From assembly GCF_004364865.1 (NCBI RefSeq), contig NZ_SOAU01000001.1:1426001-1490000 (forward strand): a stretch of 64,000 nucleotides of DNA, in the 5' to 3' direction. The position numbers and the translations under genes were made by a program. Positions 1-64,000 of this stretch are shown piece after piece. The stretch is from Ilumatobacter fluminis. Lineage in GTDB: Bacteria; Actinomycetota; Acidimicrobiia; Acidimicrobiales; Ilumatobacteraceae. Under the pieces are notes generated by a model. That model had not been told where the DNA came from. It saw only the letters and a program-made list of their open reading frames with translations, and did no database searches. The first letter of the stretch is position 1. Every line of letters begins with the position of its first letter.

Positions 1-582
1 GGGTCGGTCACGGGTCGACGGCAGCGTCGACCAGCCGGCCGCCAGCGCAACCGCGGTGATCGGGAGTTGGACGACGAAGATCATGCGCCAGTCGGCGATT
101 GCCAACAGCGCGGCCGTGAGGACCGGGCCGCCGAACCCCATCACGCCCCAGACGAGCGAGTTGGCGGCGAACGCTCGGGCCCGCAGCCGGGCCGGATAGG
201 CGAGACCCACCGCCGCCAGCGCCACCGAGATCACGAGTCCGCCGCCGATGCCCTGGAGTGCACGGGCCGTGACGAGCAGCGGCATGGTCGGCGCGATCGC
301 TGCGAGGGCACTCGACCCGAGGAACCACAGCCCGGTGGCCCGGAAAGTCCGGCGCACGCCGATCGCGTCGATGACCGGTCCGGCGGTGATCCCGGCCACC
401 GCCGAGGTGGCGAGGAAGGCGGTGATCACCCACGGCAGCAAGGCGACGTCGCCGAGGTCGTCGGCGATCGCCGGCAGTGCAGCCACGAGGGCGAGACCGT
501 CGAACGCGGCGATGGCCACGATCGTGAGGTTCGCGACCGTCACCCGGACGTACCGAGGCGACCAGATGCCACCCGTCGGCAT
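1..582 (-). CDS. MFS transporter, N-terminal part (cut by window edge)
   Basis: The reverse strand reads openly from an ATG at 582 to the window edge, giving 194 codons of a multi-pass membrane protein. Hydrophobic helices alternate with short loops, for example VAMAAFDGLALVAALPAIA and DWRMIFVVQLPITAVALAAG. The second is the usual 'WR.IF.iqlPi' signature after TM6 of drug-efflux MFS proteins, with a Gly-rich helix (LQGIGGGLVISVALA) before it. A GTG at 609 is an alternative start. The protein probably exports a small molecule by proton antiport; the substrate cannot be read. It is divergent from the helicase gene, with only about 70 bp between the starts, so the promoters share that gap. The C-terminal half lies outside the window. 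Confidence 0.8.
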   Translation of the reverse strand, partial: MPTGGIWSPRYVRVTVANLTIVAIAAFDGLALVAALPAIADDLGDVALLPWVITAFLATSAVAGITAGPVIDAIGVRRTFRATGLWFLGSSALAAIAPTMPLLVTARALQGIGGGLVISVALAAVGLAYPARLRARAFAANSLVWGVMGFGGPVLTAALLAIADWRMIFVVQLPITAVALAAGWSTLPSTRDRP

Positions 583-649
583 CTCGTCGTCGCGCCCCGC
601 CTCGTCCACGGGCGGCAACCTACCGCCGCGCCCCCTACCCTCGGCAGTG

Positions 650-3241
650 ATGCCCGTTGCCCCCGTCATCGAACACCTCCCACGAACCGGCGAACCCGAC
701 GACGTCGTCGCCGGGTTCGCCGACTACACGGCGCAGCTCGGCATCGAGCTGTACCCGGCGCAGGAGGAGGCCGTCATCGAGGTCGCGCTGGGCAACCACG
801 TGATCATGAACACGCCGACGGGGTCCGGCAAGTCGATGGTCGGAGCGGCGGCGCACTTCGCAGCGCTGGCGGCGGGGAAGCGAAGCGTGTACACGGCGCC
901 GATCAAGGCGCTCGTGAGCGAGAAGTTCTTCGCGCTGTCGCGCGAGTTCGGCCCCGACCTGGTCGGCATGGTGACGGGCGACGCCTCGGTCAACGCCGAC
1001 GCGCCGATCATCTGCTGCACCCAGGAGATCCTCGCCAACTGGGCGTTGCGTGACGGGCGACGGGCACCGGTCGACGTCGCCGTGGTCGACGAGTTCCACT
1101 ACTACGGCGACCCGCAGCGGGGGTGGGCCTGGCAGGTACCGCTGCTCGAACTCCCGCAGACGCAGTTCGTCCTCATGTCGGCGACGCTCGGCGACGTCGG
1201 GTTCTTCCGTCGCGACCTCACCGAACGAACCGGTCGTGAGACCGCGCTCGTGACATCGGTGCAGCGACCGGTCCCGCTCCACTTCGAGTACCGGACCAGC
1301 AGCCTCCACGCCAGCGTCAGCGACCTGCTCGAGTCGGGCAAGGCCCCGATCTATCTCGTCCACTTCACGCAGAAGGACGCCACCGATGCCGCCCAGAGCT
1401 ATGTGTCGCTCGACCCGCTCACGAAGGCGGAGAAAGACGCCGTCCGTGACGCGCTCGCCGGGTTCCGGTTCGACTCGCCGATCGGGCGCGATCTCCGACG
1501 GTTCATCACCGCCGGCGTCGGCGTGCACCACGCCGGGCTCCTCCCGAAGTATCGGCTCCTGGTCGAGAAGCTGGCGCAGCAGGGCCTCCTGAAGATCATC
1601 TGCGGCACGGACACCCTCGGCGTCGGCGTCAACGTGCCGATCCGATCGGTGCTGTTCACCCAGCTCTGCAAGTACGACGGCAACGGGGTGCGCATCCTGT
1701 CGAACCGCGAGTTCGCCCAGATCGCCGGGCGGGCGGGCCGGAAGGGGTTCGACGACGCCGGTGACGTGTGGGTGCAGGCACCGGCTCACGTCGTCGACAA
1801 CATCGAGGCGGAGCGCAAGGCAGCGGAGAAGGGACGCAAGAAGGTCGTCAAGAAGTCGCAGCCCGACCGCGGCTACGCGCACTGGACCGAGGACACCTTC
1901 GACAAGCTCGTCAACGGCAAGCCCGAGTCGTTGCAATCGCACTTCCAGGTCAGCCACCAGATGGTGATGCAGATGCTCGATCGTCCGGCCGAGTACGTCG
2001 AGCACGACGACGACCCGGAGGGTGAGCGGATCGACGGATGCCGGGCGCTGCGTTCGCTGTTGACCGACAATCACGAGACGCGGAAGCGTCAGCGGCAGCA
2101 CATCCGGCGGGCGATCGCGATCTACCGGTCCCTCGTCGCCGCCGACCTGCTCGAGTTCCCCGATGAGCCGGACGAGCTGGGCCGCTCCGTTCGCGTCAAC
2201 TTCGATCTGCAGGACGAGTTCGCGCTGCACCAGCCCCTGTCGCTGTGGGCGTTCGAGGCGATCGGTCGGCTCGACGCCGCGGAGGCCGAGGCGACCGATG
2301 GCGACGTCGATCCCGTCACCCATGCGCTCAACGTGCTCAGCATTGTCGAGGCGGTGCAGGAGAACCCGGGCGTGGTCATCGCCGCCCAGGTGAAGCGGGC
2401 CAAGGACGAGCTGATGTCGGAGATGAAGGCATCGGGCGTCGAGTACGAGGAGCGCATGGAACGGCTCGCGCAGGTCGAGAACCCGAAACCGAACCGTGAG
2501 TGGACCTACGCCGACTTCGACGGCTTCCGGCAACGGCACCCATGGGTCGGGAGCGACAACGTGCGACCGAAATCGATCGCCCGCGAGATGTTCGAGCGGG
2601 CGATGACGTTCGGCGAATACGTCCAGGACTACGGCCTGAAGCGTTCGGAGGGCGTGGTGTTGCGCTACCTGTCCGACGTGTACAAGGGGCTCGTCCAGAA
2701 TGTGCCCGACGAGCACCGCACCGACGATCTCGACGATGTGATCGCGTGGCTCGGCGCCGTGGTCCGCCAAGTCGACTCCAGCCTGATCGACGAGTGGGAG
2801 CGGCTCCTGCACCCCGACGACGATCCCGAGGAGCAGGTGCGTCCCGAGGGTGCCGCCGAGCGGACGATCGTCGACGACGAGCGGGCCTTCCGCGTCATGG
2901 TGCGCAACACCCTGTTCGACTGGGTGCAGCGACTCGCCCGGCGCCAGGGCTACGACGCCCTGCTCGCCGAGACGAGCCGGGAACTCTGGGACGGTCCGGA
3001 GTCGGTCGCCGAGGCGATGGCGCCCTACTGGCTCGAGTTCGACGAGATCGGCATCGGTGCGTTGGCACGCGGCAGCGCGCTGTTCCGCTTCGACCGCTCG
3101 ACCGGGCACGTCGTCCAGGCACTCGATGATCCGGACGAGACGGGGGAGTGGGCGATCACCGCCGAGGTCGATCTCGCCGAGTCAGCCGAGCGAGGCTCGC
3201 CGGTCATCCGCCTCATCGCCATCGGATCACGTGCGTCCTGA
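650..3241 (+). CDS. Ski2-like DEAD/DEAH-box RNA helicase with DUF3516-type C-terminus
   Basis: An 863-residue superfamily 2 helicase. Walker A is NTPTGSGKS (Lys61), the Walker B/DEVH-type box is VVDEFHYYGDP (Asp147-His150), motif III is LMSATLG, and motif VI is QIAGRAGRKGFDD, which is the Ski2/Mtr4/HelY pattern. A long C-terminal region without helicase motifs matches what I recall of the DUF3516 helicases of Actinobacteria. The role is inferred to be ATP-driven RNA or RNP unwinding in the cytoplasm; no accessory domain reveals the substrate. The ATG at 650 is chosen because the protein reads MPVAPVIEHLPRTGEP from there and the open frame further upstream overlaps the divergent MFS gene. The gene appears monocistronic. 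Confidence 0.9.
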   Translation: MPVAPVIEHLPRTGEPDDVVAGFADYTAQLGIELYPAQEEAVIEVALGNHVIMNTPTGSGKSMVGAAAHFAALAAGKRSVYTAPIKALVSEKFFALSREFGPDLVGMVTGDASVNADAPIICCTQEILANWALRDGRRAPVDVAVVDEFHYYGDPQRGWAWQVPLLELPQTQFVLMSATLGDVGFFRRDLTERTGRETALVTSVQRPVPLHFEYRTSSLHASVSDLLESGKAPIYLVHFTQKDATDAAQSYVSLDPLTKAEKDAVRDALAGFRFDSPIGRDLRRFITAGVGVHHAGLLPKYRLLVEKLAQQGLLKIICGTDTLGVGVNVPIRSVLFTQLCKYDGNGVRILSNREFAQIAGRAGRKGFDDAGDVWVQAPAHVVDNIEAERKAAEKGRKKVVKKSQPDRGYAHWTEDTFDKLVNGKPESLQSHFQVSHQMVMQMLDRPAEYVEHDDDPEGERIDGCRALRSLLTDNHETRKRQRQHIRRAIAIYRSLVAADLLEFPDEPDELGRSVRVNFDLQDEFALHQPLSLWAFEAIGRLDAAEAEATDGDVDPVTHALNVLSIVEAVQENPGVVIAAQVKRAKDELMSEMKASGVEYEERMERLAQVENPKPNREWTYADFDGFRQRHPWVGSDNVRPKSIAREMFERAMTFGEYVQDYGLKRSEGVVLRYLSDVYKGLVQNVPDEHRTDDLDDVIAWLGAVVRQVDSSLIDEWERLLHPDDDPEEQVRPEGAAERTIVDDERAFRVMVRNTLFDWVQRLARRQGYDALLAETSRELWDGPESVAEAMAPYWLEFDEIGIGALARGSALFRFDRSTGHVVQALDDPDETGEWAITAEVDLAESAERGSPVIRLIAIGSRAS

Positions 3242-3369
3242 CCGCACCGATCGAATCACCCGAACGAGGGTTGCGGGCGGGAACGTCGTGCGGCACGTTT
3301 GGGGCAGAGCGGTGGTGGGCACCCCTCGGCCCGAGTGGCGCATGAACGTGACGAGACGAACGTGACGAG

Positions 3370-3774
3370 ATGAACGACGACGACAGTGGGAACGGCGAAC
3401 GATCCGACGAGCGTCGCCCGTATCGATTCCGGATCGACCTGACCGCCGAGGTGTCGTCGATCGGGACCGCCCGTCGGTTCGTTCGCGAGTCCCTCCGGCG
3501 ACTCGGCACAGCCAGCGCCGACGCCGAGCTCGCCGTCAGTGAGATGTTCACCGCCGCACTGGCCGATGCAACGAGTGACGACCGGATCGAGGTCGAGGTT
3601 CGGCGCCGCGGGCCCGAGATCGACATCGATGTCAGCTCGCTGCACGGGCGGCACGATCTCGACCCGGTGCAGCGTGCGGTCATGAAGGCGGTCGGCGACT
3701 TCTACGCCCGGCGCGACATCGGCGACACCGAGGTCCAGTCGTACGGCTACGCCCTCCCCGCCGCCGGGACCTGA
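3370..3774 (+). CDS. Degenerate RsbW-like (HATPase) protein
   Basis: A 134-residue soluble protein. Residues around 35-65 (ARRFVRESLRRLG...ADAELAVSEMFTAALADA) align by eye with the start of anti-sigma-factor kinases of the RsbW/HATPase_c_2 family, where the N-box reads E-x-x-T-N-A. Here the Asn is absent (EMFTAAL) and no DxGxG box follows, the nearest stretch being DIDVSSLHG. ATP binding is therefore doubtful, and the protein may be a non-catalytic partner-switch remnant. It starts 128 bp after the helicase on the same strand. The gap carries the direct repeat GAACGTGACGAGA. Nothing upstream looks like its usual anti-anti-sigma partner. An unrelated small protein remains possible. Confidence 0.5.
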   Translation: MNDDDSGNGERSDERRPYRFRIDLTAEVSSIGTARRFVRESLRRLGTASADAELAVSEMFTAALADATSDDRIEVEVRRRGPEIDIDVSSLHGRHDLDPVQRAVMKAVGDFYARRDIGDTEVQSYGYALPAAGT

Positions 3775-3780
3775 ATGGGC

Positions 3781-4683
3781 TCAGCGACCGGACAGCGCCT
3801 CGACGATCGGGGCGAACGCCTCGGGCTCTCGGACCACGTAGTGGGAGATGCCCGTGCGGTCACGGAGACGTTGGAGCTTGTCGACGATCTGATCGACCGA
3901 GCCCGACAAGGCGAACGGTGTGTCGTTCACGGTCTGCTCGTCGAGTTCGAACCGCTCACCGAGCTCGGCAGCGCTCGGCGCGTCGTCGCCCACGAAGCAC
4001 GCCTGCACGAGCGCCGAGCGCTCGATCCGGCGCCCGTCGGACGCTTCGGTGAGCCACTCGGCGCGCCGCTCGACCGCGGCGAGTGCGAAGCCGCCCGCGG
4101 TCGGCGACCCGTCGGACGCATGGACGAGTCCGGTGAACTGGAAGATGTCGGCGTACCGGCCGGCGACGGCGACGACTCGTCGTCCGAATCCGCCGATCAG
4201 GATCGGGACCGGGCGAGCCGGGCGGATACCGAGGTCGTCGAGCTCGACGTCGTGATGGGCGCCCGTCCGATGGCACGACCCGTCGGTGAGGAGATCGCGG
4301 AGGATCGCCGCGCACTCGTCGAATCGATCGACCCGTTCCTTGGGCGGGCGGAGCTCGAGGCCGATCGCCTCGTGCTCGCTCGCGGCATAACCGGTGCCGA
4401 GGCCGAGGATCATGCGACCGCCGCTCAGGACGTCGGCGGTGGCGACGGAGCGGGCGAGCAGCGCCGGGTGGTGGAACTCGTTGTTGAGGACCAGCGGTCC
4501 GAACGCGATCCGTTCGGTGGCCGCCGCGGCGTGCACGAGCGGCACGTACGGGTCGGCCCCACCGATGTGGTCGGAGGAGTAGAGCTCGTCGTAGCCGAGC
4601 GACTCGACGGTGCGGGCGAGGGCAACGGTGGCTGCCGGGTCGCGCCACGGCCCGCCCTGAACGGCGAAACGGAACGGATGCAT
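3781..4683 (-). CDS. LLM-class F420-dependent oxidoreductase (TIGR03621-like)
   Basis: A 300-residue luciferase-like monooxygenase fold: RFAVQGGPWRDPAATVALARTVESLGYDELYSSDHIG at the N-terminus, then the Gly-rich MILGLGTGYAASEHEAIGLELRPPKERVDRFDE block, then PVPILIGGFGRRVVAVAGRYADI. These are hallmarks of the actinobacterial F420-using branch (TIGR03621 type). It presumably transfers hydride between F420 and an organic substrate in the cytoplasm; the substrate is unknown. It converges with the RsbW-like gene, with only 6 bp between the two stops, and is divergent from the acyl-CoA dehydrogenase. Confidence 0.85.
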   Translation of the reverse strand: MHPFRFAVQGGPWRDPAATVALARTVESLGYDELYSSDHIGGADPYVPLVHAAAATERIAFGPLVLNNEFHHPALLARSVATADVLSGGRMILGLGTGYAASEHEAIGLELRPPKERVDRFDECAAILRDLLTDGSCHRTGAHHDVELDDLGIRPARPVPILIGGFGRRVVAVAGRYADIFQFTGLVHASDGSPTAGGFALAAVERRAEWLTEASDGRRIERSALVQACFVGDDAPSAAELGERFELDEQTVNDTPFALSGSVDQIVDKLQRLRDRTGISHYVVREPEAFAPIVEALSGR

Positions 4684-4857
4684 CGCGCTGCACCGTAGCG
4701 TCGCTCCGACACCGGATCGGCCCGGGGCTCGCCCTACGGTCGTGCCATCGACACGAACCCCTCAGCGCCATCTCACGACGAGTTCCGAGCATCGGCAGCA
4801 GCGTTCATCGCCGCTGCCGTCGAGGCCGACGAGCACTGCCCCGGCTTCGGCGCGATC

Positions 4858-5871
4858 ATGCCGCCGGCGCTCCACGATCGAGCGCGTGCCTGGCAGCGCC
4901 GTGTGCACGAGGCCGGCTTCGCGGGCATCCACTGGCCGGAGGAATACGGCGGGCGCGGACTCGACCGGAGCTACACGGCGATCTGGTCGGAGGAGTGTGC
5001 CAAGGCCCGCGTGCAGCCGTATCTGAACCTCCAGGGACTGATCCTCGCGGGGGAGGCGATCCTGCGGAGCGGGACCGACGAGCAGAAGCGGCGCTACCTG
5101 CCCTCGACGCTGTCGGGGGAGACGCTGTGGTGCCAGTTGTTCTCCGAGCCCGACGCGGGCTCCGACCTGGCCGGGCTGAAGGCGACGGCGGTACGCGACG
5201 GTGAGCACTACGTCCTGAACGGGCAGAAGGTGTGGTGCTCGAACGGGCAGTTCGCCGAGCAGGGCATCCTCCTCGCCCGCACCGATCCGACCGAACCCGG
5301 CCATCGGGGCATCTCGTTCTTCCTGCTCGACATGGCAACACCGGGCGTCGACGTGCGCCCGCTCACCCAGATGACCGGCGACCAGGAGTTCTGCGAGGTG
5401 TTCCTCGACGATGCCGAGACCCCGGTCGACACCCTGCTCGGTCCCGAGCACGGCGGCTGGCTCGTCGCGATGGAGGTGCTCCAGGACGAACGCGGGTCGA
5501 GCGGCGCGTCGGGGTTGATCAGCCTCGAGCGACGGCTCGCGTATCTCGCTTCGCTGAAGGGCGACGACCAGGTGCTCGGCGACGAGCTGATGAGGCTGCT
5601 CGTTCGGGGCCATGCACTGAAGGCGATGCTGATGCGCTCGGGCGCCGGCCCGGCCGCTGCGTCGGCGGCGAAGCTGCTGCGCACCGAACTCGAATTCGAT
5701 GCCGAGCTGCTCGAGGCGACGCTTCGCGGCGCTGACGGGATGCTGGCCGGTGAGTCGACCGACCGGATGCTCTATGCGCCGGGCATGAAGATCGCAGGCG
5801 GGTCGAGCGAGATCCAACGCAACATCATCGGCGAACGCCTGCTCGGGCTCCCGAGAGAACCCCGACCCTGA
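4858..5871 (+). CDS. Acyl-CoA dehydrogenase
   Basis: An FAD-dependent acyl-CoA dehydrogenase. From the first canonical in-frame start (ATG 4858) the protein has 337 residues, with GIHWPEEYGGRG, the flavin-binding segment WCQLFSEPDAGSDLAGLKA, WCSNGQ, and the C-terminal AGGSSEIQRNIIGERLLGLPR. That C-terminus is the standard ACAD nucleotide/FAD-proximal motif. The family normally begins about 40 residues earlier. The same frame does continue upstream to 4699 with a convincing ACAD N-terminus (DEFRASAAAFIAAAVEAD), but it contains no ATG, GTG or TTG there. Either ATC at 4747 is used, or a one-base shift hides a GTG at 4742, or the sequence has an error. It probably oxidises an acyl-CoA in a beta-oxidation-like pathway. 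Confidence 0.85.
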   Translation: MPPALHDRARAWQRRVHEAGFAGIHWPEEYGGRGLDRSYTAIWSEECAKARVQPYLNLQGLILAGEAILRSGTDEQKRRYLPSTLSGETLWCQLFSEPDAGSDLAGLKATAVRDGEHYVLNGQKVWCSNGQFAEQGILLARTDPTEPGHRGISFFLLDMATPGVDVRPLTQMTGDQEFCEVFLDDAETPVDTLLGPEHGGWLVAMEVLQDERGSSGASGLISLERRLAYLASLKGDDQVLGDELMRLLVRGHALKAMLMRSGAGPAAASAAKLLRTELEFDAELLEATLRGADGMLAGESTDRMLYAPGMKIAGGSSEIQRNIIGERLLGLPREPRP

Positions 5872-5912
5872 GGGGGTTTGGCGGTTCGTGCCGCCGGGTA
5901 CACCGGCGCACG

Positions 5913-6092
5913 ATGCAGCGCTCGCTCGACTCCGATCCGACCGTGCCGCCGGTTCCGACGCCCGATCCCGACGTGCCGCCGCCCCACCGCCCGGCTCCGG
6001 CCGAGCCGCCGACGCCGATCATCCCCGATCCGCTCCCGCCGAAGCCGGAGCCGATGGTGCCCGAGCGTCCGCCGGAACTTCCCGGCGAATGA
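5913..6092 (+). CDS. Small proline-rich hypothetical protein
   Basis: An ATG at 5913 opens a 59-residue frame ending at TGA 6090-6092, directly abutting the convergent stop of the anti-sigma gene at 6093. About one residue in three is proline (PTPDPDVPPPHRPAPAEPPT and PDPLPPKPEP), with few hydrophobics, so it would be disordered and soluble. There is no clear Shine-Dalgarno sequence. Proline-rich reading frames arise easily by chance in CCG/CCC-rich DNA, so this call is tentative. An inverted repeat (CGCCGG...CCGGCG, 6070-6087) near its end may act as the terminator between the two convergent genes. Confidence 0.3.
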   Translation: MQRSLDSDPTVPPVPTPDPDVPPPHRPAPAEPPTPIIPDPLPPKPEPMVPERPPELPGE

Positions 6093-6743
6093 TCAGACGA
6101 GGGCGCCGCGCAGGATCGACCGACCCGAATGGGTCTCGTCGCCGTCGTGCGGCTCGATGCTGATGTCGACCACCGTGAACACCGCGGGGTCGTAGCCCGC
6201 CGGCACGGCGAATGTTCGATCGCCGTCGGGGTCGATGTCGCCGAGCGAGACCAGATCGACGACGTTGCCGTCGGCGTCGGCCTCGATGAGCCACAGTTCG
6301 AGCGACGCGTCGCTTTCTGCGTCGAAGGGGAGTGCGTCGTCATCGATGCGGATGAACTCTGCGCCGTCGTCGTCGACGAGCACGGCGCTCGCCACGGCGT
6401 CTTCGCCGGCCGGGTCGAACCCGGGAGCGAAGGCGAGATCGGCGCTGGCGAGTTCGGTCGATGACGGGGAGTTCGTCACGGCGAACACACCGACCGCCAC
6501 CACGAGGATGACGGCGGCTGCGGCAGAGAGGGGCAGCATCCACGAACGCCGGCGCCCGAACGGGGCAGCCACGACGGTGGCGCCACCGCCGACGGTCTGC
6601 GGTTCGTCGAGGGCGAGCTGTGCGGCAATGCCCTCCCAAACGGAATCAGGGGGAGTCTCGAGCTCCAGATCGGTGGGGTCGAGGTCGCGGAGCATCGTTT
6701 CGATGTCGGCGAACTCCGGTTCGAAGGTCGAGTCGTCAGGCAT
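6093..6743 (-). CDS. RskA-like anti-sigma factor
   Basis: A 216-residue single-pass membrane protein. Residues 1-65 form the acidic cytoplasmic sigma-binding part (PEFADIETMLRDLDPTDLELETPP...). About residues 71-91 (MLPLSAAAAVILVVAVGVFAV) are the transmembrane helix. The outer part contains the anti-sigma-K C-terminal pattern SLELWLIEADADGNVVDLVSLGDIDPDGDRTFAVPAGYDP...VVDISIEPHDG. This is the RskA domain order; such proteins are cut by regulated proteolysis to free the sigma factor. Its start overlaps the end of the sigma gene by 8 bp, which implies coupled translation. It lies last in the DUF4397-sortase-sigma-anti-sigma operon, so the signal sensed is probably at the envelope. Confidence 0.9.
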   Translation of the reverse strand: MPDDSTFEPEFADIETMLRDLDPTDLELETPPDSVWEGIAAQLALDEPQTVGGGATVVAAPFGRRRSWMLPLSAAAAVILVVAVGVFAVTNSPSSTELASADLAFAPGFDPAGEDAVASAVLVDDDGAEFIRIDDDALPFDAESDASLELWLIEADADGNVVDLVSLGDIDPDGDRTFAVPAGYDPAVFTVVDISIEPHDGDETHSGRSILRGALV

Positions 6744-7287
6744 GGTTCACCTCCAGTTGCTGACGGAGTCGCTGGAGCCCACGACGGATGTCGCTCTTCA
6801 CGGTGCCGAGCGGGAGCCCGGTTTGCTCTGCGATCTGTTGATGAGTGAGGTCGTCGACGTAGGCCATGTGGATCACGGTCCGGCTGCGGTCGGGGAGTTG
6901 CTCGAGCACGTTCGCCACGAGCATCTTGTCGGCAAGCCGGTCGACCGTAGGTTCGGAGTGAACGTCGGCTTGGATGTAGGTGTCTTCGTCGGCACGACGG
7001 TCGGCGTGTCGACGCTCCGAACGGAGATGATCGATGATTCGGCGTTTCGTGATACCGACGAGCCACTGCCCGAGGTTGCCCTTGGCCGGGTCGAACTGTT
7101 CGCGACCTTTCCAGGCGCTGACGAACACCTCTTGGGTGACATCGTTGGCGGTATCGGCGTCGAGCGCTCGACGGCACAGGTTGTACACGAGCTTGCCGTG
7201 GGCGTCGTACACCGCTCGCAGGTCGGCGTGACCGGCGGCGAACGCCGCGTCGAGCGACTCGCTCGTCGTTGTCGGATCGGCGGGCAC
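6736..7287 (-). CDS. ECF sigma factor, SigK-like
   Basis: From GTG 7287 the protein has 183 residues with the two ECF domains. Region 2 is DLRAVYDAHGKLVYNLCRRALDADTANDVTQEVFVSAWKGREQFDPAKGNLGQWLVGITKRRIIDHLRS. Region 4 is LPDRSRTVIHMAYVDDLTHQQIAEQTGLPLGTVKSDIRRGLQRLRQQL, with its helix-turn-helix. Pairing with an RskA-type anti-sigma factor places it near the SigK group. Longer in-frame starts exist, but they overlap the sortase gene. It sits 65 bp after the sortase stop and overlaps the anti-sigma start by 8 bp, so sigma and inhibitor are made together. It likely activates its own operon (see the candidate promoter at 9218-9246). Confidence 0.9.
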   Translation of the reverse strand: MPADPTTTSESLDAAFAAGHADLRAVYDAHGKLVYNLCRRALDADTANDVTQEVFVSAWKGREQFDPAKGNLGQWLVGITKRRIIDHLRSERRHADRRADEDTYIQADVHSEPTVDRLADKMLVANVLEQLPDRSRTVIHMAYVDDLTHQQIAEQTGLPLGTVKSDIRRGLQRLRQQLEVNHA

Positions 7288-7352
7288 GCTCCGATGGTAT
7301 CCAGAGGCGGCACGGGCCCAACCTGTTCCGGCGGGGGTCGGCGCAGCCAGGC

Positions 7353-8225
7353 TCACGTCGCGCCCGCCTGGATCTCGTCGACCGGAACCGCGTAGACGAC
7401 GATGTTCTCCCGGTATCTGCGGATGTCGGGGTTGTAGCTGCCACCGCACGTGATCAGCACCAGTGATTCGGGACCGGTGTTGCGCCAGATGCGGTTGCGG
7501 GGCAGGTCGTCCTTGCCGTAGATGGTGCGTTCGACGACCTCGTAGACGCGGGTCGTGCCGTCGTCGAGCACGACGTCGATCCGCTCGCCCGGCTCCATCT
7601 CGCCGAGTCGGTAGAAGGGGCCGAGATTCCGGTTCCACGTGACGTGCGCAGCGAGAACGGTGGCGCCGGGGGCGCCGGGCGTGGCGCCGTACTGGTACCA
7701 CCCGATCTCGGTCTCGTCGGGCACCTCGAGCTCACCGTTGTCCTCGAGCCCGACCGCTCGCACCGGACGCAACACGTCGATCGTGGGGATGACGAGTGCG
7801 GTGGGGCGGGCGCGTGGCTCGATGACCGGGGGGATCGCCGATCCGGCCGGGCCGAGGAATTCGGCGAGCGGCGAGAGCGGCACGGTGGTGGTGGGTGCGG
7901 TGGACATCGCGGTGTCGGAGTCGGAGTTGTCGGTTTCGTCGTCGTCGGTGTCAGGGGTGCCGGAGTCGGCGGTATCGGGGTTGTCGTCGTTGCCGGTGTC
8001 GGTATCGGTGTTGTTCTCGACCGGTGCGGCGTTGCCTCGGGGGGCGATGGTGGACGGGGGAACGGTGGCGACGACGGTCTCGACCTCGAGGGTGACCTGG
8101 TCGGGATCGGGGGTGTCCCGGGCCTGCCAGGCAACCCATGCGGCGCCGAGGGCGCACAGCACGGCGAGACCGAGCAACGCCCGACCCACACCACGGGTGC
8201 GGGTGGGTCGGGCGTCGGTGCTCAT
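7353..8225 (-). CDS. Class F sortase
   Basis: A 290-residue membrane-anchored cysteine transpeptidase. Residues 15-31 (ALLGLAVLCALGAAWVA) form an N-terminal signal-anchor helix. A long acidic/Thr-Asp-rich spacer (about 35-115) follows, then the sortase barrel. Catalytic residues are visible: His194 in AAHVTWN, Cys260 in VLITCGGSYNP, and Arg272 in RRYRENIVVYAVP. The ITCGG cysteine motif and N-terminal topology match the actinobacterial class F sortases. Such enzymes cleave an LPXTG-like signal of a secreted protein and attach it to the cell envelope. The gene begins 25 bp after the DUF4397 gene, which encodes a protein with a sorting-signal-like tail, so that protein is the likely dedicated substrate. 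Confidence 0.9.
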   Translation of the reverse strand: MSTDARPTRTRGVGRALLGLAVLCALGAAWVAWQARDTPDPDQVTLEVETVVATVPPSTIAPRGNAAPVENNTDTDTGNDDNPDTADSGTPDTDDDETDNSDSDTAMSTAPTTTVPLSPLAEFLGPAGSAIPPVIEPRARPTALVIPTIDVLRPVRAVGLEDNGELEVPDETEIGWYQYGATPGAPGATVLAAHVTWNRNLGPFYRLGEMEPGERIDVVLDDGTTRVYEVVERTIYGKDDLPRNRIWRNTGPESLVLITCGGSYNPDIRRYRENIVVYAVPVDEIQAGAT

Positions 8226-8250
8226 CGTCGGATGGTGTTCGTCGGGTTGC

Positions 8251-9165
8251 TCAGCGCTCGTTGCGAACGTCGGCGGTGCGGTGACGCACCACGAACGAAC
8301 CGGCGACGAAGACCATGGCGGCCGCGGCCAGCGCGTACGCCCACATCATGCCGGAGTCGGCGAGCGGCGAACCGGTGTTCACCGCAGTGGGGGCGGGCGT
8401 GCCGTCGCTGTCGTCGCTGCCTTCTGCAGCGGCGTCGTCGCCGTCACTGTCGTCGTCACCGTCCTCGGCTGCCGGGGCGTCGGTCGTGCCGCCGTCCTCG
8501 GCGGCCTCGGTGCCGACCTCGTACTCCTGCGTGTAGAAGGTGAACGTCTCGTCCTCGAGCGAGCCGACGGCGTACACGATCAGGTTGGTCCCGGCGGTCA
8601 GGTTGACGGTCGGCACGTCGACGATCGGGTCGCCGCCGGCCGGAGCCAACTGGGCGCCGGCGATCTCGCCGGCGGGGAGGTCGAGATCGGCGCTCGCACC
8701 GTTCTCGGCGCCCTCGATCGGGCGGGCGTCGCCGACGACGAGGTCGACGGCCGGAGCCGCAGCGGTGTGGCGGACGGTCAGGCGGCCTTCACCGTCGGCG
8801 GTCGGCGCGGCGTTGTTCTCGAACGGGCTCACCGTCGGGGCGCCATCGGCGTCGAGGTGGGCGACGACGGTCCAGCTGCCCGATGCGGGCACGGCGAACT
8901 CCTCGACGGGGCCGATCACGACGTCCTCGGTGCCGGCGGCGCGGACCTCGAGGTTGGCGAGGGTCTGGCCGGCGAACGCCGACAGATCTTGGGTGTCGCC
9001 CGGCTCGAAACCGGGGATCACGACTTCACCGTCGACGGCGACGTCGACCGTTGCGCCGGGGATACCGTGCAGCAAGGTGACGTCTGCCGCGTCCTGCGCG
9101 TTCGACACGGCTGCCGGGGCGGCCGCAGCGGCGAGGACGGCGAGTCCTGCGAGCAATCTCTTCAT
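8251..9165 (-). CDS. Secreted DUF4397 surface protein, putative sortase substrate
   Basis: A 304-residue exported protein. The signal peptide is MKRLLAGLAVLAAAAAPAAVSNA. The core carries the DUF4397 pattern (VTLLHGIPGATVDVAVDGEVVIPGFEPGD..., and a repeat RLTVRHTAAAPAVDLVVGD...). An acidic linker of EDGDDDSDGDDAAAEGSDDSDG follows. The C-terminus has LADSG at the position of an LPXTG motif, then a hydrophobic helix and RHR. This is a sorting-signal layout with a non-canonical motif. A Shine-Dalgarno AAAGG precedes the ATG. DUF4397 proteins next to class F sortases are, to my knowledge, a recurrent actinobacterial pairing. The function of the domain is unknown; a wall-linked adhesin or sensor is plausible. 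Confidence 0.85.
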   Translation of the reverse strand: MKRLLAGLAVLAAAAAPAAVSNAQDAADVTLLHGIPGATVDVAVDGEVVIPGFEPGDTQDLSAFAGQTLANLEVRAAGTEDVVIGPVEEFAVPASGSWTVVAHLDADGAPTVSPFENNAAPTADGEGRLTVRHTAAAPAVDLVVGDARPIEGAENGASADLDLPAGEIAGAQLAPAGGDPIVDVPTVNLTAGTNLIVYAVGSLEDETFTFYTQEYEVGTEAAEDGGTTDAPAAEDGDDDSDGDDAAAEGSDDSDGTPAPTAVNTGSPLADSGMMWAYALAAAAMVFVAGSFVVRHRTADVRNER

Positions 9166-9217
9166 GGGTGTGCCTTTCGTCGTCGTTGGCGGTCGCCGAG
9201 GGTCGGCGATGTCGGGT

Positions 9218-9246
9218 CCTACGAATCGGGCGGCCGATGCGGATGC
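9218..9246 (-). promoter_or_regulatory. Candidate SigK-type promoter of the DUF4397-sortase operon
   Basis: On the minus strand GCATCC (9246-9241) and CGTAGG (9223-9218) are 17 bp apart, about 50 bp upstream of the DUF4397 start. This resembles the CCATCC - spacer - CGTT-like boxes reported for SigK. It would make the operon self-activating. The match is by eye only. Confidence 0.3.
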
Positions 9247-9357
9247 ACCGACGGAGAATTTCTCCCGGGTCGCGTATCACGGCCCGTCGACGAGCATCTC
9301 TGGGGGCGTGTCCCGCAGTCTGCTTCCCAACGACGAGGACGTCGTAGAGTGCACCGC

Positions 9358-9975
9358 ATGTCCCCCGACCAGCGGTTTTCTCCCGGCGACGATCTCGCCG
9401 AGCTGGTCGACGGCGCACTCGCAGGGACCCAGGCAGCGTGGGATGCGCTCGTGGTCCGTCTCGAACGGGTGGTGTGGAAGGCCGTCAACATGATGACCTA
9501 CGACGCCGACATCCGCGACGACGCCTTCGCCGCCACGTGGCTGCGGTTGGCGGAACGTCTCGACACGATCCGGGAGCCCCAGAAGCTTCCGGGCTGGCTC
9601 GCCACGACCGCCACCAACGAGGTGCGTCAGCTGTTGCGCCAGCGGGGCCGGCTCCCGGTCGGGTTGCCCGACAGCGGCCCCGATCAGCAGGGCGGCGGCC
9701 TCGGGTCGCTCCTCGACACGTTGCCCGGTGACGACGGCGACCACGAGCGCGACATGATCGCCGCCGAGGACGCCCGACAGGTCAGAGCAGCCTTCCGTCG
9801 CCTCGACGACGGGTGTCGACAGGTGATCACCGTGCTCGTCCTCACCGACCCGCCGCTGGCCTACGACCAGGCGAGCGAGCTGCTCGGCCGGCCCATCGGG
9901 TCGCTCGGGCCGACGCGTAAGCGGTGTTTGGAGAAGATCCGGACGCTGCTCGAACTCGAAGGAGATGCCGAATGA
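9358..9975 (+). CDS. ECF-type sigma factor of the CHAT/S8 locus
   Basis: A 205-residue sigma-70 family protein starting at ATG 9358. Region 2 is LVDGALAGTQAAWDALVVRLERVVWKAVNMMTYDADIRDDAFAATWLRLAERLDTIREPQKLPGWLATTATNEVRQLLR. Region 4 is AFRRLDDGCRQVITVLVLTDPPLAYDQASELLGRPIGSLGPTRKRCLEKIRTLLEL. The motifs TIREPxKLPGWL and GRPIGSLGPTRxRCLxK are typical of actinobacterial ECF factors that sit beside peptidase/CHAT genes, as I recall. No membrane anti-sigma gene is present. Its stop overlaps the start of the next gene (ATGA), pointing to a soluble regulator made in stoichiometry. It probably drives transcription of the neighbouring peptidase and CHAT genes. Confidence 0.88.
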   Translation: MSPDQRFSPGDDLAELVDGALAGTQAAWDALVVRLERVVWKAVNMMTYDADIRDDAFAATWLRLAERLDTIREPQKLPGWLATTATNEVRQLLRQRGRLPVGLPDSGPDQQGGGLGSLLDTLPGDDGDHERDMIAAEDARQVRAAFRRLDDGCRQVITVLVLTDPPLAYDQASELLGRPIGSLGPTRKRCLEKIRTLLELEGDAE

Positions 9976-10427
9976 CGAACGAGCTGATCCCCGACGACGA
10001 TCTGCTCCTGCGGATCTCCGACGCGTTCGACCGAGACCTCCCACCGGTCCCCGGTCGCTTGTCGTCGGTCGCCAGCGAGGCGTTCCAGTGGCGGCGCGCC
10101 GACGTGGCGCTGGCCGAGTTGTTGTTCGACTCGGCGCAGGAAGACCTGGTCGGCATCCGCGGTACCAGCACCGAGCGTCGCTCGTTCCGATATGCCGCCG
10201 GTGATGCCGTGGTGCGGGTGCACCTGACGGCCGCGACGATGATCGTGATGGTCGAACCACCGCTGTCGGTGACCTGTCGAGTGGAAAGCGGTGCCGGCGA
10301 CGGCTCGACGAAGGAGCACCGCACCGACGAGCTCGGCGAACTCGCCGTCGATGCGCCGGCGTTTCCCCTCCGAGTCGAGTTCGACCTGCCGGGTGGCACG
10401 TACACCACCCCGTGGATCACCGGCTGA
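9972..10427 (+). CDS. Small soluble regulator-like protein with transthyretin-like fold
   Basis: A 151-residue protein with no signal peptide or membrane helix. Residues 25-65 (RLSSVASEAFQWRRADVALAELLFDSAQEDLVGIRG) are helical and charged. The C-terminal half (TDELGELAVDAPAFPLRVEFDLPGGTYTTPWITG) has the beta-strand spacing of carboxypeptidase-regulatory/transthyretin-like domains. I do not recognise a named family. Translation is coupled to the sigma gene by a 4-bp ATGA overlap, so it is a good candidate for a non-membrane anti-sigma factor or cofactor. It faces the S8 peptidase gene, with a shared hairpin between the two stops. Confidence 0.65.
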   Translation: MTNELIPDDDLLLRISDAFDRDLPPVPGRLSSVASEAFQWRRADVALAELLFDSAQEDLVGIRGTSTERRSFRYAAGDAVVRVHLTAATMIVMVEPPLSVTCRVESGAGDGSTKEHRTDELGELAVDAPAFPLRVEFDLPGGTYTTPWITG

Positions 10428-10458
10428 CGGCTCCGGGCGCCGGTCGACCGGCCGTCAG
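10424..10458. terminator. Bidirectional hairpin between convergent genes
   Basis: CTGACGGC (10424-10431) pairs with GCCGTCAG (10451-10458). The arms contain both stop codons, TGA of the small regulator and TGA (as TCA) of the S8 peptidase. There is no T-tract. An inner palindrome CCGGTCGACCGG can extend the fold. Confidence 0.55.
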
Positions 10459-11978
10459 GCGAAGTTGACGACGGTGCCGAGACCCGGGAAGCGGTAGTGA
10501 CCGGGCCGGTCGAGCAGCCAGGAGGCAGCGTCGCCCGGACGTCCCTCGTTCCCTCGACACATCCACTCCCACGCGATCTGCGCCGCGACGATCGGGCCGG
10601 AGAACGAGGTGCCGCTCCACTTGGCCCAGCCGTCGAAGTGGTCGCCGTCGAGACGGGCCTCCGGACCGAGGTCGAAGAAGGTGCTGACGATGTCGACGCC
10701 GGGTGCGCACGCGTTCACCCACGGTCCGTAGTTCGTGAACCACGCCGGGCCGTCGGGCCCGAGCGCGCCGACCCCGATCACGTTCTCGAACGACGCCGGC
10801 CACGTGGGTCTGCACACACCGTCGTTCCCGGCCGACGCCACGAACACGACCCGTTGTTGGATGAGGTCGTCCGACCCCGGCTCGGGACGGGCGTAGCGAG
10901 CCTGGATCTTGGCGATTGCGTGGGCGATCGCCACGGGTGGGTCGTTCTCGTCGCAGAACCCGCCGAACGACATCGTCACGATGTCGTACGAGGGCTCCTC
11001 GGCGTCGAGATCGAACTTGTCGAGGAGGATGCGAGCGATGGTGGCGTCGTCGGTGTCGCCGTAGGAGCTGATCGCGCGTTCGCAGTCGACCTTGGCACCC
11101 GGAGCCAGGTTGGCGAAGATCCCGGCGATGAAGGTGCCGTGGCCGGCGGCAGGGTCGAGTACCCGGTTGTCGTCGCCGTCCCAGTCGTCCGGGTCGCTCG
11201 CCATCAGACACGTCGCCAGCAGATCCTTTGCAGCCTGCGCGGCCGGGTTGATCGATGCGCCGGCACAGACGATGTCGGGCCAGGCGCCGGTGTCGAGCAC
11301 GAGCACCTTGCATGCCGTGCCCTTGATCGCTTTCCGATGCGACCGCTCGTCGTGCGAGAGCGCCACCGACGGCATCGCCGAGGTGAACCGGGGCCCCTCG
11401 ACCTGACCGGTCCACCACCCGCACGGCGGTTGACAGCCGCACGACGAGTGACCGCCGGGGTAGGGGGTGCCGCCGGGGTAGGGGGTGCCGCCCGGGTACG
11501 GGGTGCCGCCCGGGTACGGCGTGCCGCCCGGGTACGGCGTGCCGCCCGGGTACGGCGTGCCGCCGGGGTACGGGGTGCCGCCCGGGTACGGCGTGCCGCC
11601 GGGGTACGGGGTGCCGCCGGGGTAGGGAGTGCCGCCCGGGTACGGGGTGCCGCCGGGGGATGGTGACGCGTGCGGGTGGACGAACAGGACGTGGTTCGGC
11701 TGCGCCTCGATGTCGTCCCGGCGGAGCTCGTCGACCACGGCAATCGGGTCGGGTACGCCACGCACGACCACCAGATCGTCGCCGGACGGTTCTTCGATGC
11801 CACCGAACACGTCGTCGACCACCAGGCCGTCCTTCGCGGTGAGCCCGAGGCGGCGAGCGATCAGGTCGACGGAGCTACGCCGGACGATCACCTGGTTCGG
11901 GCGATAGGCGAACGACTCGGCGTCGTTCGAGCGGAACTGAACCCGGTCGTCCCACGGTGTCACGGGCATGTCGGCCAT
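10455..11978 (-). CDS. Cytoplasmic subtilisin-like (S8) serine peptidase with PGGTPY-repeat linker
   Basis: A 507-residue S8 peptidase. The triad is Asp229 (VLVLDTGAW), His280 (GHGTFIAGIF) and Ser458 (WSGTSFSGPIVAAQ). Residues 1-105 form a prodomain-like N-terminal part (RPNQVIVRRSSVDLIARRLGL...IEAQPNHVLFV). It is joined to the catalytic domain by about eleven tandem PGGTPY hexapeptides and a Cys-rich SSCGCQPPCGWW stretch. The N-terminus has no signal peptide, which is unusual for a subtilase and implies intracellular action. A good Shine-Dalgarno (GAAAGG) precedes the ATG. It is divergent from the CHAT gene, with starts about 50 bp apart, and convergent with the sigma/regulator pair. The likely role is a proteolytic effector or processor of the CHAT protein or of the regulator. 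Confidence 0.88.
   Translation of the reverse strand: MADMPVTPWDDRVQFRSNDAESFAYRPNQVIVRRSSVDLIARRLGLTAKDGLVVDDVFGGIEEPSGDDLVVVRGVPDPIAVVDELRRDDIEAQPNHVLFVHPHASPSPGGTPYPGGTPYPGGTPYPGGTPYPGGTPYPGGTPYPGGTPYPGGTPYPGGTPYPGGTPYPGGTPYPGGHSSCGCQPPCGWWTGQVEGPRFTSAMPSVALSHDERSHRKAIKGTACKVLVLDTGAWPDIVCAGASINPAAQAAKDLLATCLMASDPDDWDGDDNRVLDPAAGHGTFIAGIFANLAPGAKVDCERAISSYGDTDDATIARILLDKFDLDAEEPSYDIVTMSFGGFCDENDPPVAIAHAIAKIQARYARPEPGSDDLIQQRVVFVASAGNDGVCRPTWPASFENVIGVGALGPDGPAWFTNYGPWVNACAPGVDIVSTFFDLGPEARLDGDHFDGWAKWSGTSFSGPIVAAQIAWEWMCRGNEGRPGDAASWLLDRPGHYRFPGLGTVVNFA
11455..11658 (-). repeat. Tandem 18-bp repeat encoding PGGTPY
   Basis: About eleven near-identical 18-bp units (core GTGCCGCC on the plus strand) encode PGGTPY in the S8 peptidase linker. 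Units differ mainly at wobble positions (CCGGGTAC, GGGGTAC or GGGGTAG before the core). Copy number is likely variable between strains. Confidence 0.9.
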
Positions 11979-12024
11979 CTCGGAACCTTTCGACGGTGAA
12001 GCACTGATCGTGCGATCATGTCAC

Positions 12025-14526
12025 GTGCCCACCTCCGTCCCGGACGAATTCCGTAGTGTCGCCGACTGGGACCGCATGATCCAGGCCGATCCGTTAGGCA
12101 CGATCGCCGCGGCGTCACGGCTCGCCGAACGGTCGGACGACCCCCAGGCGCTGGTCCTCGCCCTCTGGGCGAGGAGTCGGGCTCAGCTCGATCTGGGCCG
12201 GGTGGCGGAGGCGACGGCCTCGGCCCGTGCGGCGCTCGCCGGGCTCGACGAGTCGGTCGGCCCGCATGTTCGCGATGCGGTCGTGCTCAGCTCGGCCGCG
12301 CTCCTCACGGAGTCGGGTGACGTCGACGGAGGCCTCGAGGTGCTCGACTCGCTGTGGGACCAGGTCGACGACGACATCGGTCGGGCCAGGATCGAACTGC
12401 AACGGGCCTACATCCTGCATCACGCCGGCCGACTGGTCGATGCCCTCGCCCATCTCGATCGCGGCGAGTCGCTGTTCGGCGGCGAGGCGGAGGCCCGCGA
12501 CCGGAATCGGCTGCACGGGCATCGCGGCCTCGTCCTGCTCCAGCAGGGGAGGTTCGAGGAAGCCGAGACCGACCTCGTCGTGGCGCAGCGATACGCCGAC
12601 GAGAGCGGGATGTCCGCTGCGGCAGCGCTCGGCGTGGGCAACCGCGCCGTTCTCTACGGTCGGTCGCGTCGGCTCGCCGACGCGGTTCGCGCGTTCGACG
12701 AGGCGATCGAGCGGTATGCCGCGATCGGCAGCCCGGCACGTCACGTCGCACTCATCGAGATCGACCGCGCCGAGGTGCTGATGCACAGCGGGATGGTGCT
12801 CGACGCCGTCTCGGCAGCGAGACGTGCCGTCGAACTGGTCGAGCCGACGGGCAACCGGGTGATGCTCGGCGACGCGCAGCTGCTCGCCGCACGCGCCGAG
12901 CTGGCCGCCGGGCTGTCGTCGGCCGAGATCTCGGCCGAGCGTGCCGCTGCGGTGTTCGAGTCCAGTCGGCGACCCGACATGGTGCTCCACGCTGCGTCCG
13001 TCGCCGTGCACGCACGGCTGCGGTCGGCGGACGCCATCGGCGCCGACGACGCACTCATCGAGGCCGCTCCGTTCGTCGAGCGGTTCCGGTCACTCGGGTG
13101 GGACCGCCAGGCCGACGATCTCGTGCTCGAGCGCATCAGACTGGCGGCGAGAACCGATCGCGTCGAGCTCGTGCGGGACGACATCGAGACCGTGCGGAGC
13201 GGTGCGACGAGTTCGCAGCGCGACGTTGCCCTGTCGGGGCTGCTGGCCGAGGCGATCGCCCGTCGGGCCGACGGACGACCGTCGGCTGCGATGGAGGCGG
13301 CGAAGCGCGGACTCGGCCACCTCGACAGCATCGTCGCCGAGACGACCACGCTCGAGGAGCGATCGGCGATGATGCGTGTCGGCGCCGACCTCAGCAACCT
13401 GATCATCGACGTGGCCGTCGAGCTGGGTGACGCCGACACCGTGCTCGCCGCCGCCGAGGGGACCCGGGCGCGAGCGCTCCACGACGAGTTGAGCGAGCGC
13501 GAACGGCATCGGCCGCTCACCGAGGACGGCGCCGTCCGCCTCCGGCGAGAACTGATGTCCCGTCTCGATCGACGCACGCTGATCGAGTGGGTCGTGGCCA
13601 ACGGTCGGGTGCACGCCGTCGTCGTCGACGCCAGCGGCCTCCGGCTCGTCGACGTCGCTTCGGTGGGCGACGTCGTCCGAGCGCGCGATCGCGTGTTGGT
13701 CCAGCTCGACGTCGCCGCCACCGACCCCGACGGTTCGAGCGTTCGGGCCGAGCGGGCGATCGGGTTGCTCGACGCGTTGCTGCTCGAACCGCTGAAGCTG
13801 CCCCACGAAGGCGGCATCGTCGTCGTGCCCGTCGACCTGCTGCACGGCGTCCCATGGTCGGGGATGACCACCTTGTCGCGGCGACCGTTCGCGCTCGCAC
13901 CGAACGCCCAGCTCTGGCTCGAAGCCGATCGCCGCGCAGGGACGCCGGCCCGTTCGGCGGCGCTCGTGGTCGGCCCCGACGTCGCCGGTGCCGACACCGA
14001 GCGTGCCGCCGTCGAGCGGAGCCACCCGTCGGCTGCGATTGCATCCGGGGCGGGCGCCACTGCGGCCGCACTCGCGTCGATGCTGACGGGCGACGGGCTG
14101 GTACACGTCGCCGCCCATGGGCGCTTCCGGTCCGATCGACCGCTCCTGTCGACGTTGTTGCTCGATGGGGGAGAGGTCACGCTGCACGACGCCGTGCCGG
14201 CTCGGGTCGCCAGCCGACTTGTCGTCTTGTCGAGTTGCGAGGGCGGGGCACAGGGCACGTCCGACGGTGCCGAGGTGCTCGGGCTCGGTGCCGTGCTGCT
14301 CGCCCGTGGCGCGGCGTCGGTGATCGCCCCGCTGACCGCCGTGCGCGACCTCGAGTGCGGCGAGTTCGTCGCCGAGGTGCACGACGAACTCGCTCGCGGC
14401 GAATCGGCGGCGGTTGCCCTCGCGAACGTGCGGACGCGCTGGTTGGACGACGACGATCTGAGTCGCTGGGCGGTCGCATCGTCGTTCTCGTGCTTCGGTT
14501 CGGGCGCCTCGACGGTCGGCGCGTGA
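12025..14526 (+). CDS. TPR-like protein with C-terminal CHAT (caspase-fold) peptidase domain
   Basis: An 833-residue protein counted from GTG 12025. Residues 1 to about 480 are helical hairpin repeats of TPR type (ALVLALWARSRAQLDLGRVAEATASARAALAGLD; QQGRFEEAETDLVVAQRYADESG). The last about 260 residues are a CHAT domain. The putative dyad is His698 in LVHVAAHGRF and Cys738 in LVVLSSCEGG, followed by GTSDGAEVLGLGAVLLARGAASVIAPL. CHAT proteins are caspase/separase relatives. Neighbouring S8 and sigma genes suggest a proteolytic cascade or conflict response in the cytoplasm. Start choice is uncertain: GTG 12010 and ATG 11968 are in frame, but the latter overlaps the divergent S8 start and lacks a ribosome site. 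Confidence 0.88.
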   Translation: MPTSVPDEFRSVADWDRMIQADPLGTIAAASRLAERSDDPQALVLALWARSRAQLDLGRVAEATASARAALAGLDESVGPHVRDAVVLSSAALLTESGDVDGGLEVLDSLWDQVDDDIGRARIELQRAYILHHAGRLVDALAHLDRGESLFGGEAEARDRNRLHGHRGLVLLQQGRFEEAETDLVVAQRYADESGMSAAAALGVGNRAVLYGRSRRLADAVRAFDEAIERYAAIGSPARHVALIEIDRAEVLMHSGMVLDAVSAARRAVELVEPTGNRVMLGDAQLLAARAELAAGLSSAEISAERAAAVFESSRRPDMVLHAASVAVHARLRSADAIGADDALIEAAPFVERFRSLGWDRQADDLVLERIRLAARTDRVELVRDDIETVRSGATSSQRDVALSGLLAEAIARRADGRPSAAMEAAKRGLGHLDSIVAETTTLEERSAMMRVGADLSNLIIDVAVELGDADTVLAAAEGTRARALHDELSERERHRPLTEDGAVRLRRELMSRLDRRTLIEWVVANGRVHAVVVDASGLRLVDVASVGDVVRARDRVLVQLDVAATDPDGSSVRAERAIGLLDALLLEPLKLPHEGGIVVVPVDLLHGVPWSGMTTLSRRPFALAPNAQLWLEADRRAGTPARSAALVVGPDVAGADTERAAVERSHPSAAIASGAGATAAALASMLTGDGLVHVAAHGRFRSDRPLLSTLLLDGGEVTLHDAVPARVASRLVVLSSCEGGAQGTSDGAEVLGLGAVLLARGAASVIAPLTAVRDLECGEFVAEVHDELARGESAAVALANVRTRWLDDDDLSRWAVASSFSCFGSGASTVGA

Positions 14527-14537
14527 CGCCGACCGTC
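14511..14537. terminator. Bidirectional hairpin between CHAT and enoyl-CoA hydratase genes
   Basis: GACGGTCGGCG (14511-14521) pairs perfectly with CGCCGACCGTC (14527-14537) around the loop CGTGA. The CHAT stop TGA lies in the loop, and the opposing gene's stop (14536-14538) overlaps the right arm. Confidence 0.65.
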
Positions 14538-15306
14538 AGAACTGTCCGTGGCGGCCCTCGCCCCCGGCGAAGCGGGTCGCCCCCTCGAGCGTTTCGCCCG
14601 ACGCGATGACCTGCAGACCCAGCACCGTCTCGTTGGCCATGGCCTCGTCGATCGACATGCCCCACTGCTCGTAGCTCGATCGACGGTCGGAACGCATGCA
14701 CCCCTGCGGGAATCCGGCGATCTGCTTGGCCAGCACGATCGCCTCCGTGAGGGCGCCGCCGGGTTCGGCCAGCCGATTGGCCAGGCCCATCGAGCGAGCC
14801 TCGTCGCCGCTGACGCCGCGTCCGGTCAGGATCAGGTCGAGCGCGTGGCTGTGGCCGATGAGGCGCGGCAGCCGCACGGTGCCTCCGTCGATGAGCGGCA
14901 CGCCCCAACGTCGGCAGTAGACACCGAACACCGCGTCGGTCGCGGCGACCCGGAGATCGCACAGGAGTGCCAACTCGAGGCCGCCTGCGACGGCGAAACC
15001 CTCGACGGCGGCGATGACCGGCTTCGTGAACGACATCCGACTCGGTCCCATCGGACCGTCGACGCGCATGTCGTCGACGACCCGATTCCCTCGACCGTCG
15101 GACACGCCCTTGAGGTCGGCGCCTGCGCAGAACGTGCCGCCGGCACCGGTGAGCACGGCGACGAGCGCGTCGTCATCGGTCTCGAAGGAGCGGAACGCCT
15201 CGGCGAGCGCGTCGGCGGTGGGCCGGTCGACGGCGTTGCGGACCTCGGGGCGATCGATCGTGATGATGCGAACGGGGCCGTCGGTGTCGGTGCGCACGGT
15301 GCTCAT
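14536..15306 (-). CDS. Enoyl-CoA hydratase/isomerase family protein
   Basis: A 256-residue crotonase-fold protein from ATG 15306. Typical blocks are RIITIDRPEVRNAVDRPTADALAEAFRSFE, LTGAGGTFCAGADLKG (the oxyanion-hole GA-D-L), KPVIAAVEGFAVAGGLELALLCDLRVAATDAVFG, WGVPLIDGGTVRLPRLIG, and TGRGVSGDEARSMGLANRL. One of the two catalytic glutamates of true hydratases is not obvious: the GVPLIDGGT segment lacks the E of GxxPxxGG. The exact reaction on the acyl-CoA is therefore open. It is divergent from the DNA glycosylase gene, with starts 34 bp apart. Confidence 0.87.
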   Translation of the reverse strand: MSTVRTDTDGPVRIITIDRPEVRNAVDRPTADALAEAFRSFETDDDALVAVLTGAGGTFCAGADLKGVSDGRGNRVVDDMRVDGPMGPSRMSFTKPVIAAVEGFAVAGGLELALLCDLRVAATDAVFGVYCRRWGVPLIDGGTVRLPRLIGHSHALDLILTGRGVSGDEARSMGLANRLAEPGGALTEAIVLAKQIAGFPQGCMRSDRRSSYEQWGMSIDEAMANETVLGLQVIASGETLEGATRFAGGEGRHGQF

Positions 15307-15340
15307 GGACGGACGGTACCGAACCCGTACGATCACCTCC

Positions 15341-16207
15341 GTGCCCGAAGGTGACACCCTGCGGATCCTGGCGACCAAGATCGACGACCGACTGTCGGGC
15401 CGTCGGGTCGAACGATCGATCATGCGCGATCCACGGCTCGCCGGACGCGAGCTGGCAGGCACGACGCTGGTCGACGCCGACGCCTACGGCAAACACCTCT
15501 TCGTCCGCTTCGACGACGGTCGCAGCCTCCACGCGCATCTGAACATGGACGGCAAGTTCAAGGTGTCACGGCGGTCGACGGCCCCCGAGTGGAAGCGGCG
15601 GGTCGAGTTGCACCTCGCCGACGGTGGATCGCTCGTCGGTGAGGCGGTGCCGATCCTCGAGCTGATCGACACCGGTGCCGAGCACGAGATCACCGACCGG
15701 CTCGGCCCCGATCTCTGCGCCACCGCCGGCCCGCCGGATCCAGCGCTGTCGGCCGAGCGGCTCCGCACCGGGGTGGCGACCCCGCTGTCCGGGGCGATGC
15801 TCGACCAGCGTCTGGTCGCCGGGTGGGGCAATGTCTACGCCAACGACGTCCCGTTCATCTGTGGCGTGTCGCCGCACCAGCCCGTCGACTCGATCGACGG
15901 GCTCGAACAGCTCGCGGGGGTGGGGACGGCCTTGATCCGCACGAACGCCCGACTCGGCTTCCAGAACACCGTCGGGAAGCGACTCCGGACCGATGCGACG
16001 TGGATGCACGGACGGGGACGACGTCCGTGTCCGATGTGCGGCGAGCGGTTGCGCTACCTGCCCGAGCGTGAGACCGCCTGGGGGCGGTCGATCACCTGGT
16101 GCGAGCACTGTCAACCGTCGGGAGACACCGGCAGCGTCGACATGCGGCGGGTGAAGCGCTTGATCGGTCTGCATCCGGCCGTGCGCGAGGCGGTCTTTCC
16201 GCGCTGA
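15341..16207 (+). CDS. Fpg/Nei family DNA glycosylase (endonuclease VIII-like)
   Basis: A 288-residue protein from GTG 15341. The mature N-terminus Pro-Glu-Gly (VPEGDTLRILATKI) supplies the catalytic Schiff-base proline and glutamate of Nei enzymes. GKHLFVRFDDGRSLHAHLNMDGKFKV is the conserved N-terminal barrel. The H2TH region is ALSAERLRTGVATPLSGAMLDQRLVAGWGNVYANDVPF. A C-terminal zinc finger CPMC...CEHC ends the protein. It excises oxidised bases, chiefly pyrimidines, and nicks the DNA by beta-elimination (base excision repair). The length and zinc finger match actinobacterial Nei proteins. Confidence 0.9.
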   Translation: MPEGDTLRILATKIDDRLSGRRVERSIMRDPRLAGRELAGTTLVDADAYGKHLFVRFDDGRSLHAHLNMDGKFKVSRRSTAPEWKRRVELHLADGGSLVGEAVPILELIDTGAEHEITDRLGPDLCATAGPPDPALSAERLRTGVATPLSGAMLDQRLVAGWGNVYANDVPFICGVSPHQPVDSIDGLEQLAGVGTALIRTNARLGFQNTVGKRLRTDATWMHGRGRRPCPMCGERLRYLPERETAWGRSITWCEHCQPSGDTGSVDMRRVKRLIGLHPAVREAVFPR

Positions 16208-16208
16208 A

Positions 16209-16235
16209 GGGGGCCGTGCCGGCGGCACGACCCCC
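16209..16235. terminator. Bidirectional hairpin after the nei-like gene
   Basis: GGGGGCCGTGCC (16209-16220) pairs with GGCACGACCCCC (16224-16235) with one mismatch and a 3-nt loop. It lies between the convergent glycosylase and LPKTG-protein genes. Confidence 0.65.
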
Positions 16236-16256
16236 TCCAACTGGCGGTGTGTTCGA

Positions 16257-18197
16257 TCAGATGTTCTGCGGGCGGCGGCTGCCGAGCAGCAGGGTCAGGC
16301 CGAACATCATCAGGCCCATGCCGAGCAGGACCATCGTCCGGGTCGAGTCGGAACCCGTCTTGGGCAGCTCGGGCACCAGGGTCGTCGTGGCGCTGTTGGA
16401 GGCGACGACGGTCGTCGTGGTCGTCGGCCCGCCCGAGTCGACCTCGTCGACGGTCGTGCCGATCTTGGCCGACAGGTCGCACACCTCGCCGGGAGCGGGG
16501 TCGCAGCTCAGGTCGGTCGAGGCGGCTTCGAGGAAGAAGCGGCCTTCACCGAACACACCGGCGATGTCGGCCTGGCTCTCGGCGGCGAGTGCGCCGTCGT
16601 AGTTGCCGATCGCCATGGCCTGGTTGACGATCGTGTCATCGGGCGTGACGTCGCTGTCGACCTGCACCAGCAGGGTGATCTCGGGCGTGAACTCGCCGGT
16701 GGCGATGCTGCCGTCGAGGTCGCACTTGACGAGCTGTGGCTTGGTCTGCTCGGTGACTGCGCAGGTGCCGGCGTCGCCGACGATGCTGTAGTCGACGTAG
16801 GTGACGTCGGCCGGCAGGCGGTCGTAGATCGTGACCGGGTCGAGTGTCAGGGCGCCGGTGTTCTCGGCGATCAGGCCGTAGTTGAGCTCGCCGCCGGGCA
16901 GCACCGACGTGGCCGACACCGTCTTTTCGAGCGAGATGGCGGCGAAGGTGTTCTCGATCGTGACGCTGATCGTCTCGTTCTTGTGACCGTTCAGGACGAA
17001 CGAGTCGGGCGTGACCGAGTTGGCGTGGGCGTCGCCGGGGTCGACCTCTTCGATCTTGTAGTTGACGCCTTCGGGGTTGAAGGTGGACGGCAGCGGCACC
17101 GAGATCGTCTGGCCGCCCGTGAGCTGGTAGGTGTCGCCTTCCTGGACGTAGCTGTCACCGACCAGTCGGGAGATCTGGATCGTGTAGGTGGCCGGGCCGG
17201 TCTCGGGGCCGTCGATCACCTTGGTGACCTCGACGGTGTTCTGACAGAACTCGTCGCTCGCCGACGGTGTGGTGGCGGCGGTCTTGCCGTCGAAGGTGAT
17301 CGTCACCGTGGCGGCGTCGGTCGAGAACACCAGGCTCTCACCGGCTGCCAAGGTCGCCTCGCCGCCCGTCCACTGCACGGTCACGGTCTCGGACTCGTTG
17401 TTGGTGACCCGGTGCCAGTAGCGCTCGATCTCACCCTCGACCGACAGGTCGAAGCAGATCGCCTCGACCGACACGTCGGGCACGCAGTCCGGGCTGCCCG
17501 GGGGCAGCTGCGGGTTCCACTCGCACGGCAGCGTCGTCGTGGTGGTCGGCGGCAACGTGGTGGTGGTCGTGGTGGTGGTCGGCGGCAGCGTCGTGGTCGT
17601 CGTCGTCGTCGTGGTGGTGGTCGGCGGCAGCGTCGTGGTGGTCGTGGTGGTGGTCGGCGGCAGCGTCGTGGTGGTCGTGGTGGTCGGCGGCAGCGTGGTG
17701 GTGGTCGTGGTTGTGGTCGTCGTGGTGGTGGTCGTGCCGCTGCCGTCACAGAGGTGCGAGAGGACGAACTTCACGTCGCCGGTCGCGGGCGTGATCTCGG
17801 CCGACGATCCGGCTTGCTCGATGTCGTCGAGGTCGTAGCCGCCCGGGACTGCGACGAAGACGTTGTCGAGCTGGGAGCCGTTGGGGATGATCTGGGCGCC
17901 CGAGAAGGTGAACGAGTCGCCGCTGAGCGACAGGGTGATCGAGACGAACTCGAACGAGTCGTTGTTCGGAGCGGTCACGAAGTGCCAGTAGTCGTTGATG
18001 CCATCAGGGCAGTCGGACCCACCGTTGGCGCCCTGGTTGTTGAGGGGCACCGTCTGGGTCGGGGGCGTGTCGACGGCCGAGACGTGGGTCGCCCCGACCG
18101 TGGTGGTGAGGGCACCGACGATCATGGCGACGAGGCCGATGATCGCGCGTGTACGCCGAGAATTGGATGAACCACGCTGTGGTGTCGCCTGCTGCAT
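16257..18197 (-). CDS. LPKTG-anchored surface protein with Thr-rich stalk
   Basis: A 646-residue exported protein. The start ATG 18197 has a strong Shine-Dalgarno (GGGAGAGG). The signal peptide carries ATRAIIGLVAMIVGALTTTVGA-type hydrophobics ending near HVSA. A small N-terminal domain is followed by a Thr-rich stalk (about residues 150-222) of TTTTT runs broken by LPP. Next come a collagen-binding-B/prealbumin-like domain (EVTKVIDGPETGPATYTIQ...YKIEEVDPGDAHANSV), a DUF11-like domain (SLEKTVSATSVLPGGELNYGLIAENTG...), and the sorting signal LPKTG (611-615) with a hydrophobic helix and GSRRPQNI. It should be covalently attached to the wall by a sortase; the only sortase in the window is 8 kb away. 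It is a probable adhesive stalk. Confidence 0.88.
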   Translation of the reverse strand: MQQATPQRGSSNSRRTRAIIGLVAMIVGALTTTVGATHVSAVDTPPTQTVPLNNQGANGGSDCPDGINDYWHFVTAPNNDSFEFVSITLSLSGDSFTFSGAQIIPNGSQLDNVFVAVPGGYDLDDIEQAGSSAEITPATGDVKFVLSHLCDGSGTTTTTTTTTTTTTTLPPTTTTTTTLPPTTTTTTTTLPPTTTTTTTTTTTLPPTTTTTTTTLPPTTTTTLPCEWNPQLPPGSPDCVPDVSVEAICFDLSVEGEIERYWHRVTNNESETVTVQWTGGEATLAAGESLVFSTDAATVTITFDGKTAATTPSASDEFCQNTVEVTKVIDGPETGPATYTIQISRLVGDSYVQEGDTYQLTGGQTISVPLPSTFNPEGVNYKIEEVDPGDAHANSVTPDSFVLNGHKNETISVTIENTFAAISLEKTVSATSVLPGGELNYGLIAENTGALTLDPVTIYDRLPADVTYVDYSIVGDAGTCAVTEQTKPQLVKCDLDGSIATGEFTPEITLLVQVDSDVTPDDTIVNQAMAIGNYDGALAAESQADIAGVFGEGRFFLEAASTDLSCDPAPGEVCDLSAKIGTTVDEVDSGGPTTTTTVVASNSATTTLVPELPKTGSDSTRTMVLLGMGLMMFGLTLLLGSRRPQNI

Positions 18198-18307
18198 TGT
18201 GTGACCTCTCCCTGGTGTCTGTGACGCACAGTAGCGAACAGGTGCGGGGAACGTACATCGATTTTGCGGTTCCTTGAACCAACGTGAACGGCAGGCCGGG
18301 ACGCGAA

Positions 18308-18337
18308 ACACCGCGTGGTCGTTCGACCACGCGGTGT
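18308..18337 (-). terminator. Hairpin downstream of the acyl-CoA ligase gene
   Basis: A perfect palindromic hairpin: ACACCGCGTGGTC pairs with GACCACGCGGTGT around GTTC. It lies 29 bp after the ligase stop on the minus strand, with a short TTTCG tail. It separates the ligase from the LPKTG-protein promoter. Confidence 0.7.
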
Positions 18338-18365
18338 GTCTGAATCGTCGAGTGGATGAGCGTCG

Positions 18366-19916
18366 TCAGCCGTCGCGGAGCATCCGTCGAAGGATCTTGC
18401 CGCTCGCCGACTTGGGGATCTCGTCGATGAACTCGACGAGGCGGACCTGCTTGTAGCTGGCGACGTGCTCGGCCACGTACGCCTGCAGCTCGTCGATCGA
18501 GAGGTCGCCGGCGCCGGGCTGGCGGACGATGAACGCCTTCGGGATCTCGCCCGCTTCCTCGTCGGGGATCCCGATGACGGCCACGTCGGCCACCTTCGGG
18601 TGGGCGACCAGGAGCGCCTCGAGTTCGGCCGGCGGCACCTGGAAGCCCTTGTACTTGATGAGTTCCTTCACCCGGTCGACGATCGACACGTGGTGGTGTT
18701 CGTCGACCACGGCGACGTCGCCGGTGTGCAGCCACCCGTCGTCGTCGATCGTGTTCCGGGTGGCGCTCTCGTTGTTGAGATACCCCTTCATGACCTGAGG
18801 ACCGCGAACCCACAGTTCGCCTTCGCCGCCGACGTCTTGATCCTCGCCCGTCTCCGGGTCGACGATGCGGGTTTCGGTGTTCGGGACGGTGATGCCCGAC
18901 GTGCCCGGACGGAAGTCGCCCTCGAACGTGCAGTGACTGACCGGGCTGAGTTCGGTCATGCCGTAGCCCTGGACGACCTCGCATTCGATGCGCTTGGCCG
19001 CCTCGGCGGCGAGTTCGGCGCCGAGCGGGGCGGCACCGGAGAACACCTGCACGAGCGACGACAGGTCGTACTCGTCGACGAGCGGGTGCTTGGCGAGCGC
19101 CAGGATCACCGGCGGCACCGCATAGATGCGGGTGATCTTCTCGTTCTGCGTGAGTTCGAGCGCCTGCTGCAGATCGAATCGGGGCAGGGTGATGACGGTG
19201 GCGCCGATCGACAGCTGCAGGTTCATCAACACCTGCATGCCGTAGATGTGGAAGAACGGCAGAAACGCGAGCGACACCTCGTGCTCGCGCAGATTGACCG
19301 ACGGTTCGGTCTGTACACAGTTCGCGACGAGGTTGTGGTGGGTGAGCATGACGCCCTTGGGCAGGCCGGTCGTACCCGACGAGTAGGGGAGCACCACGAC
19401 CTGGTCGTGGAGGTCGACCGGTACCTGCTCGACCGGATCGGCGGCCAGCAGTTCGAGTGCGTTGGCGGTGCCCTCCGCTCCGTCGAGGGTCATCACCTCG
19501 TCGATCGAGGTGCCCTCGATCGCTTCCTTGGCGGTCTCGGCGAACATGCCGATCGTGACGAGCAGTGTTGCGCCGGCGTCGTTGAGCTGGAAGCGGACCT
19601 CTTCGGCCCCGTACGTCGGGTTGATCGTCGTGACGGTGCCCCCGGCGACGGCCGTGCCGTGGAACGCGATCGCGTACTCCGGGATGTTCGGCGCCATCAG
19701 GCCGAGCACGTCGCCCTTGCCGAACCCGCGTGCCTGGAGGCCGCCGGCGAATCGGTGGATCATCTCGCGCAGCTGGGCGTAGGTGTACGACCGGCCCGAC
19801 GGGCCGTCCATCAGCGCGACGCGGTCGGGAAGCTCGTCGGCGCGGCGAAGGATGTGTTCGGTGATCGTCGTCTCGGGGATCTCGACGTCGGGCACCGGGC
19901 TGCGATGGATGATCAT
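18366..19916 (-). CDS. Acyl-CoA ligase, 4-coumarate-CoA ligase-like
   Basis: A 516-residue ANL-superfamily enzyme that adenylates a carboxylic acid and forms its CoA thioester. Visible motifs are the P-loop YSSGTTGLPKGVMLTHHN, the QGYGMTELSP motif, DGWLHTGDVA, VDRVKELIKYKGFQVPPAELE and the catalytic-lysine end SASGKILRRMLR. Length and spacing match plant-type 4CL and related bacterial aryl/fatty-acyl ligases; the substrate is not determined. It stands alone between the HxlR gene and a clear terminator hairpin. Confidence 0.9.
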   Translation of the reverse strand: MIIHRSPVPDVEIPETTITEHILRRADELPDRVALMDGPSGRSYTYAQLREMIHRFAGGLQARGFGKGDVLGLMAPNIPEYAIAFHGTAVAGGTVTTINPTYGAEEVRFQLNDAGATLLVTIGMFAETAKEAIEGTSIDEVMTLDGAEGTANALELLAADPVEQVPVDLHDQVVVLPYSSGTTGLPKGVMLTHHNLVANCVQTEPSVNLREHEVSLAFLPFFHIYGMQVLMNLQLSIGATVITLPRFDLQQALELTQNEKITRIYAVPPVILALAKHPLVDEYDLSSLVQVFSGAAPLGAELAAEAAKRIECEVVQGYGMTELSPVSHCTFEGDFRPGTSGITVPNTETRIVDPETGEDQDVGGEGELWVRGPQVMKGYLNNESATRNTIDDDGWLHTGDVAVVDEHHHVSIVDRVKELIKYKGFQVPPAELEALLVAHPKVADVAVIGIPDEEAGEIPKAFIVRQPGAGDLSIDELQAYVAEHVASYKQVRLVEFIDEIPKSASGKILRRMLRDG

Positions 19917-19967
19917 GCCCCGGACACTAGTGACCGTTCGGCCGGCCGGAGAAGGGCCGCCAGGCGT

Positions 19968-20432
19968 TCAGTCGGCGCCGGGGCCCTCGATTGCGCGGAC
20001 GTCTCGGCCGTGCAGCGTCTCGCCGCAGCAGTCGCACACGAGGCGGGTGTGGGTGACGTTGCCGCACGTGCGGTGTTCGAGCAGGATCGGCTCGTTTCCC
20101 TCGCCGGTGATCCACTCGTCGCCCCACTCCCGCAACGTCGTGATGACGGGCCACAGGGCCTTGCCTTTGGGGGTGAGCACGTAGTCGTAGCGCAGCCGCC
20201 CCTCGTCGTACGTCCGTCGCTCGAGCACGTCCGCGGCGACGAGCTTGTCGAGTCGGTCGGTCAGCACATTGCGGGAGATGCCGAGCCGTTCGACGAAGTC
20301 GTCGAAGCGCCGGACGCCGAGGAAGCAGTCGCGGAGGATGAGCAACGTCCACCATTCACCGACGATCTCGAGCGCTTGGGCGATCGAGCAGTTCATGTCG
20401 GCGAAGGAGACCTTGCGCATGTCCTCGATCAT
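19968..20432 (-). CDS. HxlR-family transcriptional regulator
   Basis: A 154-residue winged-helix protein. CSIAQALEIVGEWWTLLILRDCFLGVRRFDDFVERLGISRNVLTDRLDKLVAADVLERRTYDEGRLRYDYVLTPKGKALWPVI is the full HxlR signature. A C-terminal extension has four cysteines (RTCGNVTHTRLVCDCCGE) that could bind zinc. It is divergent from a thioesterase/MFS pair. A long inverted repeat fills the 43-bp gap between the two starts, so it probably represses both directions in response to a ligand. ATG 20420 is an alternative start. Confidence 0.9.
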   Translation of the reverse strand: MIEDMRKVSFADMNCSIAQALEIVGEWWTLLILRDCFLGVRRFDDFVERLGISRNVLTDRLDKLVAADVLERRTYDEGRLRYDYVLTPKGKALWPVITTLREWGDEWITGEGNEPILLEHRTCGNVTHTRLVCDCCGETLHGRDVRAIEGPGAD

Positions 20433-20436
20433 ACGA

Positions 20437-20487
20437 GGGTTGCGTCATGCAACTCAACATGTCATGCTGAGTTGTATGACGCAACCC
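20437..20487. promoter_or_regulatory. Probable HxlR operator in the divergent promoter
   Basis: GGTTGCGTCATGCAACTCA is mirrored by TGAGTTGTATGACGCAACC with a single mismatch, around an 11-nt centre. The repeat covers the whole intergenic gap and the thioesterase start codon (20476). Confidence 0.65.
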
Positions 20488-21285
20488 ACCCTCCCCGAGT
20501 TCGCCGGAACCGTGCTGCAGCCCGACGGCCGCGACGGTTTCGAGGTCGACCTGCCCGACCGCTGGGCATCGCTCGTCGGTGTCCACGGCGGCTACATGGT
20601 CGGCTTGGCCGTGCGAGCCGCGGAGCAGGTGGTGCCCGACCGTTCCGTCCGTACCGTCTCGACGAGCTTCCGGTCGAGCGTGGCGCTCGGATCGGCGACC
20701 CTGCACGCGACCGAGGTGCGACGGGGGAGGAGTGCGTCGAACGTCGACGTCGTGCTCCGCCAGGACGGTCGCGACGCGATGGTCGTCCACGTGACGATGC
20801 TCGCCGCCCTCGACGGTGGTCGGAGCGTCGAGTGGGAGCGGCGGACGCCGCTGCCGATCCCGCCGGTCGACGAGTGCGTCGACATCGTCCCCCCGACTCC
20901 GGTGCCGCACTTCCTGCGCGCCGACGGACGACTCGATCCGTCGAGCCTCCCGTTCAGCGACGGCCCCGACACGTCGGTGCGCGGCTACGTGCGCCCCCTC
21001 GCGGGTGAGCGCGTCGACGCTGCCTGGCTCGCGATGATCTGCGACTGGTTCCCGCCGCCGGCGTTCGTGAACGTGATGCCGCCCGCCGGTGGCATCAGCG
21101 TCGACATGCTGACCCACATCCACCGGCCCACCCCGCCGACCGGCGACGACGGGTGGCTCGGCGGGTGGTTCGAGATCGAGACCAGCCACGACGGACTCGC
21201 GACCGAACGGGGCCGCATCGTGACACCCGACGGCCTGGCCGTCGCCGACTCCATCCAGACCCGATGGACGGCCGCCCGTGGCTGA
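20476..21285 (+). CDS. Acyl-CoA thioesterase (TesB-like double hotdog)
   Basis: A 269-residue protein. LPDRWASLVGVHGGYMVGLAVRAAEQVVPDRSVRTVSTSFRSSVALGSATLHATEVRRGRSASNVDVVLRQDGRDAMVVHVTMLA matches the thioesterase-like hotdog pattern, with the second hotdog after residue 150 (WLAMICDWFPPPAFVNVMPPAGGISVDMLTHIHRP). It hydrolyses an acyl-CoA; the substrate is unknown. It starts inside the HxlR operator, and its end overlaps the following MFS gene by 8 bp, so the two are co-translated and probably derepressed together. Confidence 0.8.
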   Translation: MTQPTLPEFAGTVLQPDGRDGFEVDLPDRWASLVGVHGGYMVGLAVRAAEQVVPDRSVRTVSTSFRSSVALGSATLHATEVRRGRSASNVDVVLRQDGRDAMVVHVTMLAALDGGRSVEWERRTPLPIPPVDECVDIVPPTPVPHFLRADGRLDPSSLPFSDGPDTSVRGYVRPLAGERVDAAWLAMICDWFPPPAFVNVMPPAGGISVDMLTHIHRPTPPTGDDGWLGGWFEIETSHDGLATERGRIVTPDGLAVADSIQTRWTAARG

Positions 21286-22690
21286 GGTCGTCGACGAGGC
21301 GCGACGGCGACGCACCCTCACCATCGCCTCGCTGGCAACGCTCGCGACCTTCCTCGACACGACGATCCTGTTCGTCGCGTTCCCCGAGATCGGCGCCACC
21401 TTCTCCGACACGAGCCCGGCGACGCTGTCGTGGGTCCTGAACGCCTACACCATCGTCTTCGCAGCGTTCCTGATCCCGGCGGGCAAGATCGCCGACCGGG
21501 TGGGGCACCGTCGATCGTTCCTCGCCGGGTCGGCCCTGTTCACGGTCGCCTCCATGGTGTGTGGGCTGGCGCCGACCGCCGAACTCCTCATCGCCGGACG
21601 CATCGTGCAAGCCGTGGGCGGAGCGATCCTGATCCCGGCATCACTCGCCCTCGTGATGCGCGCCTACCCGCGCCATGAACTCCCGCGCGCCGTTGCGATC
21701 TGGGGAGCCGCGGGAGCCGTCGCCGGCGCACTCGGACCGACGCTCGGCGCTGCCGTGGTCGAGGGGCTCGGATGGCGTTGGGCGTTCTTCATCAACCTTC
21801 CTGTCGGTGCGTACACGATCATCGCCGGGCGACGCACGCTCCAGGAGTCGAGCGACCCGGACACGGCGATCCCGAACACCGTCGGGGTCGTGCTCGTCGC
21901 TGCCGCGGCGGGAGCGATCTCCTACGCAGTGGTCGAGACCGAGACGAACGGCTGGTGGAGCAGCGCCACCATCGGCTGGTTCGTGCTCGGTGCCGTGCTG
22001 GTCGCCGTGTTCGTCGCCCACCAGCGGCGCACCGCGGCGCCGGTGCTCGATCTCGATCTGTTCCGCATCCGCAACGTCGCCTGGTCGGATCTCGCCGGAC
22101 TCGTGTTCGGCGTCGCCTTCTCGGCGATGTTCCTGGCGTCGATCCTGTTCCTCACCTCGGTGTGGGGATGGACGGTGCTCGAGGCGGGCTTCGGGGTGGC
22201 ACCCGGCCCGGCGCTCGTCGCCATCTTGGCGCCGCGCCTCGGCTCGCTCGCCGGCCGGATCGGGCAACGACCGATCCTCGTCGCCGGCGCGCTCGCCTAC
22301 GCCGCCGGCGGGCTCTGGCGCGTCGTCGCGCTCGGACCCGACGTCGACTACCTCGTCGACTACTTCCCGTCGATGCTGCTCACCGGTTTCGGTGTCGCCT
22401 GTATCTGGCCGCAGCTGTCGAGCGCAGTGGCGCAGGCGCTGCCGCCCAACCGGGCCGGCATCGGTGGGGCATCGCTGCAGGCCGCGCGCCAGTTCGGCGG
22501 CACCTTCGGTGTCGCGATCGCGGTGGCGCTCGTGGCCGGAGCCGACTCGCTCGAGGCATCGCTCGACGCATTCGAGCAGGTGTGGTGGGTCATCGTGATC
22601 GGCGGTGTCGGTACCGCGCTGCTCGTGTTGCCGATGCGAACAGCGGCATCGGCACCGGTCGCTCCGGTCTCGGCGGCCGCCGAGGCCTGA
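21278..22690 (+). CDS. MFS drug-efflux transporter (DHA2-like)
   Basis: A 470-residue membrane protein beginning at GTG 21278. Sequential helices include TIASLATLATFLDTTILFVAFPEIG (motif D1-like), AGKIADRVGHRRSFLAGSALF (motif A, GxxxDRxGxRR), IAGRIVQAVGGAILIPASLALV (motif B) and WGAAGAVAGALGPTLGAAVVEGLGWRWAFFINLPVG (motif C). This is the DHA2/QacA-type 14-helix layout. It probably exports toxic organic compounds by proton antiport. Its coupling to a thioesterase under an HxlR regulator suggests export of an acid released from CoA, or of a lipophilic toxin. Confidence 0.88.
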   Translation: MAEVVDEARRRRTLTIASLATLATFLDTTILFVAFPEIGATFSDTSPATLSWVLNAYTIVFAAFLIPAGKIADRVGHRRSFLAGSALFTVASMVCGLAPTAELLIAGRIVQAVGGAILIPASLALVMRAYPRHELPRAVAIWGAAGAVAGALGPTLGAAVVEGLGWRWAFFINLPVGAYTIIAGRRTLQESSDPDTAIPNTVGVVLVAAAAGAISYAVVETETNGWWSSATIGWFVLGAVLVAVFVAHQRRTAAPVLDLDLFRIRNVAWSDLAGLVFGVAFSAMFLASILFLTSVWGWTVLEAGFGVAPGPALVAILAPRLGSLAGRIGQRPILVAGALAYAAGGLWRVVALGPDVDYLVDYFPSMLLTGFGVACIWPQLSSAVAQALPPNRAGIGGASLQAARQFGGTFGVAIAVALVAGADSLEASLDAFEQVWWVIVIGGVGTALLVLPMRTAASAPVAPVSAAAEA

Positions 22691-22725
22691 ACCCGGGCGG
22701 TCGCCGCCCACTACGGTGACGCGCC

Positions 22726-23823
22726 ATGACGCATCGCGATCCCGTGCTGATGGGCCCCGGCCCGTGCAACCCGTACCCCGAGGTGATGGAGGCCTACGCC
22801 CGACCGGTACTCGGCCACCTCGACCCCGACTTCATCGCCTTGATGGACGAGGTCGGCGACCGGTTGCGTCAGGTCTTCCAGACGACCAACCAGCTCACGT
22901 TCGCCGTGTCGGGCACCGGCTCGGCGGGCATGGAGGCCGCGTTCGTGAACTTCGTCGGACCCGGTGACACCGTCGTGGTGGGTGTCAACGGTGTGTTCGG
23001 CGGGCGCATGTGCGACGTCGCCGCCCGGTGCGGCGCCGAGGTCGTCCGGGTCGACGCTCCATGGGGCGCGCCGATCGACCCGAACGACCTGATCGACGCA
23101 CACCCGAGCCCGAAGATGATCGCGGTCGTGCACGCCGAGACGTCGACCGGCGTCCGGAACGACCTCGCCACGCTCGGGGCGAAGAAGGGCGACGCGCTCC
23201 TCCTCGCCGACTGTGTGACGTCGCTCGGCGGGATCGACCTCCGGATCGACGAGTGGGGCGTCGACATCGCCTACTCCGGCACCCAGAAGTGCCTCGGCGT
23301 GCCGCCCGGTCTCGCGCCGCTCACCGTCTCCGATCGTGCTCTCACCCACCTCCGCGAGACGCCGCAGTCGTGGTACCTCGATCTGAACATGATCGCCAAG
23401 TACGTCACCGGTGGCGACGGGGCCCGTGCCTATCACCACACCGCTCCGATCTCGAGCCTGTACGGGATCCACGCCGGGCTCGGTGCACTGCTCGACGAGG
23501 GGCTCGAGGCGTCGTTCGCCCGTCATCAGGCCGTCGGCGACGCACTCCAGGCCGGTCTGGTGGATCGTGGCTTCGAACTGTTCGCCGCCGAGGGCAATCG
23601 GCTGCCGCAACTGACCTCGGTCTGGGTGCCCGAAGACCGTCTGCCCGACGGTGCGACCGAGGCCGACGTGCGCCGGTCGCTGCTTCTCGACTACGGCGTC
23701 GAGATCGGTGGCGGACTCGGCGATCTGGCCGGCAAGGGCTGGCGGATCGGCCTGATGGGCCACACCGCCCGCATGCGCAACGTGCAGTTGCTGCTGGCGA
23801 GCCTCGACGACATCCTCGTGTGA
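22726..23823 (+). CDS. Class V aminotransferase (alanine-glyoxylate/serine-pyruvate type)
   Basis: A 365-residue PLP enzyme. [29 protein letters not shown] is the classical AGT/SPT start. [23 protein letters not shown] binds the cofactor phosphate. [14 protein letters not shown] and [37 protein letters not shown] carry the Schiff-base Lys188. It transfers an amino group between a small amino acid and glyoxylate/pyruvate in the cytoplasm. It stands alone, 35 bp after the MFS gene, and could be a distal member of that operon. Confidence 0.88.
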
Positions 23824-23846
23824 GGTGGGCCCGGGCCCGAACGCGA

Positions 23847-23964
23847 CAGATCCACGAGGTGTGATCCGTTCAACTCGGAATCGGTTTCGGGACCAGGAGC
23901 CACGCTGTGCGACCGAGTGATCGCTTCGTGGGTCTGTGTCCCCGATGGGCACCTCGTGGATCTG
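23847..23964. repeat. Nested inverted-repeat element in a 285-bp gene-free gap
   Basis: A perfect 15-bp arm CAGATCCACGAGGTG (23847-23861) is mirrored at 23950-23964. Inside, ACTCGG and CCGAGT and further short complements can pair, so the about 118-nt unit could fold as a branched RNA or represent a MITE-like insertion. No target duplication is evident. The rest of the gap (23965-24108) shows no gene; a Shine-Dalgarno-like GGAGG precedes the next start. Confidence 0.6.
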
Positions 23965-24108
23965 ACTTGTGCTGACAGCATCGCGCCGGTGGACCGATCG
24001 GGCAAGGGGAAAAGGTCCCGACGCGGTGATAACGGGTGTTTCTCCAGTGGAGACTGGAAGTGGGTTAGGTTGCGCGGCGAGTAACCCACGACGCCCTCGG
24101 GAGGCGAC

Positions 24109-24777
24109 ATGTCAGACACGGCAACCAACCCAGCAACCGACCCGTCCTCGGCGAGCCCGGACGGCCCGTCCGACGTCATCACGATCACGCGCAGCGGGGT
24201 CGACAAGTTCCTGATCGCTCTCGGCGCCGTCGTCACGATCGTCCTCGTCGTGGCCGGAGCGCTCCTGATGTACGCCAGCAACTTCACTGCCGACTACGTG
24301 TCCGACGAGCTGACCGCACAGGGCATCACCTTCCCCTCGGCCGAGGCGCTCGCGGAGGAAGGTCGCGACGACCTCGCCGAGTACGGCGGCGAACTCGTCG
24401 ACACCGGCAAGGAGGCAGAGGCGTACTCGAGCTACATCGCCGGCCACATCGAGGGCATCGGCGGCGGGCTCTCGTACGCCGAACTCGGCGCGCCGCAATC
24501 CGAGGCGAATGCTGCGGTGCAGGACGCCGTGGCGTCGGGAGCGAGCGAGGCCGAGATCGACGAGTTGCAGGCGGCGGCCGACGAGATCACCGGCACCCGT
24601 GACACGGTGCTGAAGGGTGAGATCCTGCGTGGCACCCTGCTGAACGTGTACGCCTGGGCGACGGTGGGTCAGATCGCCGGCATCGCTGCGTGGGTCGCGT
24701 TCGGTGCGGCCTTGGTGTGCCTGATCCTGGTGATCGCCGGCCTGGTCCACATGCGGCGCCAGTCGAGCACCACCTGA
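24109..24777 (+). CDS. Two-helix membrane protein of unknown function
   Basis: A 222-residue protein. A short polar N-terminus is followed by TM1 (about 36-58, FLIALGAVVTIVLVVAGALLMYA). An external-type loop of about 120 residues is rich in Ala, Glu and Gly (FTADYVSDELTAQGITFPSAEALAEEGRDDLAEYGGELVD...). TM2 is near residues 188-214 (IAGIAAWVAFGAALVCLILVIAGLV). I do not recognise a named domain. The loop with its YVSDELTAQGITFP pattern resembles conserved actinobacterial 'aromatic ring-opening dioxygenase-like' membrane hypotheticals, but this is a weak recollection. A good ribosome site (GGGAGGCGAC) supports the start. Confidence 0.75.
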   Translation: MSDTATNPATDPSSASPDGPSDVITITRSGVDKFLIALGAVVTIVLVVAGALLMYASNFTADYVSDELTAQGITFPSAEALAEEGRDDLAEYGGELVDTGKEAEAYSSYIAGHIEGIGGGLSYAELGAPQSEANAAVQDAVASGASEAEIDELQAAADEITGTRDTVLKGEILRGTLLNVYAWATVGQIAGIAAWVAFGAALVCLILVIAGLVHMRRQSSTT

Positions 24778-24802
24778 TCTGGCGGGCTCGGGTCGCCCTG
24801 GC

Positions 24803-25962
24803 TCAGAAGTGCCTGGCGACCCGGATCGCCACCACGGCGCCGACGGCCATCGCAACGGCCGTCACGATCCACATCGGTCCGTAGCCGGCGCGCTCGATGA
24901 GGACGCCCGATGCCAGCGGGCCGACGAACACGCCGACGTACACGCCTGTCTGGGTGATGCCGGTTGCCGCTGCGGCGCGCCCGGCGTTCGTGCGGACGAT
25001 GCCGAAGTTCGTGAACACGGGCCAGATCCAGCCACCGGCGAACCCGACGAGCGTCGCGATCACGTGGACGGGCGCCGACCGGACGGCCAGGAGGGCGACG
25101 CCGGTGGCACCGACCAGTGCGATCACGCCGGCGCGCCGGAACGGGAGCGAAGGCGATCGGTCGAGGCGCACACCGCAGACGAGCCGGATGGCCACACCGA
25201 GCGCTGCGCCACCCGCCAACATGAGCCCTGCAACGCCCTCACCGAGACCGGCGTCGACGCCAGATTCCACGACCCAGGCGTTGAGCGCACCGGCACCGAA
25301 CGACAGGAAACCGCTCGCGACGGCGGCCCCGAGCAGGGCCGTCGACGGAGAACCGGATCGACGGTGATGGTCGTCCGTCTCACGGTCGGGTGCCTCGTAG
25401 GGGCCGAGGACACGCATGACGGCGGCGGCGGTGCCGAACCCGATCGCCGCCACCGTCACAAAGGCCCAGCGCCAGCCGACGGTGAGCGCGATCACGGGAA
25501 CGGCCAGTCCGCTCAGCATCGAGGCCAGCGGCATGCCCGACTGCTTGATGCTGATCGCGAACCCGAGCCGTTCGAGACGAGCCGACGCCAGGGCGAGGTT
25601 CACGGCGGTCTGGGCCGCGGCGTTGCACACACCGATCAGCGCCATGACGGCGACGAGCAGCCCGAACGACCTCGCCGTCGCGGCGATCGCCACATTGGCT
25701 GCCGCTGCGATCGACAGGGCGGCAACGATCTGCCGGCGAGGGCCGACCCGCTGTGCGACTCGTCCGAGCGGGATCGAGGCGAAGCTCGCTGCGAGGAAGT
25801 AGCCGCTCATCGCCCATGCGTAGACCGACTCGCCGACGTCGAACTCGCTGCGCATCTGCACGGCGAGTGCGCCGACGAGGAAGCCGGGCAGCGCCGAGGC
25901 GACCGCTGCGGAGACCGAGACGGCGACGACGGGTCTCGCCGACGGGCGCGTGTCGAGGTCGG

Positions 25963-25966
<4 letters not shown>
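24803..25966 (-). CDS. MFS transporter (12 TM, CynX/YbfB-like)
   Basis: A 387-residue membrane protein from GTG 25966, whose start overlaps the leuS stop (GTGA), so it is translated after leuS. Blocks are [65 protein letters not shown] (motif A), [41 protein letters not shown] (a motif of nitrate/cyanate-type permeases), and a second half ending [40 protein letters not shown]. The substrate is unknown. Coupling to leuS may just be read-through. Confidence 0.85.
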
Positions 25967-28845
<2,879 letters not shown>

Positions 28846-28859
28846 ACCGGCGCACCAGC

Positions 28860-31115
28860 CTACGGCGCGGTGGCCTGGTGCTCGCGAACGCGTTCCAGCA
28901 GGGTGTCGACGTCCGCATGGGTGAATCCCATCGAACCGAAGCCGGCAAGGGTGTCGATCGGCATCGAGCCGAGCAGGCTCCGGAAGCGGCGGCTCCGGGC
29001 GGGGTGGCGCTCGGGCAAGAACTCGTCGAGCGTCGCCCATCCGGCCGGGTCGTCGGCCCACTCGGTGAGGGTCGACATCGCGTCGAGGGCGGGCCGGATC
29101 GACGGCGCCTCGACGTCGACGACGGCCGAGAGCGGCAGGTCGCGGGAATGGGCGCCGACGGCGATCGTGAAGGTGCCGGCCTCGACGACCCAGCGGCGGT
29201 GCCGCGTCGACCAGTACGAGAAGGCCCGCTGGTCGAGATCGATCGTGACCCGCTCCGACTGACCGGGATCGAGGCGGACCTTGGCGAACCCCTTCAGTTC
29301 GCGAGGCGGGCGTGCGACCTCGGCGTCGTCGTCGCCGACATACACCTGGACGACGTGCGACCCGGCGCGGTCGCCCGTGTTCGTCACGGTCGCCGAGACG
29401 GCGGCGGCCAACGTGCCGTCGGCCACGGCCCCGGACGTCGTGACCTCGAGGTCGGCGATGTCGAACGACGTGTACGACAGACCGAACCCGAACGGGAAGC
29501 TGACGCGCTGGCCCAGATGATCGTGGGCCCGGTATCCGATGAAGATGCCTTCGCCATACCGGACGACGCCGGGGTCGCCCGGGAAGTTGAGTGTCGACGG
29601 GACGTCGTTCAACGATACGGGCATCGTCTCGGCGAGCCGACCGCCCGGGGATGCTGCCCCGGTCAACAGGTCGGCGACCGCCCCACCTGCCGCCTGACCA
29701 CCCAACCAGCACTCGAGGATCGCCGGCACCGACTCGCACCAGGGTTCCATCACGACGGTTGCGCCGTTCACGAGCACCACGACCACTCGTTCGTTGACCT
29801 GGAGGACGGCGTCGAGCAGCGCGAGTTGGTTCGGTGGCAGGTCCATGTGGGCGCGGTCGAACCCCTCCGATTCGTACGAGTCGGGCAGACCCATGAACAT
29901 CACGACGGTGTCGGACGACGAGGCGACGCGGACGGCCTCGTCGGCGAGGGCTGCGTCGTCCTCGGTGGTGTCGACGCCGTAGCCGGGCGCGAACCGGACC
30001 CGGTCGCTGCTCACCAACCGGGCGATCTCGTCGGCTGCGACGTCGACCCGGGTGGTGGTCACCTGCGAGCTGCCCGACCCCTGGAACCGCGGTGTGCGGG
30101 CGAACTCCCCGATCACCGCGATCGTGCCGTCGTCCATGAGCGGGAGAAGACCGCCGTCGTTCTTCAACAGGACCGCGGACTCCGCGGCGGCGTGGCGGGC
30201 GAGTTCGTGGTGCGCATCGACGTCGACCGTCTCGTCGAGGTCGAGCACGTGGCGACCTTTGGCGACCATGTCGAGCATGCGCCGGACGCTGGTGTCGAGG
30301 ACCGATTCGTCGAGCCAGCCTGCCTCGACGGCACGGACGACGGCGGCAGGGCTGCGTTCGAGATCGGGTGGCATCTCCCAGTCGAGCCCGGCCTGTACTG
30401 CGGCGACCCGGTCGTGGACGGCGCCCCAGTCGCTGACGACGACGCCCTCGAACCCCCACTCGTCGCGCAGCACGTCGGTGAGGAGCCAGGGGTTCTGTGA
30501 TGCATGGGTGCCGTTGATGCGGTTGTAGGCGCACATGACGGTCCAGGGCCGACCGGCGGTGATGATGCGCTCGAAGGCCGGGAGGTAGATCTCGCGGAGC
30601 GTGCGTTCGTCGATCTCGGCACTGACGCGCAGGCGATCGTGCTCCTGGTTGTTCGCGGCGTAGTGCTTGACCGACGTCCCGACGTCGCGCGACTGGATGC
30701 CGTCGACGATCGCCAGGCCGAGCTCGCCGGCGAGGTAGGGATCTTCGGAGAGGTACTCGAAGTTCCGGCCACAGAGGGGCGAGCGCTTCATGTTGACGCC
30801 GGGACCCAACACGACCGACACGCCGTACTGTCGTGCCTCGTTCGCGATCGCGACCCCGACCTCGTGGATGAGGTCGCGGTCCCATGAGGAGGCGATCGCC
30901 GACGCGGTGGGGAAACAGGTGGCCGGGGCCGCCTTGAGCATCTCGCCGTCCTGCACGTCGTCGACCTGGGCGCGCATGCCGTGGGGCCCGTCGGAGCACA
31001 TGATCGCCGGGATGTCGAGTCGTTCGACGGCGACGGTGTGCCAGATGTCGGCGCCGCTGATCAGCGCCGCCTTCTCCTGGAGGGTCAGTTCCGACAGCAG
31101 CGCATCGACGTCCAT
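28860..31115 (-). CDS. Glycoside hydrolase family 3 (beta-glucosidase-like)
   Basis: A 751-residue GH3 enzyme from ATG 31115. The N-terminal barrel has [60 protein letters not shown], and the nucleophile motif [15 protein letters not shown] (Asp of SDW). The alpha/beta sandwich domain follows (NPGD-type [15 protein letters not shown]), with [11 protein letters not shown] and a C-terminal fibronectin-III-like domain. No signal peptide is present, so it acts inside the cell on imported oligosaccharides or glycosides. Domain order is the BglB/ABG type. It is the first gene of a GH3-leuS-MFS string. Confidence 0.92.
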
Positions 31116-31216
31116 GTCGCGGACACTAGGCGGCGTCGCCGTCGCCACGCCATGGTCGCTCGGTCCGGGGCGCTCCGCTGGGAGCCGGAGGCCGGGCGTG
31201 TGTTTCAATCCAACGC

Positions 31217-33793
31217 ATGAGCGATTCGGGGGAACGTTCGGAGTTCGACGTCGTCGTGGTGGGAGCCGGCATGGCCGGGCTGTACCTGCTGAAACGACTG
31301 CGCGACCAAGGCATGTCGGCGGTGGCGCTCGAGGCCGCCGACGATGTCGGCGGCACTTGGTACTGGAACCGGTACCCGGGTGCGCGCTGCGACGTGCCGA
31401 GTCTCGACTACTCGTTCAGCTGGGATCCGGAGCTGGAGGAGGAATGGGAGTGGTCCGAGAAGTACGCGACCCAGCCCGAGATCCTGCGCTATCTCCAGCA
31501 CGTCGCCGACAAGCACGACTTGCGGCGCGACATCCGCTTCGAGACGCGGGTGGCGGCGGCGACGTGGGACGAGGATGCCCAGCGTTGGCGTATCGGCACC
31601 GAAGGCGGTGACGAACTCGTCGCCCAGCACTACGTGATGGCCACCGGGTGCCTCTCGGTCCCGAAGGACGCCGACATCCCCGGCGCCGACCGGTTCTCCG
31701 GCCCCACCTACTACACCGGTCGGTGGCCCCACGAGGGCGTCGACTTCACCGGTCGTCGCGTCGCCGTGATCGGGACCGGCTCGTCGGCGATCCAGTCGAT
31801 CCCGATCATCGCCGCGCAGGCCGAGCAACTCACGGTGTTCCAGCGCACCGCGAACTTCTCGGTGCCGGCGCACAACGGTCCGACCGACGCCGACAAACGG
31901 GCACAGTACGACGCCGACCCCGCGGCCTACCGCGAGGCGGCGCGCTGGTCGGCCGTCGGCGTCCCGATCGAGCCGTCGGAGATCAGCGCGCTGGCCGTCA
32001 GCGACGAGGAACGCGAAGCGGCGTACGAGCGCGGCTGGCAAGAAGGCGGTCTGTTCGGACTGTCGAGCAAGTTCAACGACCTGCTCGTGAATCCGGTCGC
32101 CAACGACACCGCCGCCGAGTTCGTCCGCAACAAGATCCGCTCGATCGTCGACGATCCCGTCACGGCCGAGACGCTGTGCCCCAACACGTTTCCGTTGTCG
32201 ACGAAGCGCTTGTGCGTCGACACCGACTACTACGCGACGTACAACCGTGACAACGTCCGGTTGGTCGACCTGCGTGAGACGCCGATCGAGACGATCACCG
32301 AGCAGGGCATCGACATCGCGGGTAACGGCGGCACCGAGCATCTCGAGTTCGACGACATCGTGTTCGCGGTCGGGTTCGACGCCATGACCGGTCCGATCGT
32401 GTCGGTCGACATCGAGGGCCGCAACGGGATCTCGTTGAAGGAGAAGTGGGCCGACGGCCCGCACACGTACCTCGGTCTGACGAGCGTCGGATTCCCGAAC
32501 CTGTTCATGATCACCGGGCCCGGCAGCCCCTCGGTGCTGTCGAACATGGTGGTCTCGATCGAGCAGCACGTCGAGTGGGTGACCGAGACGATCGAGCGGA
32601 TGCGCAAGGACGGCTTCACCACGATCGAACCCACGCCGACGGCCGAGGCCGGTTGGGGCCAGCACGTCAACGACTGCGCCGACATCACCCTGTTCCCACA
32701 GGCGGCATCGTGGTACATGGGTGCGAACGTGCCCGGCAAGCCGCGTGTGTTCCTACCCTACGTCGGCGGCGTCGACAACTATCGCGACACCTGCGACCGC
32801 GTGACCGCCGAGGGCTTCCTCGGGTTCCGCCTCGTCGGCGACGACGGCGAGCAGTGCAACGACGGCGTCGTCAACCGGTTGCAACACGACGTGGCGACGA
32901 TGTTGAAGCTGATGGCCGAGCTCGAGCTGCCCCCGATCGAGACGCTCGGTGCCGCCGGCGCACGCGAGTTCATGGCCGCCACCAATGTCATGCGCCCGCC
33001 GGGTCCCGATGTCGGCGAGATCGTCGACGGCACGTACCCGGGCGCCGACGGCGACCTCGCGTACCGGCTCTATCGCCCCGCCACGCCGGGGCCGCATCCG
33101 GTCGTCGTCTACTACCACGGCGGCGGTTGGGTGATCGGCGATGCGATCTCCGACGATCCGTTCTGCCGCGATCTGTGCGATCGGTCGGGCGCGCTGGTGA
33201 TCTCGGTCGACTACCGCCACGGGCCGGAGGCGCCGTACCCGGCCGCCGCCGACGACGCCTGGGCTGCACTGCGCTGGGTCGGTGAACACGCCGCCGAGCT
33301 CGGGGGCGACCCCGAACGCATCGCCGTGGCCGGCTGGAGCGCCGGTGGCAACCTGGCCGCCGTCGTGTCACAGCTCGCCCGCGACAACGGCGGTCCGGCG
33401 CTCGTCGGGCAGCTGTTGGTGTGCCCGGCGACCGACCTGTCGAAGCAGCACCCTTCGATCCACGAGAACGCAGAGGGCTACGTGCTCACGAAGTCGCTCA
33501 TGGAGTGGTTCATCGAGCAGTACGCACCCGACGGCTCGTCGCCGCTCGCGTCGCCGCTCCTGGCCGACTCGCTCGCCGACCTGCCGCCCGCAGCGGTGTT
33601 CACCGCCGAGTTCGACCCATTGCGCGACGAGGGCAACGCCTACGCGAAGGCGCTCGAGGACGCCGGCGTGCCGGTGACGCACGAGGAGTGTCGCGGGCAG
33701 ACCCACACGGCGTTCCACGCCGTCGACGCGCTCATCTCGCCGACCCCGCACCGCGCCGACATGGCCGACGCGGTACGCGGGTTCTTCGCCTGA
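31217..33793 (+). CDS. Baeyer-Villiger monooxygenase fused to an HSL-type esterase
   Basis: An 858-residue two-enzyme fusion. Residues 1 to about 570 form a class B flavoprotein monooxygenase: FAD Rossmann motif [17 protein letters not shown] motif [15 protein letters not shown], fingerprint [12 protein letters not shown] (160-171), and NADPH site [15 protein letters not shown]. The usual fingerprint histidine is replaced by Tyr166. Residues about 590-858 form an alpha/beta-hydrolase of the hormone-sensitive-lipase family: oxyanion motif YYHGGGW, nucleophile Ser708 in GWSAGG, Asp800 in EFDPLRDEG, His830 in QTHTAFH. The predicted action is ketone to ester, then ester to acid plus alcohol, in one polypeptide. 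It is divergent from the GH3 gene. The substrate may be a cyclic, steroid-like or aryl ketone. Confidence 0.9.
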
Positions 33794-33821
33794 CCAGGGT
33801 TCCGGCAGGCAGACTGTCGGC

Positions 33822-34199
33822 GTGTCACTCGATCGGTTCCTCCACGACGTCGAGGAACTCCGCGCCCGTATCATCACCTCGCCGCGCACCCCGATGCGCC
33901 TGCGCTGGCGGCGCGAGTGGGGCGGTTCGATCGACCGCCGCGACCTCGGACAGTCGACGATCACCGTGTGGCTCTATCCGTCCGACGGCGACCGCAGGAC
34001 GCGGGCGGCGTGGAAGTGCCAGGTCGACTCGAACGTGGAGATCGAAGGGGTCGACCAGGGGAGCAAGTGCGTCGTGGTCGGCGAGCTGGCGCCGGGCCGC
34101 GGTGTCGCCGTCCATGCGAAGCGCCTGGAGATGATCACGACCTACCCACTGAGTGCACCGATGTTCGGCCCGAAGCTCGGCTCGGTCGATGCGCGATGA
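33822..34199 (+). CDS. Conserved-looking hypothetical protein
   Basis: A 125-residue soluble protein starting at GTG 33822. Residues 28-60 (RLRWRREWGGSIDRRDLGQSTITVWLYPSDGDRRTRAAWKCQVDSNVEIEG) and the end (YPLSAPMFGPKLGSVDAR) show mixed beta structure with no recognisable catalytic motif. It begins 28 bp after the monooxygenase-esterase and ends 7 bp before the MDMPI-type gene, so it may be part of an operon with them. Codon use is like its neighbours. The function is unknown. Confidence 0.6.
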   Translation: MSLDRFLHDVEELRARIITSPRTPMRLRWRREWGGSIDRRDLGQSTITVWLYPSDGDRRTRAAWKCQVDSNVEIEGVDQGSKCVVVGELAPGRGVAVHAKRLEMITTYPLSAPMFGPKLGSVDAR

Positions 34200-34206
34200 T
34201 GACGAC

Positions 34207-34974
34207 ATGGCGGCCGATCACAGCAACGTCCATCTCGTCGAGGCAATCGACGACGTCATGCTCCAGACGTTGTCGCTGGCGCGTGACCTGACCGAGGCCG
34301 ACGCCGATCTCCCCACCGACTGTCCCGGGTGGACGGTGCGCGACGTACTCGCCCACATGGTCGGCGTCGAGGCGGTGCTCCAAGGTGCCCCGCAGCCGGC
34401 GGTCGACCTGCCCGACCTCGATCACGTCGTCAACGAGTTCGACGAGTACATGGAGCAGCACGTCCAGATCCGCCGTCAACTGCCGCTGTCGTCGATCGCC
34501 GACGAGCTCGCCGGGCTCCGGAGCCGCCGGATCCCCACCCTGAAATCGCTGGCGAAGCAGGGCGATCCGGAGGTGTCGAGCCCGTTTCGCGATCAGCCGA
34601 TGTCGAAGGCGATGCCAATCCGGGTGTTCGACCTGTGGGCGCACGAACAGGACATCCGCCGGGCAGTGGGCCTCCCGGCTCGTGTCGATTGTGCCGCCGC
34701 AGAGATCTCGATGGAGCGGGGTCTGCTCGGTTGGACCCACGTGCTCCCGAAGCTGCTCGACCAGCCGGCGACGGTGTCGATCGACGTCGCCGGACGTCCC
34801 GACCTGTCGACCGAGTTCGAGGTCGACGGCGGAGGCGACGAGGTCGCCATTCGCGGCGATCTGGCCACGCTCACGGCCCTCTTCTGCGGTCGAGGCGAGC
34901 AGCCGTCGGGTGTCCTGACCGGCGCGGATGCACTGGTCGCCGCCCTCGACGGCCGTCTCGGCCTGACGCCGTGA
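34207..34974 (+). CDS. Maleylpyruvate isomerase family (MDMPI/DinB) mycothiol-dependent protein
   Basis: A 255-residue protein with the actinobacterial MDMPI pattern. LPTDCPGWTVRDVLAHMVGVEAVLQG is in the first helix bundle, with the metal-binding His of DVLAHM. IRVFDLWAHEQDIRRAVGLP carries the second His, and a C-terminal SCP2-like domain follows (VSIDVAGRPDLSTEFEVDGGGDEVAIRGDLATLTALFCGR). Members bind a divalent metal and often use mycothiol as cofactor or substrate; the reaction here is unknown. ATG 34207 is chosen over the upstream ATG at 34189, which overlaps the previous gene. Confidence 0.85.
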   Translation: MAADHSNVHLVEAIDDVMLQTLSLARDLTEADADLPTDCPGWTVRDVLAHMVGVEAVLQGAPQPAVDLPDLDHVVNEFDEYMEQHVQIRRQLPLSSIADELAGLRSRRIPTLKSLAKQGDPEVSSPFRDQPMSKAMPIRVFDLWAHEQDIRRAVGLPARVDCAAAEISMERGLLGWTHVLPKLLDQPATVSIDVAGRPDLSTEFEVDGGGDEVAIRGDLATLTALFCGRGEQPSGVLTGADALVAALDGRLGLTP

Positions 34975-34987
34975 CGCGACCGACCGC

Positions 34988-35911
34988 TCAGCCGTAGACG
35001 CTGCCGAGACCGCCCGCCGCGGCGTCGACGGGTTCGGAGCGCCAGGCGTCCCAGTAGGTGCCGAGGCGCTGCTCGAACCGCTTGCCCGACTCGGCGTAGA
35101 GCCGTCGGCCGAGGTGGACGGCGCGGCGTTCGAGGTCGGCTCGGGCGCCGGCGATCAGCAGCCTTGTTCCGTCGATGTCGTCGACGTCGTCGAGACGCTG
35201 CTCGAGCACGAACAGATCGTGAGCGTCGCCGAGCGCGTCGGTCAGGTGGTGGAACGCCTGCTCGAGGGGGTCGAGCAGGTCGGGAGCCGATGGTGCGATC
35301 AGGCCCAGGTGGTAGCGCGTGTACTTCGCTCGCTTGCGCCACTCGTGGAACGACTCGCCGGTCGGGCGATCGATGCACGTCACCATCGCGATGCGACCGC
35401 GCTCGTAGGTCTTCACGAGGCCCGGCGAAATGGCATCCCACTCCGTGTCCTTGGCCCGCAACCGGTCGACGGCGTCCCGCAGTTCGGCGAGCAGGTCACG
35501 CGAGCGCACCACGCCCGGGTTCTCGGGGGTGATCGCCTCCTCGGCTGTGGTCTGATCGGCGACGAGGACGCCCTGTGTGGCGGCCATCTGGTCGGCATCG
35601 AACTCGACGACCTCGCGCAGCCGCTCGAACGTGCCCCTCAGCGCTCGGGCGTCGCGGAAGTCGCTCAGCTCGCGGGCGGCGTCGCGAGCCAACTCGTTCA
35701 CTGCCCGGTAGCGCTTCGAGTGGACGACCGGCCGCACCAGGCGAACGGCCCCTCGGATCTTCTTGCAGTGCTTGCGGACCTCGTGGATGGCGACATGGGG
35801 GTCGTCCGTGAAGCCGTCGCCGAGTGCAGCGATCGCATCGTCGACCTGTTCGCCGCACACCCGGCGAATGCCGTCGAGCACCGGTTCGTCGTGTTCGAGC
35901 GAGTAGCCCAT
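34988..35911 (-). CDS. CHAD-domain protein
   Basis: A 307-residue helical protein made of CHAD repeats rich in conserved histidine and basic residues: DDPHVAIHEVRKHCKKIRGAVRLVRPVV, ELSDFRDARALRGTF, FHEWRKRAKYTRYHLGLI, and LTDALGDAHDLFVLEQRL. CHAD domains bind inorganic polyphosphate, and many locate to polyphosphate granules. No CYTH (triphosphate tunnel) domain is fused here. ATG 35911 gives the standard start MGYSLEHDEPV. It converges with the MDMPI-type gene, 13 bp apart, and is divergent from the alcohol dehydrogenase. Confidence 0.88.
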   Translation of the reverse strand: MGYSLEHDEPVLDGIRRVCGEQVDDAIAALGDGFTDDPHVAIHEVRKHCKKIRGAVRLVRPVVHSKRYRAVNELARDAARELSDFRDARALRGTFERLREVVEFDADQMAATQGVLVADQTTAEEAITPENPGVVRSRDLLAELRDAVDRLRAKDTEWDAISPGLVKTYERGRIAMVTCIDRPTGESFHEWRKRAKYTRYHLGLIAPSAPDLLDPLEQAFHHLTDALGDAHDLFVLEQRLDDVDDIDGTRLLIAGARADLERRAVHLGRRLYAESGKRFEQRLGTYWDAWRSEPVDAAAGGLGSVYG

Positions 35912-36015
35912 GGCATCGACGTAACCACAACGACGCTCCCGCAAACAGGGCGCTCCGACCCGATGTCGCGACCCGCCGTGTGGAAACGTTTCGGGCACGA
36001 GAAGGGGGTCTCGAG

Positions 36016-37173
36016 ATGAAATGCAACGCAGGCGTCATGCACGGCGTCGGACAGGACTGGACCGTCGAGGAAATCGAGGTCGACGACCCGAGAGCGGGGG
36101 AGGTGTTGGTCCGATGGACACATGCCGGCATGTGTCACAGCGACGAACACGTCCACACCGGCGACATGGTGCCGTCACCCGAGGCACTCGAGATGATGGG
36201 CATCGAGGGCGGCTTCTTCCCGATCGTCGGCGGTCACGAGGGCGCCGGCGTCGTCGAAGCCGTCGGCGAGGGCGTCACCTCCGTGGCGCCGGGTGATCAC
36301 GTCTCGGCGTCGTTCATCCCGTCGTGCGGCCAGTGCCGGTACTGCGTCACCGGTCGACAGAACCTGTGCGACCAGGGTGCGGGCGCGTTCGTGAAGGGCA
36401 TGATCACCGACGGCACGAGCCGTCACCGGTTGGGCAGCGACGACCTGATGCTGTTCGCCAAGCTCGGCACCTTCGCCGAGTACTCGTGCGTGGCGACCTC
36501 GCAGGTGATCAAGGTCGACGCCGACCTGCCGCTCGACGTCGTGGCGCTCGTGTCGTGCGGCGTCGCCACCGGTTGGGGGTCGGCGACCCGCCGAGCCGAG
36601 GTGCGGCCGGGCGACGTCGTCGTCGTGGTCGGCATCGGCGGCATCGGCATCAACGCCGTCCAGGGAGCCGCGATGGCGGGCGCCAAGAAGGTGATCGCCG
36701 TCGACCCGGTCGAGTTCAAGCGCGAGAAGGCGATGGAGTTCGGTGCCACCGACACGTTCGCCTCGATGGAGGAGGCGTTCCCCGCCGTCACCGAGATGAC
36801 GATGGGGCAGATGGCCGACAAGGTGATCATGACGCCGGGGGTGCTCTACGGCGAGATGATGCAGCTCGGCACCGGTCTCGCCGGCAAGGGCGGCACGATC
36901 GTCGTCACCGCGATTGCGCCGATGGAGCAGACCGAGTCGTCGGTGAACCTGTTCGAGATGGCGATGTGGAACAAGGAGATCAAGGGGACGATCTTCGGCT
37001 CGCTCAACCCACGCCACGACATCCCGAACCTGTTGTCGATGTACACGTCGGGATCACTGAAACTCGACGAGTTGATCACCAACCGGTACCCGCTCGCCGA
37101 CATCAACGAGGGCTACCGGGCCATGCGCGACGGCGAGAACATCCGCGGCATCATCGCCCACGCCGATGCCTGA
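36016..37173 (+). CDS. NDMA-dependent zinc alcohol dehydrogenase (Rxyl_3153/TIGR03989 type)
   Basis: A 385-residue medium-chain dehydrogenase. The catalytic zinc ligands are Cys in AGMCHSDEH, His in VGGHEGAG, and Cys in VSCGVATGW. The structural zinc loop is CGQCRYCVTGRQNLC. The NAD fold is VVVVGIGGIGINAVQGAAMAGAKKVIAVD. The architecture is that of NDMA-dependent nicotinoprotein dehydrogenases, which in many Actinobacteria rely on mycofactocin for cofactor recycling. No mycofactocin genes lie in the window. It oxidises alcohols. It overlaps the following SDR by 8 bp. Ribosome site GGGGG lies upstream. Confidence 0.88.
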   Translation: MKCNAGVMHGVGQDWTVEEIEVDDPRAGEVLVRWTHAGMCHSDEHVHTGDMVPSPEALEMMGIEGGFFPIVGGHEGAGVVEAVGEGVTSVAPGDHVSASFIPSCGQCRYCVTGRQNLCDQGAGAFVKGMITDGTSRHRLGSDDLMLFAKLGTFAEYSCVATSQVIKVDADLPLDVVALVSCGVATGWGSATRRAEVRPGDVVVVVGIGGIGINAVQGAAMAGAKKVIAVDPVEFKREKAMEFGATDTFASMEEAFPAVTEMTMGQMADKVIMTPGVLYGEMMQLGTGLAGKGGTIVVTAIAPMEQTESSVNLFEMAMWNKEIKGTIFGSLNPRHDIPNLLSMYTSGSLKLDELITNRYPLADINEGYRAMRDGENIRGIIAHADA

Positions 37174-37972
37174 CCGCCTCTCGGAGCTCTCCCGGTCGCT
37201 CACCGACCGCGTCGCCATCGTCACCGGAGCGGCGAGCGGCATGGGGCGTGCGACCGCCCACGTGTTCGCCGACGAAGGGGCGAAGGTGGTCGTTGCCGAC
37301 CTCGGCGCCGACCGGGTGCAGGCCGTGGTCGACGAGATCACGGCGGTGCACGGCGCCGACCGGGTGCTCGGACGGGTGTGCGATGTCGCGTCGACCGACT
37401 CGCTGCGCGGGTTGGTCGACGCTGCCGTCGAGCGGTTCGGCGGCATCGACATCGTCGTGAACAACGCCGGCGTGTCGCTCATCAACTCGTTCCTCGCCCA
37501 GGAGGGCGAGACCGACGACGAGTTCGAGTCGAACTGGGCGACGACGCTCGACATCAACCTGACGGCGCACGCTCGCCTGGTCCGGTACGCCATGCCGCAC
37601 TTGCTCGAGTCGGACGCAGCGAGGGTCGTCAACATCGCGTCGACCGAGGCGATCGTCACGACACCGGGTCTCGCCGCCTACGCGGCGACCAAGGCAGGGG
37701 TCGTCGGGCTGACGAAGTCGATGGCGGTCGAACTCGGTCGGCATGGCATCACCGCCAACTGCATCTGCCCCGGCCCGATCGACACGGCGATGACCAGTGC
37801 GATCCCCGACGAGGCGAAGGAGACCTACGCCCGTCGGCGGGTGCCGCTGCGCCGCTACGGCGTGCCGGAGGAGGTCGCGCAGATGACGGTGAGTCTGTGC
37901 CTGCCGGCGGCCAGCTTCCTGAACGGCGCGATCATCCCCGTCGACGGCGGCATGTCCATCCGCCACACCTGA
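37166..37972 (+). CDS. Short-chain dehydrogenase/reductase
   Basis: A 268-residue classical SDR. The cofactor motif is VTGAASGMGRATA, NNAG is at IVVNNAGVSL, and the catalytic triad region is NIASTEAIVTTPGLAAYAATKAGVVGLTKSMA (Ser/Thr, YxxxK). PGPIDTAM and FLNGAIIPVDGGMSI end the domain. NAD(H) use is likely. It is translationally coupled to the upstream alcohol dehydrogenase, so the pair may oxidise an alcohol and a related keto/hydroxy intermediate in one catabolic route. Confidence 0.9.
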   Translation: MPDRLSELSRSLTDRVAIVTGAASGMGRATAHVFADEGAKVVVADLGADRVQAVVDEITAVHGADRVLGRVCDVASTDSLRGLVDAAVERFGGIDIVVNNAGVSLINSFLAQEGETDDEFESNWATTLDINLTAHARLVRYAMPHLLESDAARVVNIASTEAIVTTPGLAAYAATKAGVVGLTKSMAVELGRHGITANCICPGPIDTAMTSAIPDEAKETYARRRVPLRRYGVPEEVAQMTVSLCLPAASFLNGAIIPVDGGMSIRHT

Positions 37973-37993
37973 CCACACCCCGCCACCCTCGCC

Positions 37994-38040
37994 AATGCGT
38001 GAACAAACTGCGGAACTATTCCGCAGTTTGTTCACGCATT
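37994..38040. repeat. Perfect 22-bp palindrome (REP-like) between convergent genes
   Basis: Arms starting AATGCGTGAACAAACTGCGG are perfectly complementary over 22 bp around the loop CTA. The stop codon of the methyltransferase (38032-38034) lies inside the right arm. A diverged relative lies at 38792-38838, so it is both a terminator and a member of a repeat family. Confidence 0.8.
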
Positions 38041-38763
38041 CGTCGAGTGCCAGACGGAGATGTGGGTGCGGCTGGTGTCGGTGAAGGGGGAGCGGTGCCA
38101 GTCGGCCCATCGGTCTCGGAGGCGGAGGCCGGCGATGCGTGCCATGAGGTCGTATTCGGCGGGCCATGCCCACCGGTGTTCCGACGAGAAGCGGCCGGCG
38201 CAGTCGCCGGTGCGGTAGTGGTGCGAGACGAGGCGCTGCCCGACGACGTCGTACTCGTCGATGCCGCCGTGCTCGTCTCCGGCGTCGAACGCCAGGAAGC
38301 GTTCGCCACGGGGGAGATCCTGGATGCGCGGCACCCCGGTCTCGATCACGAAGCACCCGCCCGGTACCAGGTGGGCGGCGGCATTGCGGAAGCAGTCGAC
38401 TTGCTCGTTCTGGGTGAGCAGGTTCGTGATCGTGTTGAACACGAGGTAGACGAGGCCGAACTCGCCGCCGATCCGCGTCGTGGCCATGTCGCCGATGGTG
38501 ACCGGGATGGCGTCACCGCCGGGCTTGGCCCGCATCTCGGCGACCATGGCGCGCGACAGTTCGATGCCGTGCACCTCGATACCGGCGTCGGCGAGGGGGA
38601 GCGCGACCCGACCCGTTCCGACGGCGAACTCCAGTGCCGGTCGACCGCCGGCGAGCTCGGCGAGGAGCGCCACGGTCGGCTCGAGCACCTCCGGCGTGAA
38701 CATGTCGGCACAGTCGTCGTCGTACCGCGGTGCCACCGTCTCGTCGAACGCCCCGTCGCTCAC
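38032..38763 (-). CDS. Class I SAM-dependent methyltransferase
   Basis: A 243-residue protein from GTG 38763. DETVAPRYDDDCADMF is followed by the SAM motif ALEFAVGTGRVALPLADAGIEVHGIELSRAMVAEMRAKPGGD and then FGLVYLVFNTITNLLTQNEQVDCFRNAAAHLVPGGCFVIETGVP. This is the standard Rossmann-fold methyltransferase order (motif I, acidic loop, motif IV, motif V). The substrate is not indicated. Its last residues (STNA) and stop are encoded within the 22-bp palindrome. Confidence 0.85.
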   Translation of the reverse strand: MSDGAFDETVAPRYDDDCADMFTPEVLEPTVALLAELAGGRPALEFAVGTGRVALPLADAGIEVHGIELSRAMVAEMRAKPGGDAIPVTIGDMATTRIGGEFGLVYLVFNTITNLLTQNEQVDCFRNAAAHLVPGGCFVIETGVPRIQDLPRGERFLAFDAGDEHGGIDEYDVVGQRLVSHHYRTGDCAGRFSSEHRWAWPAEYDLMARIAGLRLRDRWADWHRSPFTDTSRTHISVWHSTNA

Positions 38764-38791
38764 CACCCCAGCCTGACACCCACTCCCCGCC

Positions 38792-38838
38792 AATGCGTGA
38801 TCAGTTTGCGCACCCGATGCGCAAAGAGTTCACGCCTT
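38792..38838. repeat. Second REP-like inverted repeat (AATGCGTGA family)
   Basis: The 21-bp arms AATGCGTGATCAGTTTGCG.. and its mirror match at 17 of 21 positions around the loop CCCGA. It lies 6 bp beyond the DinB-family stop and upstream of the methyltransferase start. Its outer sequence AATGCGTGA matches the element at 37994-38040. Confidence 0.65.
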
Positions 38839-38844
38839 CGTCGG

Positions 38845-39396
38845 TCAGGTGGGCCAGGGCGGATCTTCGCCGGTGCGGCCGTCGATCGCCTCTCGCAACA
38901 GGTCGGCGTGACCGGTGTGGCGGCCGTACTCCTCGAGCAGGTCGAAGAGGAGTCGTCGGAGTGTGACGCTGATGCCGTGTTCGCGCCCCAGCGCCACGAT
39001 CTGATCGAGACCGCCCGCCTCGAGCGCTGCCGCGACGGTCGCCCGTGACCGTTCGACCTGTTCGTCGTAGAGGCGGTACAGCGCCTCCGGCGTGTCGCTC
39101 CGAGCGGACTCGAACTCCCAGTTCGGCTCGTCGGCGAACGGGGCCGACGCCCACGGCTCGTGTTGCGACGAGCCGTCGAGCTTGCGGGTGAACATCAGGT
39201 CTTCGGCCCACGCCAAGTGCTTCAGCAGTCCACCCAAGCTCAGGTCGGACGCAGGCAGTCGGAATGCCAGGCCTGCGGCGTCGAGGTCGGCGGCCTTCCA
39301 GCGAAAGGTGGCGCGCTGGCGGTCGATCGCACCGAGCAGGTGCTCCACCTCGCTCCCGGCGAAGGGCGGCTCCCACGGCGGCATGTCGTCACTCAC
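38845..39396 (-). CDS. DinB/DUF664-family protein
   Basis: A 183-residue helical-bundle protein. HLLGAIDRQRATFRWKAADLDAAGLAFRLPASDLSLGGLLKHLAWAEDLMFTRKL has the first metal-binding His (LKHLAW). LLFDLLEEYGRHTGHADLLREAIDGRTGEDPPW has the HTGHADLLRE motif with the other His residues. This is the DUF664 type of DinB fold, often linked to thiol-dependent detoxification in Actinobacteria. GTG 39396 is used here; ATG 39384 is possible. Confidence 0.87.
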   Translation of the reverse strand: MSDDMPPWEPPFAGSEVEHLLGAIDRQRATFRWKAADLDAAGLAFRLPASDLSLGGLLKHLAWAEDLMFTRKLDGSSQHEPWASAPFADEPNWEFESARSDTPEALYRLYDEQVERSRATVAAALEAGGLDQIVALGREHGISVTLRRLLFDLLEEYGRHTGHADLLREAIDGRTGEDPPWPT

Positions 39397-39434
39397 ACCG
39401 CCATCATCGCGCTGCCCGGCAGCGTGACCGGGCG

Positions 39435-39602
39435 TCAGTCGTCGAGGAACTGCATGGCTCGCTCGCGGGCGAGGCGGGCCTTCTCGCGGAGCTTGACCGC
39501 CTGCTGGTCGTCGCCCATCAGTTCGGCGGTCTCCGCCCAGCCGTCGATCTTGTCCGCGGCGGCGCAGAGGAAGTCGACGTGGTCCTGGTCGTCGCAGCTC
39601 AT
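39435..39602 (-). CDS. Small (55-aa) helical protein coupled to the ACT-domain gene
   Basis: ATG 39602 opens 55 residues, MSCDDQDHVDFLCAAADKI... ending ARERAMQFLDD, a charged helical hairpin without a known domain. Its start overlaps the stop of the ACT-domain gene by 4 bp (ATGA), which supports it as a real, co-translated gene. The role is unknown. Confidence 0.55.
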   Translation of the reverse strand: MSCDDQDHVDFLCAAADKIDGWAETAELMGDDQQAVKLREKARLARERAMQFLDD

Positions 39603-40105
39603 CGATCGAGTTCGATCTCGACCATCAGCTCGTTGGCGAGTTGCTCGAGCGCGGTTCGCAGGGTCGCCTCGTCGAGGTCGGCGGGCGCCTCGAGCATGGC
39701 GTCGGCTTCGAACAGCACGCCGCCGGCCATCGGCGCTTCCCACGTCTCGGTGTTGAGCTCGTCGATGTTGATGCCGTGCTCGGCCAGCACCGACGACAGT
39801 TCCCGGACGATGCCCGGACGGTCGTTGCCCAACAAGTGGAGCGAGAAATGCTGCGCATCGTCGATCTGGTCGCCGCCGACGTGGACCTCGACGTCGAGCA
39901 CGCCCGACAGCGGTTCGAGGGCGGCGGTGAAGTCGTCGACGCGGTCGTCGGGGATGCGCACGAGCACGATCCCGGCGAACTTGCCGGCCAGCTCGGCCAT
40001 CTGGCTGCGCTCCCAGTTGCCGCCGTATTCGGTGACGACACCGGCGAGCGCACTGACCAGGCCGGACCGATCGTCTCCGATAGCCGTGAGGACCAATGAC
40101 GCCAT
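39599..40105 (-). CDS. Tandem ACT-domain protein (GcvR-like)
   Basis: A 168-residue protein made of two ACT domains. The first is ASLVLTAIGDDRSGLVSALAGVVTEYGGNWERSQMAELAGKFAGIVLVRIP; the second is HFSLHLLGNDRPGIVRELSSVLAEHGINIDELNTETWEAPMAGGVLFEADAML. The layout and length match GcvR-type regulators, which bind glycine or other amino acids and act on a partner rather than on DNA. No glycine-cleavage genes are nearby. It is divergent from the SnoaL-like gene with only 34 bp between. Confidence 0.85.
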   Translation of the reverse strand: MASLVLTAIGDDRSGLVSALAGVVTEYGGNWERSQMAELAGKFAGIVLVRIPDDRVDDFTAALEPLSGVLDVEVHVGGDQIDDAQHFSLHLLGNDRPGIVRELSSVLAEHGINIDELNTETWEAPMAGGVLFEADAMLEAPADLDEATLRTALEQLANELMVEIELDR

Positions 40106-40139
40106 GACGTCAGCGAACGCTACCTGCGATACTGGACAC

Positions 40140-40535
40140 ATGGGCGAGATGCCGGAGTCCTCCTCGACACGGTCACCCGACGAGATCGTCGCCGAATGGC
40201 AGCAGCGGGCGTGGGGTGACGGCGACCTGAACGCCGCCGACGAACTCGTCGCCGAGCCGTTCATCCGCCACGGCGTCGGAGGCACCGTCACCCGAACTCG
40301 CAAGGAGCTCAAGCACGACCTCCGCGAGTATCGCAAGGCCCTCGGCACACCGGTCATCCGGGTCCACGAGCGCACGGTCGACGGCGACAAGGTCTGGAGT
40401 CGCACCTCGATGCGCGGCCAGCACTCGATCACCGGCGAGCCGCGCCGGATCGACTTCATCCAGATCCACCGCATCGAGGACGGCCGCATCGTCGAGGTCT
40501 GGACGCTCCACGCGACCGACGTCGACTGGGACTAA
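40140..40535 (+). CDS. SnoaL-like (NTF2-fold) protein
   Basis: A 131-residue cone-shaped NTF2-like protein. EIVAEWQQRAWGDGDLNAADELVAEPFIRHGVGGTVTRTRKELKHDLREYRKALGTPVIRVHERTVDGDKVWSRTSMRGQHSITGEPRRIDFIQIHRIEDGRIVEVWTLHATDVDW follows the SnoaL/ester-cyclase pattern, with the W...D, H and IE.GRI.E.W landmarks. It may be a small isomerase/cyclase or a ligand-binding protein. Confidence 0.8.
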   Translation: MGEMPESSSTRSPDEIVAEWQQRAWGDGDLNAADELVAEPFIRHGVGGTVTRTRKELKHDLREYRKALGTPVIRVHERTVDGDKVWSRTSMRGQHSITGEPRRIDFIQIHRIEDGRIVEVWTLHATDVDWD

Positions 40536-40543
40536 CCCGGCTC

Positions 40544-40577
40544 CGAGTCAGATCAAAGCGACTTCGAGTCAGATCAA
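40544..40577. repeat. Short tandem direct repeat between convergent genes
   Basis: CGAGTCAGATCAA occurs at 40544-40556 and 40565-40577, 21 bp apart. The second copy encodes the last residues and stop of the MFS gene. It looks like a small tandem duplication. Confidence 0.6.
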
Positions 40578-41897
40578 GTCGGCTTCGCCGATGCGCCGGC
40601 GGGTGCGGCGGCTGGCCACGACGTAGACGCTCATCGCGACCAGCACGAGCGCACCCATGATCGCGAACGTCTGGCGGAGGCCGATCTCGTCGGCGAGCAC
40701 GCCGAGCGGGAGCGCCGCCATGCCGAAGCCGCTGAACGACAACATCATGAGGCTCTGCACCCGTCCGTGGTACTCGACGTCGGAGAGAGCGAGCACGAGT
40801 GAGTTGTTCATCGCCTGGAACCCGGCCGAGGCAGCGCCCACCGCGGCGACGGCGAGCAGCGCGAAGGCGTAGTTCGGGGCGACCGCCAGCACGATGAGGG
40901 TCGCGCCGAACGCGAAGCCGGTGACCGACTGGATCTTCCACGCGGCCCGGCCTTTGGAGCGGCCGGCGATCGCCATCGACAAGATGACGGCGCCTACGGC
41001 CGAGGCGGCGGCGAGGATGCCGTAGCCGGCGGAGCCGACGTCGAGCACCTCGGTGGCGAGGCGGGGGAGGAAGGCGACGAACGGGAAGCCGACCATCACG
41101 CAGACGAACGACACCACGATCAGCAGGCCGACGTGACGGTGCTTCGAGACGTAGCGGACGCTGTCGCCGAACTCCCGCAGGACGCCCCGGTCGCTGCGCT
41201 CGCCGGAGGGCAGGCCGGGCGGGAGTGCGAAGCAGCGGAGCAGTGCGAGGACCGACAGCGCCGCCGACACGTAGTAGACGCCGGCCACACCGATCCACGC
41301 CACGCCGATGAAGACACCGGCGAACGCCGGGCCGATGACGCGTGAGCCGTTGATCGTGATCTGGCCGAGGATGATGGCGTTCGGGAGCAGCTCACGGCCG
41401 ACGACCTCGCCGGTGAGCGCCATGCGGGCGGGGACGAGGAACGAGAACGCGACAGCCTGGATCGCCGACGTCGCGAGCAGCATCCAGTACTCGATGAAGT
41501 CGAAGCTGACGCCGAGGCCGACCCAGAGCGAGGTGAACATCAACATGCCGAACGTGACGACCAGGATGGTCCGCTTCGAGTACCGGTCGGCGGCGACGCC
41601 GCCGAGCGGGGTGGCGACCAGCATCGAGATGCCGAACGCCATGAACACGCCACCCAGGCCGGTGTTCGAGTCGGACAGTTCGTTGGCGAGCCAGCCACGT
41701 GCCACCACCTGCGACTGGGTGGCGAGGAACCCGAACGCACCGACGATGAACAGGGTTCGATATGCCGGGATACGCAACGACTCGTAGGTCGCCGTGCGTT
41801 CGCTGGCGTTGTCGGTGGGGGCGGAGGTGGCGATCGGCCCAGTCTGACGCGCTTCGCCCTCGATCGTGCGAGTGGAATGTGGCACGGCTCCTCGCAT
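40569..41897 (-). CDS. MFS transporter (MFS_3/EntS-like)
   Basis: A 442-residue, 12-helix membrane protein from ATG 41897. [38 protein letters not shown] and [42 protein letters not shown] (motif A) are followed by [39 protein letters not shown] and a second half with [28 protein letters not shown]. This matches the enterobactin/multidrug exporter branch. It probably exports a siderophore-like or toxic compound. It is divergent from pdxS with 66 bp between starts. Confidence 0.87.
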
Positions 41898-41963
41898 ACC
41901 CGCTCCGACCTGGTGCCATTCCCACCAGGGAAAGGACGGGGGCGAGGCGGTACGATTGTCGCC

Positions 41964-42848
41964 ATGTCCGAACACGTCACCGGATCGTTCCCCGTCAAGC
42001 GCGGCCTCGCCGAGATGCTCAAGGGCGGCGTCATCATGGACGTCGTCACGCCGGAGCAGGCCAAGATCGCCGAAGACGCAGGGGCGTCGGCCGTGATGGC
42101 ACTCGAGCGGGTGCCGGCCGACATCCGCCGCGACGGTGGCGTGGCCCGCATGAGCGACCCCGACATGATCGAGGGCATCAAGGCGGCCGTGTCGATCCCG
42201 GTGATGGCCAAGGCCCGCATCGGCCACTTCGTCGAGGCCCAGATCCTCGAGTCGCTCGGTGTCGACTTCGTCGACGAGTCCGAGGTGCTCACCCCGGCCG
42301 ACGAGGCGCACCACATCGACAAGTGGAAGTTCACCGTGCCGTTCGTATGCGGTGCGACCAACCTCGGTGAAGCGCTTCGCCGTATCAGCGAAGGCGCCGC
42401 CATGATCCGCTCGAAGGGCGAGGCCGGCACCGGCAACGTCATCGAGGCCGTGCGCCACCTGCGCTCGATCACCGGCGACATCAAGCGGATCGGCCAAGCC
42501 GACTCGGCCGAGCTGTTCGACTGGGCCAAGCACCTCCAGGCGCCGCTCCCGCTCGTGCAGGAGATCGCCGAGACCGGCAAGCTGCCCGTTCCACTGTTCT
42601 GCGCCGGTGGTCTCGCCACCCCGGCCGACGCCGGGCTCGCCATGCAGCTCGGCGCCGAAGCCGTGTTCGTCGGCTCTGGCATCTTCAAGAGCGACGAGCC
42701 GGCTCGCCGTGCGGCCGCGATCGTCGAGGCGACGACGCACTTCAACGACGCCTCGATCCTGGCCAAGGTCAGCCGTGGCCTCGGTGCCCCGATGACCGGC
42801 ATCGGCATGGACGAGATCAACCAGCGCTACGCCGAGCGCGGTTGGTGA
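41964..42848 (+). CDS. pdxS: Pyridoxal 5'-phosphate synthase subunit PdxS
   Basis: A 294-residue beta/alpha barrel that builds PLP from ribose 5-phosphate, glyceraldehyde 3-phosphate and ammonia. [56 protein letters not shown] is the family signature. The catalytic lysines lie in [10 protein letters not shown] and [40 protein letters not shown] binds phosphate. It is the first gene of pdxS-pdxT-yebC-peroxiredoxin. Its stop is inside a small hairpin. Confidence 0.97.
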
Positions 42849-42860
42849 CCCTTGGGTCAC
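42845..42860 (+). promoter_or_regulatory. Intercistronic hairpin pdxS-pdxT
   Basis: GTGACCC and GGGTCAC pair perfectly around TT; the pdxS stop (42846-42848) is in the left arm. It lies 19 bp before the pdxT start and could stabilise the upstream message or tune the subunit ratio. Confidence 0.45.
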
Positions 42861-42879
42861 GACAGTCAGGAGCCCCCAG

Positions 42880-43512
42880 GTGGGTGCGCCGATGATCGGC
42901 GTGCTCGCACTGCAGGGTGCCTTCGAATCGCACCAGCAGCGACTCACTGAACTCGGCGCGCTCTCGCGCCAGGTGCGCACCCCGCGCGACCTCGCGGGCG
43001 TCGACGCGCTCGTGATGCCGGGCGGTGAGTCGACGACGATGTCGCGGCTCCTCCTCTCGAGCGAGTTGTTCGACCCGCTCGCACAACGGATCGCCGATGG
43101 CATGCCGGTCTTCGGCACGTGCGCCGGCATGATCCTGCTCGCCACCGAGGTGCTCGACGGACGTCCCGACCAGCGGTCGTTCGGCGCCATCGACATCACG
43201 GTGCAGCGCAACGGTTACGGCCGTCAGCTCGACTCGTTCGAGACCGATCTGACCGTCTCGGTGCTCGGGCCCGGTGCCGCCCCGTTCCACGGCGTTTTCA
43301 TCCGGGCGCCGAAGGTCACCCGCCTCGGCGACGACGTCGAGGTGCTCGCCGAGCATGACGGCGTGCCAGTGCTCTTGCGACAGGGTGCCGTGTACGTGGC
43401 ATCCTTTCATCCGGAGTTGGCGGGCGATCACCGACTGCACGCCGCCTTCCTCAACAGTTTCCAGCACGAGTCGTTCTCGGAGCGACACGACGCACAGACG
43501 GAGAACACCTGA
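42880..43512 (+). CDS. pdxT: Pyridoxal 5'-phosphate synthase glutaminase subunit PdxT
   Basis: A 210-residue class I glutaminase that feeds ammonia to PdxS. MIGVLALQGAFESHQQRLTELGA, LVMPGGESTTMSRLL, the nucleophile elbow VFGTCAGMILLA, NGYGRQLDSFETDL, GVFIRAPKVT, and the His/Glu end ASFHPELAGDHRLHAAFL are all present. GTG 42880 is chosen because AGGAG lies 7 bp upstream; the ATG at 42892 is too far from it. Its stop overlaps the yebC start (TGATG). Confidence 0.96.
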   Translation: MGAPMIGVLALQGAFESHQQRLTELGALSRQVRTPRDLAGVDALVMPGGESTTMSRLLLSSELFDPLAQRIADGMPVFGTCAGMILLATEVLDGRPDQRSFGAIDITVQRNGYGRQLDSFETDLTVSVLGPGAAPFHGVFIRAPKVTRLGDDVEVLAEHDGVPVLLRQGAVYVASFHPELAGDHRLHAAFLNSFQHESFSERHDAQTENT

Positions 43513-44267
43513 TGTCCGGCCATTCCAAATGGGCAACGATCAAGCACAAGAAGGGCGCGGCCGACGCCAAGCGCGGCAAGCTCTTCGCCAAGCTGGCACG
43601 CCAGATCGAAGTGGCGGCCCGAGGTGGTGGCGGCGATCCCGACATGAACCCGTCGCTGCGCACGGCCGTGCAGAAGGCCAAGGCCGCGCAGATGACGAAC
43701 GACGCCATCGACCGGGCCATCAAGCGTGGCACCGGCGAAGGTGGTGCCGATGCGTACGAGGACATCACCTATGAGGGCTACGCCCCGGGTGGTGTCGCAC
43801 TCCTGATCGACGTGCTGACCGACAACCGCAACCGCACCAGCGCCGACATCCGTTCCGCCCTCACCAAGATGGGCGGCACGATGGCCGAGCCGGGTGCCGT
43901 CGGCTGGCAGTTCAGCCGCAAGGGCATCATCCTCGTCGAAGGCAAGGGCGTCGACGAGGACGAGCTGATGATGGCGGCCCTCGAGGCCGGTGCCGACGAC
44001 GTCGAGAACGTCGGCGACGCCTGGCAGGTCACGGTCGGCAGCCCGAGCGACACCTACGACATCAAGGACGCCATCGAGGGCGCCGGCTACACGATCATGT
44101 CGGCCGACACCCCGATGGTGAGCGACAACCTGGTGCCGGTCACCTCCGTCGAGGACGCCAAGAAGATCCTGCGGATCATGGAAGCGATCGAGGACAACGA
44201 CGATGTCCAGGACGTCTACTCCAACTTCGACATCGCTGACGATGTCATGGAGGCTGCGGCCGGATGA
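43512..44267 (+). CDS. yebC: YebC/PmpR-family protein (TACO1-like)
   Basis: A 251-residue protein beginning [40 protein letters not shown], the invariant YebC start. [33 protein letters not shown] and [36 protein letters not shown] follow. Members are described as transcription regulators or as factors that help ribosomes through polyproline. Its usual partner ruvC is absent; instead it is tightly coupled between pdxT and a peroxiredoxin. Confidence 0.96.
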
Positions 44268-44716
44268 GTGTCGGCGTCGGCGACCGCGCACCCGACTTCA
44301 CGCTGCCCGGCACGGGTGATCGTGAGTACTCGTTGAGCGATTTCGCCGGCAAACCGCTGGTGCTCGTGTTCTACCCGGGTGACGACACCCCGGTCTGCAC
44401 GAAGCAGCTCAACGCCTACAACGACGGCCTCGACCAGTTCGACGATCTCGACGCGCAGATCGTCGGCATCTCGGCCCAGTCGGTCGAGAGCAAAGAAGCG
44501 TTCAGTGGCAAGCACGGCTTCGAGTTCCCACTCCTGGCCGACACCGGCAAGGAAGTCGCCGGCGCCTACGGCACCCTCGGCCCGATCGGCTTCCCCCGTC
44601 GCAGCATCTTCATCATCGACGCCGACGGCACCATCCGGTACGTCCACAAGGCCATGGCCGGCCTGACCTACCGCCCCGTCAGCGAACTGATCGAAGAACT
44701 CGAAAAGCTCCGCTGA
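44264..44716 (+). CDS. Peroxiredoxin (BCP/AhpE-like)
   Basis: A 150-residue thioredoxin-fold peroxidase. [45 protein letters not shown] holds peroxidatic Cys45. [37 protein letters not shown] and the end ([21 protein letters not shown]) are typical. No second cysteine is present, so it is a one-Cys enzyme recycled by an external thiol, plausibly mycothiol/mycoredoxin. Its start overlaps yebC (ATGA), making it the last gene of the pdx operon. Confidence 0.93.
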
Positions 44717-44740
44717 CGCACCACCCCGTCAGGGGGTGCG
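44714..44740. terminator. Bidirectional hairpin with both stop codons
   Basis: TGACG (44714-44718) and CGTCA (44727-44731) carry the stops of the peroxiredoxin and of the opposing TIGR03086-like gene. CGCACC.CCCC and GGGGGTGCG provide an alternative stronger pairing through the same stretch. Confidence 0.5.
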
Positions 44741-45283
44741 GCCGGTGAACGCGATCAGTTTGGTGACGGGGTCGGCGTCGTCGGCGACGTCGACACGGGG
44801 ACCGAAGTGGCCGCTCTGGCGGAGCATGGCGTCCATCGGGAGCATGCCGTCGTACATCCCGGCGGCGAAGTCCGCGTCGATCGACGCGTCCTGGCCCGTG
44901 GCTTTCGCCAGGTCCCACGTGTGGACCAGAACGTCGCCGGTCACGAAGCGTTCGGTGGCCACGCCGAGCGGCATCGCGCCGCCGAACATCTGACTCTCGA
45001 ACGTCTCCTGCTCGGCCTCGGGCCGGTCGAGGATCGCCTGGAGCTGATCTCGGAGCTCGGCCCAGGCAGCAGCCGGGTCGTCGTCGACGCTGGTCGTGAT
45101 CGTCATCGAATGATCGGTGCCCTCGCTCAGCCACCACGGCACCCACTCGACCAGGTGACGGACGACGTCGCGTGCCACCCACCCGTCGCACGGCGCCTCG
45201 GCGTTCCAGCCGTCGGGTCCGACGGCCTCGACCTTGGCGGTGAAATCGGCGGCGATCCGCCGGAAGGTCTCTGCCTGTTCCAT
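44729..45283 (-). CDS. TIGR03086-like DinB/MDMPI metal-binding protein
   Basis: A 184-residue protein from ATG 45283. FRRIAADFTAKVEAVGPDGWNAEAPCDGWVARDVVRHLVEWVPWWL has the CdGW.arDvvrHL motif with a metal-binding His. FVTGDVLVHTWDLAKATGQDASIDADFAAGMY has the second His (LVHTWDLA). This is the actinobacterial TIGR03086 pattern within the mycothiol-related MDMPI clan. The reaction is unknown. Confidence 0.85.
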   Translation of the reverse strand: MEQAETFRRIAADFTAKVEAVGPDGWNAEAPCDGWVARDVVRHLVEWVPWWLSEGTDHSMTITTSVDDDPAAAWAELRDQLQAILDRPEAEQETFESQMFGGAMPLGVATERFVTGDVLVHTWDLAKATGQDASIDADFAAGMYDGMLPMDAMLRQSGHFGPRVDVADDADPVTKLIAFTGRTP

Positions 45284-45594
45284 CGCACCATGATGCCGAC
45301 GAAGGGATGCCACGTCCAGATGTGGTTCAGCGGCTCGGGGGTCGTAGCGGTCGAGTCGCTCGTCGTGGGGTGGCAGGTCATTGTGGTTACTGATGGATCT
45401 TGTGATGGGTATCGGGGTGCGTTATGGGTCGTGGCTTGGTTTGCCGATCCGGGGTCAGGTGATCTCTGGTAACGGCTCGTTCCTCGCCGTCACCGACGAC
45501 ACCTGACCCCACGCGGTCCTCGCCGTCACCGACGACACCCGACCCCTCGGGGTCCTGTTGTCACGTTTCGGTCGTCGTGGTCGTCGGGGTGGGT
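45284..45594. other. 311-bp gene-free stretch with repeats
   Basis: No convincing gene. The left part is unremarkable; 45380-45450 is noticeably richer in G/T than the neighbours. A 60-bp palindromic element and a duplicated half of it fill 45451-45547. The promoter of the FAD oxidoreductase must lie in the last 50 bp. Confidence 0.6.
45451..45510 (+). repeat. 60-bp palindromic intergenic element, copy 1 (plus half copy to 45547)
   Basis: Ends GGGGTCAGGTG and CACCTGACCCC are perfect 11-bp inverted repeats; the centre reads GGTAACGGCTCGTTCCTCGC. The right half is repeated immediately at 45516-45544 (TCCTCGCCGTCACCGACGAC..). It is closest to copy 2 at 49702. Confidence 0.85.
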
Positions 45595-46854
45595 ATGGAA
45601 CGTGAGAAGGACACATTCGACGTCGTGGTGGTCGGGGGCGGGCTCGCCGGGCTGGTGGCGGCGGTCACCGCCGTGAACGCTGGGAGTTCGGTGGCGCTGC
45701 TCGACGCTCGTTCGTTCGGTGGTCGTGGCCGCTCGGTGAACCGAGATGGGTTCATCCTCAACGAGGGCGGGCACGCGCTCTACCGATGTGGTGGCGGCTG
45801 GGACGTGCTCACCTCGCTCGGCGTTCAGCCGCACGGCGTCACCCCGAACGCCGGGAGCTACCGAGTGCTGTGGCACGGCGAGGTCGCACCGCTGCCGACG
45901 ACTGCGAAGGGCATCCTGACGACACGCCTGCTCGGCGTTCGCTCGAAGGCGAAGTTCGCCGGCTGGTTCAACGACATGGCCGGCACCGCCCACAAGGCGG
46001 GCGACGTGAGCCTCGACCAGTGGATGGACGACCAGGGCACCCGCCCCGACCTGCGCACCATGCTCACGGCGCTCGGACGTCTCGTGACGTACGGCGCACG
46101 GCCGGGCGACATGCCGGCGTCGGCCGTGCTGGGCCAGTTCGCACTCGGCGGGGGAGTGGCGTATCTGCACGGCGGCTGGCAGTCGATCGTCGACGACCTG
46201 ACCGACCGTGCCAGAGCCGCCGGCGTCGCCCTGTTCGATCACACCACGGCGACCGGGCTGACCCACGACCGTGACGGCTGGACGGTCGCGACGCCCGATC
46301 ACACGATCGCCGGCGGTTCGGTCGTGCTCGCCTCCGGAGGTCCGCACGTGGCGGTGAACCTGCTCGGCGACGACCCGGCCGACTGGGTGGAGCGCGCCGG
46401 CCCGGCACTGCGGGCCTCGTGCCTCGACGTGGGCGGCACGCGGGGCGACCTCGACTTCTTGCAGGGCACCGACACCCCGATGTACCTGTCGCAGCACGCA
46501 CCGACGTCGCACACGGCGCCCGACGGTCAGTGGCTCTACTCGGTCATGCGGTACCTCGCCCCCGACGACGACTCGTCGGCCGACGAGAACCGGGCGGCGC
46601 TCGAACGTCACGCAGCGATCGCCGGGTTGCCGACGGGCGACGACCGGACGCTCGAGCGCTTCCTCGCAGCGTGCACGGTGACGTGGGGGAGCCCGCAGGT
46701 CGGCGTCGCGAGACCGACCGGCATGGAACTCGCCGATCGGGGCCTGTTCGCCGCCGGCGACTGGATCGGCAAGCCGCTGCTGGCCGACGCATCGCTCGTC
46801 AGTGGTGCGACCGCTGGTGCCGCAGCCGCGAAGCGTGCGATGGTGACCGTGTGA
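45595..46854 (+). CDS. FAD-dependent amine-oxidase/phytoene-desaturase-like oxidoreductase
   Basis: A 419-residue flavoprotein. The N-terminal FAD site is FDVVVVGGGLAGLVAAVTAVNAGSSVALLDARSFGGRGRSV. NEGGHALYRCGGGWDVLTSLGV resembles protoporphyrinogen oxidase and carotenoid desaturases. YLHGGWQSIVDDLTDRARAAGVALFDH is the middle signature, and GLFAAGDWIGKPLLADASLVSGATAGAAAAKRAM closes the FAD domain. The substrate is unknown. Its stop overlaps the start of an ECF41 sigma gene (GTGA), so they are an operon and the sigma factor probably controls this oxidoreductase. Confidence 0.85.
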   Translation: MEREKDTFDVVVVGGGLAGLVAAVTAVNAGSSVALLDARSFGGRGRSVNRDGFILNEGGHALYRCGGGWDVLTSLGVQPHGVTPNAGSYRVLWHGEVAPLPTTAKGILTTRLLGVRSKAKFAGWFNDMAGTAHKAGDVSLDQWMDDQGTRPDLRTMLTALGRLVTYGARPGDMPASAVLGQFALGGGVAYLHGGWQSIVDDLTDRARAAGVALFDHTTATGLTHDRDGWTVATPDHTIAGGSVVLASGGPHVAVNLLGDDPADWVERAGPALRASCLDVGGTRGDLDFLQGTDTPMYLSQHAPTSHTAPDGQWLYSVMRYLAPDDDSSADENRAALERHAAIAGLPTGDDRTLERFLAACTVTWGSPQVGVARPTGMELADRGLFAAGDWIGKPLLADASLVSGATAGAAAAKRAMVTV

Positions 46855-47738
46855 ACGGGGATCGGGTGAGCGACGTCTTCGAAGCAGCACGGGCCCGGCT
46901 CACCGGACGCGCCTACCGCATCGTCGGTTCGTTCGCCGACGCCGACGACGTCGTGCAGGAGGCGTGGCTCCGCTGGGACTCGGCCGACCAGGTCGAGATC
47001 GACAACGCAGACGCCTGGCTGAACACGGTCGTCTCCCGCCTTGCTATCGACCGGCTCCGTCAGCGCAAGCGGGACGAGGAGCGCTACACCGGCCCGTGGC
47101 TGCCGACACCGCTCGTCGAACGGTCGACCGACCCGGCCGACCTGGCCGAGCTCACCGATTCGATGACGTCGGCGTTCCTGATCATGCTCGAGGAACTCAC
47201 GCCCGACGAACGCGCCGCGTTCCTCCTCGCCGACGTGTTCGGCGACCGCTACGACTCGATCGCAGCGTCGATGGGGCGGACGCCCGAGTCGTGCCGCCAA
47301 CTCGCCAGCCGCGCTCGCCGGAAGGTGCGCGCCGCCGAGCAGCGTCGGCGGGATGCAACGGCGGCGTCGAACGACTTGGCACGCCGCTTCATCACCGCGC
47401 TGGCCACCGGCGACGAAGCCGAGGCGGTCCGCTGCCTGGCGCCGGAGGCGGTCTACCTGAGCGACGGCGGCCCCGACCATCGTGCGGCCCGGAGACCGGT
47501 GCGGGAGCCGGCGCGGATCGTCCGACTGCTGATGAACCTGTGGCGACGGTTTCCCGAGTCGTGGACGTTCGAACCGGCCCTCGTCGGTGGCTTTCCCGGG
47601 CTCGTCATCGAGATCGGCGACGAGGTCTCGTCGGTAACCGGCGTCGAAGTCGTCGACGGCCGGATCGTCCGCATCACCAGCATCCTCAACCCCGACAAGC
47701 TCGTCACCATGAACCGCCCCAGAAACACCCTGGAGTAG
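46851..47738 (+). CDS. ECF41-group (SigJ-like) sigma factor
   Basis: 295 residues from GTG 46851 (GTG 46866 is an alternative). Region 2 is ARARLTGRAYRIVGSFADADDVVQEAWLRWDSADQ...LNTVVSRLAIDRLRQ. The linker motif YTGPWLPTPL corresponds to the ECF41 WLPEP motif. Region 4 is LTPDERAAFLLADVFGDRYDSIAASMGRTPESCRQLASRARRKV. A SnoaL-like C-terminal domain ends with ILNPDKL, the ECF41 NPDKL motif. In this group the C-terminal domain itself regulates the sigma factor, without an anti-sigma protein. Usual partners are carboxymuconolactone decarboxylases or oxidoreductases; here it is the preceding flavoprotein. Confidence 0.92.
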   Translation: MNGDRVSDVFEAARARLTGRAYRIVGSFADADDVVQEAWLRWDSADQVEIDNADAWLNTVVSRLAIDRLRQRKRDEERYTGPWLPTPLVERSTDPADLAELTDSMTSAFLIMLEELTPDERAAFLLADVFGDRYDSIAASMGRTPESCRQLASRARRKVRAAEQRRRDATAASNDLARRFITALATGDEAEAVRCLAPEAVYLSDGGPDHRAARRPVREPARIVRLLMNLWRRFPESWTFEPALVGGFPGLVIEIGDEVSSVTGVEVVDGRIVRITSILNPDKLVTMNRPRNTLE

Positions 47739-47760
47739 CGACGCCGATACCGTGGCCGGC

Positions 47761-48567
47761 ATGACGATCGATGCCTGGGCGCAGCACCCCACGCTGCGGC
47801 ACGCGACCGACCCGATCTTCGACTCGCTCCGCCGGTGGACCCGCAGCGAGGCCCCGACCGAGGAGCTGCCGGTTTCGCTCACCGTCGGTGTGATGGACCA
47901 GGGCGGGGTCGACCAGGCACTCATCAGCGCCTGGTACAAGCCGAACGTCACGATGATCTCCAACGACGACGTCGCCGGGTTCGTCGAGCAGGCACCCGAT
48001 CGGCTCGTCGGCGTCGGCTCGGTCGACATCACCAAGCCGATGGACGCCGTGCGCGAGATCCGCCGCTGCGTCGACGAGCTCGGCTTCGCGGCCATCCGGG
48101 TGCTCCCGTGGCTGTGGGAGGTGCCGCCCACCGACGCCCGCTTCTACCCGATCTACGCCACGTGCGTGGAGCTCGACGTGCCCTTCTGCACCCAGATCGG
48201 CCACACCGGCCCGCTCATGTCGTCCGAGGTCGGGCGGCCGATCTACCTCGACCGGGTGGCGCTCGACTTCCCCGAGCTGCGCATCGTCGCCGGCCACATC
48301 GGCTACCCCTGGACCGACGAGGCAATCGCCGTCGCGACCAAGCACGAGAACGTCTTCATCGACACGTCTGCCTACACAGCGAAGCGGTACCCGTCGCAGC
48401 TCGTCGACTACCTGCGCTCCAATGGGCGCACCAAGGTCCTGTTCGGCACGAACTACCCGATGATCACGCCGGCCAAGTGTCTCGAACACCTCGACGACCT
48501 GGGTCTCGACGACGAGACCCGCCGGCTGTTCCTCCACGACAACGCCGCCCGCGTCTTCAAGCTCTGA
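47761..48567 (+). CDS. Amidohydrolase-2 family protein
   Basis: A 268-residue TIM-barrel metal-dependent hydrolase. MDQGGVDQALISAWYKPN, VGVGSVDITKPMDAVREIRRCVDELGFAAIRVLPWLWEVPPTDARFYPIYATCVELDVPFCTQIGHTGP, RIVAGHIGYPWTDEAIAVA and LFGTNYPMITPAKCLE correspond to the amidohydrolase_2 (ACMSD-like) landmarks, including the barrel His and the late Asp/Asn position. The usual N-terminal DxHxH is not obvious (MTIDAWAQH), so the metal site may be reduced. Decarboxylase or hydrolase function remains open. Confidence 0.85.
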   Translation: MTIDAWAQHPTLRHATDPIFDSLRRWTRSEAPTEELPVSLTVGVMDQGGVDQALISAWYKPNVTMISNDDVAGFVEQAPDRLVGVGSVDITKPMDAVREIRRCVDELGFAAIRVLPWLWEVPPTDARFYPIYATCVELDVPFCTQIGHTGPLMSSEVGRPIYLDRVALDFPELRIVAGHIGYPWTDEAIAVATKHENVFIDTSAYTAKRYPSQLVDYLRSNGRTKVLFGTNYPMITPAKCLEHLDDLGLDDETRRLFLHDNAARVFKL

Positions 48568-48598
48568 CGCGACCGGGAGCGTCGCTTAGGTTGGTCGC

Positions 48599-49315
48599 AT
48601 GCGGATCGACGTGATCGACCAGCCCGACGCCGAGGTGCCGGCCCGTCCGGCGGCGACGTTGGTGCTGGTGCGGGACGGCGACGGCGAACTCGAGGTGCTC
48701 ATGATCCATCGGGGCGCCGAGACCGCGTTCGGTGGGATGTGGGCGTTCCCCGGCGGCGGCATCGAGGACGACGACATCCCCGCCGGAACCGAGCCCGACC
48801 CGCTGCCGGCGGCCCGCCGTGCGGCGGTGCGCGAGACCCAGGAGGAGATCTCGCTGACGGTCGATCCCGACTCGCTCGTGTTCTGGAGCCACTGGCTCCC
48901 GCCGGGCAAGAACGCCCTCTCGCCGAAGCGGTACTCGACCTGGTTCTTCGTCGCGGAAGCGCACGACGGCCACGCCGACCACGTCATCGACGTCGACGGC
49001 AACGAGGTGCACGCCCACCAGTGGGTTCCACCGGCCGTCGCCCTCCACATGCAGGAACGCGGCGAGATCCTCATCGCCCCGCCCACCTACGTCACCCTCA
49101 CCCAACTCGCCCGCTACGGCGACGTGGTATCAGCACTGGCTGCCGCCGATCCTCGCTACTTCGCCACCCACATGCTGATGGACGGTGATACCCGGCTCTG
49201 CCTCTGGGAGGGCGACGCCGCGTACGGCCTCGACGACCACACGATCGACGGGCCTCGCCACCGGCTCGCGATGGACGAGGTCAACGGGTGGCGCTACTTC
49301 AACACCGTCGGGTGA
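48599..49315 (+). CDS. Nudix hydrolase (NUDT19-like)
   Basis: A 238-residue Nudix protein. RPAATLVLVRDGDGELEVLMIHRGAETAFGGMWAFPGGGIEDDD leads into a Nudix box whose loop is longer than usual, then REtQEEI (RAAVRETQEEI). The C-terminal part (FWSHWLPPGKNALSPKRYSTWFFVAEA...NEVHAHQWVPPAVALHMQERGEILIAPPTYVTL) matches the NUDT19/CoA-diphosphatase-like branch. It probably hydrolyses CoA derivatives or another nucleoside diphosphate compound. Confidence 0.88.
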   Translation: MRIDVIDQPDAEVPARPAATLVLVRDGDGELEVLMIHRGAETAFGGMWAFPGGGIEDDDIPAGTEPDPLPAARRAAVRETQEEISLTVDPDSLVFWSHWLPPGKNALSPKRYSTWFFVAEAHDGHADHVIDVDGNEVHAHQWVPPAVALHMQERGEILIAPPTYVTLTQLARYGDVVSALAAADPRYFATHMLMDGDTRLCLWEGDAAYGLDDHTIDGPRHRLAMDEVNGWRYFNTVG

Positions 49316-49329
49316 GGCAGAATCGTCCC

Positions 49330-49686
49330 ATGTCGACCGCGTCCATCCGCTCCCGCTGGTCGGTCGGATCGATCGACTCGGTCGCCTCGGTCGGATCCAT
49401 CCGTTCGCTGAACTCTGCAGGGTCGATCCTGTCGATCGGTTCGGCGGGTTCGATCCTCTCCATCGGTTCGGCCGGCTCGATCCTGTCGATCGGTTCGGCC
49501 GGCTCGATCCTGTCGATCGGTTCGGCCGGCGGCATCCTGAGCCACTGCACCGACGGCGAGATGCTGCACGCCAACGGGGAGCGGATGACCGCCGCCCAGG
49601 TCGTCCGACATGTCGCCGTGCTGGCCGCCGCCGGCGTCGCCGTGGCGGCGCTGGTGTCGGTGGCGGCCGAGCTCCTGACCGACTGA
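49330..49686 (+). CDS. Small protein with SIGSAGSIL nonapeptide repeats and a C-terminal hydrophobic segment
   Basis: A 118-residue protein from ATG 49330. Residues about 8-75 are tandem nonapeptides, SIGSAGSIL or variants (SVGSIDSVA, SVGSIRSLN), about seven units, encoded by 27-bp DNA repeats. The regular small/beta-branched pattern suggests a thin beta-solenoid or fibre. A short polar linker (HCTDGEMLHANGERMTAAQ) is followed by a hydrophobic segment (VVRHVAVLAAAGVAVAALVSVAAELL) that could anchor it in the membrane. I do not recognise a named family. It follows the Nudix gene by 14 bp. Confidence 0.7.
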   Translation: MSTASIRSRWSVGSIDSVASVGSIRSLNSAGSILSIGSAGSILSIGSAGSILSIGSAGSILSIGSAGGILSHCTDGEMLHANGERMTAAQVVRHVAVLAAAGVAVAALVSVAAELLTD

Positions 49687-49701
49687 GTCCGTTGCGGAGC
49701 C

Positions 49702-49761
49702 GGGGTCAGGTGATCTCCGGTAACGGCTCGTTCCTCGCCGTCACCTGCGACACCTGACCCC
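49702..49761 (+). repeat. 60-bp palindromic intergenic element, copy 2
   Basis: The same 60-bp length, orientation and centre as copy 1, with only a few differences (e.g. ACCTGCGAC for ACCGACGAC). It lies between the convergent nonapeptide-repeat and L,D-transpeptidase genes, so it may serve as their terminator. Confidence 0.85.
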
Positions 49762-49773
49762 ATGGGGGTGTCT

Positions 49774-50595
49774 TTAGCTGCGGAGGGAGTCGGTGGGGCC
49801 GATGGCGAAGTGGGGGTTCAGCCTCGGGTCGATGAGGCGAAGGGTGGCCACGAGGTCGTCGTACTGGAGCGACACGCAGCCGCTCGTCGGCTTCGGGACG
49901 CCGTTCGAGTAGTAGCTGTAGCGGTGCAGGAAGATCGCCGCCGCGTACGGGATCTCACCGGGCTCGTCGCCCGAGATCGGGTCGAGGTTGGCGCCGATCA
50001 CGGCGGCGTGCGAGTACGACTCGGTGATGCCGGCCAGCCATTCGTCGTCGGGACCGGGGCAGCGGTAGTCGTTCACCAGGTGCTGGTACCTCGCCGTGTT
50101 CTTGGTGGCACCCCAGCAGTCCTCCGGCTTCACGTCGCGGTAGGGGACCAGCACGCCGGGGTCGGCCGAGTTGCCGAACATCGAGAACACCTCGCCGTCC
50201 CACGCCGTCACCTCACCGAGCGGGAACACGCCGGCCGGCGTCGTCCCGTCGCCCGACCGCCGGTCGATCAGCGGCCGGGTGCCCGACCGTCCGTACATCG
50301 CATCCATCGCGCCCAACTGGCAGAGCCAGGTGCCACCCTCGCCGCGGGCGGCGACCTCGACCGTCCCGGTCGTGTCGCCCCAGTCGTCGGTCGCCATGAC
50401 GATGAACTGGTCGACGTCGGGATGGTCGGCCGAGAGCGCCTCGACCGTCGTCAGGTCGCACTCGGCGGCCGGGTCGTGCTGCACTCCGCGATCGGCCACT
50501 TCGGTCGCCTCGGCACCGGAGCCCGCCTCGAACGCATCGGTGACCGCTCCCCACACCGCGGCGATCGCAGCAACGACGAGGGCAACCAAGCGCAT
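49774..50595 (-). CDS. L,D-transpeptidase family protein (YkuD-like)
   Basis: A 273-residue exported protein. The N-terminal hydrophobic segment MRLVALVVAAIAAVWGAVTDA is a signal peptide or anchor. The core has QLGAMDAMYGRSGTRPLIDRRSGDGTTPAGVFPLGEV and the catalytic pattern IFLHRYSYYSNGVPKPTSGCVSLQYDDL, with Cys240 in TSGCVSL and a preceding His. The type resembles bacterial YkuD/ErfK enzymes that act on peptidoglycan. It may make 3-3 cross-links or attach molecules to the wall. Confidence 0.85.
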   Translation of the reverse strand: MRLVALVVAAIAAVWGAVTDAFEAGSGAEATEVADRGVQHDPAAECDLTTVEALSADHPDVDQFIVMATDDWGDTTGTVEVAARGEGGTWLCQLGAMDAMYGRSGTRPLIDRRSGDGTTPAGVFPLGEVTAWDGEVFSMFGNSADPGVLVPYRDVKPEDCWGATKNTARYQHLVNDYRCPGPDDEWLAGITESYSHAAVIGANLDPISGDEPGEIPYAAAIFLHRYSYYSNGVPKPTSGCVSLQYDDLVATLRLIDPRLNPHFAIGPTDSLRS

Positions 50596-50691
50596 CCGCC
50601 CAGCCTACGGACCGAAGCCTCACGACCCGGGTCGCCCGCGAAACGAGTCTGACTCGGCCCGGCTCCGGCGACGGTGCTACACAGCACCTCT

Positions 50692-52311
50692 ATGGGGAAT
50701 GTGGGGAACTGGAATTTCGCTGATCTGTGGGAGGTCGTCGCCGACGAGCTGCCCGACGCACCGGCCGCGATCCACGGTGATCGACGGATCACCTGGGCCG
50801 ACTTCGACCGACGTGCCGACGGCGTCGCCAAGACGCTGCTCGACGCCGGACTCGAACGGCAGCAGGCGTTCGCGCAGTACCTCTACAACTGTCCCGAGTA
50901 CATGGAGTCGATGTTCGCCGGCTTCAAGGGAGCGTTCGTCCCGGTCAACACGAACTACCGCTACACCGCCGACGAGCTGCTCTACCTGTGGGACAACGCG
51001 GACGCCGGCGCCGTCGTGTTCCACGGCTGCTTCGTCGACACGATCGACCCGATTCGCGAGCAACTCCCGAAGGTGAAGGTCTGGCTCTGGGTCGACGACG
51101 GATCGGGCCCGTGCCCCGACTGGGCCATGCCGTACGAGGACGCCGCCGCATCGGCCACCGAGCGCACGATCCCCGACTGGGGACGCACCGGCGACGATCT
51201 CAACATGCTCTACACCGGCGGCACGACCGGCATGCCGAAAGGCGTCATGTGGCGCCAGGACGATCTCGCCGTCGTGCTCACCGCGACCCTCGGCAACCCA
51301 CTCTCCGACGAGGGATCGGCCGCCGACCGGCGCGGCACCTACAACCAGCCGGGACGCAGCTTCCTGCCGGCGTGCCCGCAGATGCACGGCACCGGCAACT
51401 TCCCCGGCCTGTCGGCACTGACCGATGGCGGCTGCATCGTGACCCTCACCGACCGCCACTTCGACCCGGTCGAACTGCTCGACACGATCGAACGCGAAGG
51501 TGTCAACGTCATCTCGATCGTCGGCGACGCGTTCGGTAAGCCGATCCTCAAGGCGCTCGACGCCAACCGCGGGCGCTGGAACCTCGCCAGCCTCGTCGGC
51601 ATCACCTCGAGCGGCGTGATGTGGTCGAAGGAAGTGAAGCAGGGCCTGCTCGACCACCACCCCAACATGCTCCTGCTCGACGCCTTCTCCTCGAGCGAGG
51701 CGCTCGGTATGGGCTCGTCGATCTCGGGCATGGGCCAGACCGCCGAGACCGCCAAGTTCGAACTCACCGAGAACTCGATCGTCATCGACGAGAACGACGA
51801 ACCGATCGCCGCCGGTTCGGGCGAGATCGGCCGCCTGGCCGTCGGCGGTCGTCAGCCACTCGGCTACTACAAGGACCCGGAGAAGTCGGCCCGTACCTTC
51901 CTCCACATCAACGGTGGGCGGTACTCGTGCCCGGGCGACTTCGCCACCGTCGAGGACGACGGCACGATCACCCTGCTCGGCCGCGGCTCGGTGTGCATCA
52001 ACACCGGTGGCGAGAAGGTCTTCCCCGAGGAAGTCGAAGAGGCTTTGAAGCGGCACCCGGCGGTGCTCGACGCCGTGGTCGTCGGCGTGCCCGACGAGAA
52101 GTTCGGTGAGGCCGTCACCGGCGTGGTCGAACCCCGCGAGGGCGAGTCGATCGACGAGTCGGCGCTGATCGCGCACGTCCGCGAAACCCTCGCCGCCTAC
52201 AAGAGCCCGAAGCGGATCGTCGTCGTCGACACGATCGGCCGGGCCCCCAACGGCAAGGTCGACTACAAGCGCCTCAAGGCCGAAGCCACCGAAACCCTCG
52301 GGGTCTCGTAG
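50692..52311 (+). CDS. Acyl-CoA synthetase (FadD-like)
   Basis: A 539-residue ANL ligase. NFADLWEVVADELPDAPAAIHGDRRITWADFDRRADGVAKTLLDAG is the usual start. The P-loop is MLYTGGTTGMPKGVMWR. LLDAFSSSEALGMGSS replaces the YGxTE motif, DPEKSARTFLHINGGRYSCPGDFATVEDDG holds the hinge Asp, and LGRGSVCINTGGEKVFPEEVEEALKRHP and PNGKVDYKRLK complete the domain. The GGEKVFPEEVE form is common in actinobacterial steroid/fatty acyl-CoA synthetases such as FadD19-like enzymes. It activates a fatty or sterol-derived acid. GTG 50674 is an alternative start. Confidence 0.9.
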   Translation: MGNVGNWNFADLWEVVADELPDAPAAIHGDRRITWADFDRRADGVAKTLLDAGLERQQAFAQYLYNCPEYMESMFAGFKGAFVPVNTNYRYTADELLYLWDNADAGAVVFHGCFVDTIDPIREQLPKVKVWLWVDDGSGPCPDWAMPYEDAAASATERTIPDWGRTGDDLNMLYTGGTTGMPKGVMWRQDDLAVVLTATLGNPLSDEGSAADRRGTYNQPGRSFLPACPQMHGTGNFPGLSALTDGGCIVTLTDRHFDPVELLDTIEREGVNVISIVGDAFGKPILKALDANRGRWNLASLVGITSSGVMWSKEVKQGLLDHHPNMLLLDAFSSSEALGMGSSISGMGQTAETAKFELTENSIVIDENDEPIAAGSGEIGRLAVGGRQPLGYYKDPEKSARTFLHINGGRYSCPGDFATVEDDGTITLLGRGSVCINTGGEKVFPEEVEEALKRHPAVLDAVVVGVPDEKFGEAVTGVVEPREGESIDESALIAHVRETLAAYKSPKRIVVVDTIGRAPNGKVDYKRLKAEATETLGVS

Positions 52312-52322
52312 TCACTGCGAGC

Positions 52323-52382
52323 CGGGTCGGGTGATCTCCGGAAACGTCGACTCCGTCGCCGTTCCCTACGACACCCGACCCG
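52323..52382 (+). repeat. 60-bp palindromic intergenic element, copy 3
   Basis: Ends CGGGTCGGGTG / CACCCGACCCG with centre GGAAACGTCGACTCCGTCGC (subtype B). It contains the stop codon (52366-52368) and last codons of the WYL regulator gene. Copy 4 is its reverse complement at 58 of 60 positions. Confidence 0.88.
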
Positions 52383-53340
52383 TGTTGGTGGACAGGTTGC
52401 GCACGGCGTCGGTGAGCCTCGTCCTGACCTCGGGCGGAGCGTCGACCACGTCGACGGTGAAGCTGGTCGCGAGGATCGCGACCATGCCGGCGAGCCACTC
52501 GAGCGATTCTGCCGTCAAGCGCATCCTCGTCCGCCCGTCGGGCTGGGCGGTGAGGTCGCCTCGGAACCAGTGCGCCAGCCGATCGATCTCGTCGGGCTGA
52601 CCACCGAGCACGACGACCGCCTCGTGCTGTTCGGTCACCGCCCGGAGGCCGGCCGCCACGAAATCAGCGGCACTCTCCCCGGGCAGCGCCAGCTCGTCGA
52701 AGCGAGCCCCGGCCAGCTGCGGCTCGACCATCCGGTCGACCCGGAAGGTCCGCCAGTCCTCGCGGCGGCAATCCCACGCCACGAGATACCAGCGATGTCC
52801 GACCGACACGAGCTGGTACGGACGGACGAGACGGCTCGACTCCTCACCGTCCTTGCGGGTGTACCCGAACCGCACCTCCTCGCGGTCACGGCACCCCTGC
52901 GCGAGCACCGTCAACCACGCCGCCCGCACCGTCTGCTGCGGCACCCACCGCAACACCTCCACGTTCGAGTGGAGGGCGTCCACCCGCCGGCGCAACCGAT
53001 CGGGCAACACCTGATCGAGCTTCGCAAGCAACCGCACCGTCGTCTCGTCGATGCCCTCGATCGATGCACCTGCAGCAGCCCGCAGCCCGACCGACAAGGC
53101 AACGGCCTCGTCCTCGTCGACCAACAACGGCGGCACCGCCGCCCCGGCAGCCAGCTGATACCCACCGTCGACGCCCGGCGCCGCATCGACCCGGTACCCC
53201 AACTCGCGCAACCGGTCGACATCGCGCCGCACCGTCCGCGCGCTCACCCCGAGACGATCGGCGAGCTCGATACCCGACCAGAAGCGGTGGGTCTGGAGCA
53301 AGGCCAACAGGGCGAGCGTGCGGGCGGTCGGGTCGCTCAT
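52366..53340 (-). CDS. HTH-WYL transcriptional regulator (YafY-like)
   Basis: A 324-residue regulator from ATG 53340. The N-terminal HTH is RTLALLALLQTHRFWSGIELADRLGVSARTVRRDVDRLRELGYRVDAAPGVDGGYQLAAG, the HTH_11/DeoR type. The WYL domain is VRFGYTRKDGEESSRLVRPYQLVSVGHRWYLVAWDCRREDWRTFRVDRM, and a WCX-like C-terminus follows. Its start overlaps the ABC permease stop (ATGA), so the regulator is in the exporter operon it probably controls. The final residues (GRVS) and stop come from the 60-bp palindromic element. Confidence 0.9.
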   Translation of the reverse strand: MSDPTARTLALLALLQTHRFWSGIELADRLGVSARTVRRDVDRLRELGYRVDAAPGVDGGYQLAAGAAVPPLLVDEDEAVALSVGLRAAAGASIEGIDETTVRLLAKLDQVLPDRLRRRVDALHSNVEVLRWVPQQTVRAAWLTVLAQGCRDREEVRFGYTRKDGEESSRLVRPYQLVSVGHRWYLVAWDCRREDWRTFRVDRMVEPQLAGARFDELALPGESAADFVAAGLRAVTEQHEAVVVLGGQPDEIDRLAHWFRGDLTAQPDGRTRMRLTAESLEWLAGMVAILATSFTVDVVDAPPEVRTRLTDAVRNLSTNTGRVS

Positions 53341-54140
53341 CCGCGGCGCACCCTCCCTCGCAACGCCGCCATGCACATCGACATGCTCAGCGCACCGACG
53401 GCGACGATCGCCACCACGGCCCACAACACGTCGACCGTCCAGCCGTCGATCGCCAGCGCACGCATCCCCTCGAGGATGTACGTGACCGGGTTGAACGTCG
53501 CAACGACGTCGAGCCAACCCGACAACTGCTCACGAGGGACGTACGACGTCGTCAGGAACAGGAACGGGAAGAACAGCAGGAACATCGACTGCACCGCCGC
53601 CGGATTGCCCGTCTTGAGCGCCACCGCATAGCCGAACCCGGCGAACGCCAGGCTCCAGAACGCCGCCGCCGAGATGAACACGACGACGCCGATCACCCCC
53701 GTCTCGAAGCCGGCACCGAGGATCAGCCCGAGCACGAGGATCGGCACGGTCAGGCACGCGGCGACGAACACGTCGGCGACGAGATGACCGAGCAGGATCG
53801 CGCTCCGCTTCATCGGCGTCATCAGCAGTCGGTCGAAGTAGCCGTTCTGCACGTCGAGCACCAGGGCAGGCGCTCGCGACACACCGGTCACTCCGAGCAG
53901 GATCGCGGTCGGCATCTGGAACGCCGTGTAGTCGAACCCGCCGATCGCTCCCTCGGTCAGTCGTTCGAGCGTGGCGATGTTCACCACGAAGAAGAAGATC
54001 GCGATGAACACCGGCGGGATGACCGCCTCGAGGTCGCGTGGCACGGCCCGCAGAGCGCGGCCCGCGATGGTCGTCACGTCGTGCACGAATCCGGTCGGTC
54101 GGGCACGGATGGTGGACGGGGTCGTCGAGATCGCGGTCAT
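53337..54140 (-). CDS. ABC-2 type transporter permease (DrrB-like)
   Basis: A 267-residue, six-helix membrane protein from ATG 54140. RDLEAVIPPVFIAIFFFVVNIATLERL, GFDYTAFQMPTAILLGVTGVSRAPALVLDVQNGYFDRLLMTPMKRSAILLGHLVADV and FLLFFPFLFLTTSYVPREQLSGWLDVVATFNPVTYILEGMRAL carry the ABC-2 'NPvty' pattern. Together with the ATPase it forms a daunorubicin-resistance-type exporter for lipophilic compounds. Confidence 0.9.
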   Translation of the reverse strand: MTAISTTPSTIRARPTGFVHDVTTIAGRALRAVPRDLEAVIPPVFIAIFFFVVNIATLERLTEGAIGGFDYTAFQMPTAILLGVTGVSRAPALVLDVQNGYFDRLLMTPMKRSAILLGHLVADVFVAACLTVPILVLGLILGAGFETGVIGVVVFISAAAFWSLAFAGFGYAVALKTGNPAAVQSMFLLFFPFLFLTTSYVPREQLSGWLDVVATFNPVTYILEGMRALAIDGWTVDVLWAVVAIVAVGALSMSMCMAALRGRVRRG

Positions 54141-55177
54141 CGCGCCGCTCCTTCCTGCTCGTCGTGTGCGTGCTCGAACTCGTCGTGCTGCATCCGGTTG
54201 CCGGTCATCTCGAGGAACACGTCGTCGAGCGTCGGCGTGCGCAGCGTGAGGTCGCGCAACTCGACCCCGGCGTCGGCCAGCGCCACGGCGACCGGACCGA
54301 CCTTGGCGGCACCGTGCGTCGTGGCGAGCACCAACTCGCCGTCGGTCGCGTCGACTACCTCGAGATCGTCGATCGACTCGACCGCTGCCACCGCATCGGA
54401 CGCGGCCCCGTCGATGCGGGCGATCACCAGGTCGGCGCCGACCTGTCGCTTCAGTTCGGCCGGCGTGCCTTCGGCCACCAGACGGCCACCGTCGATGATG
54501 CCGACCCGATGGGCCAACACGTCGGCCTCCTCCAGGTACTGGGTGGTGAGCAGGATCGTCATGCCCAGCTGTTCGTTCAACGTTCGCACCTCGTCCCACA
54601 CCCTCGCCCGGCTCACCGGGTCGAGGCCGGTGGTCGGCTCGTCGAGGAACAACACGTCGGGGTTGTGTACCAGCGCCGCTGCCAGATCGAGCCGGCGGCG
54701 CATCCCGCCCGAGTAGGTACCGATCGGACGCTCGATCGCCTCGCCCAGATCGATCATCTGCGTCAGGTCGGCGACGCGTCGGTCGACCTCGTCGCGGTGC
54801 AACCCGTAGAGGCGGCCCTGCAGTCGGAGCAACTCGATGCCGGACTGCTTCGGGTCGAGCGCAGCCTCCTGGAGCGCCGCTCCGATGCGGAGGCGGACCT
54901 CGTTCGGCTGCTCGGTGACGTCGAAGCCGGCCACGGTGGCCGAACCGCCCGTCGGCCCGAGCAGGGTGCAGAGCATGCGGACGGTCGTCGACTTGCCGGC
55001 ACCGTTGGGGCCGAGCAAGCCGTAGATCTCGCCGGTCCGGATCTCGAGATCGATCCCGGCGACGGCGTCGAACTCGCCGAAGCGTCGAGCGAGCCCGCTG
55101 GTGGTGATGGCGGCAGTGCCTGGTGGCGCCGCCGACGGGGACTGCTGGGTGGTGGTGTGCATGTCCACATCGTCCAC
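54137..55177 (-). CDS. ABC transporter ATP-binding protein (DrrA-like)
   Basis: A 346-residue ATPase from GTG 55177 (ATG 55162 possible). Walker A is LLGPNGAGKSTTVRML, the signature is YSGGMRRRLDLAAALVH, Walker B is VLFLDEPTTGLDP, the switch region is TILLTTQYLEEADVLAHR, and the C-terminal DrrA-type extension ends TLDDVFLEMTGNRM. It powers the adjacent permease. The three genes ATPase-permease-WYL overlap by 4 bp each. Elements 3 and 4 of the 60-bp family bracket the operon. Confidence 0.93.
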   Translation of the reverse strand: MDDVDMHTTTQQSPSAAPPGTAAITTSGLARRFGEFDAVAGIDLEIRTGEIYGLLGPNGAGKSTTVRMLCTLLGPTGGSATVAGFDVTEQPNEVRLRIGAALQEAALDPKQSGIELLRLQGRLYGLHRDEVDRRVADLTQMIDLGEAIERPIGTYSGGMRRRLDLAAALVHNPDVLFLDEPTTGLDPVSRARVWDEVRTLNEQLGMTILLTTQYLEEADVLAHRVGIIDGGRLVAEGTPAELKRQVGADLVIARIDGAASDAVAAVESIDDLEVVDATDGELVLATTHGAAKVGPVAVALADAGVELRDLTLRTPTLDDVFLEMTGNRMQHDEFEHAHDEQEGAAR

Positions 55178-55215
55178 CCTATTGCGGCCAGATCATGACC
55201 GTGATCAAGAAGAAC

Positions 55216-55275
55216 CGGGTCGGGTGTCGTCGGGAACGGCGACGGAGTCGACGTTTCCGGAGATCACCCGACTCC
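55216..55275 (-). repeat. 60-bp palindromic intergenic element, copy 4
   Basis: The reverse complement of copy 3 with 2 mismatches over 60 bp. It lies upstream of the ABC operon, 39 bp from the ATPase start. Confidence 0.88.
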
Positions 55276-55294
55276 GGTGATGACGGTGCGAGCG

Positions 55295-55358
55295 CGGGTC
55301 GGGTGATCTCCCGAAACGCCTCGGCTGCGCCTCGGCGTTCCGTCCGACACCCGACCCG
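55295..55358 (+). repeat. Palindromic intergenic element, copy 5 (64 bp)
   Basis: Ends CGGGTCGGGTG / CACCCGACCCG with a different centre (CGCCTCGGCTGCGCCTCGGC). It lies 19 bp from copy 4 and 26 bp from the proS stop, so it could terminate proS. Confidence 0.82.
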
Positions 55359-55383
55359 GCTGAGTGATGCGCCGCGGCGGGGG

Positions 55384-57153
55384 TTACAGGAGGGTCGTGA
55401 TGTGGGGGACGACGTCGGCGAGGGGCATGTCGACGCGTTCGCCGGAGCGGCGGTCCTTGACCTCGACCAGGCTCTTGCTCGGGTCGTCGGCGTCGATGCC
55501 GCGCCCGCACACGACGATCGTCGGCACGCCGATCAGCTCGGCGTCCTTGAACCGCACGCCGGGCGACACGCCCTCACGGTCGTCGAAGAGCACACGGGCA
55601 CCGGCGGCCTCCATCTCGGCAGCGAGCTGCTCGGCGGCCGGACGCTGCGGGCCGCCTTCCTTGCCGGCGATCACCAGATGCACGTCGGCCGGCGCGACCT
55701 CGCGCGGCCAGACGAGGCCCGAGTCGTCGTGGTTCGTCTCGGCCAGCGCGGCAACGGCTCGCGACACACCGATGCCGTACGAACCCATCGTCACGGTCAC
55801 CTGCTTGCCGCTCTCGTCCTGCACCTTGAGGTCGAGCGCCTCGGCGTACTTGCGACCCAGCTGGAAGATGTGGCCCATCTCGATGCCGCGAGCGATCTCG
55901 ACGTCGCCACCGCAGTTGGGGCACGCGTCGCCGTCCAGCACCTCGGCGGCCTGGATCACACCGTCGGCGGTGAAGTCTCGGCCGGCCGTCAGGTTCATCA
56001 CGTGCTTGCCGTTCACGTCGGCACCGGTGATCCACTGCGTGCCCTCGACCACACGAGGGTCGAGGAGGTAGCGGATGCCCGACGCGCTCTCGCTCCCGAG
56101 CACGCCCGGGCCGATGTAACCCTTCACCAGGGCCGGGTTCGCGGCGAAATCGGCCTCGTCGAACGGCTCGACCTCGGCGGGGGCGACCTGCGCCTCGAGC
56201 CGCTTCTGGTCGACCTCGCGGTCGCCGGGTACACCGATCGCCAGCACCTCGCTGCTGCCGTCGGGGTGGCGCAGCTTGACGACCACGTTCTTCAGTGTGT
56301 CGGCAGCGGTCCACTCCCGGTCGGCACGACGCAACTCGTCGCTCCCGTTGAAGAAGTCGACGAGCGTCTGGATCGTGGGCGTACCGGGCGTGTCGCAGAC
56401 GACCGCGTCGGCCAGCCCGTCGAGCGGTACCGCCGGGGGAGCGGGCACCTCGACCGCCTCAGTGTTGGCCGCGAAGTCGCACTTGGTGCACCGGATGAAC
56501 GTGTCCTCGCCGACGTCGAGCGGAGTGAGGAACTCCTCCGATGCAGAGCCGCCCATGGCGCCCGACATCGCCGACACGATCACGAACGGCAGACCGAGCC
56601 GCTCGAACGTCTTGATGTACGCCTCGCGGTGGCGATCGTACGAGCGCTGCAGGCCCTCGTCGTCGACATCGAAGCTGTACGAATCCTTCATGACGAACTC
56701 GCGGCCGCGCAGCAGTCCGGCGCGGGGACGCGCCTCGTCGCGGTACTTCGTCTGGATCTGGTAGATCGACAGCGGCAAATCCTTGTACGACCCGTACAGA
56801 CCCTTCACCAGCAGGGTGAACATCTCCTCGTGGGTGGGGGCCAGCAGGTGGTCGGCGCCGTGTCGATCCTGGAGCCGGAACAGGTTGGGGCCGTACTCGA
56901 CCCAGCGTCCCGACGCCTCGTAGGGCTCTTTCGGCAGGAGCGCAGGGAAGTGCACTTCCTGGAAACCGGCGGCGTCCATCTCTTCTCGGACGATCCGCTC
57001 GACGTTGCGCAGCACGATGAAGCCGAGCGGCAGCCACGTGAAGCCGCCGGGCGCGGCACGGCGGATGTAGCCGGCGCGCACGAGCAGCTTGTGCGACGGC
57101 ACCTCGGCGTCGGAGGGGTCGTCGCGCAGGGTCCGCAGGAACAGATTCGACAT
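55384..57153 (-). CDS. proS: Prolyl-tRNA synthetase
   Basis: A 589-residue class II synthetase from ATG 57153. [55 protein letters not shown] holds motif 1. [32 protein letters not shown] is motif 2. An editing (INS) domain with [15 protein letters not shown] and CPNCGGDVE follows, and [17 protein letters not shown] is motif 3, with a C-terminal anticodon-binding domain ([22 protein letters not shown]). This is the bacterial type with INS. It follows putA by 52 bp on the same strand, so both proline genes may be co-transcribed. Confidence 0.96.
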
Positions 57154-57205
57154 TCGCAGCACGCTGCGACGATACCGGTCGCCCGTGACGGGCCGGTGGG
57201 TGCGT

Positions 57206-60200
57206 TCAGCCAAGGTCGCCCTCGGGCAGCCGACCGTGGCGGTGGAGCGTCCGCGACACCGCCTGCTCCTGAACCCACTTCACCAGTTCGACCCGGCCGT
57301 GCCCGCTCGGAGCGGTGGTCTCGAACCACACGCCCGAGTCGACGAGCGACCGGAGCAACCCGTCGTCGGGCGGCACCAGCAACCGGACCCGGTCGTCGGG
57401 ACGGAGCGCCGACCCGAAGCTCGCCTCGTCGACGACACGAGCGTCCGACTCGACGAGGGGCACGCCCGTCACCACCGACGCGACGCGGCAACGCTCGAGC
57501 ATCTCGGGCCGTGTCCCGTCGTGGCGCGCGATCACCCGGGGCACCGGGCGGTAGCGCAAGATGTTCGACTCGGCTCGCAGCCCGCTCGGGTCGTGCTCCT
57601 GCGAGAACTCGGTTGCCCACGCGGTCTCGTACGAGGCCCGTACCCGGTCGATCGGCCAGTCGTCGTTGATCCGGGCGAACTGCAGCAGATAGTTCGGCCC
57701 GCCGGCCTTCGTGCCCGGGCCGACCGACGATCGCTTCCACCCGCCGAACGGCTGCCGCTGAACCACGGCGCCGGTCGTGCCCCGGTTCACGTAGGCGTTG
57801 CCGACCTCGACTCGTTCGACCCACCGCTCGATCTCGGCGGGGTCGAGCGAATGGATGCCGCCCGTCAGGCCGAACAGTGAATCGTTCTGCACCTCGATCG
57901 CATGGTCGAGGTCGTCGGCCCGCACCAGTCCGAGTACCGGACCGAAGCACTCCGTGCGGTGATACCAGCTCCCCGGCTCGACGCCGAGACGGACACCCGG
58001 CGACCACAGCCGACCGCTGTCGTCGAGTCGACGCGGCTCGACGAGCCATTGCTCGCCCGGCTCGAGCGAGGTGAGTCCGCGCAGCAGGGGCCCGGACGGG
58101 GGAGCAATGACCGGCCCCATCATCGTCGCCCGGTCCGACGGCCAGCCGACCCGCCAGCTCGTCACCGCATCGCGTAGACGCCGCCGGAACTCGGGGTCGT
58201 CGTACACCGAGGCCTCGACGATCCCGAGACTCGCCGCCGAACACTTCTGACCGGCGTGCCCGAACGCCGACTGGACGAGGTCGGCGATCGCGAGGTCGAG
58301 GTCGGCGGCGGCAGTGATCACGAGCGCGTTCTTGCCACTCGTCTCGGCGAAGAGCCGCAGGTCGGGCTTCCACGACCGGAACAGATCGGCCGTTGCCAGC
58401 GAGCCGGTGAGCACGATCGTGTCGATCCCGTCGTGGGTGACGAGGTGCTGTCCGACGGGACCGTCCTCGCACACCACCAGCTGCACCACGTCGTCGGGGA
58501 CTCCCGCCTCGTGCAGCTGCTCGACCAGGGTGGCGGCAACCCGCACGGACTCGGGCGCCGGCTTGAGGATCACGGCGTTCCCGGCGGCGAGCGCGGCGAA
58601 CACGCCGCCGGCAGGGATCGCGTACGGAAAGTTCCAGGGCCCGACGACCGCCACGACGCCTCGACCGGTCACGGCCACACCGTCGGTGCGAAGCGATGAC
58701 AGCAGCGACTGGCCCGGACCGGCGTAGTACTCGGCGAAGTCGATCGCCTCGCTCACTTCGGGATCGGCTTCGTGCATCGTCTTGCCGGTCTCGTCGGCCA
58801 TCACCCGCACTGTCTCGAACCGTCGACGCCGCATCACGGCCGCCGCAGCCCGGACGACCCGGCGCCGTTCGTCGTCGCCGAGTCGGGACCACCGGTCGAA
58901 CCCGTCGGCTGCGCGACCGGCCGCTCGATCGATCGACTTGGTGTCGGTGAACGCAACGATCTCCGGCTCGGGCACCGTGGCCGTTCCGATCCCGTCGCGC
59001 ACCGACGGGTCGGTCACGTCACTGTCGGGCTCGTTCCGGAAGGTCGCCTGATCGGCGCCCGGTAGCGGCACTCGCCGTCGTGCGCGACCCACCATTGACC
59101 GCTCGGCCACGGCCGTCCTGAACCTGCGCTCCTGCTCGCACCACGCCGGCGAGTCGACGACGAGATCGAACGAGGCCCGCAGGAAGTTCTCGGGCTGTGT
59201 GTTCTCGTCGAGGCGGCGCGACAGGTAGGCGATGCTGGCGTCGATGTCCTCCCGGGCGACCACCGGTGCGTAGAGCAGCAGGTCGCCGACCTCGGCGAGC
59301 ACGGCCCGGGCCTGGGCCGGCGACATGCCCTCCAACATCTCCAGGTCGATGCGCCCGCGAGCACCCGCCGCGTCCGCGACCACCAGTGCCCACGCGATGT
59401 CGAACACGTTGTGGCTCGCCACGCCGACCCGCACGGCGTCACCCCACCCGGGTCGGAGTGCCGACTCGAGCATTGCCTTGAAGCTCGCATCGACCTCGGC
59501 CTTCGTCGTGTACGGGGCCTGCTCCCACCCGTGCAGTTCGGACTCCACTCGCTCCATCGCCAGGTTGGCGCCCTTCACCAATCGCACCTTGATGTGGCCG
59601 CCTCCTCGCGCCTGTCGTGCAACCGCCCATTCCCCCAGTCGCTCCAACGCCTCGTGCGAGTCGGGAATGTATGCCTGCAGGACGATCCCGGCGTCGATGC
59701 CGACGAACTCGTCCTCGTCGAGCACCCGCATGAACGAGGCGAGCGACAACTCGAGATCTCGGTACTCCTCCATGTCGAGGTTCACGAACGTGACCGGATC
59801 GGCGTTCGTCGCCGTGCGGTACACGGTCCGAAGTCGTTCGGCGATCCGGCCGACCGACTGCTCGAACGCGAACGGATCGAGGTCGGCGACCACCGACGTG
59901 ATCTTGAGCGACACGTAGTCGACGTCGGCCCGCTCGATCCGCGCCAGCACCATCGCGAGCCGCGCGTCGGCCTCGGCGTCGGACAGGATCGCCTCCCCGA
60001 GCGGGTTGACGTTCAGCCGAACACCTTGCTCGGCCCGCTTCCGGACGTGGCGTGCGAACGCAGGGTCGTCGGCGGGCAGCACGACCCCGCGCGTCTCGGC
60101 GACGATCCGACGGGTCACCAACGGCATGACCATCCGAGGCAACCACGGCGCCACCGTGGCCCCGACCCGCAGGAGCACCCGGTCGATCGGGCCGAGCGCG

Positions 60201-60469
60201 TTCGACGGGTGTTGTCGGACGATCGACGAGAATCGTCTCGCCGCGCTCCGGTCGTCCTCGATGCGCAGTACCTGATCGGTCAACGCGAACAGCAGCTCCC
60301 GCCCGTCCGGGTCGGCGATCAGCCGACCGAGACGATCGCGGCGTCGGCGCTCACCTCGCGTCAGCTCGGCCTCGCCGGCGACCATCAGCCGGCGGGCCAG
60401 CGCGACGGCGTCGTCGACCGAAACCTCCCGGTGCGAGACGGTGCGGTCGGCTCGAACGGCATTCCCCAT
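57206..60469 (-). CDS. putA: Bifunctional proline dehydrogenase / glutamate-5-semialdehyde dehydrogenase
   Basis: A 1087-residue PutA. Residues about 90-430 are the FAD-dependent proline dehydrogenase barrel ([84 protein letters not shown]). Residues about 500-950 are the NAD-dependent aldehyde dehydrogenase ([48 protein letters not shown] with catalytic Glu, [16 protein letters not shown] with catalytic Cys, [22 protein letters not shown]). Together they oxidise proline to glutamate. There is no N-terminal DNA-binding ribbon-helix-helix, so regulation is likely by the divergent PAS-AraC protein. Confidence 0.95.
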
Positions 60470-60545
60470 GGGTCCATCGAACCAGCACGGTCTTGTACGG
60501 ATCCGACGCCCGGGCCGTCGGAAAGATCCTCATCCGTCGGTCAGA

Positions 60546-61253
60546 ATGTGGAACGTGGACCGATCGCTGCGTGCCGTGACCGACGTGCTCGCCACGACGC
60601 CGCACGTGATGTTCTGCGTGAAAGACGCCGAAGGTCGCTACCTCGCGGCGAACCGAGCGTTCGCCGAGCGGGCCGGTGTGGCGGGTCCCGGCGACGTGAT
60701 CGGCCACACCGCACACGACCTGTTCCCGGCCGAGCTGGCCGACCGCTATGTGGCGCAGGACCGCGAGGTTCTCACGTCCGGCCATTCGCTGACGAACGAA
60801 CTCGAGTTCATCACCCGGCCCGACGGCACCATCGGGTGGTACCTCACCTCGAAGTCTCGTCTCGTGGGTGACGACGGAGAGCCCGACGGGATCGTCAGCG
60901 TCTCGGTCGACCTCCGCACGCCCGCCGACGCGGCCGCACCCCACGAGGGGTTGTCGCGGGCGGTCGAGTACGCACGTCGCCACCTCGATGCGTCGACGAC
61001 CGTCGGTGATCTCGCCGCCGCAGCCGAGATGACGGTCACCCAACTCGAACGGTCGATGAGCCGTGTACTCGGGCTGTCGCCGAAACAGCTGGTGCTCCGG
61101 TTGCGGCTCGAACAGGCGCTCGCCGAACTCGACGCCACCGACGACCCGATCGCCGACATCGCACACCGGTGCGGCTACTACGACCAGAGCGCCTTCAACC
61201 GCCACTTCCAACGGGTCGTGGGCATGTCGCCCGGCGCCTACCGCCGCCGCTGA
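60546..61253 (+). CDS. PAS-domain AraC-family regulator
   Basis: A 235-residue regulator. Residues about 10-125 form a PAS domain (VLATTPHVMFCVKDAEGRYLAANRAFAERAG...GHTAHDLFPAELADRYVAQDREVLTSG...[27 protein letters not shown]). The C-terminal AraC HTH is GLSRAVEYARRHLDASTTVGDLAAAAEMTVTQLERSMSRVLGLSPKQLVLRLRLEQALAELDATDDPIADIAHRCGYYDQSAFNRHFQRVVGMSPGAYRR. It is divergent from putA, 76 bp apart; that gap holds TCCGAC...GTCGGA (60502-60522). It is a candidate proline-responsive activator. Confidence 0.88.
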   Translation: MWNVDRSLRAVTDVLATTPHVMFCVKDAEGRYLAANRAFAERAGVAGPGDVIGHTAHDLFPAELADRYVAQDREVLTSGHSLTNELEFITRPDGTIGWYLTSKSRLVGDDGEPDGIVSVSVDLRTPADAAAPHEGLSRAVEYARRHLDASTTVGDLAAAAEMTVTQLERSMSRVLGLSPKQLVLRLRLEQALAELDATDDPIADIAHRCGYYDQSAFNRHFQRVVGMSPGAYRRR

Positions 61254-61268
61254 CGCACCTGAGCGTCA
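61251..61268. terminator. Bidirectional hairpin formed by two stop codons
   Basis: TGACGC (61251-61256) and GCGTCA (61263-61268) begin and end with the stops of the AraC gene and the opposing MFS gene; the loop is ACCTGA. Confidence 0.55.
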
Positions 61269-62813
61269 CTCGCCGGCTGCAGGTGAGGGGTGTTGCTGTT
61301 GCTCCATCGCGTCGGAGATGCCGGCGCGTGCGCGCAACGGTCGCTCGGGCAACAGCAGCGCGACCACGAACCCGAACGCCATCACGCCGGCGCACACCAG
61401 GTACACCCGACCGACGCCGATCGCCACGCTGTCGATCACGGCGGTCCGTTCGATGAGCGGGAGCGCCTCGATCTCCTCGGGTGAACGGATCAGATCGCTC
61501 GCCTCCTCGGCCGACACGTCGATCCGAGCCGGGATCTCGCTGCGGATCGCCCCGTTGAGGATCGTGCCGAAGACCGCCAACCCGAGCGAGCCGCCGAGCG
61601 ACCGGAAGAACATGATCGTCGACGTGACCACGCCGAGGTCGCGGAACTCGACGGCGTTCTGGGCGACGATCGACGACGTGGTGAACACCGACGCCATGCC
61701 GAACCCGAGCCCGATCATCGGGAAGAACAGTGTGGAGTAGGCGGTGTCGCCGGAGATCCCGGCGATCACGAGCGCGCTCACGACGGCGATCGCGGTGCCG
61801 GCGATCGGCCACGGCTTGCACCTGCCGGTCTTCGCGATCAGTCGGCCGATCCCGAACGTGCCGAGCGTGACGCCGATCATCTGCGGCAGCATGCGCAACC
61901 CCGATTCGGTGGGCGACACGAACAGCGAGTCCTGGAAGTAGAGCGGCAGGAACTGGCCGGCTCCGAACGCGATCGTGCCGGCGCTCATCCCGATCAGGGT
62001 CGCGGTCAGCACCGCCCGATCGGAGAACAGGCGGAGCGGGATGATGGGCTCCTCGGCCCGCTGCTCGATCAGCACGAACGCGAGCGTGGTCAGCAGCCCG
62101 ACTCCGAACAAGACGAGGACGGGGGTCTCGGTCCAGCCGTCCTGGCCGACCTCGAGTGCGATCATCACGGCGCCGATCGCGATCGACAGGGTCGCCGCTC
62201 CCGACCAGTCGATCTTCGCCTTCCGGCGAGGGAACGGCAGCTGGAGTGCCCGCCAGGCAACGGCGCCGGCGAGCAGACCCAGCGGGACGTTGATGAAGAA
62301 GATCCACGGCCAGCTGAAGTGGTCGATGATGAAGCCGCCGATCAGCGGGCCGAGTAGGGCGGCACCGACGAACGCGAGCGTGAAGTAGCCGATGTACCGT
62401 CCGCGCTCGCGCGGCGGGAGGATGTCGCCGAGGATCGCGAACGCCAGCGCCTGGATGGCGCCCCCGCCGAAGCCCTGGACGGCACGGAACGCGATCAGCT
62501 GGTTCATCGACTGGGCGAAGCCGCACAGCAACGAGCCGAAGATGAAGATGCCGAGCGTCGACAAGAAGACGGTCCGACGCCCGTACAGGTCGCTCATCTT
62601 GCCGAGGATCGGCGTGCCGATCGCGGCGGTCACGATGTACGACGTGCCGACCCAGGCGAAGCTCTCGAACGCCTGGAACTCGCCGACGATCGTCGGGAGT
62701 GCGGTCGAGATGATCGAGATCTCCATCGACGCCAGCAGGACCGACAGCATCAGTGAGCCGAGCACCAACCACAGCTGCCGGTTGGTGAACCCAGGAACCG
62801 TCGTACCCCCCAC
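61266..62813 (-). CDS. DHA2-family MFS multidrug transporter
   Basis: A 515-residue, 14-helix exporter from GTG 62813. LWLVLGSLMLSVLLASMEISIISTALPTIV, GKMSDLYGRRTVFLSTLGIFIFGS (motif A), FRAVQGFGGGAIQALAFAILGDILPPRERGRYIG (motif B), VGAALLGPLIGGFIIDHFSWPWIFFINVPLG (motif C) and a second half with FLPLYFQDSLFVSPTESGLRMLP are the EmrB/QacA landmarks. Longer upstream starts would overlap the divergent PhnD-like gene. The substrate is unknown. Confidence 0.9.
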   Translation of the reverse strand: MGGTTVPGFTNRQLWLVLGSLMLSVLLASMEISIISTALPTIVGEFQAFESFAWVGTSYIVTAAIGTPILGKMSDLYGRRTVFLSTLGIFIFGSLLCGFAQSMNQLIAFRAVQGFGGGAIQALAFAILGDILPPRERGRYIGYFTLAFVGAALLGPLIGGFIIDHFSWPWIFFINVPLGLLAGAVAWRALQLPFPRRKAKIDWSGAATLSIAIGAVMIALEVGQDGWTETPVLVLFGVGLLTTLAFVLIEQRAEEPIIPLRLFSDRAVLTATLIGMSAGTIAFGAGQFLPLYFQDSLFVSPTESGLRMLPQMIGVTLGTFGIGRLIAKTGRCKPWPIAGTAIAVVSALVIAGISGDTAYSTLFFPMIGLGFGMASVFTTSSIVAQNAVEFRDLGVVTSTIMFFRSLGGSLGLAVFGTILNGAIRSEIPARIDVSAEEASDLIRSPEEIEALPLIERTAVIDSVAIGVGRVYLVCAGVMAFGFVVALLLPERPLRARAGISDAMEQQQHPSPAAGE

Positions 62814-62882
62814 GAGCGGGACCGTACGCCCGCACCCACCCGACCGGCGAGTTGTACGGATGGGTCGGTACGGTGGCTCGGC

Positions 62883-63656
62883 ATGCGGATGATCTCGTAC
62901 ATGTCGCCCGGGTTCCCCGAGGCGCTGTTCGAGGCCGTCGGCGCTGCGGTGGGAGCGACGGTCGACTTCGACAGCCGCACCTCCGGGCCGGCGCCCGGCG
63001 CCGATCCGTTCCGAGATGGCACCTACGACCTCGGGTGGGTGTGCTCGACCTCGTTCGTCGATCTCTCGCTGCGCAGCGAGGCGCCCTCGGTGCAGCTCGC
63101 CGGGGTCGGCTGGGTGCCCACCGATCCGGATGCCGGCGGCCGGCCGGTCTATTTCGGCGACGTCGTCGTTCGGCCGGATCATCCGGCCGTCGCACTCGCC
63201 GACCTGCGCCACTGCCGGATCGGCTGCAACGACGTCGTCAGCCTGAGCGGCTACTACGCCCTACGCCACGCGATCACCGAAAGCGGCGACGACCCGGCGA
63301 CGTTCGCCGAGCTCGTGTTCACCGGAGGCCATCACGCGTCGCTCGACGCGCTGGTGCAGGGCGAGCTCGATGCCGCCGTCGTCGATTCGGTCGTCCGGAC
63401 CGGCCGGGCCCGTCACGACGCCGGCGTCGACGGGTTGCGTGTCATCGATCGGCTCGGCCCCTGGCCCGTGCAACCGCTCGTCGCTCGTGCCGGCCTCGAT
63501 CCGTCCGCCGTCGCGGAGATGCAGGCGGCCGTCTTGGCCCTGAACGACGATCCGGTCGTGCGGGCGATCCTCGCCGACGCCGCGCTCGACCGCTTCGTCG
63601 CCACCACCCCCGACCACTACGCCCCGGTCCACGCCGCCTTCGCCCCCGTCGGTTGA
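62883..63656 (+). CDS. PhnD-like phosphate/phosphonate-type binding protein without signal peptide
   Basis: A 257-residue type II periplasmic-binding fold. MRMISYMSPGFPEALFEAVGAAVG, YDLGWVCSTSFVDLSLRSEAPSVQLAGVGWVPTDPDAGGRPVYFGDVVVRPDHPAVALADLRHCRIGCNDVVSLSGYYALRHAITE, and HHASLDALVQGELDAAVVDSVV are PhnD/SsuA-like blocks. There is no signal peptide or lipobox and no transporter genes beside it, so it probably acts inside the cell as a ligand-binding protein. The last codons (VG) and stop are within a palindrome. Confidence 0.78.
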   Translation: MRMISYMSPGFPEALFEAVGAAVGATVDFDSRTSGPAPGADPFRDGTYDLGWVCSTSFVDLSLRSEAPSVQLAGVGWVPTDPDAGGRPVYFGDVVVRPDHPAVALADLRHCRIGCNDVVSLSGYYALRHAITESGDDPATFAELVFTGGHHASLDALVQGELDAAVVDSVVRTGRARHDAGVDGLRVIDRLGPWPVQPLVARAGLDPSAVAEMQAAVLALNDDPVVRAILADAALDRFVATTPDHYAPVHAAFAPVG

Positions 63657-63731
63657 TGTCAGACATCAACCGACCGACCGATCGTCGGGCTGCCCGCGAC
63701 CTGGTCGGTTGATGTCTGACATCAACCGACG
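63647..63731. repeat. Twin palindromes upstream of clpP
   Basis: A 29-bp unit with core GGTTGATGTCAGACATCAAC occurs at 63647-63675 and, exactly inverted, at 63703-63731, 27 bp apart. Each unit is itself a palindrome (11-bp stem TCGGTTGATGT). Copy 1 includes the stop of the PhnD-like gene; copy 2 ends 57 bp before the clpP start. Confidence 0.85.
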
Positions 63732-63788
63732 GTTCTGCCTGTGGCAGAAGGGGGTGGCACGGTCGCAGGCGGGGGTGAAGCTGGCGGC

Positions 63789-64000
63789 ATGACGATCACC
63801 GCTGCCCGAACGGTCTCGGACCGGTTGCTCGACGCCCGCATCGTGATGCTGGCCGACGAGGTGTCCGACGAGTCCGCCCACCGACTCGTCTCCGAGTTGC
63901 TCGCCCTCTCGGCCGACGACCCACAATCCGACATCTGTCTGTTCATCAACAGTCCGGGTGGCTCGGTGCTGGCCGGCCTCGCCGTGTACGACGTGATGCA
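63789..64000 (+). CDS. clpP: ATP-dependent Clp protease proteolytic subunit (5' part)
   Basis: The first 70 residues of a ClpP-type serine peptidase before the window ends. TVSDRLLDARIVMLADEVSDESAHRLVSELLALSADDPQSDICLFINSPGGSVLAGLAVYDVM contains the conserved LxxRIixLgxeV start, the YINSPGG oxyanion strand (here FINSPGG) and the AGLAxYD helix. The catalytic Ser/His/Asp lie beyond the edge. Its partner ATPase (ClpX/C) and any second clpP are outside the window. A purine-rich GGGGGTGAAGC precedes the ATG. Confidence 0.9.
   Translation, partial: MTITAARTVSDRLLDARIVMLADEVSDESAHRLVSELLALSADDPQSDICLFINSPGGSVLAGLAVYDVM

Follow-up and report, generated by a model that had tools for sequence, protein, structure and literature searches.

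A REP/REPIN-like family of palindromic elements in Ilumatobacter fluminis, probably spread by a single RAYT-type transposase

We found that the short palindromic elements in a 64,000-nucleotide stretch of the Ilumatobacter fluminis genome (the window) belong, with a probability that we put at about 0.88, to a REP/REPIN family spread by the single RAYT-type Y1/HUH transposase of this genome. Judged from sequence comparison, about 118 hairpin-forming pieces would very probably have been copied by one domesticated transposase gene that lies amid the same repeat. The system is thus of the REP/REPIN type, a kind already known, and its host belongs to a little-studied bacterial group. The original prediction had proposed a REP/MITE-like mobile family, to be checked by a genome-wide count, a search for a RAYT-type transposase and a comparison of orthologous gaps; it is now backed by 118 copies, by a RAYT gene located between copies of the element, and by orthologous gaps that differ among relatives.

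Copies in the window and across the genome

All five copies predicted in the window were recovered, and its first 45 kb contain none. The first (45452-45509, plus strand, 58 bp, type A with GGGTCAGGTG tips) lies between the divergent gene starts at 45283 (minus strand) and 45577 (plus strand), and is followed in direct tandem by a right-half copy or REP singlet (45517-45545, plus strand, 28 of 29 bases identical), which is of the same kind as the half copies adjoining the RAYT gene. The second (49703-49760, plus strand, 58 bp, type A) is placed between the convergent gene ends at 49686 (plus strand) and 49774 (minus strand), and recurs unchanged at genome positions 112933, 274895 and 2822672. 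The third (52324-52381, plus strand, 58 bp) is of type B, with GGGTCGGGTG tips and a GGAAACG stem; it has an identical copy at genome position 2158447, and its TAG at 52368-52366 serves as stop codon for the gene called on the minus strand at 52366-53340. The last two, also of type B, form an inverted pair: 55217-55274 (minus strand, 58 bp) and 55296-55357 (plus strand, 62 bp), the latter with a CGAAACG stem and a CTCGGCTGCGCCTCG centre. The lengths of 60 and 64 bp initially assigned to the copies each included one extra flanking base per side, and the common ends are exact in four copies only, as one tip of the 55217 copy is mutated (GAGTC for GGGTC). The two centre subtypes first described are in fact three: GGTAACGGCTCG at 45452 and 49703, GGAAACGTCGAC at 52324 and 55217, and CGAAACGCCTCGG at 55296.

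The two-tip pattern that defines the family (GGGTCRGGTG...CACCYGACCC) has 118 exact-ended matches in the 4.78-Mb genome against none for the reversed pattern, so the family is not due to chance. In keeping with a REP/REPIN family, overlap with called genes stays below 10% for 107 of 117 copies, and the median distance to a flanking stop is 26 bp, compared with 120 bp to a start. Pairs less than 130 bp apart number 17 where 0.52 would be expected, and every one is inverted. It is plausible that the family is still spreading: identical twins exist elsewhere in the genome for 50 of 116 copies, although gene conversion would produce such twins as well as recent copying. The clustering in the window itself is unremarkable: it holds four exact-ended copies in 10 kb, the densest 10 kb of the genome holds seven, and when 116 copies were placed at random, at least four fell within some 10 kb in 90 of 500 trials and at least five in seven of 500.

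Element structure and the transposase

The copies are imperfect palindromes of 58-64 bp with invariant tips, compensatory changes in both stems, and one bulged A that is invariant in all 116 copies. Covariation was assessed in 55 of 117 copies, of which 36 are distinct. Changes on both sides were counted in 46 cells, compared with 18.7 after shuffling and at most 2 when slid, and two of the five measures were not above the shuffles. The single-strand folds predicted for seven copies are stable, with z between -2.7 and -8.8. Only one of 116 copies has GTRG within six bases of the foot, and the family therefore lacks the tag that RAYTs usually recognize; CGTC occurs there in 20 of 116. Given these foot tetranucleotides, we do not assign the elements to the GTAG or CGTC REP superfamilies (PMC3733652). 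We also rejected a half-element hairpin as the REP unit, as no conservation between types A and B was visible by eye. Within the window, Rfam yielded no match at gathering score.

A PF01797 search of the one-contig genome returned a single match, a RAYT-type Y1/HUH transposase gene outside the window (C1:4552074-4552889). It is flanked by full copies of the element on both sides and by half copies, of which two lie upstream and three downstream; the 3' end of the coding sequence extends into the downstream copy. The protein, of about 272 aa, scores 30.7 bits against Pfam Y1_Tnp (cut-off 23) and 53.4 bits against NCBIfam REP_Tyr_transpos, under that model's cut-off of 80. The best solved structure for the family profile is TnpA-REP (4er8, E 8e-4), and a single-sequence search of solved structures gave irrelevant matches only. 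The HUH, catalytic Tyr and following Asn that characterize RAYTs (TnpA-REP, Y1 HUH) are present, and an alignment of 17 sequences shows no variation at H59, H61, Y118 and N122; we take the roles of these residues from the available text of PMC6006769 and PMC8266576. In the C-terminal extension of about 130 aa, a Pfam search to E 1 found no HTH family, Y1_Tnp being the only family above cut-off. A search of genome contigs revealed no close RAYT relatives in named genomes. Across 18 RAYT loci tested (those of relatives and the present one), 16 have a flanking inverted repeat of their own, compared with 2 of 33 shifted controls. The elements combine three of the features by which REP/REPIN families are recognized: high-copy extragenic palindromes, inverted ends around a variable hairpin, and a RAYT flanked by the same repeats.

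In the mechanism that we propose, the two tips would be inverted REP units joined by the variable hairpin-forming centre. In single-stranded DNA, such as that of the lagging strand, the element would fold into a 10-bp stem with the bulged A and an inner stem, and the asymmetric bulge and internal loop would show which strand is read. We infer that the RAYT encoded at C1:4552074-4552889 binds this hairpin, cuts it with the catalytic Tyr and rejoins the element at another site, and that surviving insertions would lie mostly just behind genes.

Relative to replication, the copies are oriented 65 against 51 (p 0.23), an absence of bias that runs against a strict lagging-strand target, though a palindrome may escape such a constraint. 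Contig position 1 was rejected as the replication origin because dnaA was matched at about 4.681 Mb.

Sister species and alternative readings

Among 61 relatives examined, 4 have the family, as does 1 of 395 genomes in a sample of the class, and two sister species, G003 and G004, carry 67 and 39 copies, respectively. As anticipated for a mobile family, the orthologous gaps differ between sisters: at every one of four window sites some sister species lacks the element, and three of these sites have a family copy in another sister, the fourth holding an unrelated REP pair there. At the 52324 site of G003 the gap is about 35 bp and empty. The only RAYT hits in G003 and G004 are about 34% identical, have no tips of the present family nearby, and lie between other repeats; as these assemblies are 79-81% complete and, at the orthologous RAYT locus, their contigs end within the array of half copies, the RAYT of the present family may or may not be present in the two species.

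It is possible, though we regard it as doubtful, that the elements are instead terminal inverted repeats, those of a one-time transposon and of the MITEs derived from it, so that the pair is the moving unit, with two 60-bp palindromic ends facing inward and enclosing either a short spacer or the gene for the RAYT, and solo copies are relics. This reading overlaps the REP/REPIN one, and their odds do not add to 1. Of the 17 close pairs, 14 have the inward orientation of the copies around the RAYT. A conserved spacer of about 54 bp is further common to type A pairs; it is matched by 30 flanks of 116 copies (both partners counted), all on the inner (AYC) side. In some spacers the opening nine bases, GGGATCGGT, recur beside the upstream copy at the RAYT locus, a weak sign. 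However, 83 of 116 copies lie outside close pairs, as counted by exact tips, which would miss decayed partners; a copy can be there or missing on its own, as is the case of 52324 and its empty G003 gap; and the four type B pairs compared have no common spacer. The published TIRYT end motif GGGGWSAS also argues against this reading, fitting only 7 of 116 copies.

Under a second and very unlikely alternative, the elements would be ancient functional sites under selection (terminators, mRNA-end hairpins, or sites for a host DNA-binding protein) and their link with the RAYT would be secondary. Besides the stable predicted folds, their gene setting could be seen in this light: copies lie near stop codons, and those between convergent genes outnumber the ones between divergent genes (34 versus 11). 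Yet a position near stop codons is also the least harmful place for an insertion, and the empty or otherwise occupied orthologous gaps, the narrow distribution among relatives and the identical twins at other loci all speak against ancient sites. The notion that the elements are maintained as terminators found no support, as the only intrinsic terminator-like site (GC stem then T run) in the 11 kb searched, at 53129-53143, is not at an element. Finally, palindromic ends and intergenic scatter do resemble a MITE moved by an unrelated insertion sequence of the DDE type that bears GGGTC ends, but the tips bracket the only Y1 transposase gene found, and we consider this origin highly improbable.

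Relation to known REP systems

As far as the available text of PMC3116915 describes them, the REPINs of Pseudomonas fluorescens SBW25 resemble the present family in their conserved inverted ends, variable hairpin centre, compensatory changes, intergenic location and tie to a RAYT, as well as in their higher-order clusters and singlet remnants. The GGGTCRGGTG tips and the single invariant bulged A differ from what is described there. The host phylum, which we take to be Actinomycetota, is a further difference. TIRYT/TIRtrons (subclass 2.1), in the portions of PMC3733652 and PMC6006769 consulted, share a Y1 protein with a long C-terminal extension, a gene bracketed by inverted repeats, and repeats that are partly self-complementary and often dimers. 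The C-terminal HTH described as typical of TIRYT is not confirmed by Pfam in the present RAYT, and we do not claim membership, as GGGGWSAS fits so few copies of the family and, at the RAYT gene, occurs only downstream; the motif had looked attractive on two window copies before the genome-wide count. The REP/BIME system of E. coli with TnpA-REP, according to the accessible parts of PMC8266576 and PMC6006769, likewise has one RAYT gene with REPs on both sides, an imperfect palindrome with a conserved bulge, and inverted pairs. Unlike it, the present family has no GTAG foot, the REP unit lies inside one continuous 58-64-bp palindrome, and the RAYT is about 272 aa long compared with 165 aa for TnpA-REP (4er8). 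Among the matches listed in open-licence PMC, judged from titles and the beginnings of abstracts, none was relevant to RAYT, REPIN or repetitive extragenic palindromes in Actinobacteria, Acidimicrobiia or Ilumatobacter.

RAYTs are described, in the text available from PMC8049555, as domesticated transposases that are inherited vertically and have no known host function. The genome holds two further REP families; genes for their RAYTs were found in sister species alone, and clustering around dnaA is significant only for the family that kept its RAYT. We tentatively suggest, as a long shot, that three REP families occur in all three sister species, the RAYT of each being found in a different one, and that in the one-contig genome only the RAYT-keeping family, as opposed to the two orphan ones, is concentrated around the replication origin and the RAYT locus. 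RAYT-driven copying might then be local or origin-biased, REP populations might outlive their transposase, and the bulged A with a YCAGR-like core might serve as the recognition mark of this bacterial group in place of the GTAG tag. To our knowledge, the bench-tested RAYT systems in the cited literature are those of gamma-proteobacteria. Here, one complete genome of another phylum carries three REP families and one RAYT, with the RAYTs of the other two in sister species, so that near relatives allow REP populations to be compared with and without their enzyme, and the system permits a test of what stands in for the GTAG recognition tag.

Anatomy, number and placement of the palindromic family

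The five window copies of the palindromic element (family 1) were confirmed in existence and position, and the genome-wide count advised by the original prediction gave 118 matches to GGGTCRGGTG N25-55 CACCYGACCC in the single contig of I. fluminis (C1; 4,775,416 bases, of which C1:1426001-1490000 form the window), with 0 for the reversed pattern used as control. The surroundings of 117 copies were read in stretches that, once merged, number 72, span 333 kb and include the window; oriented lists hold 116 of the 118 copies, and figures with n=116 omit the one of these 117 that is without an AYC side. Copies measure 58 bp (55 copies), 62 bp (36), 64 bp (21) or other lengths (five), and the starting tip of the oriented copies carries A in 52 and G in 64. 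There are also half copies, at window 45517-45545 and beside the transposase gene.

In the orientation that puts the AYC side to the left, the tip GGGTCRGGTG is followed by a bulged A, by two base pairs in which YC faces GR, by a small internal loop and by an inner stem; next comes the centre, of which there are several kinds, and the mirror image completes the element. The bulged A at position 11 is invariant (116/116), position 12 is T in 88 copies and C in 28 (partner A in 89, G in 27), and tip pair 6 is G-C in 61/116, A-T in 48/116 and a mismatch or wobble in 7/116. Covariation was counted on the 58-bp copies only (55, of which 36 are distinct): 88.7% of cells are paired versus 82.8% after shuffling. 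Both sides have changed in 46 cells versus 18.7 in the shuffles, of which 0 of 500 reach 46; two of the five measures, pairs changed and pair types, stay within the shuffled range (reached by 185/500 and 309/500). Because kinship among copies inflates such counts, the stronger control is to slide the columns by 1-3, which leaves at most 2 both-side changes. Folded as single-stranded DNA, the five copies in the window and the two beside the transposase gene gave z values of -2.7 to -8.8.

By simple codon-usage gene calling, independent of any annotation, 107 of the 117 copies have an overlap below 10% with called genes and 7 one of more than half; five lie inside called genes, and the same calls make 88% of the 333 kb coding. 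Gaps holding copies are tandem (67), convergent (34) or divergent (11), and the distance to a flanking stop has a median of 26 bp (79/135 within 50 bp), that to a flanking start a median of 120 bp (18/89 within 50 bp). The minus-strand gene ending at window 52366 takes its stop codon from an element (overlap 52366-52381), and the end of the transposase gene, too, falls within the copy downstream of it.

Neighbours less than 130 bp apart form 17 pairs, versus 0.52 expected, and comprise 33 of 116 copies. Every pair is inverted: in 14 the AYC sides face each other (-/+ order), and 3 have the other order; widening the cut to 250 bp adds one direct pair. A conserved spacer of ~54 bp, roughly GGGRYSGGTGCGCG...CACAGGAYCCC, lies between inverted copies of tip type A (for example near C1:29752-29928 and 121318-121499). 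It matches 30 flanks among the 116 copies, both partners of a pair counted, always on the AYC side and with an A-tip copy adjoining in 29/30.

The RAYT-type gene and the clustering of copies

A search for a RAYT-type transposase, also proposed originally, was successful: the Y1_Tnp model found one such gene, at C1:4552074-4552889 (locus L016:1465-2280), between family-1 copies. Upstream lie two half copies and one full copy; downstream, a full copy overlaps the gene end and is followed by three half copies. The tandem half copies (L016 1275-1410 and 2263-2422) have periods of 36 bp and 32 bp. The protein scores 30.7 bits against Pfam Y1_Tnp (cut-off 23) and 53 bits against NCBIfam REP_Tyr_transpos, under the cut-off of 80. 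Homologues are present in 13 of 61 genomes, I. fluminis included, with 21 hits; locus tests were run without the fragments L073, L074 and L079, and the protein alignment of 17 members also without the broken L068. H59, H61, Y118 and N122 are invariant in this alignment, for whose profile the best solved structure is TnpA-REP (4er8, E 8e-4); further transposase chains, of IS200/IS605 type, come next (E 0.04-0.28).

An inverted repeat spans the gene at 16 of 18 loci, I. fluminis included, versus 2 of 33 shifted controls; L068, one of the two misses, does have one, its arms (1401-1438 and 2304-2341) falling within the stretch taken as gene. A YCAGR core, a motif picked post hoc once the arms had been seen, is readable in 13 of 16 printed arms versus 4.3 in simple letter shuffles (0/1000 reach 13).

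Family-1 copies are concentrated at C1:4.08-4.78 and 0-0.5 Mb, round the dnaA match (~4.681 Mb) and the RAYT locus. When exact-ended, hence well-preserved, copies up to 5 kb apart are merged into 72 clusters, 36 are found no more than 0.6 Mb from dnaA versus 18.1 expected (p 7e-6). As 37 lie equally close to the RAYT gene, the two centres are inseparable.

Turnover in relatives and two further REP families

Among the 61 genomes the family-1 pattern is confined to one genus, with 118 matches in I. fluminis and 67, 39 and 2 in its relatives G003, G004 and G005, and is absent from the other 57; among 395 genomes sampled from the class, whose sole members of the genus are I. fluminis and G009, only I. 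fluminis has it. Orthologous sites were compared by flank BLAST and reading of the sequence. At site 45452 a family copy stands at the right flank in G004, but there is none in G003. Site 49703 is occupied in G004 by a copy whose centre differs; G003 and G009 lack a copy, and the contig of G005 carries other sequence. For 52324, the element is missing from a gap of ~35 bp in G003, G004 carries an REP pair unrelated to it, and G005 carries other sequence. For 55217-55357, a single type A copy followed by other sequence is seen in G003; the element is absent from G004, which has other sequence, and from G005, which has a short gap. The element is thus missing in at least one relative at all four sites, a check that the original prediction had proposed, and three of the sites have a family copy in a different relative at, or close to, the corresponding junction: the window sites show turnover plus inheritance, as expected of a slow mobile family.

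At the orthologous RAYT place in G004 (contig C11) and G003 (contig C259), the contigs break within half-copy arrays, so that these two genomes may also hold the gene; the G004 array has a period of ~23 bp and G003 has a similar one. No family-1 tips occur near the other RAYT hits of these two genomes.

The REP at the 52324 site in G004 is GTCGGTTGRGGTCWGACCYCAWCCGAC (family 2), which flanks both sides of the G004 RAYT gene L068, itself carrying an internal stop. Its hits number 46 forward and 47 reverse in I. fluminis (merged into 66 sites), 64 and 66 in G004, and one in either direction in G003; an inverted pair of a variant, GTCGGTTGATGTCWGACATCAACCGAC, unrelated to family 1, lies at window 63648-63674 and 63704-63730. 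Round the G003 RAYT gene L070 lies AGAWGGGGTCAGGCACCTTCTG (family 3), with 55+46 hits in I. fluminis, 53+49 in G003 and 15+12 in G004; the cognate RAYT was found only in the sister genome G003. With 100 of the 101 exact I. fluminis hits entered, family 3 forms 38 pairs in +/- order, 37 spaced 55-62 bp and 1 at 98 bp (example site C1:6273-6350). Neither family is significantly concentrated within 0.6 Mb of dnaA (family 2, 11/30 versus 7.5 expected, p 0.15; family 3, 14/51 versus 12.8, p 0.75), and family 1 compares with family 3 at p 0.015, with family 2 at p 0.28 and with both at p 0.02; these comparisons, too, cover exact-ended copies only. No second RAYT gene turned up in I. fluminis with the Y1_Tnp model or in a search with the RAYT protein that admitted E values up to 1e-5, and the genome therefore has three REP families and one RAYT. 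For E. coli, more REPINs are described in genomes with a RAYT than in those without, which still keep many (PMC8049555).

Place among known systems

Two REP superfamilies are described with GTAG or CGTC tags (PMC3733652); compared with that description, family 1 is without either as a family feature. GTRG stands at the foot of 1/116 copies, and CGTC lies beyond a tip, no more than six bases away, in 20/116, possibly above the level set by GC-rich sequence. The base before the element is C in 104/116 copies (99/116 at -2), and the base after it is G in 107/116.

Inverted repeats bracket the family-1 RAYT gene, as they do the genes of TIR-associated tyrosine transposases (TIRYTs). GGGGWSAS, the end motif that TIRYTs share, nevertheless matches only 7/116 copies (in the window those at 45452 and 49703, whose tips are preceded by G), and assignment to TIRYTs was dropped on this count. 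Genes of subclass 2.1, probably the TIRYTs, are described as having no nearby REP-like sequences (PMC6006769).

RAYT/TnpA-REP proteins are reported, for three tested systems, to cut and rejoin single-stranded REP hairpins (PMC8266576). Family 1 and its gene have in common with such systems the catalytic residues, scatter with turnover, cognate repeats next to the gene, and a palindrome that is imperfect; its asymmetry, due to the bulged A and an internal loop of unequal sides, would mark one strand. Among open-licence PMC papers we found no report of such systems in the host's bacterial group. An identical twin elsewhere in the genome exists for 50 of 116 copies, which fits recent copying, though gene conversion would equally give twins. 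By analogy with the described systems, the RAYT protein very probably binds, cuts and copies the family-1 hairpins, and family 1 with its RAYT works like a REPIN-RAYT system.
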